Shown piece by piece: positions 1-64,000 of a stretch of 64,000 bases of DNA. Source of the DNA: BD2-11 clade cluster bacterium bin43. Lineage in GTDB: Bacteria > Gemmatimonadota > Gemmatimonadetes > Longimicrobiales > Gaopeijiaceae. The position numbers and the translations under genes are program-made. Position 1 is the stretch's first letter. Each line of letters opens with the position of its first letter. The stretch covers positions 1 to 64,000 of the forward strand of contig MPMR01000001.1 in assembly GCA_002238605.1 (NCBI GenBank), given 5' to 3'. Under the pieces are notes generated by a model. It was not told the DNA's origin. It saw only the letters and a program-made list of their open reading frames with translations, and searched no databases.

Positions 1-224
1 GCCAGCGTAGTTCCCACGCACTCCGGACATCCTCTCGGCAAGACCGCCGGGACCCGTGCGCCCCGCGAGCAGTGAAGACCCCTTCAGCCAGCAGTTCTCC
101 CCGTCTCTCGCCTCTTAGACGACGAAACCGCGACCTTCCCGCCTTGCAACGCGGTTGACCCGCCCAACCACGGCCTCAATCCTTCATTCCACACCCGAAT
201 CCGCCACCCTGTGAGAAATCCGGG
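1..224. other. Non-coding edge region
   Basis: No convincing gene is seen here. A 7-bp dyad (AACCGCG at 126-132, CGCGGTT at 150-156) with a 17-nt loop lies downstream of the M28 peptidase stop and could be a weak transcription end, but there is no T-tract. A gene may end just outside the left edge. Confidence 0.4.
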
Positions 225-1943
225 CTAGTCCATGCCCGCCCGGTCCGCGTCCCGGATCGCGCGAAACTCGTTGCCCTCGCGCCAGTTGGGCCAGTCGCCC
301 GAGTCGGCGAGCTGGTACCCCACCCGGAAGAGCAGCCCGAAGTCGTCGAGCGCGCCGGTGAGATCCCACGCCGGGTCGAATTCGTCGGTCACCTTGTGGT
401 AGCGGTTGCTGGTGTAGTCGGCGCGCCGCTCGAGTGTCCACTCGATGCCGTGTTCGACGTGGTCGATGCCCGAGTCGGCGTAGAGCGAAGGGACGCCCAC
501 CTTCGCGAAGCTGAAGTGGTCGGACCGGTAATAGAAGCCCTTCTCGGGCTCGGGGTCCGGCCGCAGGAGACGCCCTTCGGCGGCCGCGGCCCGCTCCAGG
601 TAGTCGTCCAACTCGGAGGCCCCGATGCCCACCACCGTGATATCGTTCATGGGGCCGTCGACGTTCACGCCGTCGAGGTTGATGGTGGCCACGGTGCTGG
701 CGGTGGGATAGACGGGGTTGGCGGCGTAATAGGCGGACCCCAGCAGCCCCTGTTCCTCGGCGGTGACGGCAAGGAAAGCGACCGAGCGGGCGGGCCGTTC
801 GGGGAGGGCCGCGAATGCCCGGGCCAGCTCGATCAGCCCGGCGGTCCCGGTGGCATTATCGAAGGCGCCATTGAAGATCGGGTCCTCCATGGTGTCGGGG
901 CCGCGGCCGAAGTGGTCCCAGTGGGCGGTGTAGATGATGTACTCCTCGGGCCGCTGGCTCCCGCGCAGAAGCGCGAGCACGTTCTTCGACCGCGAACGCT
1001 GGATGTCGTTTGAGACCGCCACCGACGCCGAAGCTCCCAGGGGAACGGCGCGGTAGCCGGGGCGCGCGGCCGCCTCCGCCATCGCGTCGAAGTCGTGCCC
1101 GACCGCCGCGAAGATCTCGCGCGCCACGTCGCGCTGCACCCATCCCTCGATCGCGACCCGGGCCATGTTGCCGTCGTCGCCGGCCTGGTCGAACTGGGGG
1201 CCGGTCCAGCTCCCGCTCACGACCTCCCACGGGTAGCCTGCCGCCGCTTCCTCGTGGACGACGATCGCGCCCAAGGCGCCCTGCCGGGCCGCCTCCTCGA
1301 ACTTGTAGGTCCAGCGCCCGTAGTAGGTCATCGCGTTGCCGCGGAAGAGCGCCTCGTTCTGTGTGGCGAATCCGGGGTCGTTGACCAGCATGACCACCGT
1401 CTTCCCCGCCGCGTCCACGCCCTCGTAATCGTTCCAGCCGTACTCCGGCGCGACGATCCCGTAGCCCACGAAGACCATCTCGGAATCCTGGATCGACTCG
1501 CTCTCCACGACCCGCTTGGTCCAGGCCACGAAGTCCTCGGTCCACGCGTATTCCAGTACGGCGTCACCGGCTCGCACAGTGAGAGGCGGCGCCCCTTGCT
1601 CGGTCAGCGCCACCAGCGGCACCTCCTGGAAGAACGAGTCGCCATTGCCCGGTTCGAGCCCGACCGACTCGAACTGCTCCACCAGGTAAGCGACCGTGAG
1701 CTCCTCGCCGGGCGTGGAGGGCGCGCGCCCCTCGAACTCGTCGCTGGAAAGGATGCGGACAGCCTCCGTGTAGTTCTCCACGGACATGGCCGCGATTCCT
1801 GTGGCAGCCGCGTCGCCTCCGCCCATGGCGTCGCTCGCCGGTTCGCCGCCGCAGGCCGTCACCCCAGCCCAGGAGAGCATCCCCGCCAGCAGGATGAGCC
1901 TGTGAGTCGTTCGTGAGGTGGGGTCTGGGCAGGTTGAGCGCAT
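225..1943 (-). CDS. M28 family metallopeptidase, lipoprotein
   Basis: A 572-residue secreted zinc exopeptidase of family M28, probably releasing N-terminal amino acids from peptides in the periplasm or at the outer membrane. The N-terminus is a lipoprotein signal: a basic stretch, a hydrophobic core and Cys in AGVTACGGE. A PA-like insert lies roughly at residues 130-300. Expected zinc ligands are present: His in AHWDHFG (about residue 341), Asp in GAFDNATG (about 361), the catalytic Glu pair in TAEEQGLLGS (about 395), Asp in INLDGVN and His in YRSDHFSF. Peptidases of this kind are abundant in Gemmatimonadota. It is the distal gene of a minus-strand run, 44 nt after the OLD-like gene. Substrate is not predictable. 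Confidence 0.9.
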   Translation of the reverse strand: MRSTCPDPTSRTTHRLILLAGMLSWAGVTACGGEPASDAMGGGDAAATGIAAMSVENYTEAVRILSSDEFEGRAPSTPGEELTVAYLVEQFESVGLEPGNGDSFFQEVPLVALTEQGAPPLTVRAGDAVLEYAWTEDFVAWTKRVVESESIQDSEMVFVGYGIVAPEYGWNDYEGVDAAGKTVVMLVNDPGFATQNEALFRGNAMTYYGRWTYKFEEAARQGALGAIVVHEEAAAGYPWEVVSGSWTGPQFDQAGDDGNMARVAIEGWVQRDVAREIFAAVGHDFDAMAEAAARPGYRAVPLGASASVAVSNDIQRSRSKNVLALLRGSQRPEEYIIYTAHWDHFGRGPDTMEDPIFNGAFDNATGTAGLIELARAFAALPERPARSVAFLAVTAEEQGLLGSAYYAANPVYPTASTVATINLDGVNVDGPMNDITVVGIGASELDDYLERAAAAEGRLLRPDPEPEKGFYYRSDHFSFAKVGVPSLYADSGIDHVEHGIEWTLERRADYTSNRYHKVTDEFDPAWDLTGALDDFGLLFRVGYQLADSGDWPNWREGNEFRAIRDADRAGMD

Positions 1944-1987
1944 CGATGCTTGTCCTCGGGTGTGGTTGGCTAGATAGGCCCTCGCGG

Positions 1988-3718
1988 CTAAACCCGCCCT
2001 TCCGCCGCCTCCGCGATCCGCCCAATGACATCCAGCCCGTCTGTAATTTCCGGATCGATCTCGTCCCTCGGGACGTGCCGGGCGAGCACATGGTAGCTTC
2101 TCTTCGGCATCACGTTGGGAAGGCCCAACCTTGCGAAGTAGTCCGCAAAAAGCGGGTTGAGAAAGTCGTCGCTGGCTTTGATGTCCGGATTCCAGGGAGA
2201 GCCCTTTCCAAGTCTCTTCAGAGCCGCTTCGATGGCTTCAATGGACTCCCCCATCGCGCTGATCCGTCTGGCTTGCTCGGACTCGGCGAACAGCGGTCCG
2301 GGTGTGGCTTCCTGAGCCGATGCGGCAGCGTATCGTTCAAGCGTGCGCCGCGTAGCCACATAGTTCTCGATCTCGTTCCGCCCCCACATCCGATACTCCA
2401 GCGACGGTGTGGCCGGCAACTGCTGGCCAAGGTTGTCGAACAAGGCGACTCCACGAAGCCCGGGAAGCGCCTCTCGCAGCGCATGGTAGTGGTTGGCTGC
2501 CGCGGATGGCTGGTTGCGAACATAGTGCACAAACGGGCGGTCGAGAGCCTGAAGAGCGGGTCGGTGATCAAGACGCTTGGCGAATGCCCGCAAGATCGAC
2601 AGATCCGTCGACCCCTCCAGATACAGGACCCACCCGGTCTGCTCCGCCTGGTAGTAGTGCTCGAACCCGAATTCCCTGAGGGCCTTCTGGACCTGGCTCC
2701 CACGGTTGTCCATGCGGTGAGGAGCTCCTACGAAGGCGATCACCAGATCCCGTCCTGCCGCCTCGTTGAGGAGTACCTCGGAATGGCTGGCAGCGATGAT
2801 CTGGCTGCCGGTGCCCTCGGCCGTGTCGGTGAGCATCTGATAGGTCTGCCGTTGACGCAGGATCTCGAGGTGCGCGTCGGGTTCGTCCAGCAGCAGCACT
2901 GCGCCGGGATTGGCGTACATGTAGGCCAGAAGAAGAAGTGTCTGCTGCAGGCCCCGTCCGGCGGAGGACAAGTCGAGCTCGACTCCATGTTCCCGGTAAC
3001 TCATTGCGATCTCGCCTCGCTCCGCGATGTAGCGCGGTGGTCGCAATTCGGCTCCGAACAGATCCCGTACTCGCCCGACCAAGTCGATCCAGCGGGTCCC
3101 ATCCTCGTAGACGCTGTGGCACAGATTGCGAAGCACTTCGGCCGTGCGTCCTTCCCCGACGCGGACGTTGACGGCGCCCTGGTCCAGGCGTGTCTCGGTA
3201 GCCGCCAGCCCCGACATCGGGGGCAGAAACGCGATCTGAACCTTCCCCGCCGCCTTCGGTACGGGCATCCGATCCGGGTTGCGGGCCTCTGAACGCCTCA
3301 GCGGACGGCAATAGAATGACTCTTCGTTGGCGTAGTCGAACTCGAGACCGCAGACCCACGGCTGGTTCTCACCCACGCCCTCGACCGTAATGTCGATCCG
3401 GATGTTGCTGGTCGTCGGCTTGCCGTCCACCCTGTGCACGTTGCGGACCTTGAGTCCGCGCCAAAGGAGATTGGCGTGTGGAACCGGGATCGCAACGAGA
3501 TCGCGGCGGTTGACGGCTACGCCCGGGCGCTTTTCGGGAGTCTTCTGCCCGGATCGCTTCTCGCTCCAGCGTCGGAGGCCGATGTCCCACAACGCGAGCG
3601 CCTGCATTGCCGAGGTTTTGCCGGAGTTGTTGGGTCCGATGAAGACTACCGGGCTGCCCAACTCGATCTCCACCGTGCCGAAGCGCTTGAAGTTGCGGAT
3701 CGCGAGGCTGGTCAGCAT
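1988..3718 (-). CDS. OLD-like AAA ATPase with TOPRIM-type C-terminus
   Basis: A 576-residue SMC/OLD-type ATPase. Walker A GPNNSGKT is at residues 28-35, an ABC signature-like stretch LSSAGRGLQQT precedes Walker B LLLDEPDAHLE (about 273-283), and an H-loop-like AASHS follows. The C-terminal part resembles a TOPRIM nuclease: YLEGSTDLSILRAF (about 368-381) supplies the Glu and Asp, then LFDNLG and EIENYV occur where OLD proteins carry metal-binding acids. OLD family members cut DNA and several act in phage defence, so a defence role is plausible. No partner such as a UvrD-like helicase (Gabija) or a separate TOPRIM effector is adjacent. The flanking genes are an M28 peptidase and a permease, so it looks like a single-gene insertion. 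Confidence 0.8.
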   Translation of the reverse strand: MLTSLAIRNFKRFGTVEIELGSPVVFIGPNNSGKTSAMQALALWDIGLRRWSEKRSGQKTPEKRPGVAVNRRDLVAIPVPHANLLWRGLKVRNVHRVDGKPTTSNIRIDITVEGVGENQPWVCGLEFDYANEESFYCRPLRRSEARNPDRMPVPKAAGKVQIAFLPPMSGLAATETRLDQGAVNVRVGEGRTAEVLRNLCHSVYEDGTRWIDLVGRVRDLFGAELRPPRYIAERGEIAMSYREHGVELDLSSAGRGLQQTLLLLAYMYANPGAVLLLDEPDAHLEILRQRQTYQMLTDTAEGTGSQIIAASHSEVLLNEAAGRDLVIAFVGAPHRMDNRGSQVQKALREFGFEHYYQAEQTGWVLYLEGSTDLSILRAFAKRLDHRPALQALDRPFVHYVRNQPSAAANHYHALREALPGLRGVALFDNLGQQLPATPSLEYRMWGRNEIENYVATRRTLERYAAASAQEATPGPLFAESEQARRISAMGESIEAIEAALKRLGKGSPWNPDIKASDDFLNPLFADYFARLGLPNVMPKRSYHVLARHVPRDEIDPEITDGLDVIGRIAEAAEGRV

Positions 3719-3826
3719 GGGACCCTGTCCAACGCCTGAGAATCAGATAAAGAGAGGACGTGGCGATTGCCGGAACACGTTGGCGCGTTCCTCATGAGGG
3801 AGCAAGAAGCGGGCTTCGGGAAGCTC

Positions 3827-5581
3827 CTAGTCGATCCCCCCGCCCGGCTGCGCGGCGCTCTCCACCCGTATCGACAGGATGTCGATGTCGTGGTACTGCT
3901 GGTGGCGTATGGATGAGGCGTAGTGGCGGAGAAGCCTCAGCGGGATTTCCGACCCGGAGCTCGGACCTCCCTCGCTCAGCATCACCAGCTGGTCCTCGAT
4001 GTTGGTTTCGTCGGTGGTCGCGATGAACTCGAGGTCGGCCGCGTCCCCGTCGCTGCCAGCGATGAGAAGCAGGCGCCGCTCCTCTCCCTCGGTCTCCTCG
4101 TCTCCGCGCATGAGGATCTGGACGGTCTCCTCGCCCACGGCGCGCAGGCGCCGCTCCATGTCCTCGCCCCAGCGCTTGCGTGCAGCGAACTTCACCATGA
4201 AGTCATCGATCTCGGACCAGATCGCCGGCGTCATCCGGGTCTTCAGACGCGACCGCCGTCCCCCGACCAGCTCTTCGAACATCGCCAGCAGGATGACGGT
4301 GAAGCCGCCGACGGTCATGCCGTTGCCGAGAATCTCGCCCCATATGCCCGGGAAGTACTCCGGGTAGATCCAGTCGAACTGAAACGCGAGGCCGATCCAG
4401 AACGCTACGCCCACCACGAGGCCCTTGCGGAAGTCCAGGCCCTCCTGCAGCAGGATCTTCATTCCGAAGACGAAGATCAGGGCCACGATGATGATGAAGT
4501 ATGCCGCGACCACGGGCCCCGGGATCGCGATGATCAGGTTGATGAACTTCGGCAGAAACGCGAGCGACACGAAGACGATGCCGACGCAGACACCGATCCG
4601 GCGGGCGGCGACGCCGGTGAGTTCGGCGACGCTGATGCTCATGCCGTAGGTGGTGTTCGGAACCGTTCCCGTGAGGCCGGAGAGCAGGTTGCCCAGCCCA
4701 TCGGCGGAGATCGCCCCCTGGATGGAGCGGAAGTCGATCGCGCGCGGCTTGCGCCACGACACTCGCTGGATGGCGATGGCGTCCCCGAGCGTGTCCAGCG
4801 CGCCCACCAGCGTCACCATGATGAAGGACGGCAGGAGCGCCCAGAACTCCGGTCTGAAGCTGAGGTCGACGCCGGGATAGGCCCGTGGGGGCAACCCGAT
4901 CCAGGCAGCTTCGGCAACCGCGGATGTGTCGTACAGGCCGAATCCCAGCCGGGCGGTCAGGCAGCCCGCGACGATGCCGATGGCCGGTGCCCACAGGCGC
5001 AGTGCGCCGGAGGCCCGAAGCGGGACGAGGATCATGACCAGCAGCGTCACCCCCGCGATGACCGGGCCCGCGGCGGGCGAAACATCCGGGGGCACCTCGC
5101 CCAGCTTGCGAACGATGAGGGGCGAGAGGGTGATCGGGATGAGGAGCAGCACGGTGCCGGCGACCATGGGCGTAAAGATTCGCCTGAGGAGCGCCATCCT
5201 TGCCGCCAGGACGAACTGAATCAGGGCGGACGCGATGATCAGGGTCGCGAGCATGCCCGGTCCGCCCTGCTCGAGCGCCGTCACGCTCACGGCGAGGAAG
5301 GCGCTCGTGCTCCCCATCACGAGGATGTAGCCGGCGCCGATGCGGCCCACCTTGCGCGCCTGAATCGCCGTCGTCACCCCGCTGACCACCAGCGCCGCGC
5401 ACACCGCCCACGACAGGTAGTCGTCGCCCAGGCCGGCGACGGTGATCATCACCGTGGGCGTCAAGATGACGCTCGCGATGCAGAGGATGGCGTACTGGAT
5501 GCCCAGCCCGGCCGTGATCGGCAGGGGGGGACGCTCGTCGGGTTCGTAGCGCACGTCCTGCCGGTCGATCGCCGAACTCAC
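3827..5581 (-). CDS. NCS2-family nucleobase permease with C-terminal HATPase-like domain
   Basis: A 584-residue membrane protein starting at GTG. Residues about 25-440 contain many hydrophobic segments and the NCS2 signature region PNTTYGMSISVAELTGVA, so it is probably a xanthine/uracil-type proton symporter. After the last membrane segment comes a soluble domain of roughly 140 residues. Its end, EIPLRLLRHYASSIRHQQYH followed by an ILSIRV strand, resembles the last helix and strand of RsbW-type anti-sigma HATPase domains, but no clear N-box or GxG ATP-binding motifs are visible. This suggests a degenerate kinase fold used as a regulatory or scaffolding part. The transporter assignment is strong; the extra-domain assignment is inference. 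Confidence 0.8.
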   Translation of the reverse strand: MSSAIDRQDVRYEPDERPPLPITAGLGIQYAILCIASVILTPTVMITVAGLGDDYLSWAVCAALVVSGVTTAIQARKVGRIGAGYILVMGSTSAFLAVSVTALEQGGPGMLATLIIASALIQFVLAARMALLRRIFTPMVAGTVLLLIPITLSPLIVRKLGEVPPDVSPAAGPVIAGVTLLVMILVPLRASGALRLWAPAIGIVAGCLTARLGFGLYDTSAVAEAAWIGLPPRAYPGVDLSFRPEFWALLPSFIMVTLVGALDTLGDAIAIQRVSWRKPRAIDFRSIQGAISADGLGNLLSGLTGTVPNTTYGMSISVAELTGVAARRIGVCVGIVFVSLAFLPKFINLIIAIPGPVVAAYFIIIVALIFVFGMKILLQEGLDFRKGLVVGVAFWIGLAFQFDWIYPEYFPGIWGEILGNGMTVGGFTVILLAMFEELVGGRRSRLKTRMTPAIWSEIDDFMVKFAARKRWGEDMERRLRAVGEETVQILMRGDEETEGEERRLLLIAGSDGDAADLEFIATTDETNIEDQLVMLSEGGPSSGSEIPLRLLRHYASSIRHQQYHDIDILSIRVESAAQPGGGID

Positions 5582-5665
5582 TGGTCCCCCCCGTGCTCTC
5601 GAGAAATGGACGACGGCCGCAGGTCAGCGACGCGGCGGTACTGTATCCCCTTCAGCGGGTCGGGA

Positions 5666-6982
5666 TCATTTCGCCCCGGCCGGCTCTCCGCCGTCCCGCA
5701 CCACCGCTCGGACGCCCCAGGCCACCGCCAGGTGCGCCGGCACCGCGACAATCAGGTAGTAACCGTTCACCTGGTCGATCCCCGGGACAACCTGCACCAC
5801 GAGGCCCAGGACCGACACCCCGGCCGCCAGGACCGCCGCGCGGACCGCGAACCGGCGCCACCTGCCCGCAAACACTGCCGGAACCAGCGCGCCCGCGAGC
5901 ACCAGCGACAGCGGGTTCGCCTGGAGGAAATTCTCGTTCCAGTGCATGAACTCGTGGCTGGTGAAGTGCGACACGATCATCACCAGACCGGACAGTCCCG
6001 CCGCCAGGGACCAGATGCCGGCGGCCAGCACGAAGGCCGGCTCCGCGACTCGCCGCAACGTGTGCCGGCCGGCGCGGCTCGTGGTGCGCCCGTCCTTCCC
6101 CGAACGCGACGAGGACGCCAGCGCCGCCGAGCCCGCCAGCAACCCGGCAAGCAGTATCCCGACCAGGGTGAACCGGATGAAGTGCGCGGGGGGAGCCACC
6201 AGCGGGCGGGGTCGGGAACTCTCGTCCAGCAAGGCTTCGGACGCCACCAGGTCCGTCTCGCGCAGGAAGTCCCGCAGCATCATCGGGATAAACATCTCCT
6301 CCCAGGCGGTGCCCGGGCGATCACCGCGACCGCCCATGAAGAAGTCCAGCGACACGTAGATCAGTGGATTGCCGGCCGTGAGCCGCCGGGTGTGGAAGCG
6401 GTACGTCTCGCCGGGAGCCTCCGCGAACTGCTCCCGCAGGCTGCCGGCCACGATGGTGTCGAGGAGGTCGCGCACGCGCGTCGAACAGTTGTCGAGGAAG
6501 TACTGGTAGCGGTAGTACGCGTTCTCCGGACGCGCGTTGAAGCCGGCCATGTCGAGAAGCATCAGACGCTGAGCCGGGGTCAGATCGAGTGCCTGCTCCA
6601 CCACGCCGCGATCCGTGGCCACATAGTGCGCGATCATGCCCTCGGAGGAGAGGCCGGCCATCCAGTACTGCCAGTCTCCCAGGAGGAAACGCCAGAAAAA
6701 GCCCTCCTGAGTGACGTCGAACATTCCCCAGTTGTACGCGACGTCCAGGCCCCGGGCCGGATCCTGGATGCGGATGGCGTTGTGGCCGAACATCTCGTAG
6801 ACAACCGGCCCGGCCCCGATGGTGATGAGCGAGACGTGGAGTTCGGACCCGGGCTCGGGATCCGCGACCTCCTGGTCTTCGGGCGCAGGCTCCCGAATCC
6901 CGGCCATCGCCGACGCGGGCGGAGCGGTCCCCAGCGTGCCGACCGCCAGCCAGCCCGCCAATACCAGGCCCCTTCCACGCAT
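5666..6982 (-). CDS. DUF4105 (Lnb-like) periplasmic/membrane protein
   Basis: A 438-residue protein with a DUF4105 domain, the family of the periplasmic part of Lnb, an N-acyltransferase that makes lyso-form lipoproteins in some Firmicutes. Family hallmarks are visible: MFGHNAIRI with the FGHN motif, YNWGMFD, and the Cys motif YFLDNCSTRVRDLLD. The C-terminal third holds several hydrophobic segments, so the catalytic part is probably tethered to the membrane. The start at 6982 is chosen because it yields a signal peptide (LVLAGWLAVGTLG then ASA). The frame stays open for 78 more codons upstream, but that stretch does not look like an export signal. Lnb activity itself is not established for this branch. 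Confidence 0.75.
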   Translation of the reverse strand: MRGRGLVLAGWLAVGTLGTAPPASAMAGIREPAPEDQEVADPEPGSELHVSLITIGAGPVVYEMFGHNAIRIQDPARGLDVAYNWGMFDVTQEGFFWRFLLGDWQYWMAGLSSEGMIAHYVATDRGVVEQALDLTPAQRLMLLDMAGFNARPENAYYRYQYFLDNCSTRVRDLLDTIVAGSLREQFAEAPGETYRFHTRRLTAGNPLIYVSLDFFMGGRGDRPGTAWEEMFIPMMLRDFLRETDLVASEALLDESSRPRPLVAPPAHFIRFTLVGILLAGLLAGSAALASSSRSGKDGRTTSRAGRHTLRRVAEPAFVLAAGIWSLAAGLSGLVMIVSHFTSHEFMHWNENFLQANPLSLVLAGALVPAVFAGRWRRFAVRAAVLAAGVSVLGLVVQVVPGIDQVNGYYLIVAVPAHLAVAWGVRAVVRDGGEPAGAK

Positions 6983-7305
6983 TTCGCTCGATTTCGGCAC
7001 TGGCGACGATCTCGTTGGCGAGGACGGGTTTCGCTTCTCCGTTGCGCGGTACACCATCTTCCGCCCGCTGCTCCCCGGGCGACAGGTCGGATCCGCACAC
7101 GCAAGATGGTCCCGCGACCATGACGGCGGAAAGGCCGCGCCGAAACGCGACGAGCATGCGAGTTCACCGGTGGAGGCAGCCCGCGCCGCCGAACCGGTAG
7201 CCCCGAGCGCGTCCACGGCCTAGACTGCCGGAGGTACGATCGTCCGCCCCGCCCCCCGGCGGCCGGCGCGGCCTGCACGACCACCGAGAACCAGGGAGAA
7301 CCCCG
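6983..7305. other. 323-nt divergent intergenic region
   Basis: The region lies between the divergent starts of the DUF4105 gene and the PD40-PHP gene and should hold promoters for both. I could not pick a convincing -35/-10 pair on either strand. A GGGAG Shine-Dalgarno for the plus-strand gene lies just before 7306. No repeat or structured RNA was recognised. Confidence 0.5.
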
Positions 7306-9936
7306 ATGCCCGCGGTCCCACTGCCCCACCGCCGCCCCCGCCCCCACCGCACCAGCCCGACCGCGACGGTGATCCTCGGCGCCCTGCTCGCAGCCGTCGC
7401 GACCACGGCGTGCGACCCCGGCGGAGGCGCGCCCGCGGGAGAAGCCCCGCCCGCGAGACCCGACTTTGCGAACTCGCCGCGCCCCTACGCGGCGTCCTCG
7501 CACGGCGGCAACTACATGCAGAACTACTACTTCCCGCCCGCCCCAAGCTCCACCCCGTGGTATCCCGCCTGGGCGCCCGACGGCGGGAGCATCGCGGTGG
7601 GGATGAGCGGCTCGATCTGGAGCGTCGACCCGGCGACCGGGATCGCGACAGAGTTGGTGCGCTCGGAGGACTACCTCTCCTCGCCAAACTGGTCCCCCGA
7701 CGGCCGCTGGCTGGTGTACACCGCCGACGCCGGCGGCGGCCCCATCCAGCTCGAAGTGCTGGACACCGGCACCGGGGAGATCCACCGCCTCACCGACGAC
7801 GCCGAAATCTACGTCGATCCCCGCTTCTCCCCCGACGGCACGCGCCTGGCCTACGTCTCCACCCGCCCCAGCGGCTTCTTCAACATCTACATCCGTGAGA
7901 TCGCCGACGGGCAGTGGGCCGGAGACGAGATCGCGGTCAGCTACGACAACAGCTTTGGGCGCGACCGGCTCTATTTCGGGCCCTGGGACATGCACATCTC
8001 GCCCTCCTGGCTGCCCTCGGGCGAAGAGCTGCTCATCGTCTCGAACCGGGACGTGCCCCTCGGCAGCGGCAACGTCTTCCGCATTCCGGCGCGGGAGAAC
8101 GGCATCGACAGCCGTGTCGCGGTGCTGGAGGAGCAGAGCCTCTACCGGACCCAGCCCGACGTCTCCATCGACGGACGCCGCTTCGTCTATTCGTCCACGG
8201 CCGGGGCCGCCGACCAGTTCAACAACCTCTACGTCCAGCCCACGACCGGGGGCGAACCCTACAAGCTCACCTTCTTCGAGCACGACGCCTTCCATCCACG
8301 CTGGTCCCCGGACGGCGAGTGGATCGCCTTCATCAGCAACGAGGGGGGACTGCCACAGCTCGCGCTGCTCGAGACCTACGGCGGGGCGCTGCGCACCGTC
8401 GACATCGCGGAGCGCCGCTGGATGGAGGCGATGGGCACCCTCACGGTGACCACGCTCGGCACGGACGGCGAACCGGTCGGTTCACGCATTCACCTCACCG
8501 CCTCCGACGGCAAGCACTACACCCCGCCCGATGCCTATTCCCGCATCAGCCGGGCGCGCGACCACATCTTCCATCACACCGGAACGTTCGAGGTCGAGTT
8601 GCCCCCCGGCACGGCGCACATGACGGTCGTCCGCGGCTTCGAGCACGTGCCTCAGGAACTGGAGGTAGAGATCGTCGCGGGCGAAGAACACAGCATGAGC
8701 GTCCAGCTGGCGGAGATATCCGACCTGAGCGACCAGGGCTGGTACTCCGGGTCGACCCACGTGCACATGAACTACGCCGGAAACCTCCACAACACCCTCG
8801 AGAACCTCATGATGATGTCCGAGGCCGAGGATCAGGACGTGGTGGCCGAACAAGTCGCCAACAAGGACAACCGCATCCTCGACCACCAGTTCTTCGTGCC
8901 CGGCGGCGGCGCCCACCCCCTGTCCCGCCCCGACATGGTGCTGGTGGTGGGCCAGGAGTACCGCCCGCCTTTCTACGGCCACGTCTTCATGTTCGGCATG
9001 AGGGACCACCTCATCTCCCCGTACGTGACCGGATACGAGCAGACCGCGATCGAGAGCCTGTATCCCTCCAACACCGACATGTTCAGGAAGGCCAAGGCGC
9101 AGGGCGCGACCACCGCCTACGTGCACTCCTTCTACAACGGCGACCCGCTGGAAGGGAACCTGGGAGGCGCCAAGGGCTTCATCGTGGACGCGGCGCTGGA
9201 AACCGCGGACGCCGTCGAGTGGTCCACTCCGCAGGACGGCTACCCGCCCGTCTACGCGGTCTGGGGCAACGGCCTGCGTTCCTACGTGGTGGGCGGCGAG
9301 GATTCCATCTCCAACCTGCACGCCACCCCGCTGTTGGGCTCGATGCGCACCTACATCCGCACGCCGGACGGCCAGCTGTCGATGGAGGGCTGGTTCGAGG
9401 GCATGCGCGCCGGCAACTCCTTCGTCTCCAGCGGTCCCCTCCTGGACGTCACCGTGGACGGACGCATCGCGGGAGAGGACCTGGAGATGGCCTCCGGCGG
9501 CGAGGTGACGGTGGCGATCCGCGCGTGGGGGGTCGTGCCCATGCGCACCGCGGTCATCGTGATGAACGGAGAGGTCGTTGAGGAGATTCCCTTCGAGGGC
9601 GACCGGCTGTCGCTCGATGTCGAGCGCACGGTTTCGGTCGAGCGGAGCGGCTGGATCCACGTTCGCGTCCAGGGCGACCCCGGGGACCGCGCCCCGCTGG
9701 ACACCTCCTATCCGCTCGCGCTCACCAACCCGGTGTGGATCACCGTCGGGGGCGCGCCCATCCGCAGCCGGAGCGCGGCCGACTACGCCCTGCGCTGGAT
9801 CGACAAGCTGCAGGCGATGGCGGAGGAGTGGCCCGGCTGGCGCTCGGACGCCGAGAAGGCGCACGTGTACGCCCAGTTCGACGAGGCGCGCGCCATCTAC
9901 CGAGCCCGGGGGGAGGAGGCGGCGCCCGGAACCTGA
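7306..9936 (+). CDS. PD40 beta-propeller fused to CehA/McbA-type PHP metallohydrolase
   Basis: An 876-residue lipoprotein (Cys after the hydrophobic run ending AAVATTAC). Residues about 60-370 carry TolB/PD40 propeller repeats, seen in recurring SPDGRWLVY-, SPDGTRLAY- and SPDGEWIAF-type blades. Residues about 480-800 match CehA/McbA PHP-type hydrolases: GSTHVHMNYAG begins the metal site, followed by GQEYRPPFYGHVFMFG, TAYVHSF and a late AGNSFVSSGPLLDV, which is typical of the family. CehA and McbA hydrolyse carbaryl esters, but most relatives are uncharacterised. The propeller probably binds a peptide or partner in the periplasm. It converges on the YtcJ-type amidohydrolase with an 8-nt gap. 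Confidence 0.85.
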   Translation: MPAVPLPHRRPRPHRTSPTATVILGALLAAVATTACDPGGGAPAGEAPPARPDFANSPRPYAASSHGGNYMQNYYFPPAPSSTPWYPAWAPDGGSIAVGMSGSIWSVDPATGIATELVRSEDYLSSPNWSPDGRWLVYTADAGGGPIQLEVLDTGTGEIHRLTDDAEIYVDPRFSPDGTRLAYVSTRPSGFFNIYIREIADGQWAGDEIAVSYDNSFGRDRLYFGPWDMHISPSWLPSGEELLIVSNRDVPLGSGNVFRIPARENGIDSRVAVLEEQSLYRTQPDVSIDGRRFVYSSTAGAADQFNNLYVQPTTGGEPYKLTFFEHDAFHPRWSPDGEWIAFISNEGGLPQLALLETYGGALRTVDIAERRWMEAMGTLTVTTLGTDGEPVGSRIHLTASDGKHYTPPDAYSRISRARDHIFHHTGTFEVELPPGTAHMTVVRGFEHVPQELEVEIVAGEEHSMSVQLAEISDLSDQGWYSGSTHVHMNYAGNLHNTLENLMMMSEAEDQDVVAEQVANKDNRILDHQFFVPGGGAHPLSRPDMVLVVGQEYRPPFYGHVFMFGMRDHLISPYVTGYEQTAIESLYPSNTDMFRKAKAQGATTAYVHSFYNGDPLEGNLGGAKGFIVDAALETADAVEWSTPQDGYPPVYAVWGNGLRSYVVGGEDSISNLHATPLLGSMRTYIRTPDGQLSMEGWFEGMRAGNSFVSSGPLLDVTVDGRIAGEDLEMASGGEVTVAIRAWGVVPMRTAVIVMNGEVVEEIPFEGDRLSLDVERTVSVERSGWIHVRVQGDPGDRAPLDTSYPLALTNPVWITVGGAPIRSRSAADYALRWIDKLQAMAEEWPGWRSDAEKAHVYAQFDEARAIYRARGEEAAPGT

Positions 9937-9944
9937 GCGTCGCC

Positions 9945-11675
9945 CTACCCCTCGGGCGTCGCGTACCTGACCTCGCCGCCGACGATCGTGTACACGACCT
10001 CGGTGGCGGGGATGTCGTCCTCGGGGATCGTCAGGATGTCCTGCGAGAGCACGACGATGTCGGCGAGCTTGCCGGGGGTGAGCGAGCCTTTCAGGTGCTC
10101 CTCGAACGCTGCGTAGGCGTTGTTGATCGTGTAGCTCTCGAGCGCCTCCTCGCGCGTCATGCGGTGCTCGCCGGAGAGGACCTCTCCGTTGTTCATGCGC
10201 CGGCTCACCGATGAGAAGAAGCTCGCGATCGGCGAAATGTGCTCCACGGGCACGTCGGTGCCGTTCGCGATCATGACGCCGGCATCCAGGATGTCCCGCC
10301 ACACGTAGGAGGTTGCGATCATCCGCGCCCGCCCCAGGCGGTCCGCCAGCCAGGGTCCGTCGGAGGTGGCGTGCACGCCCTGCATCGACGCGATCACGTC
10401 CAGTTCGGCGAAACGCCCGACGTCGGCCGGGTTGAGGTGCTGCGCGTGCTCGATGCGCCAGCGCAGATCGGTGGCGTCGGGGTTGGCCGCGAACACCTGC
10501 TCGTAGATGTCGAGCACCTCGCGGTTGGCGCGGTCGCCGATGGCGTGGGTGTTGACCTGGAAGCCGTGCCGGATGGCCACCTCCGCGGTGCCGGTGATGT
10601 CCTCCACGGTCTCGAGCACCAGCCCCGGGTTGTCCATGTCGACGTAGTTCTCGAGCAGCCAGGCCCCGTGCGACCCGAGCGCCCCGTCGATCTGGCGCTT
10701 GATGGAGCGGACGGACAGGAAGTCGTTGCCCTCGGGGATGGTGCGGTAGTCGGGAAGCTTCTCGTCCATCACCTCGTTCGACTCGCGCACCATCACGTAC
10801 AGGCGGACCGGGAGCGCTCCCTCCGCCGCGAGCGCGCGCAGCCGATCGATGGTTGCGAAGTCGCTGCCGGCGTCCTGGAAGCTGGTAACCCCGTAGGCCA
10901 GAGCCTCCGCGCCGGCGAGTTCGACCGCCCGCCGGAACTCGGCGTCCACGTCCTCGGCGGAGCGTCCCTCGCCGGCACGCGCGATGGCGTCGCCCACCAG
11001 GCGCTGGGCGGTCTCGCGCATCAGGCCGGTGGGCGCGCCCGAGGCGTCCCGCACGATGGTGCCGCCGGGCGGGTCGGCGGTGTTCTCGTCGATCCCGGCG
11101 AGCTGCATCGCCAGCGCGTTGGCGAAGGAGGCGTGGCCGCTCGCATGCCCCAGGTTGACCGGGTTCTCGGGGCTGGCCGCCGAAAGGTCGGTGTGCAGCG
11201 GCACTCCGTCGACGTTGGGCTCGGGGGTCGAGGTCCACTTCTCCTGGTGCCAGCCGCGTCCGGTCACCCACTCGCCCGGCGCCGCCCGGCTGGCCGCGTC
11301 GCCCACCATCTGAACGATGTCGTCCCAGCTGGTGGCCGTGGTGAGGTCCAGGATCATCTTCGCGCGGCCCAGGCTCATGTAGTGGCCGTGGCCCTCGATG
11401 AAGCCGGGAATCACAAGCCTGCCGTCGAGCTCGATGACCTCGGTCGAGGGGCCGACGTAGCCGGCGATCTCCTCGTTCGTCCCCACCGCCGTGATGGTGT
11501 ACCCGGTCACCGCGAGCGCCTCCGCCTCCGGCAGGGCGTCGTCGACGGTCACGACCTTGCCGCCCATCAGCACCAGATCCGCCTGCTCGGCGGGGCCCGG
11601 CTCGCAGGCGGCGATCAGGACACCCGCCAGGAACGCCGATCGCGTGAGCGGAACAACCAGGGACAGCTTGCTCAT
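9945..11675 (-). CDS. YtcJ-type amidohydrolase, lipoprotein
   Basis: A 576-residue amidohydrolase of the YtcJ/N-substituted formamide deformylase group. The start at 11675 gives MSKLSL, a hydrophobic stretch and the lipobox LIAACEP; an upstream ATG at 11774 would overlap the palindrome pair and has no signal sequence. The HxH metal motif is in GFIEGHGHYMS (about residue 95). Later family landmarks are HAIGDRANREVLD, RIEHAQHL and GTDVPVEH. The enzyme probably hydrolyses an amide or cyclic amide outside the cytoplasm; the substrate is unknown. Two copies of a 17-bp palindrome lie 50-108 nt upstream of the start, so the gene is probably controlled by the same regulator as uvrA. Confidence 0.88.
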   Translation of the reverse strand: MSKLSLVVPLTRSAFLAGVLIAACEPGPAEQADLVLMGGKVVTVDDALPEAEALAVTGYTITAVGTNEEIAGYVGPSTEVIELDGRLVIPGFIEGHGHYMSLGRAKMILDLTTATSWDDIVQMVGDAASRAAPGEWVTGRGWHQEKWTSTPEPNVDGVPLHTDLSAASPENPVNLGHASGHASFANALAMQLAGIDENTADPPGGTIVRDASGAPTGLMRETAQRLVGDAIARAGEGRSAEDVDAEFRRAVELAGAEALAYGVTSFQDAGSDFATIDRLRALAAEGALPVRLYVMVRESNEVMDEKLPDYRTIPEGNDFLSVRSIKRQIDGALGSHGAWLLENYVDMDNPGLVLETVEDITGTAEVAIRHGFQVNTHAIGDRANREVLDIYEQVFAANPDATDLRWRIEHAQHLNPADVGRFAELDVIASMQGVHATSDGPWLADRLGRARMIATSYVWRDILDAGVMIANGTDVPVEHISPIASFFSSVSRRMNNGEVLSGEHRMTREEALESYTINNAYAAFEEHLKGSLTPGKLADIVVLSQDILTIPEDDIPATEVVYTIVGGEVRYATPEG

Positions 11676-11724
11676 GGGAACTCCGGACAAGGATGGAGAG
11701 ACAAACGGGAGGGCAGGGATCGGG

Positions 11725-11783
11725 TCTGCCAAAATGGCAGATTCATGGCATGTCGCGGGCTCGAGGTCTGCCAAAATGGCAGA
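11725..11783 (-). promoter_or_regulatory. Tandem 17-bp palindromic operators upstream of YtcJ-type gene
   Basis: Two perfect copies of TCTGCCAAAATGGCAGA lie at 11725-11741 and 11767-11783. Each has 7-bp arms and a 3-bp centre. The centres are 42 bp apart, four helical turns, so bound dimers would lie on one face of the DNA. The pair sits between the rhomboid stop and the amidohydrolase start, in the expected promoter position. The same palindrome is paired upstream of uvrA. The regulator is unknown. Confidence 0.75.
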
Positions 11784-11809
11784 CGGCGCGTTGTTCCCTC
11801 AGGATAGCG

Positions 11810-12565
11810 TCAGGGCACCATGCGGTCCAGAAACGCGCGCTCGTCTACCGTGAGGCTGCGGGCGCCGAAGGTCTGCACCTTGCGGAGCAGCGCGATGACC
11901 TCGGCGCGGTTGAGTTCGTGCAGCTCGTCCACCGGGATGAGTTCCCACTTGCGCCGCATCTCCGCGTCGGGCCTGGCCTTGACCACCCCCTGCATGCGCC
12001 GCCGAACCAGCCGGCGCCGTCGTTCCCGGGCCCAGAGGTAGACCAGCGCGCCGGCGAAACCGCCGAGGTGCGCGAAGTGCGCCACGCCGTCGTTTACCTG
12101 AGTGATGCCCGCGAACAGGCTGAAGCCCGCGAGGAAGAGGATCAGCCAGCGCGCCCGGATGGGCAGGATGCCCCAGATGTAGACCGGCTCCCGGGGCCAG
12201 TAGCGGGCGAAGCCCAGCAGGACCGCGAACACCGCGCCCGAGGCGCCCACGACCGGCGCCATGGGGGGCAGGAAGGAGAAGAGCGCGCCCCCCAGACCGC
12301 CGAACAGGTAGAGCCTGAGGAAGTGCGCCGACCCCATGCGCGACTCCAGCCGCGGCCCGAAGAAGTAGAGCCCCAGCATGTTGAGCGCGAGATGCCAGAA
12401 GCCCGCGTGGAGGAACATGTAGGTGAGGAGCGTCCACGGCCGGAACAGGGCGAACTGGGGCACCAGGGTGAGAGCCCAGAAGCCGTCGGATCGCGGCCCC
12501 GCGACCGCAAAGAGCAGAAAGACCACCGCGTTGGCGGTGATCAGTCGTCTTACCCACGGTGTCAT
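11810..12565 (-). CDS. Rhomboid family intramembrane serine protease
   Basis: A 251-residue polytopic protein starting MTPWVRRLITANAV; an ATG at 12634 would add 23 basic residues. The catalytic Ser is in GASGAVFAVL (about residue 107) and the catalytic His in FAHLGGFAGALVYL (about 165). The HLALNMLGLYFFGPRLE segment is the typical rhomboid loop and second helix region. The last ~70 residues are soluble and charged and match the tail often seen in this rhomboid branch. It should cleave single-pass membrane proteins within the bilayer; the substrate is unknown. It is followed by the palindrome pair and the amidohydrolase and diverges from ggt. Confidence 0.9.
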   Translation of the reverse strand: MTPWVRRLITANAVVFLLFAVAGPRSDGFWALTLVPQFALFRPWTLLTYMFLHAGFWHLALNMLGLYFFGPRLESRMGSAHFLRLYLFGGLGGALFSFLPPMAPVVGASGAVFAVLLGFARYWPREPVYIWGILPIRARWLILFLAGFSLFAGITQVNDGVAHFAHLGGFAGALVYLWARERRRRLVRRRMQGVVKARPDAEMRRKWELIPVDELHELNRAEVIALLRKVQTFGARSLTVDERAFLDRMVP

Positions 12566-12767
12566 CTCGGGCCGGCTCTTCCGTCCGCGGTTTCGTGAGG
12601 GCTGGGAAGCGGCGCGGCGTGGGGCTGCTGCCATGGGACCGCGCCCGCGCCATCAGTACCAGCGCCCGACTCGACTGGTTCCGGGATTCGCGCGGCGGGT
12701 CTGGTGATTCGGCGGCGCACGCGTGCATATTCCGGGTTCGAAGTCCGCATCGAAACTGGAGAGCCGG

Positions 12768-14501
12768 ATGATGAACTCGAAGTCGCGCTGGACGCTCCCG
12801 CTGTTGGTGGCCCTGACCGCCTGTCAGGGAGGCGAAGTACCCCCCGGGACGGGAGATGACGCCCCGGGGACCCTCGGCTTGCGCTCACACGACGGCATGG
12901 TGTCGTCGACCAACATCATCGCCAGCGAGGTGGGCGCCGAGGTGCTGGCGGCCGGAGGCAACGCCGTCGACGCCGCAATCGCCACCGGCCTGGCCCTGGC
13001 CGTGGTCCACCCGAGTGCCGGAAACATCGGGGGCGGGGGCTTCATGGTGATCCGGAGCCCCGACGGGAGCGCGACCGCCATCGACTTCCGCGAGAAGGCG
13101 CCCCTCGCCGCGCATCCCGAGATGTTCACCGACGAGGACGGCGAGTACTCCTTCGACATCCACCACGGAAGTCATGTCGCCGTGGGCGTCCCGGGCACGG
13201 TGGCCGGCTTCGCCCTCGCGCACGCGCGCTACGGCAGCGGGATGCCCTGGCCGGACCTGGTGGCGCCCGCGGTCGGGCTGGCCGGCGACGGCTTCACCCT
13301 CAGCCCGGCGCTGGCGCGCTCGCTGGCCTCCGTCCTCCCGCGCATGGAGCCCTATCCCGCCAGCGTCGCCCAGTTCTCGAAGGACGGCGTTCCGTACGAA
13401 GAGGGAGAGCTGTTCCGGCAACCCGACCTGGCGCGCACCCTCGGGCTCATCCGCGACCAGGGCAGGGACGGGTTCTACCGGGGCGAGACCGCGCGTCTCC
13501 TCGCCGAGGAGATGGTGCGCGGCGGCGGCATGATCACGGAGGAGGACCTGGCCCGCTACGAGGCACAGGAGCGGACCCCCATCCACGGGACCTACAGGGG
13601 TTACGACCTGGTCTCGATGCCGCCCCCCTCGAGCGGCGGCACCGCGATCGTCCAGATGCTGAACATCCTGGAAGGTTTCGACATGGCGTCGATGGGGCAC
13701 AATTCCGCGGCCTACATCCACCATCTCACCGAGGCGATGCGCCTCGCGTACCGCGACCGGGCCCAGTTCCTGGCCGACACCGACTTCGTCGACGTGCCCC
13801 TGGACCGGCTCACCAGCAAGGACTACGCGGACGAGCTGCGGGGCAGGATCCACGCCGACCAGGCCGGCCACTCCGAGCCGTCCCAGCTGGTGATGGCCGA
13901 AGAGAGCGACGAGACCACCCACTACTCGGTGGTCGACCGCGGCGGCATGGCGGTTTCGGTCACCTACACGCTGGAGCAGGGCTACGGGTCGAAGATCACC
14001 GTTCCCGGGGCGGGCTTCCTCCTCAACAACGAGATGGGCGACTTCAACGGAAAGCCCGGCCTTACCAACGAGCGCGGACTGATCGGCACCGAGGCCAACC
14101 TGGCGCGGCCCGAGCAGCGCATGCTCTCCAGCATGAGCCCCTCCGTGCTGTCGCGCGACGGCGAGCTGGTGGCGGTCATCGGAACCCCGGGCGGGCGCAC
14201 CATCATCAATACCGTGATGCAGCTGGTGCTCAACATCGTCGATCACGGCATGACCATCGAGGAAGCGGTGGCGGCGCCCCGGATCCATCACCAGTGGCTC
14301 CCGAACAACGTGCGCATCGAGCAGGGCGGCGTTTCGGATGCGGGTGTCGCGGCGCTCGAGGCGATGGGCCACGAGGTCCAGGTGAGGGGGAGCCAGGGGC
14401 GGGCCAGTTCGATCGGGGTCGATCCGGAGACGGGCGAGTTCGTCGGCGCGCCCGATCCCCGCAGTCCGGACGGAGGGGCGGCGGCACCCTCGGGCGGCTG
14501 A
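12768..14501 (+). CDS. ggt: Gamma-glutamyltransferase, lipoprotein precursor
   Basis: A 577-residue Ntn-hydrolase that cleaves the gamma-glutamyl bond of glutathione and related peptides. The ATG at 12768 follows a GGAG-containing leader and gives a lipoprotein signal (LLVALTACQGG). The autoprocessing and catalytic Thr is in ETTHYSVVDRGG (about residue 383), separating the large and small subunits. Other GGT landmarks are GNAVDAAIATGLALAVVHP, GGGGFMVI, IDFREKAP, PPPSSGGTAIVQML, and in the small subunit GFLLNNEMGDFN and MSPSVL. Length is normal for the family. It is divergent from the rhomboid gene; a perfect palindrome GCACGCGTGC lies at 12717-12726. A GC hairpin overlaps the stop codon. Confidence 0.95.
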   Translation: MMNSKSRWTLPLLVALTACQGGEVPPGTGDDAPGTLGLRSHDGMVSSTNIIASEVGAEVLAAGGNAVDAAIATGLALAVVHPSAGNIGGGGFMVIRSPDGSATAIDFREKAPLAAHPEMFTDEDGEYSFDIHHGSHVAVGVPGTVAGFALAHARYGSGMPWPDLVAPAVGLAGDGFTLSPALARSLASVLPRMEPYPASVAQFSKDGVPYEEGELFRQPDLARTLGLIRDQGRDGFYRGETARLLAEEMVRGGGMITEEDLARYEAQERTPIHGTYRGYDLVSMPPPSSGGTAIVQMLNILEGFDMASMGHNSAAYIHHLTEAMRLAYRDRAQFLADTDFVDVPLDRLTSKDYADELRGRIHADQAGHSEPSQLVMAEESDETTHYSVVDRGGMAVSVTYTLEQGYGSKITVPGAGFLLNNEMGDFNGKPGLTNERGLIGTEANLARPEQRMLSSMSPSVLSRDGELVAVIGTPGGRTIINTVMQLVLNIVDHGMTIEEAVAAPRIHHQWLPNNVRIEQGGVSDAGVAALEAMGHEVQVRGSQGRASSIGVDPETGEFVGAPDPRSPDGGAAAPSGG

Positions 14502-14515
14502 CGGCTCCAGCCGCC
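14493..14515 (+). terminator. GC hairpin at ggt stop codon
   Basis: GGCGGCTG at 14493-14500 pairs perfectly with CAGCCGCC at 14508-14515, with a 7-nt loop. The stem overlaps the ggt stop codon. There is no T-tract, so it may be a weak terminator or an mRNA-stabilising hairpin. Confidence 0.3.
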
Positions 14516-14664
14516 GGGCGACGACGTCCCGACGTGCGTTTTCCGAGACGGAGTTCGTGGGCGCCGGGGCAGCGGTGCGTTCGAAAAGCTGACTTCGGCG
14601 CCACTCTCATGCGTCCGCCGGAGAAGTCCGACACGCGGAGCCCGGGACCGGTCGGATCCTGTTC

Positions 14665-15861
14665 GTGAAGGACCCGAACGCACCCGCCCACCCGTACCTC
14701 ATCGTTTTCGCCCTCTGGCTGCTCGTGTTCTCGGCGAGCAGTCAGACGATGGTCATTGCCCCGATCCTGCCCCTGATCCGGGAAGAGCTGGGTATCGCCG
14801 ATGCCTTTCTGGGCACCCTGGTCACGGTCTACAGCCTGATGGTGGGGATCATGGCGGTCATCTCCGGCCCGATCTCCGACCGCGTCGGGCGGCGCCGCAT
14901 CCTGCTGCTGGGGTCCGGGGCAATGACCTGCACCCTCGCCCTGCACGCCTTCGTCGACTCCTATCCGGAGTTCCTGGTGGTGCGCGTGCTCGCGGGCGCC
15001 GCGGGGGGCGTGCTCTCCGGCGCGGCGGTGTCCTACGTCGGCGACTACTTCCCCTACAGGCGGCGCGGATGGGCGACGGGCTGGGTCATGAGCGGATCGG
15101 CCGTCGGCCTCATCATCGGCATTCCGGTGGGCGTCCTGCTGGCGGGCGATTTCGGCTTCCGCAGCCCCTTCTACTTCTTCGGCATCATGATGGCGCTGAC
15201 CTTCCTGCTGGTGTACGCGCGGGTGCCGCAGCCGCCGGTGAAGCGCCGGCGTTCGCGGCTGACGGTCAACCGGGCGATCGCGGGCTACGTCGTCATGCTG
15301 CGCCGCCCGGAGATCGCCTTTGCGGCGCTCGCCTTCTTCACCGTGTCGCTGGGGGTCGCTCTCTTCGTGGTCTATTTCCCCACCTGGCTGGAGAGCTTCC
15401 ACGACGCCACCTCCGAACAGATCGCGTCGCTGTTCCTGGTGGCCGGCGTGGCCAACGTCATCGCGGGTCCCCAGGCCGGCAAGCTGTCGGATCGGGTGGG
15501 CCGCAGGGTGATGGTGATCTTCTCGTGCGTGGGTCTCTCGGTGGTCATGCTCGCGACGGTGCCGCTCATCACCAGCCTGTGGGTCGCCTATCCGCTCTAC
15601 GCCCTGATGATGATGCTCATCGCGATGCGCACGAGCCCGTACTCGGCGCTCCTGACGGCGCTCGTCCCGGCCAGCCGACGCGGCTCCCTCATGAGCCTGA
15701 CGGTCGCGCTCGGGCAGGTGGGATTCGCGCTGGGCGCGATGGTGGCGGGGTACTCCTACTCGAACCTGGGATTCGCCGGCAACACGGTCATCGGGGCTGT
15801 GGCGGTGCTCTTCATGGGATGGATCGTGTGGGCCAGGCTGCCCGAGCCGGAGCGGAGGTGA
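14665..15861 (+). CDS. Major facilitator superfamily transporter
   Basis: A 398-residue protein with about 12 hydrophobic segments. The MFS motif A loop between helices 2 and 3 is ISDRVGRRRILLLG, and a second copy, LSDRVGRRVMVIF, lies between helices 8 and 9, so both halves are intact. It starts at GTG 14665; no better in-frame start is seen. Resemblance to drug or sugar efflux permeases is general and gives no substrate. It converges with the giant PD40-amidohydrolase, with a single base between the two stop codons. Confidence 0.85.
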   Translation: MKDPNAPAHPYLIVFALWLLVFSASSQTMVIAPILPLIREELGIADAFLGTLVTVYSLMVGIMAVISGPISDRVGRRRILLLGSGAMTCTLALHAFVDSYPEFLVVRVLAGAAGGVLSGAAVSYVGDYFPYRRRGWATGWVMSGSAVGLIIGIPVGVLLAGDFGFRSPFYFFGIMMALTFLLVYARVPQPPVKRRRSRLTVNRAIAGYVVMLRRPEIAFAALAFFTVSLGVALFVVYFPTWLESFHDATSEQIASLFLVAGVANVIAGPQAGKLSDRVGRRVMVIFSCVGLSVVMLATVPLITSLWVAYPLYALMMMLIAMRTSPYSALLTALVPASRRGSLMSLTVALGQVGFALGAMVAGYSYSNLGFAGNTVIGAVAVLFMGWIVWARLPEPERR

Positions 15862-15862
15862 C

Positions 15863-18800
15863 CTACGGCTCGTCCTCCACGAACCCCCGATAGCCCAGCG
15901 GGCGCTGCCGCGGCCAGACCTCGTCCAGGGTCCCGGCCTCGAAGAGCCGCCCGTTGATCATGACCTGCTCGACGGACACGGAATTGCGCAGATCGTCGAG
16001 CGGGTTACGCGACAGGATCGCCAGGTCGGCCAGCTTCCCGGGCTCCAGTGATCCGAGTTCCGTCTCGAGCCCGATGCCGTTCGCGCCGAAGATGGTGGCG
16101 GACCTGAGGGCGTCGTGGTTCGACATTCCGCCTGAGGCCACCATCCAGAGCTCCCAGTGGAAGCCCAGGCCCTGCAACTGGCCGTGGCTTCCGACGCCCG
16201 CGAAGCCGCCGTCGGCCACGACGTCGGCGAGGAAGCGGGCGTGGTCCTCGAAGACGAACTCCTCGTCCATGGCCCAGGCGACGGCCCCGGCGGCTCCCGC
16301 GCGTCGCCGGGTGCGGGCATCGAGGGTCTCGTGCGGGGTGAAGCGCGCCAGTCGCTCGTTGTCGTGGACGCCTCCGCGCGTAAACCAGTAGATCTCGCCC
16401 ATTGGACCGCCGAATGAGACGATGAGGGTCGGCGTGTTCACGACCTTCGTCTCGGAGAAAAGCCGCACGACATCCCGATAGAGGGGATAGACGGGCAGGT
16501 TGTGCTCGATGCCGGGATAGCCGTCGATGGCGTGGGTCAGGTCGAGCTGGAAGTCCAGTCCGGCCTCCGTGGTGGGCATGAGCTCCAGCTCGCGCGCCGC
16601 CATCACCAGCCACTGCCTCTGCTGGCGGTTGCCCGCGAGGTACATCTTGAAGGTCCTGGTGCCGTAGTACTCCGAGTACCGCCTGAGGACGTCGCGGGCG
16701 TGGTCGAGGTCGCGGATCCCCTCGCGTGCCTGGTAGTTGCCGAAGACCCCCGGCCCGGTGGAATAGATGCGCGGGCCCAGGACGTCGCCCGAGCGCACCC
16801 GGTCCGCGTAGGTGAGAACATCCGAAACGCCGGTCTGGGGGTCGCGCGTGGTGGTGACCCCGAAGGCCAGGTTGGCGAGGTAACCCCAGGGCTGTGTGGT
16901 GTGGACGCCCGCGGGCGGCCGGAGGTGGGCGTGGGTATCGACGAAGCCGGGGAGAATGGTCATGCCGCTCACGTCGCGGACTTCCGCGTCCTCCGGGACA
17001 ACCAGCGAGCCGGACGGGCCGAGCGCGGCGATGCGGTTGCCATCCACGAGAACGTCGCCCCTTTCGATGACCTCGTCACCCACCATGGTGATGAGGCGGG
17101 CGCCGCTCAGCAGCAGTCGTCCCGTGGGAAGGTCGCGGGGCGCGTCGAGGGCCACGCGCACTTCCGCGGGCTGGTAGCGGGCGTCGTCGGAGTCGTCCCG
17201 CTCAGGGTCGTCTCCGGCAGCTTCAAGGTCGTCTTCGGCGGGGTCTGCGGGCTCGTCCGCGCCCGGGTCGGCGGCGGGGTCCCCGGCCCCATCCTCTTCC
17301 GCGGCCCCGGCTGCTTCCACGCTGTCCGAGAAGGCCTCGGCATCATCGAGGTCGTAACGGAAATACGCGTTGCCCAGCGCCCAGACCGCCACCTCGCCAT
17401 CGCTGCTCCACGACGGGAACTCGCCGCCAAAGTCGGTGATCCGGGTGACGGGAACCGGTGCGCCGGAGGGATTGCGGACCGAGACCGTGGGCGCCTCGCC
17501 GCCCACCTGCGGCACGGTCACCAGGTAGAGGTCGTTGCCGACCCTGGCCAGCGCGCGGCCTCCGGCGGGGGACATGCGGATCGAGGAGGCGTTGGCGGGA
17601 GGGCCGCCGCGGTTGGCCGAGAATCCCGTGACCTTGAGATGCTCCCTCTCGTCGGTGCCGTCCCAGCGCACCGAGACCAGCCCGCGCGCGCCCGCGTGCA
17701 GGTAGATGCGGTCGGACTGGTCGGTCCTGAAGTGCGGCCGGGAGCGGCCCAGCGCCTCCGCCACGACGGTGGGAGCACCTGCGGCGCCCGATCCGTACCA
17801 GGCGATGTCGGTCTGGCTGCCGCCCCCCGCGCCGGGCAGGCGGCTGCGCACGGGGGACTGCAGCACGACGATCCGGTCGCCGTCGGGCGACCACGCGGGA
17901 GACTGGAGGTAGCGGGACGCCTGCGAGAGCTGCCGCGCGTCGCCGTCATCGGCCGACACCGCCCACAGGCGACCGCCTTCCGGCTCCCGCCAGCTCACCG
18001 CCGCGAGGGTTTCGCCGTCGGGCGACCAGGCCGGGTGAGACAGCGCGCCCTCGATTCCCGCGCCGACACGCCGCGGCTCGCCCCCGTCCGCGTCCATCAA
18101 ATACAGATCGCCGAGCGCGGTGAAGGCGACTTCGCCGCCGTCGGGCGAGAGCGCCACGTCGCGGATCTGGCGCACGAGGAAGGTCGGCGTGTCGTCGACC
18201 GGGTAGTCGAAGTCCAGGCGCGGCCCCGCGTGGACCACCACATCGGCCGCGAAGGGGATCGCGGCCGGCTCGCTCCCGTCCAGCGGCACCCGCCAGATCC
18301 GCCCGCCATACGAGGCCACGAGCGCCGAGCCGTCGGGCGTGAAGGCGTAGCCCGGAAGCAGGTCGAGGGTCGCGCGGCTCTCCATGTCGTCGCGCTGCAC
18401 CGGGAAGACCAGCCAGCGCTCGTCGCCGGTGGCGAGGTCACGGGCGCGCAGCCCGGTGGCGTCCTCGTGCCGGGAACCGTACACCAGCGTGCCGCCGTCG
18501 GGCGACACGGCCGGGCGGAACCCCGACCCGTAGCGGCCCGTCACGGTCGCCTGCCGCCCGGTCTCGCGGTCGTAGCGAACGAGCTGGTACTTGGGGAAGG
18601 CCGCGTCGTAGGTCCAGTCGCGCGTCCCCTGCGCCAGGTAGATGTAGCGACCCGACGGATCGAACGCGGGACCGATGGCCTTGAGTTGCTCGGGCTCGTC
18701 GATCAGCGCGATTCCACTTCCACCGCCGCGGTGGAAGAGCCACGGCTTGGCGGCCCCGCCCAGCGGGCTGAAGGTGCGCGACGCCACCAGGTAGTCGCCG

Positions 18801-19267
18801 TCCGGCGACCACTCGGGCGACGTGTACAGGTTGTCGTTGCCGCGCGTGATCTGCGTGGTGTCGGAACCGTCCGCGCTCAGCACCCAGAGGTTCTGCCCAC
18901 CGCTCCGGTCCGAGACGAAAACGATCTCGGTCCCGTCCGGGCTGAAGCGCGGCTGGCTCTCGAACGCGGGGCCCGTGAGCAGCGGCGCCGCCGTCCCGCC
19001 CTCGATGGGCAGGGTGTAGAGGTCGCCGAGCAGGTCGAAGACCAGCGTCCGCCCGTCCGGGCTGACATCGACCGACATCCACGAGCCCTCTTCGGTGCGG
19101 AAGCGGACCTCGCGGGTCGGCTCCAGCGGGAGGGATTCGGTGGCGAGGGAGTCGGCAGCGCCGGCGGGTTGCTCCTGGGCGCGCGCCGCGTGCGGAGCAG
19201 GAAAGGCCAGGCAGGCAGCCAGGAATGCCGCCGCCATCGCATCTCTCGAAAAAACACTGGACATCAT
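15863..19267 (-). CDS. PD40 beta-propeller fused to imidazolonepropionase-like amidohydrolase
   Basis: A 1134-residue exported protein with a signal peptide ending near AARAQEQ. Residues about 40-680 hold many TolB/PD40 blades (SPDGRTLVF, SPDGTEIVF, SPDGGTLVY, SPDGGEVAF, SPDGETLAA, SPDGDRIVV). An acidic Asp/Glu/Ala-rich linker of about 55 residues spans roughly 17180-17345. The C-terminal part is a metal-dependent amidohydrolase: TILPGFVDTHAHLRPP supplies HxH, and GVTTTRDPQTG and IEHNLPVYPLY follow. The C-terminus LGSLEPGKLADLAILSRNPL is typical of imidazolonepropionase-like enzymes. Fusions of this form are common among secreted peptide-degrading enzymes of Gemmatimonadota. The propeller may gate or bind peptides. 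ATG codons at 19267 and 19264 are equally good starts. Confidence 0.88.
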   Translation of the reverse strand: MMSSVFSRDAMAAAFLAACLAFPAPHAARAQEQPAGAADSLATESLPLEPTREVRFRTEEGSWMSVDVSPDGRTLVFDLLGDLYTLPIEGGTAAPLLTGPAFESQPRFSPDGTEIVFVSDRSGGQNLWVLSADGSDTTQITRGNDNLYTSPEWSPDGDYLVASRTFSPLGGAAKPWLFHRGGGSGIALIDEPEQLKAIGPAFDPSGRYIYLAQGTRDWTYDAAFPKYQLVRYDRETGRQATVTGRYGSGFRPAVSPDGGTLVYGSRHEDATGLRARDLATGDERWLVFPVQRDDMESRATLDLLPGYAFTPDGSALVASYGGRIWRVPLDGSEPAAIPFAADVVVHAGPRLDFDYPVDDTPTFLVRQIRDVALSPDGGEVAFTALGDLYLMDADGGEPRRVGAGIEGALSHPAWSPDGETLAAVSWREPEGGRLWAVSADDGDARQLSQASRYLQSPAWSPDGDRIVVLQSPVRSRLPGAGGGSQTDIAWYGSGAAGAPTVVAEALGRSRPHFRTDQSDRIYLHAGARGLVSVRWDGTDEREHLKVTGFSANRGGPPANASSIRMSPAGGRALARVGNDLYLVTVPQVGGEAPTVSVRNPSGAPVPVTRITDFGGEFPSWSSDGEVAVWALGNAYFRYDLDDAEAFSDSVEAAGAAEEDGAGDPAADPGADEPADPAEDDLEAAGDDPERDDSDDARYQPAEVRVALDAPRDLPTGRLLLSGARLITMVGDEVIERGDVLVDGNRIAALGPSGSLVVPEDAEVRDVSGMTILPGFVDTHAHLRPPAGVHTTQPWGYLANLAFGVTTTRDPQTGVSDVLTYADRVRSGDVLGPRIYSTGPGVFGNYQAREGIRDLDHARDVLRRYSEYYGTRTFKMYLAGNRQQRQWLVMAARELELMPTTEAGLDFQLDLTHAIDGYPGIEHNLPVYPLYRDVVRLFSETKVVNTPTLIVSFGGPMGEIYWFTRGGVHDNERLARFTPHETLDARTRRRAGAAGAVAWAMDEEFVFEDHARFLADVVADGGFAGVGSHGQLQGLGFHWELWMVASGGMSNHDALRSATIFGANGIGLETELGSLEPGKLADLAILSRNPLDDLRNSVSVEQVMINGRLFEAGTLDEVWPRQRPLGYRGFVEDEP

Positions 19268-19581
19268 CGGGCTCGCAGGAGTCGGGGTGAACGGGAATAC
19301 CGCGGGAGGGCGGGCCGGGGGAATCGCCAAAGGTTTGCACCACAGGCACGCGCGGCAACCGGCATCGGAGCCGCGCGCGGCCACCGGAGATTGACTTATG
19401 TTCCACACCTGGCCGCGCCCGGGACATCAGGCCGGCGCCGGCTACCTCTGCAACCAGGAATCGATGAATTGACTACCGGACGGGTGGTCTCGACCCCCAT
19501 CTCCCGCGGGAAGCTTCAGGAATGGGCTGAAGAGCAGTTCGGCGACTGGATCAAGGATCGTGGCGGAGTGATCTGCCGGAC
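19268..19581. other. 314-nt divergent intergenic region
   Basis: The region lies between the PD40-amidohydrolase start and the small plus-strand gene. It contains a 12-bp perfect palindrome GCCGGCGCCGGC at 19431-19442, unremarkable at this GC content, and a small A/T-richer patch around 19390. No convincing promoter, RNA gene or missed ORF is seen. Confidence 0.4.
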
Positions 19582-19941
19582 ATGACCCGCACACTGCACA
19601 AACGAGCGGCGGCGGGCGGCTGGTACCGCCTGGAACTCGTGGAGCAACTCGGGAACGTGGGAAGCGAGGTGGAGCGCGCCATCCGAGCCCACAGCGCCGG
19701 ACGGACGAGCCGGTTCGAGGGCGCCCTGGAACGGGCGCTTGAACTCTTCGATCTGACCGCCGGCGACCCGCGCTGGCGAGGTCACCGCTGCCAGGAAATC
19801 CTTCGCGCGCGTGAAGAGTTCTGCCGCCTCTTCTTCGACCCCGAAGTGCCGCCTGAATCCGCGGAGGGGTTGCGACGATACTTCTACGGCTTCGCGCACG
19901 CGGCGCGCATGCTGCACTACCGGCGACAGTCTCACGGCTAG
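19582..19941 (+). CDS. Small conserved protein of unknown function
   Basis: A 119-residue predicted soluble, mostly helical protein. The layout (LGNVGSEVERAI, ERALELFDLTAGDPRWR, EILRAREEFCRLFF, LRRYFYGFAHAAR) resembles a small family scattered through diverse bacteria with no assigned function; this is recalled, not searched. The genes of that family often appear singly, as mobile accessory genes. There is no signal peptide or membrane segment. It is flanked by divergent and convergent hydrolases with no obvious operon partner. I assign no function. Confidence 0.65.
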   Translation: MTRTLHKRAAAGGWYRLELVEQLGNVGSEVERAIRAHSAGRTSRFEGALERALELFDLTAGDPRWRGHRCQEILRAREEFCRLFFDPEVPPESAEGLRRYFYGFAHAARMLHYRRQSHG

Positions 19942-19998
19942 ACCAGCCGCGTCCGATCCGCGGCGGAAGATCCGCGGAGAACCGGCGGCGCCGAACCT

Positions 19999-21336
19999 TT
20001 AAGCGCCCCCGAGCGCCCCGTACACCAGCGCCCGCAGCTTCTGGTGATCGTCCAGGCCGGCGGCGGGGATGACCTGGGTGAAGTAGACGACCACCAGCCG
20101 CTCCACCGGGTCCACCCAATAGGCGGTGTGGTAGGCGCCGCCCCAGCCGTAGTCCCCGAGCGAGCCCGGCTCACCGGCCTCCCCCAGGTCGAGGCGCACG
20201 CTGAAGCCCAACCCGAACCCCATCCCCGGCGCGAACAGGTCGCCCACGTGGTTGCTGGTCATCAGCGCGACGCTCGCCGGAGAGAGGATGCGCGCGTCGC
20301 CGAGCGTGCCGCCGTTCAGCATCATCTGCAGAAAGCGGGCGTAGTCGCGCGCGGTGGAGAGCAGGCCGGCGCCGCCGGAGAAGCTCATCCGCGGCCCGTC
20401 CGCGTACTGCCCCTGTGTATCCATGCCCTCGCCGTCGCGGGCCCGCACCAGCGCCCCCGGGGTTCTGCGGTTGTAGACCATCGCAAGCCGGTCCCGTTTC
20501 TCCGGCGGCAGGTAGAAGTGGGTGTCGCGCATGTCCAGCGGCTCGAAGATGCGCGAGTGCAGGAACGCCTCCAGGGACTGGCCCGAGACTTCCTCGACCA
20601 GCGCCCCCAGGATGTCGGTGTTGTAGCCGTAGACGAAGCGCTCCCCGGGCTGGGCCTGGAAAGGGAGCGACCCCATGCGATCGACCGTCGCGCGCACCGG
20701 TTCGTCGCGATGGGCGAAATACCACCCGGTGATCTCCGCCTCCCTCCAGCGATCCGCTCCCGGCCCGCCCATGCCGTAGGCGATCCCCGCCGTATGGGTG
20801 AGGAGGTCGCGAACGGTGATCGGCCGTTGCGCCGCAACCACGTCGTACCCGCCGTCCGGCAGCGGTTCGGCCACGCTGGTCTCCGTGAACGCCGGCAGAT
20901 ACCGCCCGACCGGATCGGAGATCAGCAGCGCGCCCTCCTCCTGCAGCATCATCACGGCCACGCTCACGATGGCCTTGGTCTGCGAGGCGATTCGGAAGAT
21001 CGCATCCGGCCCCAGCGTCGCGCGCGCCTCGAGGTCGGCGAACCCGGCGGCGTGCTCGTACACCACGGCGCCGTCGCGGAGCACGACGACGACTGCGCCC
21101 GGCAACCGCCCGTCGACGACGTATTCGTCCAGCATCGCGCCGACGCGCTCCAGGCGACCGGGCGCGAACCCGGCTTCGGCGGGTGCGACGCGGGGAAGCT
21201 CCTGCGCGCGCGCCGCGGCCGGGACCAGCGTCGCGAGGGCCGGGAGGGCGGCGTGCCCTGCGCACACCGCAAAGGAGAGCAACACCGCGGTTGCGCGCTT
21301 CGGGAGACGGCTGGCGGAGCGGCAGGAGCGAATCAT
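19999..21336 (-). CDS. Serine beta-lactamase-fold hydrolase (class C/EstB-like)
   Basis: A 445-residue exported protein with a signal peptide ending near AAARAQE. Penicillin-binding-fold motifs are present: SQTK (nucleophile Ser, about residue 118), YGYN in place of YxN (about 236), and HTA in GGAYHTAYWVDP where class C enzymes have KTG. This motif set is that of esterase/DD-peptidase relatives such as EstB rather than of a beta-lactamase, so cleavage of esters or D-amino-acid peptides is more likely than resistance. ATG 21336 is used because it starts the signal peptide; the open frame upstream is unconvincing. It diverges from the M1 peptidase gene. Confidence 0.87.
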   Translation of the reverse strand: MIRSCRSASRLPKRATAVLLSFAVCAGHAALPALATLVPAAARAQELPRVAPAEAGFAPGRLERVGAMLDEYVVDGRLPGAVVVVLRDGAVVYEHAAGFADLEARATLGPDAIFRIASQTKAIVSVAVMMLQEEGALLISDPVGRYLPAFTETSVAEPLPDGGYDVVAAQRPITVRDLLTHTAGIAYGMGGPGADRWREAEITGWYFAHRDEPVRATVDRMGSLPFQAQPGERFVYGYNTDILGALVEEVSGQSLEAFLHSRIFEPLDMRDTHFYLPPEKRDRLAMVYNRRTPGALVRARDGEGMDTQGQYADGPRMSFSGGAGLLSTARDYARFLQMMLNGGTLGDARILSPASVALMTSNHVGDLFAPGMGFGLGFSVRLDLGEAGEPGSLGDYGWGGAYHTAYWVDPVERLVVVYFTQVIPAAGLDDHQKLRALVYGALGGA

Positions 21337-21525
21337 GTCGGCGGATCCTTTCAGGGAATATCTGGACGGGAGACGCATCCGCCGAAGCTTCCGGACGCGG
21401 GCGCGTGCGGGGAAATTGCGGGCCCAACGCGCGGCGGTTGGCGACGGACGACGAGACCGTGATATTGGTTCGCTACGGATCATGCCCGCAAATCACGCGG
21501 CGGAGATCGGCTTCCTCACCGCCCC

Positions 21526-21530
21526 GGAGG
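21526..21530 (+). promoter_or_regulatory. Shine-Dalgarno GGAGG deciding a GTG start
   Basis: GGAGG lies 8 nt before the GTG at 21539 and supports that codon, rather than the ATG at 21482, as the start of the M1 peptidase. Confidence 0.65.
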
Positions 21531-21538
21531 ATATCAGC

Positions 21539-23314
21539 GTGGATTCCAGACGGCCCGCCGGCACATCGATTACGCTCCTCGCCGTGGCCGGCCTGGTCGC
21601 CGGCGCCTGCGCCCCCGCCACGCCGCCCGCGGCCACCCCGCCCGCCCCCGAGCTCGCCCCGGACGTTCCGCTCGAGCCCGGGGCCGTTATGAGCGTCCCG
21701 GAGCCGGATCCCGTGGAGGCCGGGCGAGCCCCCCTCCCCGGCGAGTACACGGGCGCCTTCGACGTCCTCCACTACGACCTGGAGCTGTCGCTCCACGAGG
21801 ACCGAAGCGACTTCGACGCCCGCGCGCGCATCGTGGTCTCGCCCCCCGCCGACCCGGAGACCCCGATGGAGTTCGACCTGGTGGGGCTGGCCGTTCACGC
21901 CATCGAGGTCGACGGCGTCCGCACCCCCTTCGAGTACGCCGACGGCAAGCTGCGCGTCTTCGCGCCCCCGAACGCGACCGGCACCGTGGAGGTGGCCGTG
22001 GCCTACGGCGGCACCCCCGACGACGGCCTCATCCTGCGCGACAACGTGCACGGCGACCCCGCGGCCTTCGCCGACAACTGGCCGAACCGGGCGCGCTTCT
22101 GGTTCCCGTCGGTCGACCATCCGAGCGACAAGGCGACGGTGGAATACACCATCCACGCGCCCGCCGCGTGGCAGGTGATCGCCAACGGCACCATCGCCGC
22201 TCCCCCCGCCCCCACGTCCGACGACGACCTGGGGGGCGCGGCCGGCCGGCGCACCTGGCGCTGGACCACCTCGGTGCCCATCCCCAGCTACACCATGGTG
22301 GTCGGCGGCGCCGACCTCGCCGTCCGGCAGGTGGGACTGGCCGCTTGCGACAACTCCCCGGTCTCCCCGCGCAGCGACGGCTGCACGCGCGTCAGCTACT
22401 GGGTCTACCCGCAGGACACCGAGAACGCCGCCCGCATCTTCCGCCGCGCGGCCGAGATGGTCGACTTCTTCACCGACCTCATCGGCCCCTTCCCCTACGA
22501 GAAGATGGCCAACGTCCAGAGCGCCACCCGCTTCGGCGGCATGGAGAACGCCTCGGCCATCTTCTACAGCGAACGCAGCATCGCCGAGGGCCGCGACATG
22601 GAGGGCACCGTCTCGCACGAGATCGCCCACCAGTGGTTCGGCGACAGCGTCACGGAGTCGGAGTGGTACGACCTGTGGCTCTCCGAGGGCTTCGCCACCT
22701 ACTTCGGGGCACTTTTCTTCGAAGAGGCCGACGGACCCGAGGACTTCCGCGAAAGGATGGAGAACAGCCGCCAGCGCGTGCTCGCCTCGAGCGACGTCAA
22801 CCGGCCCGTGGTCGACCCCGATGAGGGCAACCTCTTCAACCTGCTGAACGCCAACAACTATCCGAAGGGCGGATGGGTGCTGCACATGCTGAGGGGCATG
22901 CTGGGAGACGAGGTGTTCTTCGCCGGCATCCGCAGCTACTACGCGCGCTTCCGCGACGGCGTGGCGAGCACCTCGGACTTCCGCGCCGTCATGGAAGAGG
23001 CGTCCGGCTCCGACCTGGGCTGGTTCTTCGAGCAGTGGCTGTACCGGCCCGGATATCCGGTGGTCACCGCCGAGACCACCTGGGACGCGGAGGCCGGCGA
23101 GGCGGTGGTCACCATCCGCCAGACGCAACAGGCCGACTGGCCCGCCTTCCGGCTGCCGCTGGACATCGAGTTCGAGGTTGGCGGCAACGCCGAACGCAGC
23201 CGCGTCGAGGTCACCGGCCGGGAACAGACGTTCCGCATCCCGCTCGAAGCCGCGCCTTCCGCAACTACCCTCGACCCCGAGGGCCATCTGCTCATGCAGA
23301 CGGGCGGCAACTGA
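21539..23314 (+). CDS. M1 family aminopeptidase, lipoprotein
   Basis: A 591-residue zinc aminopeptidase. The GTG start gives a lipoprotein signal with Cys in VAGLVAGACAP and a Pro/Ala-rich tether. The M1 zinc site is VSHEIAHQWFGDSVTESEW (HExxH) followed 18 residues later by the third ligand in WLSEGFATYF. The GAMEN-type substrate loop is present as FGGMENASA. It lacks the long helical C-terminal domain of PepN, so it is the short extracellular form. It should trim N-terminal residues from peptides outside the cytoplasm. It is divergent from the beta-lactamase-fold hydrolase. Confidence 0.92.
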   Translation: MDSRRPAGTSITLLAVAGLVAGACAPATPPAATPPAPELAPDVPLEPGAVMSVPEPDPVEAGRAPLPGEYTGAFDVLHYDLELSLHEDRSDFDARARIVVSPPADPETPMEFDLVGLAVHAIEVDGVRTPFEYADGKLRVFAPPNATGTVEVAVAYGGTPDDGLILRDNVHGDPAAFADNWPNRARFWFPSVDHPSDKATVEYTIHAPAAWQVIANGTIAAPPAPTSDDDLGGAAGRRTWRWTTSVPIPSYTMVVGGADLAVRQVGLAACDNSPVSPRSDGCTRVSYWVYPQDTENAARIFRRAAEMVDFFTDLIGPFPYEKMANVQSATRFGGMENASAIFYSERSIAEGRDMEGTVSHEIAHQWFGDSVTESEWYDLWLSEGFATYFGALFFEEADGPEDFRERMENSRQRVLASSDVNRPVVDPDEGNLFNLLNANNYPKGGWVLHMLRGMLGDEVFFAGIRSYYARFRDGVASTSDFRAVMEEASGSDLGWFFEQWLYRPGYPVVTAETTWDAEAGEAVVTIRQTQQADWPAFRLPLDIEFEVGGNAERSRVEVTGREQTFRIPLEAAPSATTLDPEGHLLMQTGGN

Positions 23315-23420
23315 AAGGGCCGGGACCGGCACCTGACCAGTAAACACTTGTATTCGCGGCCCGGATGCGCGACCATGGCAGTTTCCGCCTTACCTACCAG
23401 AAGGCAAACATGAAATGAAT

Positions 23421-23424
23421 GGAG
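23421..23424 (+). promoter_or_regulatory. Shine-Dalgarno GGAG deciding the TTG start of accA
   Basis: GGAG at 23421-23424 sits 7 nt before the TTG at 23432. The nearby ATG codons at 23410, 23415 and 23419 are not in the accA frame. Confidence 0.65.
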
Positions 23425-23431
23425 ACGGCTA

Positions 23432-24466
23432 TTGGCCGGGACCACACATCTCAGGTTTGAGCGCGACATCGCCGAGCTGCAGCGGCAGATTGACGGTCTT
23501 CGCGCGCTGGCAGACGAGAAGGGCATCGACGTGGTGCGGGAAATCGAGGTCCTTCGCAGCCGACTTGCGGCCATGACCGAGGAGACCTACCGGAACCTCG
23601 CCCCCATGGAGCGGGTGCAGGTGGCCCGCCATCCCAATCGCCCGTACATGCTCGACTATGTGGAGCGCCTCTTCACCGACTGGATCGAACTCCACGGTGA
23701 CCGGAGCTATCGGGACGATCAGGCCATCGTGGCGGGCTGGGCGAGCCTGGACGGACAGTCCCTGATGGTCATCGGCCAGCAGAAGGGCCGGGCCATGAAG
23801 GAGAACCTGCGCCGCAATTTCGGCATGCCCCACCCCGAGGGATACCGTAAGGCGCTGCGCCTGATGAAGATGGCGGAGAAGTTCGGGCGCCCGGTCGTGA
23901 CCGTCATCGACACCCCCGGGGCCTACCCCGGACTCGGCTCCGAGGAGCGCGGCATCGGGGAGGCCATCGCCCGCAACCTCCGCGAGATGGCGGCACTGCG
24001 CGTCCCCACCGTCTCCATCGTCATCGGCGAGGGAATGTCCGGCGGCGCGCTCGGCATCGGGGTGACCGACCGCATCCTGATGCTGGAACACGCCGTGTAT
24101 TCGGTCATCTCCCCGGAAGGGTGCGCCGCCATCCTCTGGCGATCGCGGGACCACCGCGAGAAGGCCGCCGAGGCGCTGCGCCTGACCTCGAGCGATCTGC
24201 TCAGGCTGGGCGTGGCGGACGACATCATCGCGGAACCGGTCGGGGGCGCCCACTCCGACTGGGAGGCCGCCTCGAGGAGCGTGTCCGACGCCCTGAGGCG
24301 GCAACTGGACGAGTTGACCGCGCTCGACACCGGCGAATTGCTTGCACGGCGCTGGAGAAAGTACGAGGCGATCGGGGACTGGGCCGGAAAGGCGATCGAG
24401 AAGTCCGGATTCACGGGTCCGCGGCTCGACACGGGGAGCGGCAGAAGCATGGGAGCCGGCGGCTGA
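23432..24466 (+). CDS. accA: Acetyl-CoA carboxylase carboxyltransferase subunit alpha
   Basis: A 344-residue cytoplasmic subunit that, with AccD, transfers the carboxyl group from carboxybiotin to acetyl-CoA in the first step of fatty acid synthesis. Family landmarks are the N-terminal helical region FERDIAELQRQIDGLR, HPNRPYMLDYVERLFTDW, ELHGDR, the CoA/carboxyl-binding RNFGMPHPEGYRKALRLM, DTPGAYPG, IGEGMSGGALGIG and SPEGCAAILW. Length is slightly above the usual 315-325 residues because of a C-terminal tail. It starts at TTG. It heads a plus-strand run with ricT and metG; accD is not in the window. Confidence 0.96.
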   Translation: MAGTTHLRFERDIAELQRQIDGLRALADEKGIDVVREIEVLRSRLAAMTEETYRNLAPMERVQVARHPNRPYMLDYVERLFTDWIELHGDRSYRDDQAIVAGWASLDGQSLMVIGQQKGRAMKENLRRNFGMPHPEGYRKALRLMKMAEKFGRPVVTVIDTPGAYPGLGSEERGIGEAIARNLREMAALRVPTVSIVIGEGMSGGALGIGVTDRILMLEHAVYSVISPEGCAAILWRSRDHREKAAEALRLTSSDLLRLGVADDIIAEPVGGAHSDWEAASRSVSDALRRQLDELTALDTGELLARRWRKYEAIGDWAGKAIEKSGFTGPRLDTGSGRSMGAGG

Positions 24467-24495
24467 GGACCTACCCCGCCCAGGTTCGAGAGTAG

Positions 24496-25344
24496 ATGCC
24501 AGAGTTCGCGGAAGTCCGGTTCAAGGGAACGCGCAAGGACTACTTCACCTGCCAGCCCGGGACGCTTCAGCCGGGCAGCTGGGTGATGGTGGAAGCCGAG
24601 CGCGGCCGCGATCTCGGCCGGGTCAGCGCCCTCGGAGCCATCGCCGAACGCAAGTGCGGCACCTCCGGCGGATGCGCCACGCCGGAGCCGTCCCGGAAGG
24701 TCCTTCGGCAGGCGCTCGCCGACGAGATCCGGCACGTGAGCCGGCTTCGCACCGACGAGGATCGAGTGCGCGCGCTGGCGCGCGACAAGGTGGCCGGCCA
24801 CAGGCTGAAGATGAAGGTCACCGAGGCGGAGTGGCAGTTCGACCGCAAGAAGCTGATCATCTACTTCACGGCCGAGCGGCGGGTCGACTTCCGGGCCCTG
24901 GTGCGTGATCTGGCCCGCACCTTCCGCACCCGCATCGAGCTGCGCCAGATCGGCGTGCGCGACGAAGCCGCGATGCTCGGAGGCGTCGGCCGCTGCGGAC
25001 GCGAACTGTGCTGCTCGACCTGGCTTCCCTCCCTGCGCCCCGTGAGCCTTCAGCTGGCAAAGGATCAGCGGCTGTCCCTCAACCCGTCGCAGATCTCCGG
25101 TTGCTGCGGCCGTCTCATGTGCTGCCTCAAGTACGAGCACGACGCGTACGTCCGGGCGCGCAGGCGGTTCCCGCGCGAGGGAAGATCGGTCAAGACCTCG
25201 CTGGGAAGGGAGAAGGTGGTCGCGGTGGACATCTGGAGCGAGACGGTCACCCTTCTTGCCAACGACGGAGCCCGCCGCAAGGTGACGCTGAAGGAGCTCA
25301 AGAAGGAAGTGTCCAGGGTTCCCCGGGGAAAACGCTCCAACTGA
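24496..25344 (+). CDS. ricT: PSP1 domain protein, RicT/YaaT family
   Basis: A 282-residue cytoplasmic protein. The central PSP1 domain carries the family signature VGRCGRELCCSTWL and GCCGRLMCCLKYEHDAY; the cysteines bind Fe-S clusters in the Bacillus Ric complex. Bacillus RicT works with RicA and RicF in mRNA maturation by RNase Y and in development, but ricA and ricF are not adjacent here, so the partner set in this lineage is uncertain. It lies 29 nt after accA and 8 nt before metG, fitting the common placement of ricT near metG in many bacteria. Confidence 0.88.
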   Translation: MPEFAEVRFKGTRKDYFTCQPGTLQPGSWVMVEAERGRDLGRVSALGAIAERKCGTSGGCATPEPSRKVLRQALADEIRHVSRLRTDEDRVRALARDKVAGHRLKMKVTEAEWQFDRKKLIIYFTAERRVDFRALVRDLARTFRTRIELRQIGVRDEAAMLGGVGRCGRELCCSTWLPSLRPVSLQLAKDQRLSLNPSQISGCCGRLMCCLKYEHDAYVRARRRFPREGRSVKTSLGREKVVAVDIWSETVTLLANDGARRKVTLKELKKEVSRVPRGKRSN

Positions 25345-25352
25345 CCCGGAAC

Positions 25353-26897
25353 ATGAGCCGACGCCGCTACCTGACGACGCCGATCTACTACGCGTCCGGC
25401 GAACCCCACATCGGGCACGCCTACACCACCATTCTCACCGACGTGCTGGCCCGCTTTCACCGGCAGACCGGCGCCGAGGTGAGGTTCCTCACCGGCACCG
25501 ACGAACACGGTCCCAAGATCGCCGAGGAGGCGGCGCGGCGCGGCCTGACCCCGATCGAACTGTGCGACCGCATGGCGGGCCGCTTCCGCGAGGCGTGGGA
25601 CGAACTCGACATTTCCTTCGACCGCTTCATCCGCACCACCGAGGCCGACCACATCGCCGTGGTCACCGCCTTCCTGCAGCGGCTCCACGACCAGGGCCAC
25701 ATTTACAAGGACCACTACCTGGGGTGGTACTGCATCCACGAGGAGCGCTACTGGACGCAGAAGGACCTTGGACCCGGCGAGACCTGCCCCGACTGCCAGC
25801 GGCCCGTGCGCCAGATCGAGGAGGTCAACTACTTCTTCCGCATGAGCGCCTTCCAGGACCGGCTGGTTCGCCACATCGAGGCCAATCCCGACTGGATCAT
25901 TCCGGCCGTGCGGCGCAACGAGGTGCTCGGATTCCTCCAGCAACCGCTCGAGGACCTTTCGATCTCCCGCCCCCTGAGCCGCGTGAGCTGGGGCGTTCCC
26001 CTGCCCTTCGACCCCCAACACGTCTGCTACGTGTGGGTGGACGCGCTCATCAACTACGTGACCGCATCGGGCGCCATCGCCCCCGAAGCCGCGCCGGACG
26101 AGCAGGGATTCGGCACGCCCGCCGAGTCGTGGTGGCCGGCCGACCTGCACGTGATGGGCAAGGACATCCTCACCACCCACGCGGTGTACTGGCCCACCAT
26201 CCTGATGGCGTGCGGCGTCGAGTTGCCCCGGCACATCCTCGCCCACGGATGGTGGCTCGTCGGCGAAACCAAGATGTCGAAGTCGCTGCAGAACGTGGTG
26301 GATCCCCTCGCCCTCATAGCGACCCACGGGGTCGACGCGGTACGGTGGTACCTGCTGCGCGAGATGCCCACCGGCAGCGACGCCTCGTACACGCCCGAGC
26401 GCTTCCTCACTCGCTACGACGAGCTGTCCAACGTGCTGGGGAACCTCGCCAGCCGGGTGACGTCGATGATCGCGCGCTACCGGGAGGGCGCTCTGCCCGA
26501 CGCCGCCGGGCAGGGACTGGCTGCCGAGACGGAAGTGGCGCTTCGGCGCTACCGGGAGTTCATGAACAGCCTCCGCCTGCATCGTGCCCTGGCCGCGGCG
26601 ATGGACCTCGCGCGGCGCGCGAACCGATACGTGGAGGAGCGGGAGCCATGGGCCCAGGCGAAGGACCCGGGGCGCGCATCGGATCTCGACGAGACCCTGG
26701 TATCGCTCGCGCGCTGCCTGACGGTGCTTGCGGCACTCCTGGAGCCGGTCATGCCGGCGAAGATGAGCACGCTGGCGGGAACTTTGGGGCACACCCGGGT
26801 TCCCACCCTTGACCGCGCCCTCGACGCCCCTCTGACGGGACGAGCCGTGACGCGTGGCGACCCTCTCTTCCCGCGGGTGCGGCTGCCCTCGGCTTGA
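25353..26897 (+). CDS. metG: Methionyl-tRNA synthetase
   Basis: A 514-residue class I aminoacyl-tRNA synthetase. The HIGH motif is HIGH in YYASGEPHIGHAYTT, near the N-terminus, and the KMSKS loop is ETKMSKSLQNVVDP. A zinc-knuckle stretch with WYCIHEERYW and CPDCQRP is of the compact Thermus/Bacillus-like type. The anticodon-binding helical domain (NSLRLHRALAAAMDLARRAN) is present, but the C-terminal tRNA-binding (EMAP-II-like) domain is absent, so this is the short monomeric form. The start at 25353 is 8 nt after ricT; a long upstream extension of the frame lies within ricT and is rejected. Confidence 0.96.
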   Translation: MSRRRYLTTPIYYASGEPHIGHAYTTILTDVLARFHRQTGAEVRFLTGTDEHGPKIAEEAARRGLTPIELCDRMAGRFREAWDELDISFDRFIRTTEADHIAVVTAFLQRLHDQGHIYKDHYLGWYCIHEERYWTQKDLGPGETCPDCQRPVRQIEEVNYFFRMSAFQDRLVRHIEANPDWIIPAVRRNEVLGFLQQPLEDLSISRPLSRVSWGVPLPFDPQHVCYVWVDALINYVTASGAIAPEAAPDEQGFGTPAESWWPADLHVMGKDILTTHAVYWPTILMACGVELPRHILAHGWWLVGETKMSKSLQNVVDPLALIATHGVDAVRWYLLREMPTGSDASYTPERFLTRYDELSNVLGNLASRVTSMIARYREGALPDAAGQGLAAETEVALRRYREFMNSLRLHRALAAAMDLARRANRYVEEREPWAQAKDPGRASDLDETLVSLARCLTVLAALLEPVMPAKMSTLAGTLGHTRVPTLDRALDAPLTGRAVTRGDPLFPRVRLPSA

Positions 26898-26971
26898 CTG
26901 GATTCGGCGGGCCGGGATAGGTTGAACGCCTGTTGTGCCCGTCACTGTCAGCCCTCGATCACTCCTGAGGC

Positions 26972-27910
26972 ATGCCAAACAAACCACTCGGTGCCAAGCT
27001 GAAGGCCAAGTGCTCGATCCTGGTGGTTCCGTCCGATGGCGGGCGGCACCGACAGTTCGAAGTGTCGCCCAGGTTCGTCCTTTCAGGGGCCGGCATCATC
27101 GTCGTCCTCCTTGGGGCCGCGTTCTTCGTCTTCTCCGGTGGCGCGCACCGGATGGAGGCGCGTCAGCTGGCCGCGAAGAACCAGGCGATGGCCGAGGAAC
27201 TAGCCGGCATCCGGCATCAGGTGGCAACCCTCGAGGGCGCGGTGGAAGGCCTGGCGGAACAGAATGCACAGGCCCGTGCTCTGGCCGGCCTGGAGTCCAT
27301 CGACGCCGAGGTCCTCCAGGCGGGTGTCGGTGGTCCCGGAACCAGCACGCCCCGGTCGCACCCTCTGTGGGGCCTCGACTCGCTGTATTCCAAGGACGCC
27401 TTTGCGACGTCCTTCGATCTGACGGCGCTCCAGCGGCGGGTGCAGTTGCTCGGCACCAGCCTTACCGAGGCCGCGGATTCCCTGAGCGGGCATCAGGACT
27501 GGCTGGAGTCTCTGCCCTCCATCCTTCCCGCCCGCGGCTACATCTCCAGCCGCTTCTCCTCCTCCCGCATGCATCCGGTGCACCACCTTCCGCTCCCGCA
27601 CGAGGGCATGGACATCGCGGCTCCCGCGGGCTCGCCCATCGTGGCTACGGCGAAAGGAAGGGTGACCTACACCGGCCGCCGGAACGGGTACGGTCTGACC
27701 GTGCTCATCCAGCACGGCTTCGAGTACGAGACCCTGTACGGCCATGCGAGCCAGATTCTGGTGCGAAATGGTCAGGAAGTGGAGCGCGGCGAAGTGATCG
27801 CGCTGGTGGGAAGGACGGGGATCACGACAGCTCCCCATGTCCACTATGAGGTGCGCCAGAACGGAAGACCGATCGATCCGCACCGGTTCGTAATCGACGT
27901 CATCCCCTGA
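26972..27910 (+). CDS. M23 family (LytM-type) peptidoglycan endopeptidase
   Basis: A 312-residue inner-membrane-anchored protein: cytoplasmic N-terminus, one membrane segment at about residues 32-52, a coiled-coil region at about 55-95, a linker, then an M23 domain. Zinc ligands are in HEGMDIAAPAG (HxxxD), and the HxH motif is in TAPHVHYEVRQNGRPIDP. The architecture matches divisome or elongation-associated endopeptidases that cut peptide cross-links, or inactive activators; both metal motifs appear intact here, so activity is likely. Two M16-like genes follow within 15 nt, suggesting one envelope-related operon. Confidence 0.92.
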   Translation: MPNKPLGAKLKAKCSILVVPSDGGRHRQFEVSPRFVLSGAGIIVVLLGAAFFVFSGGAHRMEARQLAAKNQAMAEELAGIRHQVATLEGAVEGLAEQNAQARALAGLESIDAEVLQAGVGGPGTSTPRSHPLWGLDSLYSKDAFATSFDLTALQRRVQLLGTSLTEAADSLSGHQDWLESLPSILPARGYISSRFSSSRMHPVHHLPLPHEGMDIAAPAGSPIVATAKGRVTYTGRRNGYGLTVLIQHGFEYETLYGHASQILVRNGQEVERGEVIALVGRTGITTAPHVHYEVRQNGRPIDPHRFVIDVIP

Positions 27911-27925
27911 TCCGGCCCAAGGCAG

Positions 27926-29113
27926 GTGACCACCGCGTTGCTCGCCGGCGTCGCGCTCCTGAGCGCCGTCTCCGACCCGGAGTCGCTCCGCCCCGACACG
28001 GTTCTGAGTCCGCCTGACGGCCCGACCATCGCCTTCGTCCAGGCCACCGGCTCGCCGGCGGCGGCGATCCGCATCACCGTGCCCCTCGTCGAATCCGAAT
28101 CCAACGCCGGAGCCGGGTATCTCATTCAGCTTCTGGCGCTGGAGCGCGTCCGGAGAATCAGCGAGACGCTGGGTATCGAAGTCCTGGCGCACCGGACCTC
28201 GTTCGGACTCGTCTATCGTCTCAACGGCGCGGTCACGGACTTCGACCAGCTTGCCGGCGTTGCGCGCGAACTGCTGGCTCGCCCGCAGTCGCCCGGCTTC
28301 GTGGCGGCCCGCACACGTCTCCAGAACATGAACCGGGCAGAGCGGGAAACTGCCCGCGGCGCGCTCCGGCTCCGGCTGCGCTCGCGCATGGCTTCATCGA
28401 TTCCCTCGGTGACGGGCACCCTCGAGTCGCTGGCGGCGCTGAACCCGGCGCGGCTGGTGGAACGTTGGCGGATGTCGCACCGCCGCGGCAACCTCTCGGT
28501 GGTCGTGGTTGCCGACCTGCCGGTGGAGGCCGCGTTCTCGGCTCTCTCGGAGCTGGGGGAGGCGGGGCCGGCGCCCGAGACGGGCAGGCTCCCGGCACCG
28601 GCAACAAGGAGATCCACAGCTCCCAGCCCCGAGCGAATCCGGATCTGGTACGGAGAAGCGTATCCGTCGGGAAACGCGCGGGATCCGCGCTCCGGCCTGC
28701 TCGCACGCATCGCGAACGACCGGCTTCGGGAGTTCGGCGGCGAGTTCGAACCCCATCTCGAGCGATGGGACCTGGGGGAGCGGTCCTGGCTGGTGTTGAC
28801 CGCGGCGGCCTTTTCCCGCAACGCGACGGCGATGCGCGCCCGCATTCGAGGCTACATCGGCGACCTGCGGGCGGCACTGAGTCCGACCGTCGTGCGCCAC
28901 GCGAGGTCATCGCTTCGCTCGGAGCTGCTCCTGGAGACCCGCTCGCCGGGGGGGCTTGCGGAGGTCATCGGCCGGCACCTGGACGCCACGGGCGATGCCG
29001 ACGCCGCGCGGGACCATCTGCGGCGGCTTGAGGAGATCGATTTCGAGGACATGCTCGCCTTCCTCGACGAAATCGCCGCGGCTGACGCCCTCACCGCAGA
29101 GGTGGTCAACTGA
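27926..29113 (+). CDS. M16-like protein without zinc motif (first of pair)
   Basis: A 395-residue protein starting at GTG, with a hydrophobic N-terminus but no clear cleavage site. The fold features of M16 (insulinase/MPP) domains are recognisable: SNAGAGYLIQLLALERV is the helix that normally carries HxxEH, followed by a FGLVYRLNGA strand, a linker helix and LSVVVVADLPVEAAFSAL, equivalent to the conserved NxxxxxxG region. No HxxEH or inverted HxxEH is present, so it should not be a peptidase. It is the first of two adjacent M16-like genes with overlapping stop and start. Family assignment is from pattern, not search. Confidence 0.65.
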   Translation: MTTALLAGVALLSAVSDPESLRPDTVLSPPDGPTIAFVQATGSPAAAIRITVPLVESESNAGAGYLIQLLALERVRRISETLGIEVLAHRTSFGLVYRLNGAVTDFDQLAGVARELLARPQSPGFVAARTRLQNMNRAERETARGALRLRLRSRMASSIPSVTGTLESLAALNPARLVERWRMSHRRGNLSVVVVADLPVEAAFSALSELGEAGPAPETGRLPAPATRRSTAPSPERIRIWYGEAYPSGNARDPRSGLLARIANDRLREFGGEFEPHLERWDLGERSWLVLTAAAFSRNATAMRARIRGYIGDLRAALSPTVVRHARSSLRSELLLETRSPGGLAEVIGRHLDATGDADAARDHLRRLEEIDFEDMLAFLDEIAAADALTAEVVN

Positions 29114-30489
29114 TGGCGAGGTCGCGCCCTCGGACGCGGCTGCTCGCGTGGGCGACGCTTTGGGCGATCCTGCCGCTCGCCGCTCCCGCGCTGGCTGCGC
29201 CCCATGACCTCGGGAGCGCGAAGCACACTGGTGCCGCGGCGACCCGCGGGGACGGCGGCCGGAACGGGCGTCCGGCCACGGCTGTCGGGCGCGCGGGCGG
29301 CCTGGCCACGGTTTCGGACACGCTGGAGTTTGTGGTGGTGAGCCAGCGGCCCTGGACGTCCGCCGTCACCGTCACCCTCTCCTTCGCGGGCGGATACGGC
29401 GACGACGCGCCGGAGGCCGAGGGAACCGCCTGGCTCCTGGGCATGGTGCTCGAGCGGGCCGCCCACGCCAACCTGGCGGAAACGGGCGCCGTCGCGGACA
29501 TCGAAGTGGAGGGCAACCGCACCTGGGTCACCCTGCTGACGACGTCGGGCGACTGGGCGTCGGCGTACGGCATCCTCACCCGCACGCTGCTCACCGACCC
29601 GCTCGATCCGGCGCTGGCCGAGGAGGCGCGCGCCGACCTGTCCGGCCAGGTATTCTTCCAGCACGACGCACCCGTGCGCGCGTTTGAACTGGAGGCTCAG
29701 CGGATGCTTCTCGGGGCGGAGCGCGCCCGTGCTCCCATGGGAACGCCGGCCAGCGTGAGCGGCATGACGGTCGAGGCCCTGGAGGCGACGCGGGCGCGCA
29801 TCTACCGGCTGGACCGGGCACGCGTGGCGGTGGTTGGCGGGGTCGAACCGGCCGAAGGAGCTTCCGTCGTCGGCGCGCACCGGACGATGGCATGGCCCGG
29901 AGAGCAAGGCTGGGTGGTGGAGGGCGCGCCTCTGCCGCCGCGTGCCTCCGGGTGGACGTGGGAGACGGGCGGGCGCACTTCGGTCGCCGACGAGATCACG
30001 AACAACTGGATCCTGGCCGCCTACCCGTTCTCCGGCGAGAGCCCGCGCCGGCCGATGGAGTTGCTGGCTCACCTGATCGCTGAGCAACTCGTCATCAATC
30101 CTCCCGCCCCGGGGCTGATCAGCTGGCGGGCTGAAGTGCGGGAGCTCCCCGGAGGGCCTGTTCTGCAGGTAACGATCGCCGCCCAGTGGCCGACCGTGCG
30201 AGCCTGGGAGCAACGGATCGTCGACACTGTGGAGCGCCTTTCCGCAAGAGACCTCCCTTCGGACGACGTGATCCTGCACCACCGGCGGTTCCGGTCGGCG
30301 AGGACGCTCGAGCTGGCGGAGCCCGAGCGCGAAGGCCGCCGGCTGCTCATCGAAGCGGAGACGGGCGGCGGTCCCGGGGAACTGCTCGCGCCCTTGCAGG
30401 GTCTGTCTTCCGAGGGGGTCCGGCGGGCGGCAGCCGATCTGGGAGAACCACGCGTGCTGGTCTACGGGCCAGGGGAGCCGCCGTCTTGA
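29113..30489 (+). CDS. M16-like protein without zinc motif (second of pair)
   Basis: A 458-residue exported protein with a signal peptide ending near PALAAPH. It also has an M16-like layout: TVTLSFAGGYGDDAPEAEGT, a helix AWLLGMVLERAA where HxxEH would be, DIEVEGNRTWVTLLTTS, and RARVAVVGGVEP before the second half. The zinc motif is missing. The start codon overlaps the stop of the previous gene (TGATG), so the two proteins are probably made in equal amount and may form the clam-shell dimer typical of M16 pairs, used for binding rather than cleavage. Their position after an M23 gene suggests an envelope role. Confidence 0.65.
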   Translation: MARSRPRTRLLAWATLWAILPLAAPALAAPHDLGSAKHTGAAATRGDGGRNGRPATAVGRAGGLATVSDTLEFVVVSQRPWTSAVTVTLSFAGGYGDDAPEAEGTAWLLGMVLERAAHANLAETGAVADIEVEGNRTWVTLLTTSGDWASAYGILTRTLLTDPLDPALAEEARADLSGQVFFQHDAPVRAFELEAQRMLLGAERARAPMGTPASVSGMTVEALEATRARIYRLDRARVAVVGGVEPAEGASVVGAHRTMAWPGEQGWVVEGAPLPPRASGWTWETGGRTSVADEITNNWILAAYPFSGESPRRPMELLAHLIAEQLVINPPAPGLISWRAEVRELPGGPVLQVTIAAQWPTVRAWEQRIVDTVERLSARDLPSDDVILHHRRFRSARTLELAEPEREGRRLLIEAETGGGPGELLAPLQGLSSEGVRRAAADLGEPRVLVYGPGEPPS

Positions 30490-30602
30490 TGGACAGGCGT
30501 GGGGACAGTTACCTTGCGGCCCGAATTATATGGTAGGGATGTGCATGCGAGCCGGATGGAGCCAGCTCGGAGTTCAACGTGATAGCCTGGAGTAACTGCA
30601 CC

Positions 30603-31370
30603 ATGAGGCACGGAATCCATTTCCTCGCTCTCGCCGGCACGATCGCCTCCGCGGCATGCGGGCCGACCGAGCTCACGATCAATGCGCAGATGGAGGTCGC
30701 CGGAGCCGAGGGGACGGAGGTGCGGCCGCTGGCCGACATGGAAGTCCAGCTCCTTCCCTTCGACCGCGACGCGATCTTCGACTCCCTGGCGCGCGAGTCC
30801 GGCACTGCCGAACCGGAGATTCCCGCAGATCTGCTCGAAGCCCAGAACCAGGTCGCAGAGGCGCAGGGGGAATGGCAGAGGCTGGAAAGCGAGTGGTCGC
30901 TGCTGCGGGAGGACCTCCTCAACCTCACCGGGGAGATGGAGCGGCTCAATCCGGCCGAGGCCCAGTACCGGGTCTTGTTCATGGAGTTCGACGAGAAGGA
31001 GCAGCGGCTCGCTCAGGTAGAGCGCCAGCGCGACGCCGCCTTCGAGGAGTTCACCACCATCCAGGGATCCATGATCGAGCAGGCCGACCAGGTCAGAATG
31101 CTCCGCGAGATGTGGGGAGACGAGGCATTCGCGGACTACGGCGTGGTCGCCGAGTTCATGATCGACGTGAGCGGCCTCGACCCGATCGTGGACACCACCG
31201 ACGCCTCGGGTAGCGTGGTGACGGCGGCGCCGGCAGGGCAGTACTGGGTGTACGCCCGCTGGGAGCGCTCCTTCGACGAACTCTACTGGAACGTCCCGCT
31301 CATGGTGGAAGGCGAACCGGTGACCTTCACGCTCGACGAAAGCAACGCACAGGTCCGGCCCATCCTCTGA
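30603..31370 (+). CDS. Lipoprotein with central coiled coil, unknown function
   Basis: A 255-residue protein with the lipobox TIASAACGP. After about 50 residues of soluble sequence there is a long charged helical section (roughly residues 75-160, rich in Glu, Gln, Arg and Leu at heptad spacing, such as QVAEAQGEWQRLESEW), then a small beta domain with VDTTDASGSVVTAAPAGQYW that looks like a carboxypeptidase-regulatory or Ig-like fold. The mature part therefore appears to be a periplasmic spacer. No catalytic motif is seen. A GC-rich hairpin follows its stop. I do not recognise the family. Confidence 0.7.
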   Translation: MRHGIHFLALAGTIASAACGPTELTINAQMEVAGAEGTEVRPLADMEVQLLPFDRDAIFDSLARESGTAEPEIPADLLEAQNQVAEAQGEWQRLESEWSLLREDLLNLTGEMERLNPAEAQYRVLFMEFDEKEQRLAQVERQRDAAFEEFTTIQGSMIEQADQVRMLREMWGDEAFADYGVVAEFMIDVSGLDPIVDTTDASGSVVTAAPAGQYWVYARWERSFDELYWNVPLMVEGEPVTFTLDESNAQVRPIL

Positions 31371-31374
31371 CCGT

Positions 31375-31408
31375 CCGGCCCGGGCGCCCGGCCGGCCACC
31401 CGGGCCGG
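31375..31408 (+). terminator. 10-bp GC hairpin after the lipoprotein gene
   Basis: CCGGCCCGGG at 31375-31384 pairs perfectly with CCCGGGCCGG at 31399-31408 around a 14-nt loop. It begins 5 nt after the stop at 31370 and ends 11 nt before the mocA-like start, so it may separate the two units. No T-tract follows. Confidence 0.4.
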
Positions 31409-31419
31409 GACCCGGTCTC

Positions 31420-32019
31420 GTGGATCGTCCATCGAGGTTGCTGGGCGTAGTGCCAGCCTGCGGACTGTCCACCCGCATGGGAAGCGCCAAGGCGCTTCTC
31501 GATGCGGGTGGACAGTCCTTTTTGGTGCGTGTCGTGTCCGCCCTGGCGGCGGGCGGGTGCAGCCCGGTCGTGGTGGTGGCCAGGGAGGTGGCCGGCGCCG
31601 TGGCGGCGGAAGCGGAAGCGGCCGGCGCCGTGGCGGCGGCCAACCCCGACCCCGACGAAGGACCTATCTCGTCCATTCGGCTCGCGCTGGCGGGGTGGGG
31701 CGCCGGGATGGACGGATGCGCCATCTGCCCGGTCGATCATCCGCTGGTGACCGGCGCCACGGTGCGGTCGCTGGCGGCGTGCTTCGAGGAAGGGTCGGCC
31801 GACATCGTCATCCCGACCTGGCGTGGCCGGCGCGGCCACCCGTCCATCTTCCACCGCCGCCTGTTCCCCGAACTTCTCGACCCCGACCTTCCCGAGGGAG
31901 CCCGCACGGTGGTGCGGCGGCGCCCCACCCGCGTCCGCGAATGCGTGGTGGACGACGCGGGCGTGGTCGCCGACATCGACACGCCCTCCGAGTACCGCCG
32001 CCATTTTCAGGTGGCGTGA
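31420..32019 (+). CDS. MocA/MobA-like nucleotidyltransferase
   Basis: A 199-residue GT-A-fold nucleotidyltransferase. The nucleotide-binding signature CGLSTRMGSAKALL is near the N-terminus and the metal-site region CPVDHPLV is at about residue 106-113. The sequence GRRGHPSIFHRRLFPELL is typical of MocA, which makes molybdopterin cytosine dinucleotide for xanthine-dehydrogenase-family enzymes. It starts at GTG. The two downstream XdhC-type genes strongly support a molybdenum-hydroxylase maturation role. No molybdenum hydroxylase subunit gene is seen in the window. Confidence 0.85.
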   Translation: MDRPSRLLGVVPACGLSTRMGSAKALLDAGGQSFLVRVVSALAAGGCSPVVVVAREVAGAVAAEAEAAGAVAAANPDPDEGPISSIRLALAGWGAGMDGCAICPVDHPLVTGATVRSLAACFEEGSADIVIPTWRGRRGHPSIFHRRLFPELLDPDLPEGARTVVRRRPTRVRECVVDDAGVVADIDTPSEYRRHFQVA

Positions 32020-32021
32020 CC

Positions 32022-32972
32022 ATGCCGGACCTGCCGGGGCCCGACGACGCGACCTCCGGGTCGCCCGTCGACATCCGGGGCGCTCCCGGCGCCCGCGCCG
32101 TGCCGCCCCCACCGGTCGAGCCCGACCTGCCAGGGCCCGACGCGGCGGACGCGGCCGCCCGCATCCTCGAGTCGCTGCGCGGGTCGCGGGGCACGGTCGA
32201 GCTGCTGGTGGTCTCGGACAGCGACGGGCGGGCGGCGGGCGCCCGCATGCTGGTGCGCCCGGACGCGGTCGAGGGGTCGCTCGGCGATCCCGAACTGGAC
32301 GCGGCCGCGCTGGCCGTCGCGACCCGCGAACGGCTGGCGCGCGGGCACGGCGGATCCCTCCACAACCTGCAGACGCCGGCGGGCCGGCGTCTGCAGGTGT
32401 ACGCGGAGGGCCACCGGCCCCGCCAGGAGCTCATCGTGGTGGGCGCGGGACACATCGCCCAGCCGCTCGCAACCCTGGGCACCCTCCTGGACTTCGAGGT
32501 CGCCGTGCTCGACGACCGCCCCGAGTTCGCCACCCGCGAGCGGTTTCCGGAGGCCGCCGCCGTGCGCACCATCGACTTTGACGATCCCCTCTCCGGCATC
32601 GACATCCACGCCGGTTGCCATTTCGTGCTGGTGACGCGCGGGCACAAGTACGACTACGAGTGTCTGCGCCGCCTGCTGGCCCGCCACGGCGACGCGAAAC
32701 CGGCCTACATCGGCATGATCGGCAGCCGCCGCCGCGTGCGCGCCACCTTCGTGCAGCTCGAGGCGGAGGGCATCCCCCACGAGGTAATCGCCCGCGTGCG
32801 GGCTCCGGTGGGCCTGGACATCGGCGCGCAGACGCCGGCCGAGATCGCGGTGAGCGTCCTGGGGGAGATGATCCTCGAGCGGCGCGGCGGGACGGGAGCG
32901 CCGTTGCGAGGCCGGGAGCGCATCGTCGAGCGCTTCCTGGTGAAGAAACCGCCCACAGGGAGCGTCAAATGA
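32022..32972 (+). CDS. XdhC family molybdenum-enzyme accessory protein (Rossmann type)
   Basis: A 316-residue protein. Its C-terminal XdhC Rossmann domain begins ELIVVGAGHIAQPLATLGTL and continues with VLDDRPEFATRERFP, GCHFVLVTRGHKYDYECL and YIGMIGSRRRVRATF, then GLDIGAQTPAEIAVSVLGEM, all typical of XdhC/CoxI proteins that bind and insert the molybdenum cofactor. The N-terminal ~130 residues are only weakly like the XdhC_CoxI domain and begin with a Pro-rich stretch. It starts 2 nt after the mocA-like stop and overlaps the next gene by an ATGA. Confidence 0.9.
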   Translation: MPDLPGPDDATSGSPVDIRGAPGARAVPPPPVEPDLPGPDAADAAARILESLRGSRGTVELLVVSDSDGRAAGARMLVRPDAVEGSLGDPELDAAALAVATRERLARGHGGSLHNLQTPAGRRLQVYAEGHRPRQELIVVGAGHIAQPLATLGTLLDFEVAVLDDRPEFATRERFPEAAAVRTIDFDDPLSGIDIHAGCHFVLVTRGHKYDYECLRRLLARHGDAKPAYIGMIGSRRRVRATFVQLEAEGIPHEVIARVRAPVGLDIGAQTPAEIAVSVLGEMILERRGGTGAPLRGRERIVERFLVKKPPTGSVK

Positions 32973-33391
32973 GTGCACCGGGCGACCAGGACGTGTACGA
33001 AGCCGTTCTCGCGACGGTGCGGGCGGGCCGGCGGGCGGCGCTCGCGACCATCGTCTCCACGCGCGGATCGACGCCGCGCAAGGCCGGATCGCGCATGCTC
33101 GTGGACCCGGAGACCGGGCTGGTGGGCACGGTCGGCGGCGGGTGCGGGGAGGCAGAGGTCATCGAAGCGGCGCAAGAGGTGATCGAGGACGGCGTGCCGC
33201 GCCTGGTGAAGGTCGACCTCACCGAGGACCTGCTGGGATGGAGCCCGGCGGTATGCGGCGGCATCATGGACATCTTCGTGGAGCGGGTCTGGCCGGCAAG
33301 CGCGCCGTCCGCATCCGCCCCGAAGGAATCCGTCCACACCGTCTCGGCAGATCCCGACGCGGATGCGGACGCAGGCGACACGCCCTCATGA
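32969..33391 (+). CDS. Stand-alone XdhC_CoxI N-terminal domain protein
   Basis: A 140-residue protein with the XdhC_CoxI domain only: ATIVSTRGSTPRKAGSRMLV, TVGGGCGEAEVIEAA and WSPAVCGGIMDIFVE. The CGGG-type cysteines in GGGCG and VCGG fit cofactor or sulfur handling. The last ~30 residues are a low-complexity Ser/Ala/Asp tail. With the preceding gene it reconstitutes the two XdhC modules as separate proteins. The start overlaps the previous stop (ATGA), and its own stop overlaps the DUF402 start in the same way. Confidence 0.85.
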   Translation: MSAPGDQDVYEAVLATVRAGRRAALATIVSTRGSTPRKAGSRMLVDPETGLVGTVGGGCGEAEVIEAAQEVIEDGVPRLVKVDLTEDLLGWSPAVCGGIMDIFVERVWPASAPSASAPKESVHTVSADPDADADAGDTPS

Positions 33392-33954
33392 CCGCGGAGC
33401 CGGACCCTCCCCTTCCCCACGTCACCATCCACTATCTGCGGCCCCCGGATCACCTGCAGACCTTCCGCCAGCCGATCATCCATCAGAGCCCGGAGGCGAT
33501 CGTCACCTTCTCGCGCAGCATCCGCGTCCCCTCGCCGATGGAGCTGGACGGCGAAGTCGCGCTCGAGACGGGATCCGACATCGTCTGGTTCACCTTCCCG
33601 GGCATCTGGCACGACATCGGCCGCTTCCACGATGCCCGGGGCGCGTTCACCGGCTTCTACGCCAACCTGCTCACGCCCGTGGAGATGCTGCCCGGAAACA
33701 TCTGGCGCACCACCGATCTCTTTCTCGACGTGTGGCTGAAGCCGGGACGGGCGCCGAGGCTCCTCGACGAGGACGAACTTCAGGCCGCGCTGGACGCGGA
33801 TGCGCTGGAGTCAGGGACGGCGCGGCGCGCCCGGGAGGAAGCGGAGGGGATCCTGGAGCGCGCGGGTGCCGGGGCGTGGCCCCCTCCCGTCGTGCACGAA
33901 TGGACGCGGGAGCGGGCGCTCGGCGTGCTGGACGACATGGGCAACTGGGAATGA
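33388..33954 (+). CDS. DUF402 domain protein
   Basis: A 188-residue protein of the DUF402/FomD-like family, with VWFTFPGIWHDIGRFHDARGAFTGFYANLLTPVE containing the typical WY/WH...GxFxGxYxN... core and DLFLDVWLKP metal-binding acids. Characterised members are nucleoside di- and triphosphate or CMP-phosphonate hydrolases using divalent metal. Its ATGA coupling to the XdhC genes is unexpected; it might hydrolyse a cofactor nucleotide by-product, but this is speculation. The C-terminal helix is Ala/Glu/Arg-rich. Confidence 0.8.
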   Translation: MTAEPDPPLPHVTIHYLRPPDHLQTFRQPIIHQSPEAIVTFSRSIRVPSPMELDGEVALETGSDIVWFTFPGIWHDIGRFHDARGAFTGFYANLLTPVEMLPGNIWRTTDLFLDVWLKPGRAPRLLDEDELQAALDADALESGTARRAREEAEGILERAGAGAWPPPVVHEWTRERALGVLDDMGNWE

Positions 33955-34026
33955 CCGACATCGGCAACCCGGGAATGACTCACCTCGACGACCCGGGCTG
34001 AATGGCGGAAACCTGCGTTCGCCCTC

Positions 34027-34236
34027 CTATGCCCCGCCGTCTTCCACTCGGTACGCGGCGCACAGCCGCTTGAGATCCACGTAGAGGTCCCCGAGCACGT
34101 CCGGGTCTTCCCGGAGGCAGTCGATCAGGCGTTCGCTGGAGTCCAGGCCGGCGCTGGGAAGCCGGACGTCCTCGTGGTGATAGACCCCTCTGTCGACGAA
34201 GACCAGGCGCACCGTGGCCGTATCGCCTGAGCTCAT
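34027..34236 (-). CDS. Small protein coupled to the DsbA-like gene
   Basis: A 69-residue protein of unknown function. Its start overlaps the stop of the DsbA-like gene (ATGA), supporting translation. The sequence RLVFVDRGVYHHEDVRLP then SERLIDCLREDPDVLGDLYVDL predicts a short beta strand pair and helices, without signal or membrane segment. It has one Cys. No homologue is recognised. It ends the minus-strand run and converges with the DUF402 gene. Confidence 0.6.
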   Translation of the reverse strand: MSSGDTATVRLVFVDRGVYHHEDVRLPSAGLDSSERLIDCLREDPDVLGDLYVDLKRLCAAYRVEDGGA

Positions 34237-34976
34237 GGCTCTCCTTCCGTCAACTGCTCGACCGCGTCCTCGATGGTGACGTAGTCGTTGCCGGGAAGCC
34301 TTCTCGCGGCTCCGCTGCCGCGGCTGACCAGAACGCTCGGGGTGCTGGTAAGGCTGAGCGCGGAGGCGAGACGCAGGTTCGCCGATACCCGGCGGGCGTG
34401 CCGGTCGGAGTTGAGGCAGTCGCGGAAGGCGCCTTCGTCCATCCCCAGGGCGCGCGCGTAGCCAACGAAGTTGCCGACCGGATCGCCGGATGAAGCCCAG
34501 GAGAACTGGTTTTCAAAGAGCGTGGTGTGGTAATCCCAGAACCGGTCCTGGTCGCCGGCGCAGTGAGAGGCCCGCGAAGCCAGAAACGAGTTGGAGTGCT
34601 GAGCAAGCGGCAGGTCGTAGAAGACGAACTTCGCCCGCCCCGTGTTGACCAGGTTCAATTCGATGAGGGGCTTGACGCCCGAGGCGAACATGGCGCAGCC
34701 CGGACACTGATAGTCCCCGAACTCCACGACCGAGATGGGCGCGTCGGGGTCTCCCAGTTCGCTGCCGTGCGCGAGGTTGACGAGTTCCTCGTCGGAGAGG
34801 TCGCCCAGGTCCACGGGCTCGGTGACGGCGTTGCTGAACACCGTCGAGCCGGTCGTGTACACGGCTGCCACCACTCCGATGAGCCCCACTCCACCGAGGA
34901 TGAGGTAGAGGCGTTTGACGCCGCCGCTCGCGGACTTCTGCCTCTTTTCCTTTCGCTGCTGCGCTCTGCTGGACAT
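34233..34976 (-). CDS. Membrane-anchored DsbA-family thiol oxidoreductase
   Basis: A 247-residue protein with a basic N-terminus, one membrane segment (about residues 22-45), then a thioredoxin-fold DsbA/DsbG-type domain facing the periplasm. The redox motif is CPGC in FGDYQCPGCAMF (about residues 91-94) and the cis-Pro loop is in LTSTPSVLVS. A helical insert with extra Cys residues lies between. It probably catalyses disulfide formation or exchange in exported proteins, fitting the many exported enzymes in the window. A perfect 8-bp dyad lies 33 nt upstream of the start. Confidence 0.88.
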   Translation of the reverse strand: MSSRAQQRKEKRQKSASGGVKRLYLILGGVGLIGVVAAVYTTGSTVFSNAVTEPVDLGDLSDEELVNLAHGSELGDPDAPISVVEFGDYQCPGCAMFASGVKPLIELNLVNTGRAKFVFYDLPLAQHSNSFLASRASHCAGDQDRFWDYHTTLFENQFSWASSGDPVGNFVGYARALGMDEGAFRDCLNSDRHARRVSANLRLASALSLTSTPSVLVSRGSGAARRLPGNDYVTIEDAVEQLTEGEP

Positions 34977-35008
34977 CTCTGCACTCCGTCGCCGGTCGTT
35001 GTCGATAA

Positions 35009-35032
35009 ATCACGCGCGTCTGTTCGCGTGAT
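35009..35032 (-). promoter_or_regulatory. Dyad upstream of DsbA-like gene
   Basis: ATCACGCG at 35009-35016 and CGCGTGAT at 35025-35032 are perfect 8-bp inverted arms around 8 nt. The dyad lies 33-56 nt before the DsbA-like start, so it may be an operator or 5' leader hairpin. Confidence 0.4.
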
Positions 35033-35134
35033 GGGGTGGCGGGCGCGACGGGCGCCCCGCACCTCCGGCCGCAGGCTAAACTTGGCGCGTCGGCGAACCT
35101 GCGCACAAGATGGGCGCCCCGCGCCGGACCCCTG

Positions 35135-35821
35135 TTACCCCATGAGCACGTCGACCACGTCCCGGGTGCGGGTCAGGTCGCGCGCGACGTGGTCCGCGCC
35201 GGTGGCCTCGAGTTCCGCCGCGCTGAAATGCCCGGTGGCCACGGCGAAGGTGCGCGCCCCGAAGTGCCGGCCGCATTCCACGTCGAGCGGGGTGTCCCCC
35301 ACGACCACCACCGACTCGGGAGGGAAGCGCACCCCCCACACCTGCTCCGCCCGGCCGACCGCGACGGCGGGCAGGTGGTTGCGGCTTTCCCGGTCGCAGC
35401 CGAAACCGCCCGCCGGGAACGCATCCGCCGCCAGTCCGGCCGAACCCAGCTTGAGGCGCGCGCCCTCGCGGATGTTGCCGGTGACCAGACCCATGGCGAC
35501 CTCCCCGCGATCCTCCAGCGCCGCCAGAAGTTCGCGCACGCCGGCCAGGGCGGTGACCGGCTTCGCCGGCAGGCGCCGCTCGAGTTCACGCGGGTAGAGC
35601 GTCCACATTCGGGGCAGCCCCTCGTCGATGCGGGCGTCGTCCAGTCCGGCCTTGCGCAGGAGTTCGCGCGCGATCTGCGGGTCGGTCCTGCCCGCGAAGG
35701 ACACCAGGTGCAGCGGGCCGGTGGTGCCGTACACCTCCATGAGCGCCTCGGTAAACGCCTCCTTGGCCGGGCCGCCCCACACCAGGGTGCCGTCGATATC
35801 GAAGAGGATGAGGCGCTTCAC
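35135..35821 (-). CDS. HAD family hydrolase
   Basis: A 228-residue phosphohydrolase of the Gph/PGP-like HAD subfamily. Motif I is FDIDGTLVW (nucleophile Asp and acid/base Asp), motif II is the Thr in GLVTGNI, motif III a basic residue in the following helix, and motif IV VVVVGDTPLDVECG. An alpha-helical cap follows motif I. The substrate is probably a small phosphorylated metabolite; phosphoglycolate, nucleotides or even histidinol phosphate cannot be told apart by sequence. It lies 41 nt after the dehydratase gene. Confidence 0.85.
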   Translation of the reverse strand: MKRLILFDIDGTLVWGGPAKEAFTEALMEVYGTTGPLHLVSFAGRTDPQIARELLRKAGLDDARIDEGLPRMWTLYPRELERRLPAKPVTALAGVRELLAALEDRGEVAMGLVTGNIREGARLKLGSAGLAADAFPAGGFGCDRESRNHLPAVAVGRAEQVWGVRFPPESVVVVGDTPLDVECGRHFGARTFAVATGHFSAAELEATGADHVARDLTRTRDVVDVLMG

Positions 35822-35862
35822 GACAGCCTGGGCCGGGACTGGACTAAGTTCATTCAGCTTGG

Positions 35863-36837
35863 TCAGGCTGCCGTTCCCGCCGACGCATCCGCGCGCGCCA
35901 CCAGGGCGGCGACGTCGGCGTTGCCGCCGCCGATCACGGCCGCGACGCGGTCGCCGAAGTCGGCGGCCCCCGACCGCAGCGCCGCAACCGTGGCCGCCCC
36001 CGAGAACTCCGCGACCAGCCTGGCGCGCTCCAGCAGGAAGACGGCCGCCTCGCGGATGGCGGCGTCGGACACGAGCACCACGTCGTCGACGAGGTCGCGC
36101 ACGAGGGCGTAGGTGAGGTCGCCGACCTGCACCGGCGCCAGCCCGTCGGCGATGGTGTCGATGCGGTCGATGCGCACCACCCGCCCCGCGTCCAGCGCGG
36201 CCCGCATCGACGGCGCTCCCTCGGGCTCCACTCCGATGATGCGCACGTCGGGGCGCAGGGCCCGCAGCGCCAGCGCCGTTCCCGCCGCCAGCCCGCCACC
36301 GCCGATGGGCACGACCGCGGTGTCCACGTCGGGCCAGTCCGCGGCGATCTCCAGGCCCACCGTGCCCTGGCCCGAGACGATGTCCGGGTGGTCGAAGGGC
36401 GGGACGATCACCAGCCCCTCGGCGGCGGCGATCTCCTCCGCCCGCGCGCGGCGCTCCACCGAGGTGGTGCCCTCGAACACGACCTCGGCCCCGAGCCGGG
36501 CCGCGCCCCTATGCTTCACGGCCGGCGCCGTGGTCGGCATGACCACCACCGCGCGAACCCCGCGGATGCGGGCCGCCAGCGCCACCCCCTGGGCGTGGTT
36601 GCCCGAGGAGTAGGTGATCACCCCGCGCGCCACATCCTCGTCGGAGAGCTGCGAGATGAAGTTGTAGCTCCCGCGCAGCTTGAAAGCGCCGCAGCGCTGG
36701 AGCGACTCGCACTTCAGGCGCACGCTCGCGCCCACCTCTTCGGAAAGTTCGGGGGACCAGAGCAGCGGCGTGCGCACCGCAACGCCTTCCAGGCGCGCCG
36801 CCGCCGCACGCACGCTTTCGAGCGACGGAGCCGTCAC
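35863..36837 (-). CDS. PLP-dependent threonine/serine dehydratase-like enzyme
   Basis: A 324-residue fold-type II PLP enzyme. The Schiff-base Lys is in [13 protein letters not shown] (about residue 54), the substrate loop is [13 protein letters not shown], and the PLP-phosphate loop is [13 protein letters not shown]. There is no C-terminal ACT domain, so it resembles catabolic threonine dehydratase or serine racemase/dehydratase rather than feedback-regulated IlvA. It starts at GTG, overlapping the gyrA stop (GTGA), so it is translationally coupled to gyrA. Confidence 0.9.
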
Positions 36838-39446
36838 CCCGTGCCCTCCCGGTGGGCACCGGCCACCGCCTCCCGTTCAGCCGGGACACCGTCGTCTTCG
36901 GCCTCGACCACGGCCTCCTCTCCGTTGTCGCCCATCACCCGCGCCAGATCCACCAGCTCGTCGTTCTTGTCCAGGTTGAGCAGGCGCACGCCCTGCGTCG
37001 CCCGGCCGATCACGCGGATCTCCTCCACCCGCTGCCGGTTCACCACGCCGTTGCGCGTGATCAGCATGAGCTCATCGGACGGGTGCACGGCCTTCACCGC
37101 CACCACCGGACCGGTTTTTCCGGTCGTCTTCATGTTGATGACCCCGAATCCCCCGCGCCGCTGCAGCCGATACTCGTCGACCGCCGACCGCTTGCCCATG
37201 CCGCCCCGGGTGGCCACCAGGATCGACGAGTCCTCGGAGGGGACCATCATGCCCACGACTTCATCGCCTTTGCGCAGGCGAATGCCGGAAACCCCGCGCG
37301 CCACCCGACCCATCGGGCGAACATCCGATTCATTGAAGCGGATGGCCTTGCCCGCGCGCGTGCCCAGGAGAACCTCGCTTGCGCCGTCCGTGATCTGAAC
37401 GTCGATCAGCTCGTCGTCCTCATCGATCCGAATGGCGTGGATGCCCACCATGCGGACGTTGCCGTACGCCGACAGCGGGGTCTTCTTGACGATGCCCTTG
37501 CGGGTGCAGAACAGCAGGTAGCAGTCCGGGGCGAAGGTGCGCACCGGCACGAACGCCGCGATCCCGTCCTTCGGGTCGATGTTGCGCAGGTTCACGACCG
37601 GCTTCCCGCGCGAGTAGCGTCCCGCGTCGGGCGCCTCCCAGACCTTGATCCAGTGGCACTTCCCCGAACGGGTAAAGATCATCAGGTAGTCGTGGGTGGA
37701 GGCCACGAAGAGGTGCCCGACCTCGTCCTCGTCTTTGGTGGCCATGCCCTTTAGCCCGCGTCCGCCGCGCCGCTGCGCGCGATACGTGGTCAGCGGGATG
37801 CGCTTCAGGTAGCCCTGCCGGCTGACGGTGAGCACGACCTCCTCGTCCTTGATGAGGTCCTCCATCTCCAGGTCCGCCACGCCGGTGAGGATCTCGGTCC
37901 TTCTTTCGTCCCCGAACCGCTTCGCGACTTCCCGGAGCTCCTCGACGATGATCTGCATGCGCCTGGGTCTGCTGGAGAGGATTTCATCCAGCTCCGCGAT
38001 GACGGCGCGCACCTCGGCCAGTTCGCTCTCCAGCTTGTCGATCTCGAGGCCGGTGAGACGGGCCAGACGCATGTTGAGGATGGCCTCGGCCTGACGCTCG
38101 GTGAGGCGGGCGGAGGGTGCGTCGCCGGCCTCCTCCTCCAGCAGCCGGGCATCCTCGGCCAAGTCGGCGCGCCGGGCCAGCTCCTTCGCGTCCACCGGGA
38201 ACGTCTCCGCCCTCAGGCGCGCCATCGCAGTGGCGGTATCGGGCGAGGAGCGGATGATGGCGATCACCCGGTCGATGTTGTCGACGGCGATCTTGAGCCC
38301 CTCGAGGATATGCTCGCGCGCCCTCGCCTTCGCGAGCCTGAACTCGCTTCGCCGCACCACCACCTCGTGCCGGTGATCCACGAAGTGGAAGAGGATTTCG
38401 CGCAGCCCCATCACCCGGGGCACGCCGTTCACCAGCGCGAGCAGGATGGTGCCGAAGGTCGCCTGCATCTGGGTGTGCTTGTAGAGCAGGTTGAGCACCA
38501 CCTGGGGGACCGTGGCGCGCTTCAGCTCGATCACGATGCGCATGCCGTCGCGGTCCGACTCGTCGCGCAGCGCCGACACCTGGGTGAGCTTCTTCTCGCG
38601 CACCATCTGGGCGATCTGCTCGATCAGGCGGGTCTTGTTGACCATGAAGGGGATCTCGCGCACGACGATGCGGGCGTTGCCGCGCGTGCTTGCCTCGTCC
38701 ACGTCGGCGCGGGCGCGCATCACGATGCGGCCGCGGCCGGTGCGGTAGGCGTCCCGAATGCCGCGGCGGCCGCAGATGAAGGCCCCGGTCGGGAAGTCCG
38801 GCCCGGTGACGATGCTCTCCAGCGTCTCCTGCGGAAGATCCGGATTCTCGATCAGGGCGATGGTGGCGTCCACCACCTCGCGCAGGTTGTGGGGCGGAAT
38901 GTTGGTGGCCATTCCCACCGCGATGCCCGAGCTGCCGTTGACGAGCAGGTTGGGCGCGCGCGCGGGAAGCACCGTGGGCTCGTCGATGCGGCCGTCGAAA
39001 TTGGGGATGAAGTCAACGGTCTCTTCATCGATGTCGGTGAGCAGCTGGGTCGCCAGCGGGGTGAGCCGGGCCTCGGTATACCGGTAGGCCGCGGGGGAAT
39101 CGCCGTCAATGGAGCCGAAGTTGCCCTGGCCGTCCACCAGCGGGTAGCGCAGCGAGAAGTCCTGCACCATGCGCGCCATGGAATCGTAGACCGCCGAGTC
39201 GCCGTGCGGGTGGTACTTGCCCAGCACCTCGCCGACGACGGTCGCGCTCTTCTTGTAGGGGCGTGTGGGGCCGAGCCCCAGCTCGCTCATGGCGTAGAGA
39301 ATGCGACGGTGTACGGGCTTCAGGCCGTCGCGAACGTCGGGGAGCGCGCGGCGCACGATGACGCTCATCGAATAATCGATGAACGACTCCCGCATCTCGT
39401 CTTCAAGCAGCCGCGCGAGTATCCGTTCTCCTGGGGCCGATTCCAT
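36834..39446 (-). CDS. gyrA: DNA gyrase subunit A
   Basis: An 870-residue type IIA topoisomerase subunit that breaks and rejoins DNA to add negative supercoils with GyrB. The catalytic Tyr is in AYRYTEARL (about residue 123). The quinolone region [15 protein letters not shown] carries the Ser and Asp of the drug-sensitive form. The six-bladed C-terminal domain holds a GyrA box QRRGGRG, supporting gyrase rather than ParC. An acidic C-terminal tail follows. The gene is first in a minus-strand run with the dehydratase, HAD and DsbA-like genes; gyrB is not in the window. Confidence 0.97.
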
Positions 39447-39654
39447 GCAGATTCCTCGTGGGGTTTACGCTCTTGTGGGATTGGGAAGGAGGGAAAGGAG
39501 GACGGCTGTCACCGGTGGCGGGTCGTCGGCGAGGGATGGCTTCGGACAGACCCGCGTCCGCGACTTCCTGATGCGGACAGCAGAAACGCGCTACCGGCCG
39601 CCACCGCCTTCATCCGCGACGAGGACGGGACGAAACAAACTCTCGTGTTGGGCC

Positions 39655-40011
39655 TCAGGTGCCCGGGGCCGGATAGTAGATGGCGAGCGCGTGGCCGATG
39701 AGTCCCTGGTTGCGGCCGATGTCGGCGGTCGCCTGGCTGCGCGTGGTGTCCTCGATGCGCTCGAAGATGATGGCATCCGCGCCCAGCGCCGCGGCTTCGG
39801 TGCGGAGCAGAAGCAGGATGTCTTGGTTCGATGTGCCCAGGGGGGCGCGGGCGGTTATGGGACCGATCGTCCGGTACCCGTCGCGGGCGGCCTGACCCAT
39901 CGTGGGAATGATGACTTCAACTTCTTCCGGACCCGCCTTGGGGGGCAGCTGCACGCCGGCGCACGCCGCCAGAACTCCGGAGAAAGCGAGAATGGCGAGA
40001 ACTTTCCTCAT
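39655..40011 (-). CDS. Small lipoprotein, unknown function
   Basis: A 118-residue lipoprotein; start 40011 follows an AAGGGG-type Shine-Dalgarno and yields the lipobox GVLAACAG. The mature part (PTMGQAARDGYRTIGPITAR, then LRTEAAALGADAIIFERIED) predicts an alpha/beta domain like the small heavy-metal-binding or YbjQ-like folds in which a GADAII strand follows a helix. This resemblance is weak. It lies 208 nt upstream of gyrA on the same strand. Confidence 0.7.
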   Translation of the reverse strand: MRKVLAILAFSGVLAACAGVQLPPKAGPEEVEVIIPTMGQAARDGYRTIGPITARAPLGTSNQDILLLLRTEAAALGADAIIFERIEDTTRSQATADIGRNQGLIGHALAIYYPAPGT

Positions 40012-40242
40012 CCCCTTCTCCTCGTGAGATGAAACCAATTGGGGCCGATTCCTCGGCGGTCCTGCGGAACCCTTTAAACTAACAGAATGGGTAGGGGAGA
40101 GCTACGTTTGCGGCGCCTCGATCACGCCCCTTTTCAACGGGTCGCCAGGGACAGAACCGACCCGGGACTTCCGGCCGCCGGCAACAGGCTGCCGGGGGCC
40201 TTCGGCGAAGGGCCGACCAGGTGAAGCGTCGTCCGTTCGCGC

Positions 40243-42375
40243 CTATCCGCCGGGGATCTCGGTCAGCTCCACGACGACCGGGGATCCCGTCGATTCGACC
40301 CGAACCAGCACATGCGGCCGCGCGGCGGTAAAGTACGCGCGCTGGTTGCCCTCCCCGCCGCTGAAGCTGACCTCGATGACCTCGAATGTCCCGCCCGGAA
40401 CCGTGATCTCGGTGCTGCCCCGGACCCGAAGGGTCACCGTGCGCGCCCGGCCGCTCTGGGGCTGGACGACCGGATAGCGAAGTTCCAGCCCTTCCTCCAG
40501 CTCCGAAATCCACGCCACCAGCTCATACATCTCGCCCAGCAGAGCCCCGCGCACCGCTTCACGTTCGATCTCGGTCGCTTCCCGGCCGGTCGCGACCGCG
40601 CGGCCGCTGACGCGCTCGCCATCCATCTCCAGCTCCCAGCTCGCCTGCCCCTCTGCGGTAACCAGCCGGAAGGTATTGGCGATCGGCCGGAAGCTGCGCG
40701 GTGAAAAGAACACCTCCGATACCTGGGTGATGTTGTTGGCGCGCACCGTGCTGCTGAGAGACATTGCGCGCTCGTCGTTGCGGGTGGCGAAGCCCAGCAC
40801 CCGCTCCATGTCCGCGACCTTGCGATTCTGCACCATCAACTGGTAGCGCCAGATGCCGGGCTCGAGCACCGAGGGGTCGTAGGCGATGTCGGAGTCCCTT
40901 ACCTCCACGTCGTCGATGGTGAGCTGGTTGCCTTCTGCGTCGACCATGCGCACGCGGCCGAAGCGGGTGAGGTTCGAACGGACCTGCGTGGCGTCGCCGA
41001 CCACCACGACCACGGCCTGTTCCGGATCGAAGTGCTCCATCAGAGCGCCCTGGATGTCCTCCGGCGCGACCGCGGCGACCCGGTCGCGGTACGACTCCAG
41101 CTCCTCGGTGGAGCGGCCCCGCAACCGATAGGTGGCGACCTGGTTGGCGATCGCCTGGGGCGTCTCGATGGTCCGCGGGAACGACCCGATGAGATAGTCC
41201 TGAACATCCGTCAATTCATCGGCGGGAACCGGCTCGGATCGGATGAGGTCGACCTGGTTGAGCAGCTCCGCGAGGGCGCTGTCGGTGACCTCGCTGCGCA
41301 CCTCGGCGTTGGCGAGGAAATAGCCCAGATCCCGCTTGCGCACGGCGGACGTGTACGAGCCGTACGTCCAGCCCCTGTCCTCGCGCAGCACCTGGAAGAG
41401 ACGGCCGGTGCTGGAGCCGCCCAGTACGCGGCTGCCCAGGTTGAGCGGCATCCAGTCCTCGTGGTCGCCCTTCATGGCGGACTTCCCGACCAGGATGGTC
41501 GACTGTACCGATTCCGGCCGGTGCACCAGGATGATCTCCTTTTCCTCGCGCACAGGAATGTCGAAGTAGGTGGGCGGGCGCGAGGGACCGGGCTCCCAGT
41601 CGGCCAGCGCCTCGTTGAGGCGGGCTTCGATGTCGTCCGCGGTCACGTCGCCCGCGACGACCACGAGCGAGTTGGTGGGCTTGTAGTGGCGCAGGTGGAA
41701 GGCGATCAGGTCGGAACGCCGGATTCTCTCGATGCTCTCGGGCGTCGGGAGGAGGCCGTAGGGATGACGTCCATACACCGCCTGCTGGAACTCGCGGCTG
41801 GCCAGGAATCCGGGCGAGCCGAGCTGCACCTGCAGGCCCGTGACCGTCTGCTGGCGGTACAGGTCGATCTCTTCATCGGGGAAGCTCGGGTTGACGACGA
41901 TGTCGCCCAGGAGCTCGAGGCCGGCGTCGAGCTGGGTCGTCACGACGCCGAGAACCACGTTCGTCCAGTCGTCTCCCGCGGCCGCGGACAGGTTCGCGCC
42001 GATATGGTCGGCGGCATCCGCGATGTCCAGCGCGGTCCGGTTGTCCGTGCCCTTGTTGAGCAGGCTGGCCACCATCCCCGCCACGCCCGCGCGGTTGCGG
42101 GGATCGGCGGCGTTGCCCGCCCGCACCACGAGGTTGACGGTGACGTACGGCAGCTCGTCGTGGGGCACCACGATCAGGTCGGCCCCGTTGGACAGCAGCC
42201 GCTCCTCGAAGGCCGGAAACGGGATGTCGTCGAACGGCAGGGGCTCGGGAGGACCCTGCTGGGCGGCGACCGGGAAAGGGCTCGCCAGCATCAGCAGCGC
42301 CGGGATCAGCGCGCCGCGCCTCGTCCGGTGAGCGCAAGACCTCGTCCGACCCGCGTTCAGGCGATGTGCGTTCAT
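40243..42375 (-). CDS. M16 peptidase-like partner subunit with C-terminal extension
   Basis: A 710-residue exported protein (signal peptide ending near FPVAAQQ). Residues about 40-470 are two M16 domains. The helix that should bear HxxEH reads GVAGMVASLLNKG, so it lacks zinc ligands, but the second half keeps the Arg/Tyr substrate-binding pair in DRGWTYGSYT. This is the classic regulatory subunit of a two-gene M16 system, paired with the active protein encoded just upstream. Residues about 490-710 form an additional beta-rich domain ending VPGGTFEVIEVSF and YFTAARPHVLVRVE, reminiscent of DUF3108. The start overlaps the stop of the active subunit (ATGA). Confidence 0.87.
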   Translation of the reverse strand: MNAHRLNAGRTRSCAHRTRRGALIPALLMLASPFPVAAQQGPPEPLPFDDIPFPAFEERLLSNGADLIVVPHDELPYVTVNLVVRAGNAADPRNRAGVAGMVASLLNKGTDNRTALDIADAADHIGANLSAAAGDDWTNVVLGVVTTQLDAGLELLGDIVVNPSFPDEEIDLYRQQTVTGLQVQLGSPGFLASREFQQAVYGRHPYGLLPTPESIERIRRSDLIAFHLRHYKPTNSLVVVAGDVTADDIEARLNEALADWEPGPSRPPTYFDIPVREEKEIILVHRPESVQSTILVGKSAMKGDHEDWMPLNLGSRVLGGSSTGRLFQVLREDRGWTYGSYTSAVRKRDLGYFLANAEVRSEVTDSALAELLNQVDLIRSEPVPADELTDVQDYLIGSFPRTIETPQAIANQVATYRLRGRSTEELESYRDRVAAVAPEDIQGALMEHFDPEQAVVVVVGDATQVRSNLTRFGRVRMVDAEGNQLTIDDVEVRDSDIAYDPSVLEPGIWRYQLMVQNRKVADMERVLGFATRNDERAMSLSSTVRANNITQVSEVFFSPRSFRPIANTFRLVTAEGQASWELEMDGERVSGRAVATGREATEIEREAVRGALLGEMYELVAWISELEEGLELRYPVVQPQSGRARTVTLRVRGSTEITVPGGTFEVIEVSFSGGEGNQRAYFTAARPHVLVRVESTGSPVVVELTEIPGG

Positions 42376-43756
42376 GGAATCACTCCTCCGGTAGGCCGGG
42401 CGACGACCACGGTTCGATTCTCGGGAACGAGGTATTTGCGCGCGACGTTCAGCACGTCGTCGAGGGTCACGGCCTCGTAGCGCGCAAGCACGTTGTTGAC
42501 CTCGAAGGGATCGCCGTGCGTGAGCGCGAAGGACTGCAGAATGCTGGCCTTGGCGCTGACCGTCATTCGGCTTGCAACCTGGGCGGCGCGCTGCTGGTTG
42601 AGCGCCTTCTCCAACTCGCGTTCGGTGATGCCTTCCGCCTTCAGTTTTTCGATCTCCTCCTCGATGACCGCGCGGATGTCTTCGATGTTGCCGCCGGCGT
42701 GCGGGAGGCTTCCGAACAGCATGAGTCCGGACCCGAGCCGCTGCTGCAGCCCGGAGATGACGGCCGGAGCCAGCTCGTCCTGCTTGACCAGGCGCTGGTG
42801 CAGGCGGCTGCTCTCGCCCGCGCTGAAGACCTGGGAAAGCACGGCCAGCGGGTAGACGTCCGGGTGGCCGGCCTCCGGGACGTTGTATCCCATGTAAAGG
42901 AACGGCAGCCGGGCGTGCTCGTCGCTGACCGAGGCTGTGCGTTCGCCGTCGGTGCGCGGCGTGACCGGCGGTTCGGGAAGCGGGGGCACGTCCTCCCCCC
43001 GGGGAATGGCGCCGAAATACTCCTCCGCCAGCGCGCGGATCTGGTCGGTGGTCACCGCACCGGCCACCGACAGAGTCGCGTTGTTGGGTACGTAGTAGCG
43101 CTCGTAGAAGTCCTTGACGTCGTCCGTGGTGGCCGCGTCGAGATCCTCCATGGAGCCGATCGGCGTATGCCGGTAGGGCTCGTAGTCGGTGGAGAGCGAA
43201 TCCAGGACGATGTTCGCCTGCGCGTACGCCACGTTGTCGATGCGCAGACGGCGCTCCTCCTTCACCACTTCGCGCTGGTTCTCGAAGCCGCGTTCGCTCA
43301 CCACCAGCCGGGCCATGCGCTCCGCGTGCAGCCAGAAGGCCAAGTTGACCCGGTTGGAGGGGAGGGTCTCGAAGTACGCCGTGCGGTCGGTCGAGGTGGT
43401 GCCGTTGTAGGTGCCGCCGGCGTTGTTGACCAGCCGGGCGAAGTCGCCGTTGCCCAGGTTCTCGGTCTCCTCGAACACCAGGTGCTCGAAGAAGTGCGCG
43501 AACCCCGTGCGGCCGGGGACCTCGTGCGCGCTGCCCACGTGGTACCACATGTTGACCGACACCACCGGCGCCGAGTGGTCCTCGCTCACGATCACGCGCA
43601 GTCCGTTGTCGAGCGAGAAGGTGTCGATGGGGATCGGGGGCAGTTCGAAGGCCTGGGCGTGCGCCAGCCCGGCCGTGACGGCCCAGACCAGCGCCAGGCA
43701 TGCCAGGATGGCCGCCACGCAGGGTGGAAGCGCCACCGCGCCGATTCGTTTTGTGT

Positions 43757-43760
<4 letters not shown>
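42372..43760 (-). CDS. M16 family zinc peptidase, catalytic subunit
   Basis: A 462-residue exported insulinase-type peptidase. GTG 43760 overlaps the uvrA stop (GTGA) and starts a signal peptide ending near LAHAQAF. The zinc motif is HFFEH (residues 89-93), with the third ligand Glu in NQREVVKEERR. The second domain lacks a clear Arg/Tyr pair, which the next gene supplies, so an active-inactive heterodimer is expected in the periplasm. The coupling to the cytoplasmic repair gene uvrA is unusual. Confidence 0.92.
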
Positions 43761-46600
<2,840 letters not shown>

Positions 46601-46628
46601 GGGGAAAGATACTACGAGGTAGGGGGCG

Positions 46629-46676
46629 TCTGCCATTTTGGCAGAGTCTGCGGGACAAGTCTGCCAAAATGGCAGA
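46629..46676 (-). promoter_or_regulatory. Paired 17-bp palindromic operators upstream of uvrA
   Basis: TCTGCCATTTTGGCAGA at 46629-46645 and TCTGCCAAAATGGCAGA at 46660-46676 are perfect 7-3-7 palindromes, one being the reverse complement of the other. Their centres are 31 bp apart, close to three helical turns. The proximal copy is 29 nt before the uvrA ATG; the divergent PQQ-propeller gene starts 190 nt away on the other side. Position suggests promoter control of uvrA. Confidence 0.8.
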
Positions 46677-46854
46677 TGCGGACGATGAGCAGCGCTGCAC
46701 TATCCCGCATTATTGGGCGCCGGGGTTGCGGCGGTCGGGGTTGAGGGACCAGCGTCATCCATCGGGTCGCTGTCCTGCGCATTGCCGCTGATCCATCGTC
46801 TCGGGGTCGTCGGCGAGGGAGGGAGAAGGATGAATGAAGTTCAGCTGCCACACC

Positions 46855-46859
46855 GGGAG
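46855..46859 (+). promoter_or_regulatory. Shine-Dalgarno GGGAG favouring start 46866
   Basis: GGGAG sits 6 nt before ATG 46866. The alternative ATG 46830 has a purine-rich run directly adjoining it, which is too close for good initiation. Confidence 0.45.
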
Positions 46860-46865
46860 CACCCG

Positions 46866-48362
46866 ATGACGGTGCGGCGGTCGATCCGGCGGCATCAGGT
46901 CGGAATCCGGCCCACCGTCAACGCGTGCCTCTGGCTGGTTTTCGCGGGGTGCGGCGGAGAGAGCGCCGCGCCGGTCGCTCCCTCCGCCCCCGACACGGTC
47001 GTCGCCTCGATCCGGATAACTCCATCCGAACGAACCATCGGCCTCCTCGGCACCCGGTTCGGCACGGGAGCAACGGCGCTGGCCGCGGACGGCACCACGC
47101 TGTACCACACGGGTCACGATCCCGGTCGTTTTGCGTGGTCGTCCTCCGCGCCCGAAATCGCGTCGGTGAGCGGGGACGGCAACGGCGAGTCCGCTCGTTT
47201 TGTCACGGGGTTGAGCAATGGCACGGCGACCATCACTGCGACCAGTCAGGGGGTGACGGGCCGGCTGACGGTCACGGTGCGGGAGCGGGCGCGCGCTGCC
47301 TGGTCCGTTCCGCTCGATTGGTCCTTTCCGGAAGGGAGCAGGGGAGGATCGATCGACGCCGGCGCCGCAATCGGAGCCGATGGGACGATCTACGTCGGGT
47401 GGAATGACCACCCTGCCGAACGAAGTCATTTGTACGCCCTCGCGCCGCAGGGAGGCATACTGTGGATCGTGGACCTCCCCGGCATCAGCTGGTCGACGCC
47501 CGCCATCGGAACCGACGGGACGCTCTATGTCGGGTTGCGTGGCTCGACCGGCCTCGTCGCCGTGGATCCGGCTGGGTCCGTACGGTGGGTACTGGACAAC
47601 CTCTCCAGAATCTCGTCGTCTCCCGCTATCGGGCCGGACGGGACCATCTATGTGGCCGGTCGCCGCCACGTCCACGCGGTCGATCCCCGGGGCGAAATCC
47701 GGTGGACGTACGAGTCCTCCCACTTCACGTCGTCCCCCGCGGTCGCGAGTGACGGCACGATCTACGTTGGCGGGACGGATAACAACTTGCATGCGATCAA
47801 CCGCGACGGCTCACTGCGGTGGACGTTCAAGAAGTCAGCCCTGGTCTGGTCGCCGCCGTCGATCGGCCGCGACGGCGCGATCTATTTCGGTACGGACGCC
47901 GGTCGGCTCCACGCGGTGAATCCCGACGGGACCGAGCGATGGAACGTCTCGGTGAGAGACGGAGCGGTCCTGTCTCCGCCGTCGATCGGCCCGGACGGCG
48001 CGATCCATGTCCTGGGCAGGGGCCTGTTCGCCATCAATCCCGACGGCTCGATTCGCTGGCACTTCCATTCAGCGACGTCCGGGTTCAGGACCACGCCGAT
48101 CCTGGGGGCGAACGGCAACGTCTATCTCGGCTCGGGTGCTGCCGTCACGGCGCTGGACGCCCAGGGCAGGCTCCTGTGGGACTACCAGCCAGGTGGTGGC
48201 CACGGCTTCACGGGTGTCTGGGTCCTCGCGTCGCCCGCCATCGGTGTCGATGGCACGATCATCGCCACCTCCTTCTCCGAAACGGACGGGGGCACCATAC
48301 ACGGGATCGTCGAGACGGAGTCGACGAACGGCGGCCACGCCGGCTCGCCCTGGCCAACGTAG
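46866..48362 (+). CDS. Lipoprotein with Ig-like (Big2) domain and PQQ-type beta-propeller
   Basis: A 498-residue lipoprotein with lipobox WLVFAGCGG. Residues about 40-140 match a bacterial Ig-like BID_2 domain (ITPSERTIGLLG, ASVSGDGN, GLSNGTATITATSQG). The remainder is a propeller of about eight repeats of the form PAIGxDGTIYVG then AxxPxGxxxW (for example SSPAIGPDGTIYVAG, LHAINRDGSLRWTF), the PQQ/outer-membrane-assembly type. It may bind polymer or protein at the cell surface. It lacks quinoprotein dehydrogenase catalytic features. The gene is divergent from uvrA. ATG 46830 would add 12 residues. Confidence 0.82.
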   Translation: MTVRRSIRRHQVGIRPTVNACLWLVFAGCGGESAAPVAPSAPDTVVASIRITPSERTIGLLGTRFGTGATALAADGTTLYHTGHDPGRFAWSSSAPEIASVSGDGNGESARFVTGLSNGTATITATSQGVTGRLTVTVRERARAAWSVPLDWSFPEGSRGGSIDAGAAIGADGTIYVGWNDHPAERSHLYALAPQGGILWIVDLPGISWSTPAIGTDGTLYVGLRGSTGLVAVDPAGSVRWVLDNLSRISSSPAIGPDGTIYVAGRRHVHAVDPRGEIRWTYESSHFTSSPAVASDGTIYVGGTDNNLHAINRDGSLRWTFKKSALVWSPPSIGRDGAIYFGTDAGRLHAVNPDGTERWNVSVRDGAVLSPPSIGPDGAIHVLGRGLFAINPDGSIRWHFHSATSGFRTTPILGANGNVYLGSGAAVTALDAQGRLLWDYQPGGGHGFTGVWVLASPAIGVDGTIIATSFSETDGGTIHGIVETESTNGGHAGSPWPT

Positions 48363-48576
48363 CGCGGCAATCCAGCCAACACCGGGCGGGCCGGGGGATA
48401 AAGATCGACGAAGTGAGCCGAGTAGCGCTCGTTGGCCATCTTGACCTCTTGGTCGCGTCGGACCACCGTTCGATCATGCGCGGCCCAACCCCCACGCCGC
48501 CAACGCCCCTGACGCTCGGACTCGTCCCCTCCGCGGGGCCGACCCGGAGACACCAACGACACGGGTCACTCGCGCC

Positions 48577-48915
48577 ATGATGCAAGAGGTCACCGACGCC
48601 ATCATCGACCAGATGGTGCAGGCGCTCGTCGCGGAGGCGGATCCCGAGCAGGTGATCCTCTTCGGCTCCCGCGCGCGGGGCGACTCCCGCGAGCAGTCCG
48701 ATGTGGACCTGATCGTCGTGGAAGCCGAGCCCTTCGGGCCCGAACGCAGCCGTCACCGGGAGATCGTCCGGCTCCGCCAGACCCTCCGGCCCTTCCGTGT
48801 TCCGGTCGATGTCCTGGTATACTCGCAGGAGGACGTGGACTACTGGCGGGATTCGCTCAACTTCGTCCTCGCGCGGGCGTTGCGGGAAGGCCGGGTGATG
48901 TATGAGCGATCCTAA
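48577..48915 (+). CDS. MNT-type nucleotidyltransferase (putative antitoxin)
   Basis: A 112-residue minimal nucleotidyltransferase. The active-site signature LFGSRARGDSREQSDVDLIVV contains GS and the DxD pair. In characterised MntA-HepT systems the MNT protein AMPylates and silences the HEPN partner. The next gene, overlapping by 14 nt, encodes such a HEPN protein, so the two are probably a toxin-antitoxin-like module. The HEPN partner here is of the COG1895/2250-like type, for which this mechanism is less well established. Confidence 0.88.
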   Translation: MMQEVTDAIIDQMVQALVAEADPEQVILFGSRARGDSREQSDVDLIVVEAEPFGPERSRHREIVRLRQTLRPFRVPVDVLVYSQEDVDYWRDSLNFVLARALREGRVMYERS

Positions 48916-49288
48916 GTGCGCACGGGCCCTTCTCGAAGCCGCGGACCGCGACATCCTGACCCTCAGGGAGATGACCGCTCGCGCACCCGACGAATCGTTC
49001 GGCTTTCATGTGCAGCAGGCTGCGGAGAAGGCGCTAAAGGCATGGCTGTGTGCCCTGGGCCAGATGTATCCACTCAGGCACGATCTCGACGACTTGCTTG
49101 ACTTGTTGGCATCGCGAGGCGCGGCTGTTGGTTTCTTCCGACCGGTCGCGGCGTTCACGCCCTATGCGGTTCAGTTCCGGTATGAGGGGCTTGGGCCCGG
49201 CCACGAGCCGATCGACAGGCCGGCGGCGTTGGCTCGGGTCGAGGAGTTGGTACGGCATGTACGGGATCGGCTGGCGGAGGTGGGATGA
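48902..49288 (+). CDS. HEPN domain protein (putative toxin or partner of MNT)
   Basis: A 128-residue helical HEPN protein. It has HVQQAAEKALKAWL and MYPLRHDLDDLLDLL, typical of HEPN proteins next to MNT genes, and AVQFRYEG near the end. The RNase motif RX4-6H of HepT-type toxins is not obvious, so catalytic activity is uncertain. The start lies 14 nt inside the MNT gene. An outer-membrane-protein tail fragment follows directly, suggesting that the module sits in a disrupted locus. Confidence 0.85.
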   Translation: MSDPKCARALLEAADRDILTLREMTARAPDESFGFHVQQAAEKALKAWLCALGQMYPLRHDLDDLLDLLASRGAAVGFFRPVAAFTPYAVQFRYEGLGPGHEPIDRPAALARVEELVRHVRDRLAEVG

Positions 49289-49429
49289 TGGTGGAATGAC
49301 ACCTTCGCGGGTGGCGTCTACCTCGACATCCCGCAGGCCCTCTACCTGCACGACCTGACCAGTCGCAGGCCGAGCGGGTTGTCAGCCGGGCATCTGGTCT
49401 TCACCGCTGGCATCGGCTTCCGGCCTTAG
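49289..49429 (+). pseudogene. C-terminal remnant of an outer-membrane beta-barrel protein
   Basis: The frame starting directly after the HEPN stop is open for 46 codons to TAG 49427-49429, without a start codon. It reads ...GGVYLDIPQALYLHDLTSRR and ends AGHLVFTAGIGFRP. Alternating residues and a final aromatic-rich strand are typical of the C-terminus of an outer-membrane barrel. Nothing upstream continues the frame, so the 5' part of the gene has been lost or replaced by the MNT-HEPN module. Confidence 0.6.
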
Positions 49430-49460
49430 TTTTGAGAGAGCGGCAGGATACCGAGACCGC

Positions 49461-49475
49461 CTGGCAATATGGCAG
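49461..49475 (+). promoter_or_regulatory. Degenerate copy of the palindrome
   Basis: CTGGCAATATGGCAG differs at two positions from the core CTGCCAAAATGGCAG of the uvrA and amidohydrolase operators. It lies between the barrel remnant and the stop of the convergent propeller gene and has no start codon nearby. It may be a decayed site or chance. Confidence 0.3.
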
Positions 49476-49493
49476 GATCCCCAGCTGCCTTAT

Positions 49494-50642
49494 TCATCTC
49501 AGGCTCCCTGGGATGCCGGCGATGGGCGGAAAACGCACGAGCCGGGTCATTCCGTCGCCTGCAAACCACTCCAGATGCCGGGTCGGGTCGCTCCCATCCA
49601 TCACCGACCATACGGTGAGCAGTTCTCCCGGACCGAGCGCCCACGCATCGAGCAACTCGCCCTCTGGGGAAAAGAGTTCGAGGCTGCGCCGCTGTTCTTC
49701 GTCGATCCACAGCCCGACGCGAGTCAGGATCCGGCCATCGGGAAAAACGGCGAAGTCCGTCAGAACGGTATAGGAAATGCGCCCGGCGGGAGAGCGCATG
49801 TTCACCCCCGGAAAACCGGGAGCACTCACCACGGGATTCGAGGATCGCAACGCTTCGAGAGCCCGTTCCGGTATGCAGCCGCGCAGCACTACTTCGTATT
49901 CCTCCGGTCCTGTAATCTTCCATATTTCATAGCCTTCGACGAATCCGACGTACACGTTCCCGTGTATGTCGACGCGAGGGATGAGGTTTGCATGGCTGTT
50001 GCGATATACCGGCGGCTCGCCGAACCAGTCAGGCGTCTGGTGCAAGAGCACTTCCGTCTCGCCCGTTACCGGGTCATATGCAGCCAACACGGGTCGGGGA
50101 TCGAACGAGATCATCACAAAGGACGCATCACCTGCCACATACACTCGCTCGCCGTCCGTCACCATGGCACTCGGCGAAAGTCCAAGAGGAAGCTGGTCTT
50201 CGCGTATGAATCCGCCTTCTTCGCTGTAGGCGACCACGCTCCCGTATCCGCTGCCGCCGTCGCCCACGAAGACCCTCCCTCGGGAATCCATGACTGCAGC
50301 CACCGGATCCGCATACTCGCCCGGGCCCTGACCCCGCCTTCCGACCTCGCGAATCCGGTTGAGAGCGGCATCCAGCACCATCACTTGCTGGGCCGACCGA
50401 TCAACCCCCACGATCATGCCGTTGGCCGCGAACTGTGCCGAGAACAGAACCGGCGCCTCCGCATCGGTCATCGCGGAGCGTTCGGCCACCATCGATCCAT
50501 CGATCCTCGTCCGGTCAACGGAACATGCGTAGGCACGCGGACCGGGGATCTGAGCCTGGATTCCGGCTGTGGGCGGAACCATAAGGAACGATGACAGGCA
50601 GATGCCCAGAAGAAAGCCGACACGAATAGCGGGTATGCTCAT
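49494..50642 (-). CDS. Exported 6-bladed beta-propeller protein
   Basis: A 382-residue exported protein with a signal peptide ending near AGIQAQI. Repeats such as VGVDRSAQQVMVLDAALNRI, VGRRGQGPGEYADPVAAVMD and RVFVGDGGSGYGSVVAYSEE identify an NHL/6-bladed propeller of the kind common in Bacteroidota and Gemmatimonadota. The GRRGQGPGEY motif is a hallmark of that group. The function is probably binding of a surface ligand or partner; no catalytic site is evident. It is the last gene of a three-gene minus-strand unit, 61 nt after the beta-barrel gene. Confidence 0.8.
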   Translation of the reverse strand: MSIPAIRVGFLLGICLSSFLMVPPTAGIQAQIPGPRAYACSVDRTRIDGSMVAERSAMTDAEAPVLFSAQFAANGMIVGVDRSAQQVMVLDAALNRIREVGRRGQGPGEYADPVAAVMDSRGRVFVGDGGSGYGSVVAYSEEGGFIREDQLPLGLSPSAMVTDGERVYVAGDASFVMISFDPRPVLAAYDPVTGETEVLLHQTPDWFGEPPVYRNSHANLIPRVDIHGNVYVGFVEGYEIWKITGPEEYEVVLRGCIPERALEALRSSNPVVSAPGFPGVNMRSPAGRISYTVLTDFAVFPDGRILTRVGLWIDEEQRRSLELFSPEGELLDAWALGPGELLTVWSVMDGSDPTRHLEWFAGDGMTRLVRFPPIAGIPGSLR

Positions 50643-50703
50643 CGCAGGATGCCCTCCACCTTCGGCGGGTGGTAATGAATGCCCTCAATCACGATGGAGA
50701 GCG

Positions 50704-51408
50704 TCAGGGAGAGACCCCCACCCCCACCGAGACCGACAGCCCGCTGATATTGTACCTGTAATCGAGCCTCAGCGAACCCTGCTCGATGATCCAGTCGAGA
50801 TAGGACCGCAGGTAGCGAACCCGGATGTCGACCGGCCACGCGCCGTCCAGGGTGACGCCGATGCCCGCGGTCCAGGGGATCGTCGTGAACCTGTCGCGGT
50901 CTTCGCCCGCTTCCCCGTTTGAGGGATCGACCCCTCCGGTGGCGAACTCGCTCCACGTCCGGCGCGGCCCGCCGAAGACGAAGCCCCGCGATCCTCCGGT
51001 TCCGAACCGGCGGCCGGCCACGAGGCTGAGACCAATGCCGTACCGGTCGGTGTAGTCCCAGCTGCCCGCCCAGACATCATGGACGTTGCCCGCTGGAGTC
51101 GGCTGGATGGTGCCCTCGATTGCGCGCCGGACGAAGATGGTGCCCTCGAATTCGGCGCCCAGCATCCAGTTCCCGGGCAATTCCCGACGGACGCCGGCGG
51201 TCAGATGCGCGCCCAGCCTCAGGCCTGAAGCGGACGACGCGCTCGAGCTGGACCCACCGCCGATGGTCACCTTCTTGATGTGTTCGACGGACACCCGGCC
51301 CACCTCGGGCGTTACGCGCAGGGACAGCGTGGACTGGGCGAACGACGGCGTCGGCGCCGGCAGGACGGCGCACATGGCAGCGATAATCGGCGCGGCCGGT
51401 TTCCTCAC
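50704..51408 (-). CDS. Outer-membrane beta-barrel protein
   Basis: A 234-residue exported protein. GTG 51408 overlaps the stop of the hydrolase gene (GTGA) and begins a signal peptide ending PSFAQS. The mature sequence is built of alternating hydrophobic strands (LRLGAHLTAGVRRELPG, WMLGAEFEGTIFVR, YGIGLSLVAGRRFG, LRLDYRYNISGLSVSVGVG), the pattern of a small outer-membrane barrel of about eight strands. A Ser-rich loop follows TIGGG. Function is unknown; coupling to the hydrolase suggests a transport or surface-display role. Confidence 0.8.
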   Translation of the reverse strand: MRKPAAPIIAAMCAVLPAPTPSFAQSTLSLRVTPEVGRVSVEHIKKVTIGGGSSSSASSASGLRLGAHLTAGVRRELPGNWMLGAEFEGTIFVRRAIEGTIQPTPAGNVHDVWAGSWDYTDRYGIGLSLVAGRRFGTGGSRGFVFGGPRRTWSEFATGGVDPSNGEAGEDRDRFTTIPWTAGIGVTLDGAWPVDIRVRYLRSYLDWIIEQGSLRLDYRYNISGLSVSVGVGVSP

Positions 51409-53336
51409 GGCAGCACCCCCAGCGTCACCCGCGACGGATGTTCCGGCGACCGGTACACCGTCTGCTCGGCGGTGATGTACTGGTCGGGGGTCGCCCGGTA
51501 GGTATCCACGAACTGCTGCGGGTTGCGGTCGTAGGCGGGGAACCACGAGCTCTGTACGTGAACCATGATGCGGTGGCCGGCCCGGAAGGTGTGGTAGCGG
51601 TCGCGCAGGTCGATGTGGATGGGGGTCACCTCGCCTGGCACCATCGCTTCCGGGTGCTCGAAGCTATCGCGGAAGCGGCCGCGCATGACCTCGCCCGCCA
51701 GGTGCATTTGGTAGCCGCCCATGGGCACCTCGCAGAAGGGTGAGTCGGGGGCGTCCTCCGGGTGGACGTCGATCACCTTCACGATCCAGTCGGAATCCGT
51801 CCCGGTTGTCGACACGAAGATGTCCGCGAGGATGGGTCCGGCGATGGTCATGTCCTCCGCGAGCGGCTCGGACTGGTACACCAGCACGTCCGGGCGCGCC
51901 GACGCGAAGCCCTGGTCCTCCACCTTCCACAGATGGCCGAGCGTGGTCCGCTCCTCCGCGGAGAAGGGCACGGGATCGTCGGGGTCGCTGACGAAGGTGT
52001 CCGCACCCCCGGGCTCCGAGGGCGCCTCGAACGCGAGCATCCCGTCCTCCCGCAGATACAGCGACACCGGCTCGACACCGGCGGGCGGCCAGCTCTCGTG
52101 GCGGCGCCAGACGTTGGCGCCGGTCTCGAAGACCACGGCCTCGTGCGGGGTCCAGCCCTCCGCCCCGCGCAGGTGGTGCTCGAAGAAGGGGAACTGCACC
52201 TCGCGCTGGAACGTGATCGAGGTCTCGTCCCCGAACTCGATGCACCCCAGGTGGTCGCCCAGCATGCGCCGCCATCCGCCGTGCAGCCAGGGCCCGGCGG
52301 CCAGCGTGTTCTCCGTGCCCGGATTCTCGGCCTCGATCGTCCGGTAGATCGACATCGGGCCGTAGAAGTCCTCGGTGTCGAACCATCCCGCGACGTTCAG
52401 GACGGGGTGGCGGATGCCGCCGAGGTTCGCGAGCGCGTTCTGGTTCTGCCAGTACTCGTCGTAGGTGTCGTGTTCCATGAAGTCGTTCCAGGCCGGGACT
52501 TCTCCATGGAAATAGAGGTCGTCGATGTTGGATGCGGCGCCCGCCTCGAGGAAGAAGTCGTAGCCGGAGTCGGTTCCGTAGTCGAAGGCCGTCCCCCTCG
52601 CATCGGTCGGTCCGTCGCGGCGACGCGCGTTTCCGGCGAGCCAGGAGAAGGCGTACATGATCCTGAAGGCGCCGTTGTGGTGCCAGTCGTCGCCGATGAA
52701 CATGTCCGCGGGGGAAGCCTGCGGGGACGACGCCGCGAGCGCCGGATGCGCGTCGACCATGCCCATCACCGTCTGCCAGCCCGGGTAGGAGATGCCCCAC
52801 TGCCCCACCCTGCCGTTGTGGCCCACCACGTTGGCGAGCACCCACTCGATGGTGTCGTAGTTGTCGGTGCTCTCGTCGGCGGTGGTGGGCCCCCTGGGCG
52901 CCGGCGCAAGCGGCCGGATCACCTCGAAGTCGCCCTCGGACATGAACTGTCCGCGCACGTCCTGGAAGACGAAGATGTAGCCGGCGCGGTCGAACTCGGC
53001 GGAGGGGCCGAGGGGATTACGGTAAAGGCCGGGCTCGTAGGGCCCGACCGAGTAGGGCGTGCGGAAGAGCATCACCGGGAGCGGTTCGGTGATCTCGCGC
53101 GGCCTGTAGACGATCGTGAAGAGCTCGACGCCGTCCCGCATGGGCACCGTGTGCGAGGTCTTCTCGTAGCTGGCCTCGAGCCACGCGAGGTGGGCCGCGT
53201 CGCCGCCGTGCGGGACTTCCCGGGTACGATTCGCAAAGTCTTCACCGGCTGCTTCGCGGTCCACGGGAGCGCCGCAGCCTCCCCAAAGCACCGCGAAGAG
53301 CAGGGCCGCCGCGGCCGGCAGGCCTCTCCGCATCAT
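51405..53336 (-). CDS. CocE/NonD family hydrolase (X-Pro dipeptidyl-peptidase-like), lipoprotein
   Basis: A 643-residue exported alpha/beta hydrolase. ATG 53336 with a preceding GGAG gives a lipoprotein signal (LLFAVLWGGCGAP). The nucleophile Ser lies in GQWGISYPGWQTVM, the GxSYxG motif of S15/CocE enzymes; the N-terminal fold is SHTVPMRDGVELFTIVYRP; the C-terminal jelly-roll is seen in HIDLRDRYHTFRAGHRIMVH and QSSWFPAYDRNP. Activity is either X-Pro dipeptidase or ester hydrolysis. It heads the unit with the barrel and propeller genes and is divergent from tauD. Confidence 0.9.
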   Translation of the reverse strand: MMRRGLPAAAALLFAVLWGGCGAPVDREAAGEDFANRTREVPHGGDAAHLAWLEASYEKTSHTVPMRDGVELFTIVYRPREITEPLPVMLFRTPYSVGPYEPGLYRNPLGPSAEFDRAGYIFVFQDVRGQFMSEGDFEVIRPLAPAPRGPTTADESTDNYDTIEWVLANVVGHNGRVGQWGISYPGWQTVMGMVDAHPALAASSPQASPADMFIGDDWHHNGAFRIMYAFSWLAGNARRRDGPTDARGTAFDYGTDSGYDFFLEAGAASNIDDLYFHGEVPAWNDFMEHDTYDEYWQNQNALANLGGIRHPVLNVAGWFDTEDFYGPMSIYRTIEAENPGTENTLAAGPWLHGGWRRMLGDHLGCIEFGDETSITFQREVQFPFFEHHLRGAEGWTPHEAVVFETGANVWRRHESWPPAGVEPVSLYLREDGMLAFEAPSEPGGADTFVSDPDDPVPFSAEERTTLGHLWKVEDQGFASARPDVLVYQSEPLAEDMTIAGPILADIFVSTTGTDSDWIVKVIDVHPEDAPDSPFCEVPMGGYQMHLAGEVMRGRFRDSFEHPEAMVPGEVTPIHIDLRDRYHTFRAGHRIMVHVQSSWFPAYDRNPQQFVDTYRATPDQYITAEQTVYRSPEHPSRVTLGVLP

Positions 53337-53522
53337 CGCTCCATCCCGAGTCCGGTCCTGTCGGCGCATGCCTGCTCCGGGGTCGATTGGTTGCTCGCAA
53401 ACACCGTTCGTGCCAACGTGTTTCCGGCATCCGGGCGTGTGCGGTCCTGCTCGCGCGGGCCGGAGCCGGAACCTGGTCATGATTCCGGCATACTTCGGAG
53501 ACCGTAACACCGCCCGATGAGC

Positions 53523-53543
53523 GGGACAAACCACGTTTGCCCC
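53523..53543 (+). promoter_or_regulatory. 21-bp dyad upstream of tauD-like gene
   Basis: Left arm GGGACAAAC (53523-53531) and right arm GTTTGCCCC (53535-53543) flank a CAC centre; the arms match except for one pair. The dyad ends 32 nt before the ATG at 53576, in a divergent intergenic region, and may be an operator for tauD, the STAS gene and perhaps the his genes. Confidence 0.4.
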
Positions 53544-53575
53544 GGATGATTCCGCCGTCGACACCGGATTTCGCC

Positions 53576-54400
53576 ATGAGTCGAAACGCCATCACCATCA
53601 CGCCCGTGACTCCCGTAATCGGCGCCCACGTCGACGGGATCGACCTCGGCAATCTCTCGGACTCCGGGTTCGCGGTCCTGTACGACGCCCTCATGGCCCA
53701 TGGCGCCCTGTTCTTTCACGACCAGGACATCTCCATCGTGAGCCAGAAGAGGCTGGGACAGCGCTTCGGCAAGCTGGTCGCGCACCCCAACGACCCCGGG
53801 GTGGACGGTCATCCCGAGGTCATGCCGATCCACGCGGACGAGAATTCGGTGCGCGCGACCGGCGAGGAGTGGCACTCCGACGTGTCGTGCGATCCGCTGC
53901 CGCCCATGGGCTCCATCGTGCGCATGCACATCGTTCCGGAGACCGGCGGGGACACCCTGTTCGCCTCCATGTACGCCGCGTACGAGGCCCTCTCCGACGG
54001 GATGCGGACGCTGCTCGACGGGCGGCGGGCGGTGCACGACGGCGCGCCGTACTATCAGCGCGTGAATCGATTGCTCGACCGCGACGACGGGGGCCGCACC
54101 TACCCGCGCGCGGAACACCCGGTGATCCGCACCCATCCGGTCACCGGCCGCAAGGCCCTGTTCGTCAACAAGCTGTTCACCCAGTACATCGTCGGCGTTT
54201 CCGCCGCGGAAAGCCGGGCCCTTCTCGACTTCCTGTTCGACCACGTCAGCCGCCCCCACCTCCAGTGCCGGTTCCGCTGGCGCCGCAATTCGGTGGCCAT
54301 GTGGGACAACCGCTGCACACAGCACCACGCGATCTGGGACTACTGGCCCGCAACCCGGTCGGGATACCGCGTAACCATCCAGGGAGAAAAGCCAGAATGA
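53576..54400 (+). CDS. TauD/TfdA family Fe(II)/2-oxoglutarate dioxygenase
   Basis: A 274-residue dioxygenase. Iron ligands are His and Asp in EEWHSDVSCDP and the distal His in CTQHHAIWDYWP; the 2-oxoglutarate Arg is in ATRSGYRVTIQG. The N-terminus (ITPVTPVIGAHVDGIDL) is typical of TauD-type sulfonate or other small-molecule hydroxylases. The starting ATG 53576 is preferred over 53537, whose extension is not family-like. The absence of tauABC transporter genes argues against a classical taurine role. Its stop overlaps the STAS gene start (ATGA). Confidence 0.9.
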   Translation: MSRNAITITPVTPVIGAHVDGIDLGNLSDSGFAVLYDALMAHGALFFHDQDISIVSQKRLGQRFGKLVAHPNDPGVDGHPEVMPIHADENSVRATGEEWHSDVSCDPLPPMGSIVRMHIVPETGGDTLFASMYAAYEALSDGMRTLLDGRRAVHDGAPYYQRVNRLLDRDDGGRTYPRAEHPVIRTHPVTGRKALFVNKLFTQYIVGVSAAESRALLDFLFDHVSRPHLQCRFRWRRNSVAMWDNRCTQHHAIWDYWPATRSGYRVTIQGEKPE

Positions 54401-54735
54401 AGATCCGGACCGAACACCAGGACAGGGCACTCGTCGTGAGCGTGAGCGGCCGAATCGACTCCGGTAACGCGCGCGACTTCCAGTCGGAGATGGACGGCGT
54501 CCTCGACAAGGGAGGCAGGGGCGTGATCCTGGACTGCGAGCAACTCAGCTACGTGAGCAGCGCCGGGCTGCGCGTCCTCCTCCGGGTCACCCGGCATCTG
54601 GACCAGAAGCATGTCCCGTTCGTGGTCTGCTCGCTGTCCCCCATGATTTCCGAGGTCTTCCAGATCAGCGGCTTCGACAGAATCATCCCGGTCGCGGCGT
54701 CCCGGGCGGAGGCCCTCGCCAGCCTTCCCCGCTAG
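54397..54735 (+). CDS. STAS domain anti-sigma factor antagonist
   Basis: A 112-residue single STAS domain of the SpoIIAA/RsbV type. The phosphorylatable Ser is in YVSSAGLRVLLRVTR, in the canonical position; the N-terminal VVSVSGRIDSGNARDF strand-helix is typical. Such proteins bind anti-sigma kinases and release sigma factors when dephosphorylated. No anti-sigma kinase or phosphatase is adjacent. It is translationally coupled to the tauD-like gene and lies 33 nt before hisG. Confidence 0.9.
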   Translation: MKIRTEHQDRALVVSVSGRIDSGNARDFQSEMDGVLDKGGRGVILDCEQLSYVSSAGLRVLLRVTRHLDQKHVPFVVCSLSPMISEVFQISGFDRIIPVAASRAEALASLPR

Positions 54736-54768
54736 CAGCTTCCTCCAGACCCGGACGGGGAGAACCGC

Positions 54769-55638
54769 GTGCCGCCCCTGAGAATCGCGCTGCCCAACAA
54801 GGGCCGCCTGTCGGAGAGCGCCCTGGCGCTTCTGCGCAAAGCCGGACTTCGCGCCCGGATGCGCAGCGACCGTTCGCTCACCGCGCCGCTCGGCAACGAC
54901 CACCAGGCCATCTTCCTGCGGGCGGCCGACATACCCGAACTGGTTGCGGACGGAGCGGCGGAGGTCGGAGTGACCGGCGCGGACCTGGTCGCCGAGAGCG
55001 GCTGCGAGGTGCGGGAACTGGTGGACCTCGAGTTCGGCCGCTGCCGGCTGGTGGTGGCGGTGCAGGACGAGAGCGACATCCGCGGCGTCACCGACATCCC
55101 CGCCGGCACCCGCGTGGCCACCGCGTTTCCGCGGCTGACGCGATCGTATTTCAACCGTCTCGGCATCGCAGTCGAGATCGCGTCCGTGTCGGGCGCCGCC
55201 GAAATCGCGCCCCACCTGGGGGTGGCCGAGATCATCGTGGACCTCACGGCGACCGGCTCCACGCTGCGCGTAAACGGGATGCGGGAGGTGGAAACCGTCC
55301 TGGAGTCGACGGCCCGGCTGATCGCGAGCGAGGCCGTGCTGGGCGAGGCCGACTTCGCGGACAGGATCTCGGAGCTCTGTCTGGCGCTCGAGTCGGTGCG
55401 TCTCGCGCGCGCGAAGCGATACCTGATGGCCAACGTGCCCCGCGACAAGCTGGATGCGGTCAGGAAGGTGATTCCCGGCATTTCGGGGCCGACCATCGTG
55501 GAGGTGATGGGCGGGGGGCCCTGGGTCGCCGCGCACGCGGTGGTCGACGCGGATTGCCTGTCGAGCACGATTCCGCGCCTGAAGAAGCTCGGGGCGGAAG
55601 GGATTCTGGTCACCCCGATCGAGAGGCTGATGCCTTGA
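54769..55638 (+). CDS. hisG: ATP phosphoribosyltransferase, long form
   Basis: A 289-residue enzyme for the first, feedback-regulated step of histidine synthesis. It starts LRIALPNKGRLSESALALL, followed by RAADIPELVADGAAEVGVTG and DLTATGSTLRVNGM, the PRPP-binding loop. The C-terminal ~75 residues (MANVPRDKLDAVRKVIPGIS and the rest) form the PII-like regulatory domain of the long hexameric form, so HisZ is not needed. It starts at GTG with a GGGGAG ribosome site and heads the his operon. Confidence 0.97.
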   Translation: MPPLRIALPNKGRLSESALALLRKAGLRARMRSDRSLTAPLGNDHQAIFLRAADIPELVADGAAEVGVTGADLVAESGCEVRELVDLEFGRCRLVVAVQDESDIRGVTDIPAGTRVATAFPRLTRSYFNRLGIAVEIASVSGAAEIAPHLGVAEIIVDLTATGSTLRVNGMREVETVLESTARLIASEAVLGEADFADRISELCLALESVRLARAKRYLMANVPRDKLDAVRKVIPGISGPTIVEVMGGGPWVAAHAVVDADCLSSTIPRLKKLGAEGILVTPIERLMP

Positions 55639-56927
55639 GGCTTGCCTTCGACGCGCCTCTGGAGGCGATGAGTCCAGGTCAGCGCCGGCTGCTGCTGGAG
55701 CGCCGTCCTCCCGAGGAGGCGGGCGTGCGCGCGGCGGTCGCCGCGATCCTCGCGGATGTGCGTGCGCGTGGCGACGAAGCCCTGCGCGAGCTGGCGCGCG
55801 AGCACGATCAGGCCGAGCTGGACGTCCTGGAGGTCCCGCGCAGGCGGTGGAGGGAGGCGGCGCGCCGGCTGCCCGCCGACGTGACCGCGGCGCTGGAGCG
55901 CGCCGCGGCCAACATCGCCGCCTTCCACCGGGCGCAGCTGCCCGCCGACCGGGAGATGGAGACCGAGCCGGGCGTGGCCGTCGGGCGGCGCTGGGTGCCG
56001 CTCGCCGCGGCCGGCGTGTACGCGCCGGGCGGCCTGGCCGCCTACCCGTCCAGCGTCCTGATGGGGGTGATCCCCGCCCGCGAGGCCGGGGTCGGCGAGG
56101 TGGTGGTGTGCTCCCCGCCCGGGCCTGACGGCGAGCCGCCGGAGGCGGTCATGGCGGCGTGCGCGCTGGCCGGCGCCACCCGGCTGTTCGCGGTGGGAGG
56201 GGCGGGGGCGGTGGCGGCCATGGCGTACGGCACCGAGTCGGTGCCGGCGGTCGACGCGGTGGTGGGGCCGGGGAACCGCTGGGTCACCGAAGCCAAGCGG
56301 CAGGTGGCCGGCGACGTGGTCATCGACGCGCCCGCCGGCCCCTCCGAGATCGCGGTGGTCGCCGACGACACCGCGCCCGCCCGGCTGGTCGCGCTCGAGA
56401 TGGTCGCCCAGGCCGAGCACGACCCGGACGCATCGGCCGTGCTGATCACGCCCAGCGCCCGCCTCGCCGCGGAGGCGCGGCGGGAACTGGGCGTGATCGT
56501 GGCGGGGGCGGCGCGGCGGCGGGTGGTCAGCGAGGCGCTGGCCACCCGCGGCGCGATCGTCCTGACGCGCTCGCTCGACGAAGCCACCGGCTTCGCACGC
56601 GCCTATGCGCCCGAACATCTCGCCCTCTACCTCGCCGACCCGGACGCCGCCATGGAGCACGTCCCCACGGCGGGCACGGTCTTCCTGGGACCGGCCAGCT
56701 CGGTTGCCTTCGGAGACTACATGACCGGCGCCAACCACGTGCTTCCCACAGCGGGTCTTTCCCGGTCGTATTCGGGCCTGTCCACCGACCATTTCGTCCG
56801 CGCGTACACCTGGCAGCGCATTCTGCCCGAGGCGGCCGCGTCGCTCGCGCGGCCGGTGGCCCGCCTGGCCCGCCTCGAGGGACTCCCCGGTCACGCCGAG
56901 ACCGCTCTTGCAAGGATGACCCCATGA
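55635..56927 (+). CDS. hisD: Histidinol dehydrogenase
   Basis: A 430-residue enzyme that oxidises histidinol to histidine in two NAD-dependent steps. It starts at TTG, overlapping the hisG stop (TTGA). Family landmarks are GVYAPGGLAAYPSSVLMGVIPA, AVGGAGAVAAMAYGTESVP, VGPGNRWVTEAKRQV, DAPAGPSEI, the zinc and catalytic region AQAEHDPD, YAPEHLALY and SGANHVLPT-like GANHVLPTAG. Length is normal. It also overlaps hisC by ATGA. Confidence 0.96.
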   Translation: MRLAFDAPLEAMSPGQRRLLLERRPPEEAGVRAAVAAILADVRARGDEALRELAREHDQAELDVLEVPRRRWREAARRLPADVTAALERAAANIAAFHRAQLPADREMETEPGVAVGRRWVPLAAAGVYAPGGLAAYPSSVLMGVIPAREAGVGEVVVCSPPGPDGEPPEAVMAACALAGATRLFAVGGAGAVAAMAYGTESVPAVDAVVGPGNRWVTEAKRQVAGDVVIDAPAGPSEIAVVADDTAPARLVALEMVAQAEHDPDASAVLITPSARLAAEARRELGVIVAGAARRRVVSEALATRGAIVLTRSLDEATGFARAYAPEHLALYLADPDAAMEHVPTAGTVFLGPASSVAFGDYMTGANHVLPTAGLSRSYSGLSTDHFVRAYTWQRILPEAAASLARPVARLARLEGLPGHAETALARMTP

Positions 56928-58051
56928 GCCCGTTTCCCCGCAAAGCCTTCCGCGCGCTCAAGCGCTACACCCCGATCGAGGATCCCGTCGAGATCGAGCT
57001 CTCCGACAACACCAATCTCTGGGGGTGCCATCCCGACGCCCTTTCGGTGATGCGTGGCGCGCGCTCCGGCGACATCTCCAACTACCCGCAGGCCTATTCG
57101 AGCGACCTGCGCGACGCGGTCGCCGCGAAGTTCGACGTTCCCGCCGACTGCGTCATCACCGGATGCGGCTCCGACGACGTCCTCGACTCGACCTTCCGCG
57201 CGGTGTGCGAACCGGGTGCGCGGGTGGCGTTTCCGGACCCCACCTTCCTGATGATCCCGCACCTGCTGGTCGTCAACAGCCTCCGGGGAGTCCCGCTGGG
57301 AGACGCGCGCCGGCCGCCCTCGCCACGGCAGCTGCTGGACGCCGATGCGGACCTCATCTACGTCTGCACCCCCAACAACCCCACCGGCACCGCCCTCTCA
57401 CGGGCCTGGATCGACGAACTCCTGGACGGAGTGGGATCCACCGGTCCGGTGGTCATCCTCGACGAGGCGTACTACGAGTTCGGGTTGGCGTCCCCCGGCT
57501 ACGATCCGGGCGACGAGTCGCTCGTCGAACGCGCGCTCGCGGTTCCGCGCATCATGATCGCGCGCACCTTCTCGAAGGCGTACGGCCTCGCCGGGCTGCG
57601 CGCCGGGTTCGGCATCGCACACCCGGATCTGCTGGGCGAGGTCGAAAAGGCCCGCGGTCCCTTCAAGGTCGGTCTGCTCGCGGAGCGGGCGGCGGCGGCG
57701 GCGCTGCGCGACCGGTCGGGCTGGCTCGAACCCACCGTGCGCGAGATCGTCGCCTGCCGCGAGCACCTGGTGGCCGAACTGCGGCGGCGCGGCGGCGACC
57801 CCCTGCCCTCTTCCGCGAACTTCATCATGCTGCCGGTGCCGGCTCCCGCCGTCGAAGTGACCCGGGAGATGATCGCCCGGGGCATCGCGGTGCGCCCCTT
57901 CCCCGGCGTGCCCGGCGCGGGCGAGGCGCTGCGCGTGACGGTGGGTCCGCCACCGGTCATCGAGCGCTTCATCGAGGCGTGGGAGGAGATCTGCCGCCCG
58001 GCCGCCGGGGATGCGAACCAGGAACCCCTCGCAGCCGAGGCTGCGGGATGA
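56924..58051 (+). CDS. hisC: Histidinol-phosphate aminotransferase
   Basis: A 375-residue PLP aminotransferase that converts imidazole-acetol phosphate to histidinol phosphate. The catalytic Lys is in RTFSKAYGLAGLRAGFGIA. Other motifs are LSDNTNLWGCHP, NNPTGT, ILDEAYYEF and the C-terminal LRVTVGPP. The location inside the his operon supports HisC rather than a related aminotransferase. The start overlaps hisD and the stop overlaps hisH (ATGA in both). Confidence 0.95.
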   Translation: MSPFPRKAFRALKRYTPIEDPVEIELSDNTNLWGCHPDALSVMRGARSGDISNYPQAYSSDLRDAVAAKFDVPADCVITGCGSDDVLDSTFRAVCEPGARVAFPDPTFLMIPHLLVVNSLRGVPLGDARRPPSPRQLLDADADLIYVCTPNNPTGTALSRAWIDELLDGVGSTGPVVILDEAYYEFGLASPGYDPGDESLVERALAVPRIMIARTFSKAYGLAGLRAGFGIAHPDLLGEVEKARGPFKVGLLAERAAAAALRDRSGWLEPTVREIVACREHLVAELRRRGGDPLPSSANFIMLPVPAPAVEVTREMIARGIAVRPFPGVPGAGEALRVTVGPPPVIERFIEAWEEICRPAAGDANQEPLAAEAAG

Positions 58052-58650
58052 CGCTGCGTGTCGGCGTCTTCGACTACGGCGCGGGCAACCTGCATTCCCT
58101 GGTCAAGGCCATCGAGGTCTCGGGCGCGGTCACGCAGGTCTTCACCGACTGCCGGGAGGCGCTCTCGGCGGATGCGCTGGTCCTTCCCGGGGTGGGTTCC
58201 TTCGCGACCGCGGCAGGCGCGCTCGACGGCGCCGGAGACGAGGTGAGGGAGGCGCTGGAGGAGGGCCTGCCGTGCCTGGGCGTCTGTCTCGGCATGCAGA
58301 TTCTCTTCGAGGAGAGCGACGAGGGCGGCGGCCCGGGCATCGGCTTCCTGTCCGGACGCGTGGAGCGGCTGCGGGGAGAGATCGTGCCCCACATGGGATG
58401 GAACGACGTGGCCACGGGGGACGATCCGCTCTTCGCGGACACGCCGGACCTCGTCGCCTACTACGCCAACAGCTACGTCTGCCGCCCCCGGGACCATGGT
58501 GCGGTGACCGCCTGGACCGAGTACCAGGGCGACCGGTTCGCGGCCGGCGTGCGCCGCGGGCGCTGCTGGGGAACCCAGTTCCACCCGGAAAAGAGCTCCC
58601 GGCCCGGACTGCGCATTATCGCCAACTTCCTCGCGGAGGCGGCGCGGTGA
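58048..58650 (+). CDS. hisH: Imidazole glycerol phosphate synthase, glutaminase subunit
   Basis: A 200-residue class I glutamine amidotransferase that supplies ammonia to HisF. The catalytic Cys is in LGVCLGMQILFE and the His-Glu pair is in GTQFHPEKSS. The N-terminus DYGAGNLHSL and LPGVGSF are typical of HisH. It starts inside the hisC stop and is followed by a 55-nt gap before hisA. Confidence 0.96.
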   Translation: MTLRVGVFDYGAGNLHSLVKAIEVSGAVTQVFTDCREALSADALVLPGVGSFATAAGALDGAGDEVREALEEGLPCLGVCLGMQILFEESDEGGGPGIGFLSGRVERLRGEIVPHMGWNDVATGDDPLFADTPDLVAYYANSYVCRPRDHGAVTAWTEYQGDRFAAGVRRGRCWGTQFHPEKSSRPGLRIIANFLAEAAR

Positions 58651-58705
58651 ACCGGAGATCCGCCCGGGGGAACGGGCTCTTCGAGGCCGCAGCGGGAGCC
58701 GGCCC

Positions 58706-59419
58706 GTGATTGCCGTCCCCGCGGTCGACGTCAGCGGAGGACGCTGCGTACAGTGGGTGGGCGGGCTTCCCGAGACCGAGCGGGTCTCCCTCCCCGACCC
58801 CCCGGCGGTGGCCGCGCGCTGGTGGCGCAAGGGCTTCGGCACCCTGCACGTCGTGGATCTGGACGCCGCGCTGGGCAGGGGCGACAACCGGGCCCTGGTG
58901 CGCGAGCTGATCGCCCGCACGGGTGCGGTCACCCAGTTCGGGGGCGGGGTGCGGGACCGTGAGGGCATCGAGGGGGCGCTCGCGGCGGGCGCCGACCGGG
59001 TCATCGTGGGCACCCGGGCCGTCGAGGACTTCGCGTGGCTCACGCGCGCGGCGGCGGCATTCCCCGGCCAGGTCGTGGTCGCCGCCGACATGCGCGACGG
59101 AAAAGTGCTGCGCCGGGGCTGGACCCGGAGCAGCGACACGACCATCGAGGACTTTCTGGCGGCGTTGGACGATCTTCCTGTTGCGGGGGTACTGTGCACG
59201 GACGTGGCTCGCGAGGGCCGGGTGCAGGGCAGCGACCTGGAGCGGGCCGGCGCCGTCATCCGGGCGTCGCGACATCCCGTATGGATGTCCGGGGGCATCA
59301 GCGGGCTGGACGAGCTGCGCCGCCTGGGGCGGGCGGGAGCCGCGGGCGCGGTCCTGGGTATGGCCCTCTACGACGGCACACTGTCCGTCGAGGCGGTGGC
59401 CCGCGAGTTCGGTGGATGA
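58706..59419 (+). CDS. hisA: ProFAR isomerase
   Basis: A 237-residue TIM barrel that isomerises ProFAR to PRFAR. The two catalytic Asp residues are in PAVDVSGGRCVQ (beta strand 1) and CTDVAREGRVQG (beta strand 5), with phosphate loops FGGGVRDREG and MSGGISGLDEL. It starts at GTG; no strong Shine-Dalgarno is seen. It lies between hisH and hisB, 55 and 28 nt away. Confidence 0.95.
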   Translation: MIAVPAVDVSGGRCVQWVGGLPETERVSLPDPPAVAARWWRKGFGTLHVVDLDAALGRGDNRALVRELIARTGAVTQFGGGVRDREGIEGALAAGADRVIVGTRAVEDFAWLTRAAAAFPGQVVVAADMRDGKVLRRGWTRSSDTTIEDFLAALDDLPVAGVLCTDVAREGRVQGSDLERAGAVIRASRHPVWMSGGISGLDELRRLGRAGAAGAVLGMALYDGTLSVEAVAREFGG

Positions 59420-59447
59420 TGCAACGAAAGACCGAGGAGCTGTGACG

Positions 59448-59999
59448 ATGGGCGGGATCCTGCGCGAGACTGGGGAGACGCGGGTCCGCGTCGAGGTGAA
59501 GCGGGGCGGCGGGTCCCCCCGCATCGACACCGGCGACGGCTTTCTCGATCACATGCTGGTGACCTTCGCCCGCTACTCGGGGCTGGAGCTAGCGGTCGAA
59601 GCGCGCGGCGACCTGCACCACCATCTCGTGGAGGACGTGGCGATCGCCCTGGGGATGGCGCTGGCCGACATCGTTCCCGAGCATGCGGCGCGCTACGGCC
59701 AGGCGCTGATACCGATGGACGAGGCGCTGGTCCAGGCCGCGATCGACACCGGCGGGCGCGCGTATTACGTCGGCGATCTGCCCACGAGCCTCGCCGATCA
59801 CTTCTTCCAGAGCCTGTCCACGCATCTCGCCGCGACCCTGCATATCCGCGTCATCCGGGGCCGCAACCGCCATCACGTGATCGAGGCCGCGGTGAAGGCG
59901 ACGGGACTCGCCCTGCGCCAGGCGCTCGAGGAGGGGGACTGCGTCTTCAGCACCAAGGGCTCGGTGCGGGTGACGCGCGATCCCGCTCCCGGCAACTAG
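59448..59999 (+). CDS. hisB: Imidazoleglycerol-phosphate dehydratase
   Basis: A 183-residue enzyme that dehydrates imidazole glycerol phosphate. The two metal-binding repeats are clear: DGFLDHML with [13 protein letters not shown], and [12 protein letters not shown] with [14 protein letters not shown]. It is the monofunctional form, without an N-terminal HAD phosphatase, so histidinol-phosphate phosphatase must be encoded elsewhere. ATG 59448 is chosen because GAGGAG at 59434-59439 lies 8 nt upstream; GTG 59442 would be too close. Confidence 0.95.
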
Positions 60000-60007
60000 A
60001 TCCGGCC

Positions 60008-60793
60008 ATGTTGCGACCTAGAATCGTCGTTTGTCTTGACGTCCGGGATGGACGCGTGGTCAAGGGGACCCGCTTCGTGAACCTGCGCGACGTTGGAGAT
60101 CCGGTGGAGCTGGCCGGCCGCTACGAGGCCGACGGGGCCGACGAGGTGGTCTTTCTGGACATCACCGCGTCCCACGAGGGTCGCGCCACGCTGCTCGATA
60201 CGGTTCGCAGGACGGCGGAAGCGCTCTTCATCCCCTTGACCGTCGGGGGCGGGGTCCGGACCGTGGATGACGTGGGCGCGCTGCTGCGGGCGGGCGCCGA
60301 CAAGGTGAGCGTCAATTCCGCCCTGGCCCGCCAGCCGGAACTCGCCGCCGAGTGCGCGGCGCGCTACGGCAGCCAGTGTCTGGTCGCCAGCATCGACGCG
60401 GCCCGCGAGGGGGATGGATGGCGCGTATACACGCACGGCGGCAGGTTGCCCAAGGACCTGGACGCGGTCGAGTGGGCCGCCGAGTGCGCCCGGCGGGGAG
60501 CGGGCGAGATCCTGCTCACGAGCATTGACCGGGACGGCTCCCGCATCGGTTATGATCTGGAGCTGACCCGGCAGGTCGCCGCGCGGGTATCGGTGCCGGT
60601 GGTGGCCTCCGGCGGCGGCGGTTCGGCGGCGGACGTGCTGGAGGTGCTTACCTCGGGAAGAGCCTCCGCGGCCCTGCTGGCCGGTATTCTGCACGACGGG
60701 GTGACTACCGTGACGAACATTAAATCCGTACTCACGGCGCGAGGAATGTCGATGCGATCGTCGAACGGCGCCGGAAGGAGCGACCCAGGATGA
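60008..60793 (+). CDS. hisF: Imidazole glycerol phosphate synthase, cyclase subunit
   Basis: A 261-residue TIM-barrel synthase that uses ammonia from HisH to make imidazole glycerol phosphate and AICAR. Catalytic Asp residues are in [14 protein letters not shown] and [12 protein letters not shown]; phosphate loops are [11 protein letters not shown] and [11 protein letters not shown]. The C-terminus is 5-10 residues longer than usual. The stop overlaps hisIE (ATGA). Confidence 0.97.
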
Positions 60794-61548
60794 CCGTCCC
60801 ACCCGATGCACTGACCCGAGACGAACCGCCGGCCCCGCTTCCGGGCCGACGCATTCTGCGAACGCGCGACCTGAGCTACGTGAGTTTCCGCGCCGACGGC
60901 CTCGTTCCCGTGATCGCGCAGGACGCCACGACCGACGAAGTCCTCATGCTGGCGTATGGCAACCGCACCTCGCTCGCCCTGACCCTGGATACGGGCCAGA
61001 TGTATTACTGGTCCCGGTCCAGAAAGGAAATCTGGCGCAAGGGCGCGACCTCCGGGAACGTGCTGTCGCTGGCATCGCTGCACCTGGACTGCGACGCGGA
61101 CGCGGTGCTGGCGAAAGTGCGCCCGGCCGGGCCGGTGTGCCACACGGGTGCGCGAACCTGCTTCGTCGAACCCGGCACCGATGAACCGAAGCCGACCGTC
61201 GCCGTTCCCGGGGAAGACGATTCCGGGGGACGACCCACCTTCCGCGGAGGCGAGGTCCTGGACAACCTATGGGTAACGTTGCGCTCCCGCGCGAAGGAAA
61301 TGCCGCCGGGCAGCAACACCGCGCTCCTGCTCGCGGACACCAACCTCCGGCTCAAGAAGCTGGGCGAGGAGCTGGTGGAGCTGACCGTCGCACTGACGCG
61401 GCGTGACCCTGCCGCGATTACCGAGGAGGCCGCCGACCTCCTGTACCATCTGATGGTCGCGCTCGTGGGCGCGGGCGTCTCGCTGCACACCGTCGGCGCC
61501 GAGCTCGCCCGCCGCGCGGGCGACAAACCACCTCGAACGGAGGAATGA
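60790..61548 (+). CDS. hisIE: Bifunctional PR-AMP cyclohydrolase / PR-ATP pyrophosphatase
   Basis: A 252-residue fusion for steps 2 and 3 of histidine synthesis. The N-terminal HisI domain has [33 protein letters not shown] and the zinc site [13 protein letters not shown] then [12 protein letters not shown]. The C-terminal HisE domain (about residues 155-250) has [36 protein letters not shown] and [13 protein letters not shown] Pro/Asp-rich linker joins them. It ends the his enzymes and lies 3 nt before the SPFH gene. Confidence 0.97.
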
Positions 61549-61551
61549 CGC

Positions 61552-62445
61552 ATGACTTCCGCACTGCTTGCCATATTCACCATCATCGCCGGTGGAGTCA
61601 TCCGCCTGTTTTCCACCACCACCGGCCGCAATCAGGGCATGACCAGACTCATCTCCTACGGGGTGATGACGGCCGGCGTCGCCCTCCTGGCGATGAACTC
61701 CGTCATCCTGATTGACGTCGGGGAGGTGGCCGTGGAACACTTTCTGGGCCGCGTCAACCAGCGTCCCCACGCGCAGGGCGTGCACGTCGTGAATCCTTTC
61801 GCCAACATCGAGCGGATGTCGGTGCGCGAGCAGAGCTTCCCGCCGGGAGGCACCGTCGAGCGCATCGAGGCTCAGACCAGCGAGCAGCTGAACGTGACGC
61901 TCGAGGTGTCGATTCTCTACCAGATCGAGGGCAGCAGGACCCCCACGCTGTTCCAGGAACTCGGCACCGAACGACAGATTACCAATGCCATCGTCCTCAA
62001 CTCGGTGCGCAACGGGGTGCGCGACGCGGTCGCCACGCGCTCGATCAACGAGATCTTCTCGCCGGACCGCGCCGAGCTCGCCGACAACATCGAGGGGGCC
62101 ATCCAGAGCAATGCGCAGGATCGCATCCAGGTGGTGCAGGCCTTCGTGCGCGACATCCAGGCCCCGGAGGGCGTGCGCCAGGCCATCGAGGAACGCCAGC
62201 AGCGCGAGCAGCAGGTGGCGCAGGAGCGCTTCCAGACCGAGATCATCCAGGAGCGCGCCCGCCAGCAGATCGAGGAAGCGAGAGGTATCGCGGAGGCGCA
62301 GCAGATCATCTCCGAGGGGCTGACTCCGGAGTACCTGACCTTCCACTACATCGAGAAGCTGGGCGAGCTGCCCGCGGGCTCGGTGGTATACGTGCCCACC
62401 GAGGGCGGGATTCCCCTGATGCGGTCGCTCGGCGGCGGCGGCTAG
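61552..62445 (+). CDS. SPFH/prohibitin family membrane protein
   Basis: A 297-residue membrane protein with hydrophobic segments at about residues 3-20 and 33-52, an SPFH domain (VDVGEV-like IDVGEVAVEHFLG, GVHVVNPFA), then a long coiled coil (about 205-255, EERQQREQQVAQERFQTEII) and a YIEKLGELPAGSVVYVP end. Bacterial members scaffold membrane microdomains and bind FtsH-type proteases. Its 3-nt spacing from hisIE suggests co-transcription, although no metabolic link is evident. Confidence 0.9.
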   Translation: MTSALLAIFTIIAGGVIRLFSTTTGRNQGMTRLISYGVMTAGVALLAMNSVILIDVGEVAVEHFLGRVNQRPHAQGVHVVNPFANIERMSVREQSFPPGGTVERIEAQTSEQLNVTLEVSILYQIEGSRTPTLFQELGTERQITNAIVLNSVRNGVRDAVATRSINEIFSPDRAELADNIEGAIQSNAQDRIQVVQAFVRDIQAPEGVRQAIEERQQREQQVAQERFQTEIIQERARQQIEEARGIAEAQQIISEGLTPEYLTFHYIEKLGELPAGSVVYVPTEGGIPLMRSLGGGG

Positions 62446-62451
62446 CGCGCG

Positions 62452-63642
62452 ATGGGGGTCTCCCAGCCGGACGCCGGCGCACCGGGACCCCGGCAGGGCC
62501 GCCGGGCGCCCGCGGCAGCCGGAAGGGAGCGCGGGAAAGAGCGCCGACCGCGCCCCGTCCGCGGGCGAACGCGCGCGCCGTGGGGGGTCGCAGCGCTCGG
62601 GCTTGCCGCCCTGGCCGCCTCCTGCTCCCCCCTGTACGTCCTGCGCGCGGGATGGGAAGAGGCGCGCATCCTGACGGCCCGCCGGCCGATCGAGGACGTC
62701 ATCCTCGACCCGGATACCGACGACAGCACGCGCGGCAAGCTCACCTTCGCCCGACTGGCGCGCGCCTTCGCCATCGAGGAGCTCGGGCTCGACGTCGGCG
62801 ACTCCTACACGACCTACACCCGCCTCGACCGCGACACCTTGGCGATGGTGCTCTCCGCGGCCGAAAAGGACCGACTGGCGGCAAGGACCTGGTGGTTCCC
62901 CGTGGTGGGCCGGGTTCCCTACCGGGGGTTCTTCGACCTCGACGACGCTCTCGACGAACAGCGCAAGCTGGAGGAGGAGGGGTTCGACACCTGGCTGCGC
63001 CCCACCTCGGCCTTCAGCACGCTGGGGTGGTTCGCGGATCCGCTGATGTCCACCGTCCTGCGCCAGGACGAGATCGGGGTGGTCCAGACCATCCTGCACG
63101 AGGTCTCGCACGCCCACCTCTGGGTGGCGGGAAGCGTCAGCTTCAACGAGAGCTTCGCCACCTTCGTAGGCAATGCGGGCGCGGCCGCATTCTTCTGCGC
63201 CGATTCCGGCGAAATCGAGACCGTACGGTGTACGCGCGCACGTCGGCGCTGGGGCGACGCGATGAAGTTCTCGGTATTCCTGGACGGCCTGGTGGCGGAC
63301 CTGGAACGCGTCTACGACGATGCCGCGCGAACCCGGGAAGAACGCCTCTCGGCGCGTGAACGGGTTTTCGCGGAGGCTCTGGCGCGCTTCACCGCCGAAG
63401 TGCAACCGACCTTCGAAGCGAGCACCTACGCGGGCTTCGTGGACACCCCGCTCAACAACGCCACGCTGCTCGCGCGCATCCGCTATTACCACCGGTTGCC
63501 CGACTTTCAGGCGCTGCTCGACGACCACGACGGTGACCTGAGGACCGCGGTGGCCTGGATCGCGTCACGGGCTCCGGAACTCGCCGATCCGTTCGACGTG
63601 CTGCCGCGCGCTTCCGCGGCATCTACGGATGGAATATCGTAA
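62452..63642 (+). CDS. Putative zinc aminopeptidase (COG4324-like), lipoprotein
   Basis: A 396-residue protein with a long Arg/Pro-rich leader and a lipobox in ALAALAASCSP. The zinc motif is ILHEVSHAHLWV (HExxH, about residue 226), and FNESFATFVG probably gives the third ligand 19-20 residues later, as in a gluzincin. The arrangement matches the family annotated as aminopeptidase (COG4324), found in Gram-negative bacteria. Activity is unproven. It lies 6 nt after the SPFH gene, so the two may work together at the membrane. Confidence 0.8.
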   Translation: MGVSQPDAGAPGPRQGRRAPAAAGRERGKERRPRPVRGRTRAPWGVAALGLAALAASCSPLYVLRAGWEEARILTARRPIEDVILDPDTDDSTRGKLTFARLARAFAIEELGLDVGDSYTTYTRLDRDTLAMVLSAAEKDRLAARTWWFPVVGRVPYRGFFDLDDALDEQRKLEEEGFDTWLRPTSAFSTLGWFADPLMSTVLRQDEIGVVQTILHEVSHAHLWVAGSVSFNESFATFVGNAGAAAFFCADSGEIETVRCTRARRRWGDAMKFSVFLDGLVADLERVYDDAARTREERLSARERVFAEALARFTAEVQPTFEASTYAGFVDTPLNNATLLARIRYYHRLPDFQALLDDHDGDLRTAVAWIASRAPELADPFDVLPRASAASTDGIS

Positions 63643-63648
63643 CTTCTT

Positions 63649-63678
63649 TTGTTTATTTGGGTTATGAAATCATATCTT
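63649..63678 (+). promoter_or_regulatory. Candidate sigma-70-like promoter in an A/T-rich patch
   Basis: TTGTTT at 63649-63654 and TATCTT at 63673-63678 are separated by 18 nt within the most A/T-rich stretch of the window. It lies about 52 nt upstream of the last gene, whose ribosome site is GGAGG near 63717. Confidence 0.4.
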
Positions 63679-63729
63679 CGACGGATGCGGTCGGGAGTCC
63701 TACCTGAACCCTTGACGGAGGCAGGCATC

Positions 63730-64000
63730 ATGCGACGAACCGGAATGAAACTCGCGATGGCATTGTCGCTCATCATGCTTTGCTCGGCGTGCGTCTCCAC
63801 GGGCAGCAGTGATGGAACTCGCCGCGACCCCGACCTGATCCTGGCCGAGGAGCTGGCGGACTATTCCACGATGAGGCTTACCGACGCGATCCGTCAGCTG
63901 CGCCCCCGCTGGATGAGCGTGCGTGGATCGGCCACGGGCAGCGCGGTGCCCGTCGTCATGGATGGCGGGGTTCCGCAGGACTGGGCGATCCTGGACTCGC
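63730..64000 (+). CDS. Lipoprotein, unknown function (cut by window end)
   Basis: The first 90 codons of a lipoprotein are present, with the lipobox MLCSACVS and a Ser/Gly/Asp-rich tether. The mature start ILAEELADYSTMRLTDAIRQ then LRPRWM is a pattern I associate with small lipoproteins of unknown function common in Gemmatimonadota, where a later segment is plug- or carboxypeptidase-like, but the defining part lies beyond the window. A GGAGG ribosome site precedes the ATG. Confidence 0.6.
   Translation, partial: MRRTGMKLAMALSLIMLCSACVSTGSSDGTRRDPDLILAEELADYSTMRLTDAIRQLRPRWMSVRGSATGSAVPVVMDGGVPQDWAILDS

Follow-up and report, generated by a model that had tools for sequence, protein, structure and literature searches.

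What is the function of a 17-bp palindrome that stands twice upstream of an amidohydrolase gene, and twice again upstream of the distant gene uvrA? We addressed this by computational comparison, starting from a 64,000-nt stretch of DNA (hereafter the window, at its full length) in which the following features were placed:

9945..11675, minus strand: YtcJ-type amidohydrolase (Amidohydro_3), with the start codon at 11675 backed by conservation
11725..11741, no strand: palindrome 1 (TCTGCCAAAATGGCAGA), the proximal copy, centre 58 bp upstream of the amidohydrolase ATG
11767..11783, no strand: palindrome 2, identical to palindrome 1, centre 100 bp upstream of the amidohydrolase ATG
11810..12634, minus strand: rhomboid-family membrane protease gene, the upstream neighbour of the amidohydrolase gene on the same strand
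43757..46600, minus strand: uvrA, by its domain matches (UvrA domains, ABC_tran)
46629..46645, no strand: proximal copy of the uvrA pair, centred 37 bp before the likely start codon of uvrA (ATG at 46600)
46660..46676, no strand: distal copy of the uvrA pair, another 31 bp upstream

The start codons of the amidohydrolase gene and uvrA were set by alignment and lie later than the longest ORF starts. The palindrome, TCTGCCA-AAA-TGGCAGA, is embedded at the amidohydrolase in identical 19-bp repeats (GGTCTGCCAAAATGGCAGA; 11723-11741 and 11765-11783), and the pair occupies the gap between the rhomboid and amidohydrolase genes. The two copies reported by the first-pass annotation were found exactly where it had placed them, 42 bp or 4.0 helical turns apart from centre to centre. 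At uvrA the copies are 31 bp apart and their centres are inverted. With up to three mismatches allowed, these two pairs are the only matches in the window, against a chance expectation of 0.06 (the mean of shuffled windows). The earlier argument that pairs before two promoters are not a matter of chance is borne out, and the palindrome is also paired before many other genes.

The amidohydrolase pair is kept in four genomes (G000, G005, G002 and G009) with spacings of 42, 42, 42 and 43 bp; the 27-28 bp linker differs among them while the palindromes and their spacing persist. In the sister species G008 and G010 (loci L034 and L036) the block corresponding to window positions 11675-11810 is cleanly absent, and the amidohydrolase gene directly follows the rhomboid gene. 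At uvrA, the pair is present in G000 and G006 and a single copy in G002.

Copy number and helical phasing

The source genome, a Gemmatimonadota MAG, contains 22 strict copies of CTGMCAWWWTGKCAG and none of the reversed control; the form CTGCCANNNTGGCAG occurs 17 times, 16 of them with an AAA/TTT centre. All ten other genomes of the genus carry the palindrome (9-26 copies each), and its sites usually come in pairs. The nearest named relatives, judged by the amidohydrolase (90-93% identical), are MAGs labelled Gemmatimonadetes or Gammaproteobacteria, the latter label being probably wrong. The idea that the motif is restricted to the genus was dropped, as the palindrome is also present in other Gemmatimonadota genera.

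For the analysis of spacing, neighbouring sites were grouped by locus and one typical spacing was taken per locus. The 13 resulting values (21, 31, 31, 31, 31, 32, 41, 42, 42, 42, 42, 51 and 52 bp) are strongly periodic, with a Rayleigh R of 0.957 at 10.5 bp (p about 7e-6). With every distinct (locus, spacing) event of at most 60 bp included (34 in all), R was 0.72 and the best period 10.4. Exceptions are the clpB sites of some species, at 24 or 39 bp, and a mobile-element end, at 74 bp. The proposed phasing of the pairs to the helix, for which a genome-wide peak near multiples of 10.5 bp had been suggested as the check, therefore holds across the genome.

Genes preceded by the palindrome

Site-bearing genes were named by Pfam and NCBIfam matches. 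Sites conserved among five genomes of the genus precede, among others, dnaK, clpB, lon, hsp20, argR, imidazolonepropionase and an amine-dehydrogenase-like beta-propeller gene. Most are no farther than about 100 bp from a start codon, and some overlap one (argR and the amine-dehydrogenase-like gene). Farther from the genus within Gemmatimonadota, exact copies become scarcer and cluster at dnaK, lon, clpB, hsp20 and the gene of an OPT peptide transporter, with orthologous positions at the first four kept across genera. Because these distant sites concentrate on dnaK, lon, clpB and hsp20, the ancestral target was probably protein quality control. Genes for arginine, histidine and peptide use were added to the set in the source genus, and the amidohydrolase gene and uvrA look like later additions to the regulon. 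Neither recA nor lexA nor a translesion polymerase is among the identified site-bearing genes (a few site neighbours remain unnamed). A DNA-damage regulon around uvrA is thus not supported by the genes identified: the conserved members are chaperones and proteases.

Two known regulators were considered and rejected. Sites at argR and argF had suggested ArgR, but argR carries a separate conserved box, the palindromes precede chaperones, and the sites are not limited to arginine genes as ARG boxes would be. That separate box, with the sequence TGCATATCATGTGCATA, is conserved before argR (at about 4960-5020 in L019 and in orthologues) and is likely the ARG box of the genus. The HrcA site CIRCE (GCACTC-N9-GAGTGC) is likewise a palindromic heat-shock element, but it differs from our palindrome in sequence and spacer and is a separate site, one per genome, upstream of groES, where the palindrome is absent. 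In a Zixibacteria genome the only copy of the palindrome overlaps the hrcA start beside a CIRCE-like sequence (L460, 2380-2700), which may be coincidence.

Sigma-54 promoters beside the palindromes

In 5/5 genomes, dnaK has a -24/-12 promoter (GGGGCACGAACGTTGCT) whose start lies 24 bp from the proximal palindrome's centre, and hsp20 has a sigma-54 element (CTGGCACGCTCCCTGCC) that starts 16 bp from the palindrome centre. A weaker element with three mismatches is found at lon. The dnaK element also stands near the palindrome in five more genomes of other genera, the hsp20 arrangement recurs in other genera too, and the distance from palindrome to dnaK promoter is fixed across genera. Five outgroup genomes have kept the dnaK sigma-54 promoter with a GCC-N5-GGC palindrome upstream. 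In three of them the offset is -52/-53, and in two the palindromes form pairs spaced by 29-30 bp. That the outgroups retain both elements at dnaK argues that palindrome and promoter work together.

We had entertained a sigma-54 promoter at every site; the scan returned only dnaK, hsp20 and, weakly, lon. None was detected at the amidohydrolase gene or uvrA (up to three mismatches, within 250 bp), nor within 250 bp at argR or clpB. Of the features expected of sigma-54 enhancers, the paired and helically phased inverted repeats were seen, and a -24/-12 element downstream of them was seen at dnaK and hsp20; at the amidohydrolase gene and uvrA the downstream element is missing. Since palindromes are closely followed by a sigma-54 promoter at dnaK, hsp20 and perhaps lon, we read them as putative enhancers bound by a sigma-54 activator.

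A candidate regulator

RpoN is encoded in 20/20 relatives. Genome G000 yields six strong matches to sigma-54 activators (bEBPs), one of them without an HTH. By gene neighbourhood, the best candidate regulator is the one near dnaK:

G000 contig C37, within L461:5643-7421, complement: candidate bEBP in a protease/chaperone cluster near dnaK

This gene lies 9 kb from dnaK, beside gcvT, argF, hslU, engB and clpX, and its product carries a GAFTGA loop and a Fis-type HTH, so that the genome encodes both RpoN and an activator of the kind that sigma-54 enhancers call for. Four other HTH-bearing bEBPs are present besides it. A distant genome encodes a 60% identical protein in the corresponding cluster, where its neighbours are clpP, clpX, a Lon paralogue, engB and argF. 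The N-terminus of the candidate gave no Pfam match, including none to a receiver domain, and it appears to differ between genera where a receiver would bear the phospho-acceptor. In G008 and G009 the palindrome precedes argF, the first gene of an argF-gcvT-bEBP run, which would mean autoregulation; in G000 there is no palindrome before argF.

Integrase elements at the palindrome

At 12 loci in several genera, the end of a tyrosine integrase gene lies 79-91 bp from a palindrome, and AGCGGGAA repeats occur in the interval. The integrases are 73-76% identical between genera, and all of them keep this distance. Loci of the family are:

L027, 2876-4159: integrase-family locus
L028, 2563-4182: integrase-family locus
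L031, 5133-6629: integrase-family locus
L447, L452, L453, L456 and L458: further integrase-family loci

On the element side, the palindrome copy often has one outer base changed (CTGCC to ATGCC). In the sister genome G002, the match to the window on the rhomboid side extends as far as palindrome 1, beyond which the DNA passes into integrase-side sequence; on the amidohydrolase side the match begins at palindrome 1 and continues from there. As contigs break inside the elements and the flanks fall on separate contigs, we infer from gene order that an element inserted precisely into palindrome 1 of the amidohydrolase pair in this genome. The G002 uvrA palindrome lies next to an element end of similar sequence (82% over 66 bp). 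In G000 an element lies between clpB and an OPT gene, which are neighbours in G008.

Two signs by which an attB would be recognised were found: an integrase gene beside the core site at the 12 loci and, as pieced together across contigs, a copy of the core at each end of the element where relatives have an uninterrupted site (G002 against the window; clpB/OPT in G000 against G008). The palindrome thus also appears to be where elements of an integrase family attach. As attB for these tyrosine integrases, it would be duplicated by insertion, so that both flanks of the element keep a copy. If so, this mobile DNA lands in a transcription-factor site rather than in a tRNA gene or gene end, the operator is restored on insertion, and the element is placed beside stress promoters.

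Palindrome pairs in uncultured phages

In IMG/VR uncultured phages the palindrome occurs in tandem pairs at many intergenic places (L256, L266, L289, L299, L306 and others), with a spacing of 29 bp in 75 of 88 unique pairs. About half of the phage pairs directly adjoin one half of a sigma-54-like element (AGCAAA / GTGCCA), where 2-4 would be expected. These elements are inverted (AGCAAAT..GTGCCAAA), often with a TTGACA promoter further on; most read towards the pair, and a sigma-54 promoter pointing away was seen in only 14 of 150 strand views. No bEBP was found in 14 phage records, many of which are fragments, and our searches returned neither an isolate phage with such an array nor a host for the IMG/VR phages.

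Weighing the explanations

Conservation and phasing mark the amidohydrolase pair as a genuine regulatory site within a proteostasis regulon, most likely an enhancer of a sigma-54 activator, a role for which the evidence comes from dnaK and hsp20. The overall reading that we favour, and hold to be reasonably probable, is that the palindrome would serve a Gemmatimonadota proteostasis regulon through a sigma-54 bEBP and would double as attB for tyrosine integrases. Dimers of the bEBP would occupy both palindromes of a pair on the same helix face, and the bound protein would form an AAA+ oligomer that activates sigma-54 RNA polymerase under protein-damage stress; the protein encoded in the clpX-engB-gcvT-argF-hslU neighbourhood near dnaK could fill this role. 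At sites without a sigma-54 element, such as the amidohydrolase gene and uvrA, the same protein may occupy the promoter, most simply as a repressor, although this is a guess.

The palindrome could instead be the operator of a dedicated repressor of stress and nutrient genes, with some other activator driving the dnaK and hsp20 sigma-54 promoters. Sites close to, and in places overlapping, the start codons would suit repression, as would clpB and other genes without sigma-54 promoters. This reading does not account for the fixed distance to the dnaK promoter across genera or for the sigma-54-like elements adjoining the phage pairs, and argR apart, no conserved repressor gene was found next to a site; we regard it as rather unlikely. 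The abutting integrases, and the presence or absence of the amidohydrolase block as a unit among species, would fit palindromes that are chiefly sites of recombination or short mobile repeats left as scars by integrase elements, with an incidental position before genes. Helical phasing, orthologous positions at dnaK, lon, clpB and hsp20, and linkers that diverge while palindromes and spacing persist make this improbable. A LexA/SOS box with uvrA as its typical target has the least to recommend it: uvrA bears palindromes in G000, G006 and G002, but with a core of chaperones and proteases, and recA, lexA and translesion polymerases missing from the identified targets, we think it very improbable.

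Returning to the sigma-54 reading, we tentatively extend it to mobile DNA: a heat-shock enhancer at about 20 promoters may be exploited by integrases, as a multi-copy attachment site restored on insertion, and by phages, whose arrays beside sigma-54-like elements might plug into host stress control. This extension is plausible to us, though rather less than an even bet.

Comparison with known systems

The NtrC enhancer is TGCACC-N5-GGTGCA. Our site resembles it in being a 17-bp palindrome with an A/T centre that stands upstream of sigma-54 promoters in pairs about three turns apart, but differs in its half-site (TCTGCC) and regulon. In Myxococcus xanthus, an NtrC-like regulator of the HsfB/HsfA phosphorelay activates the heat-shock gene lonD (PMC9109919). 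The likeness to HsfA lies in a bEBP-type regulator, here a proposed one, at a heat-shock protease gene, and in the AAA+ and HTH domains. The difference is that the Gemmatimonadota candidate sits in a chaperone/protease cluster and has no Pfam-recognised receiver, and that dnaK, hsp20, lon and clpB carry a defined paired palindrome as its presumed site. In Planctomycetota and Bacteroidota, predicted sigma-54 promoters include those of DnaK, IbpA, ClpB and Lon (PMC12316311), the same target set as in Gemmatimonadota; that study did not extend to Gemmatimonadota, and its passages on these four genes give no enhancer motif. The Streptomyces integrative element PAISt integrates site-specifically at an 8-bp palindrome at one gene end (PMC4057263). 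Site-specific integration at a short palindrome is common to both systems, but the target proposed here is a regulatory palindrome at about 20 places, with different promoters used in different species.

The palindrome motif was not found in the literature searched, nor was any description of heat-shock control in Gemmatimonadota with such a motif, gene list and regulator. The comparison supplies all three, the regulator as a candidate, and would explain why the amidohydrolase gene and uvrA share an unusual paired site. Sigma-54 heat-shock control whose enhancer doubles as an attachment site would be a new variant.

Near uvrA, the window contains two short overlapping genes (48577-49288) that resemble, by sequence appearance, a nucleotidyltransferase/HEPN pair. 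A homologue of the second gene lies near a lone palindrome in G002 (L166).
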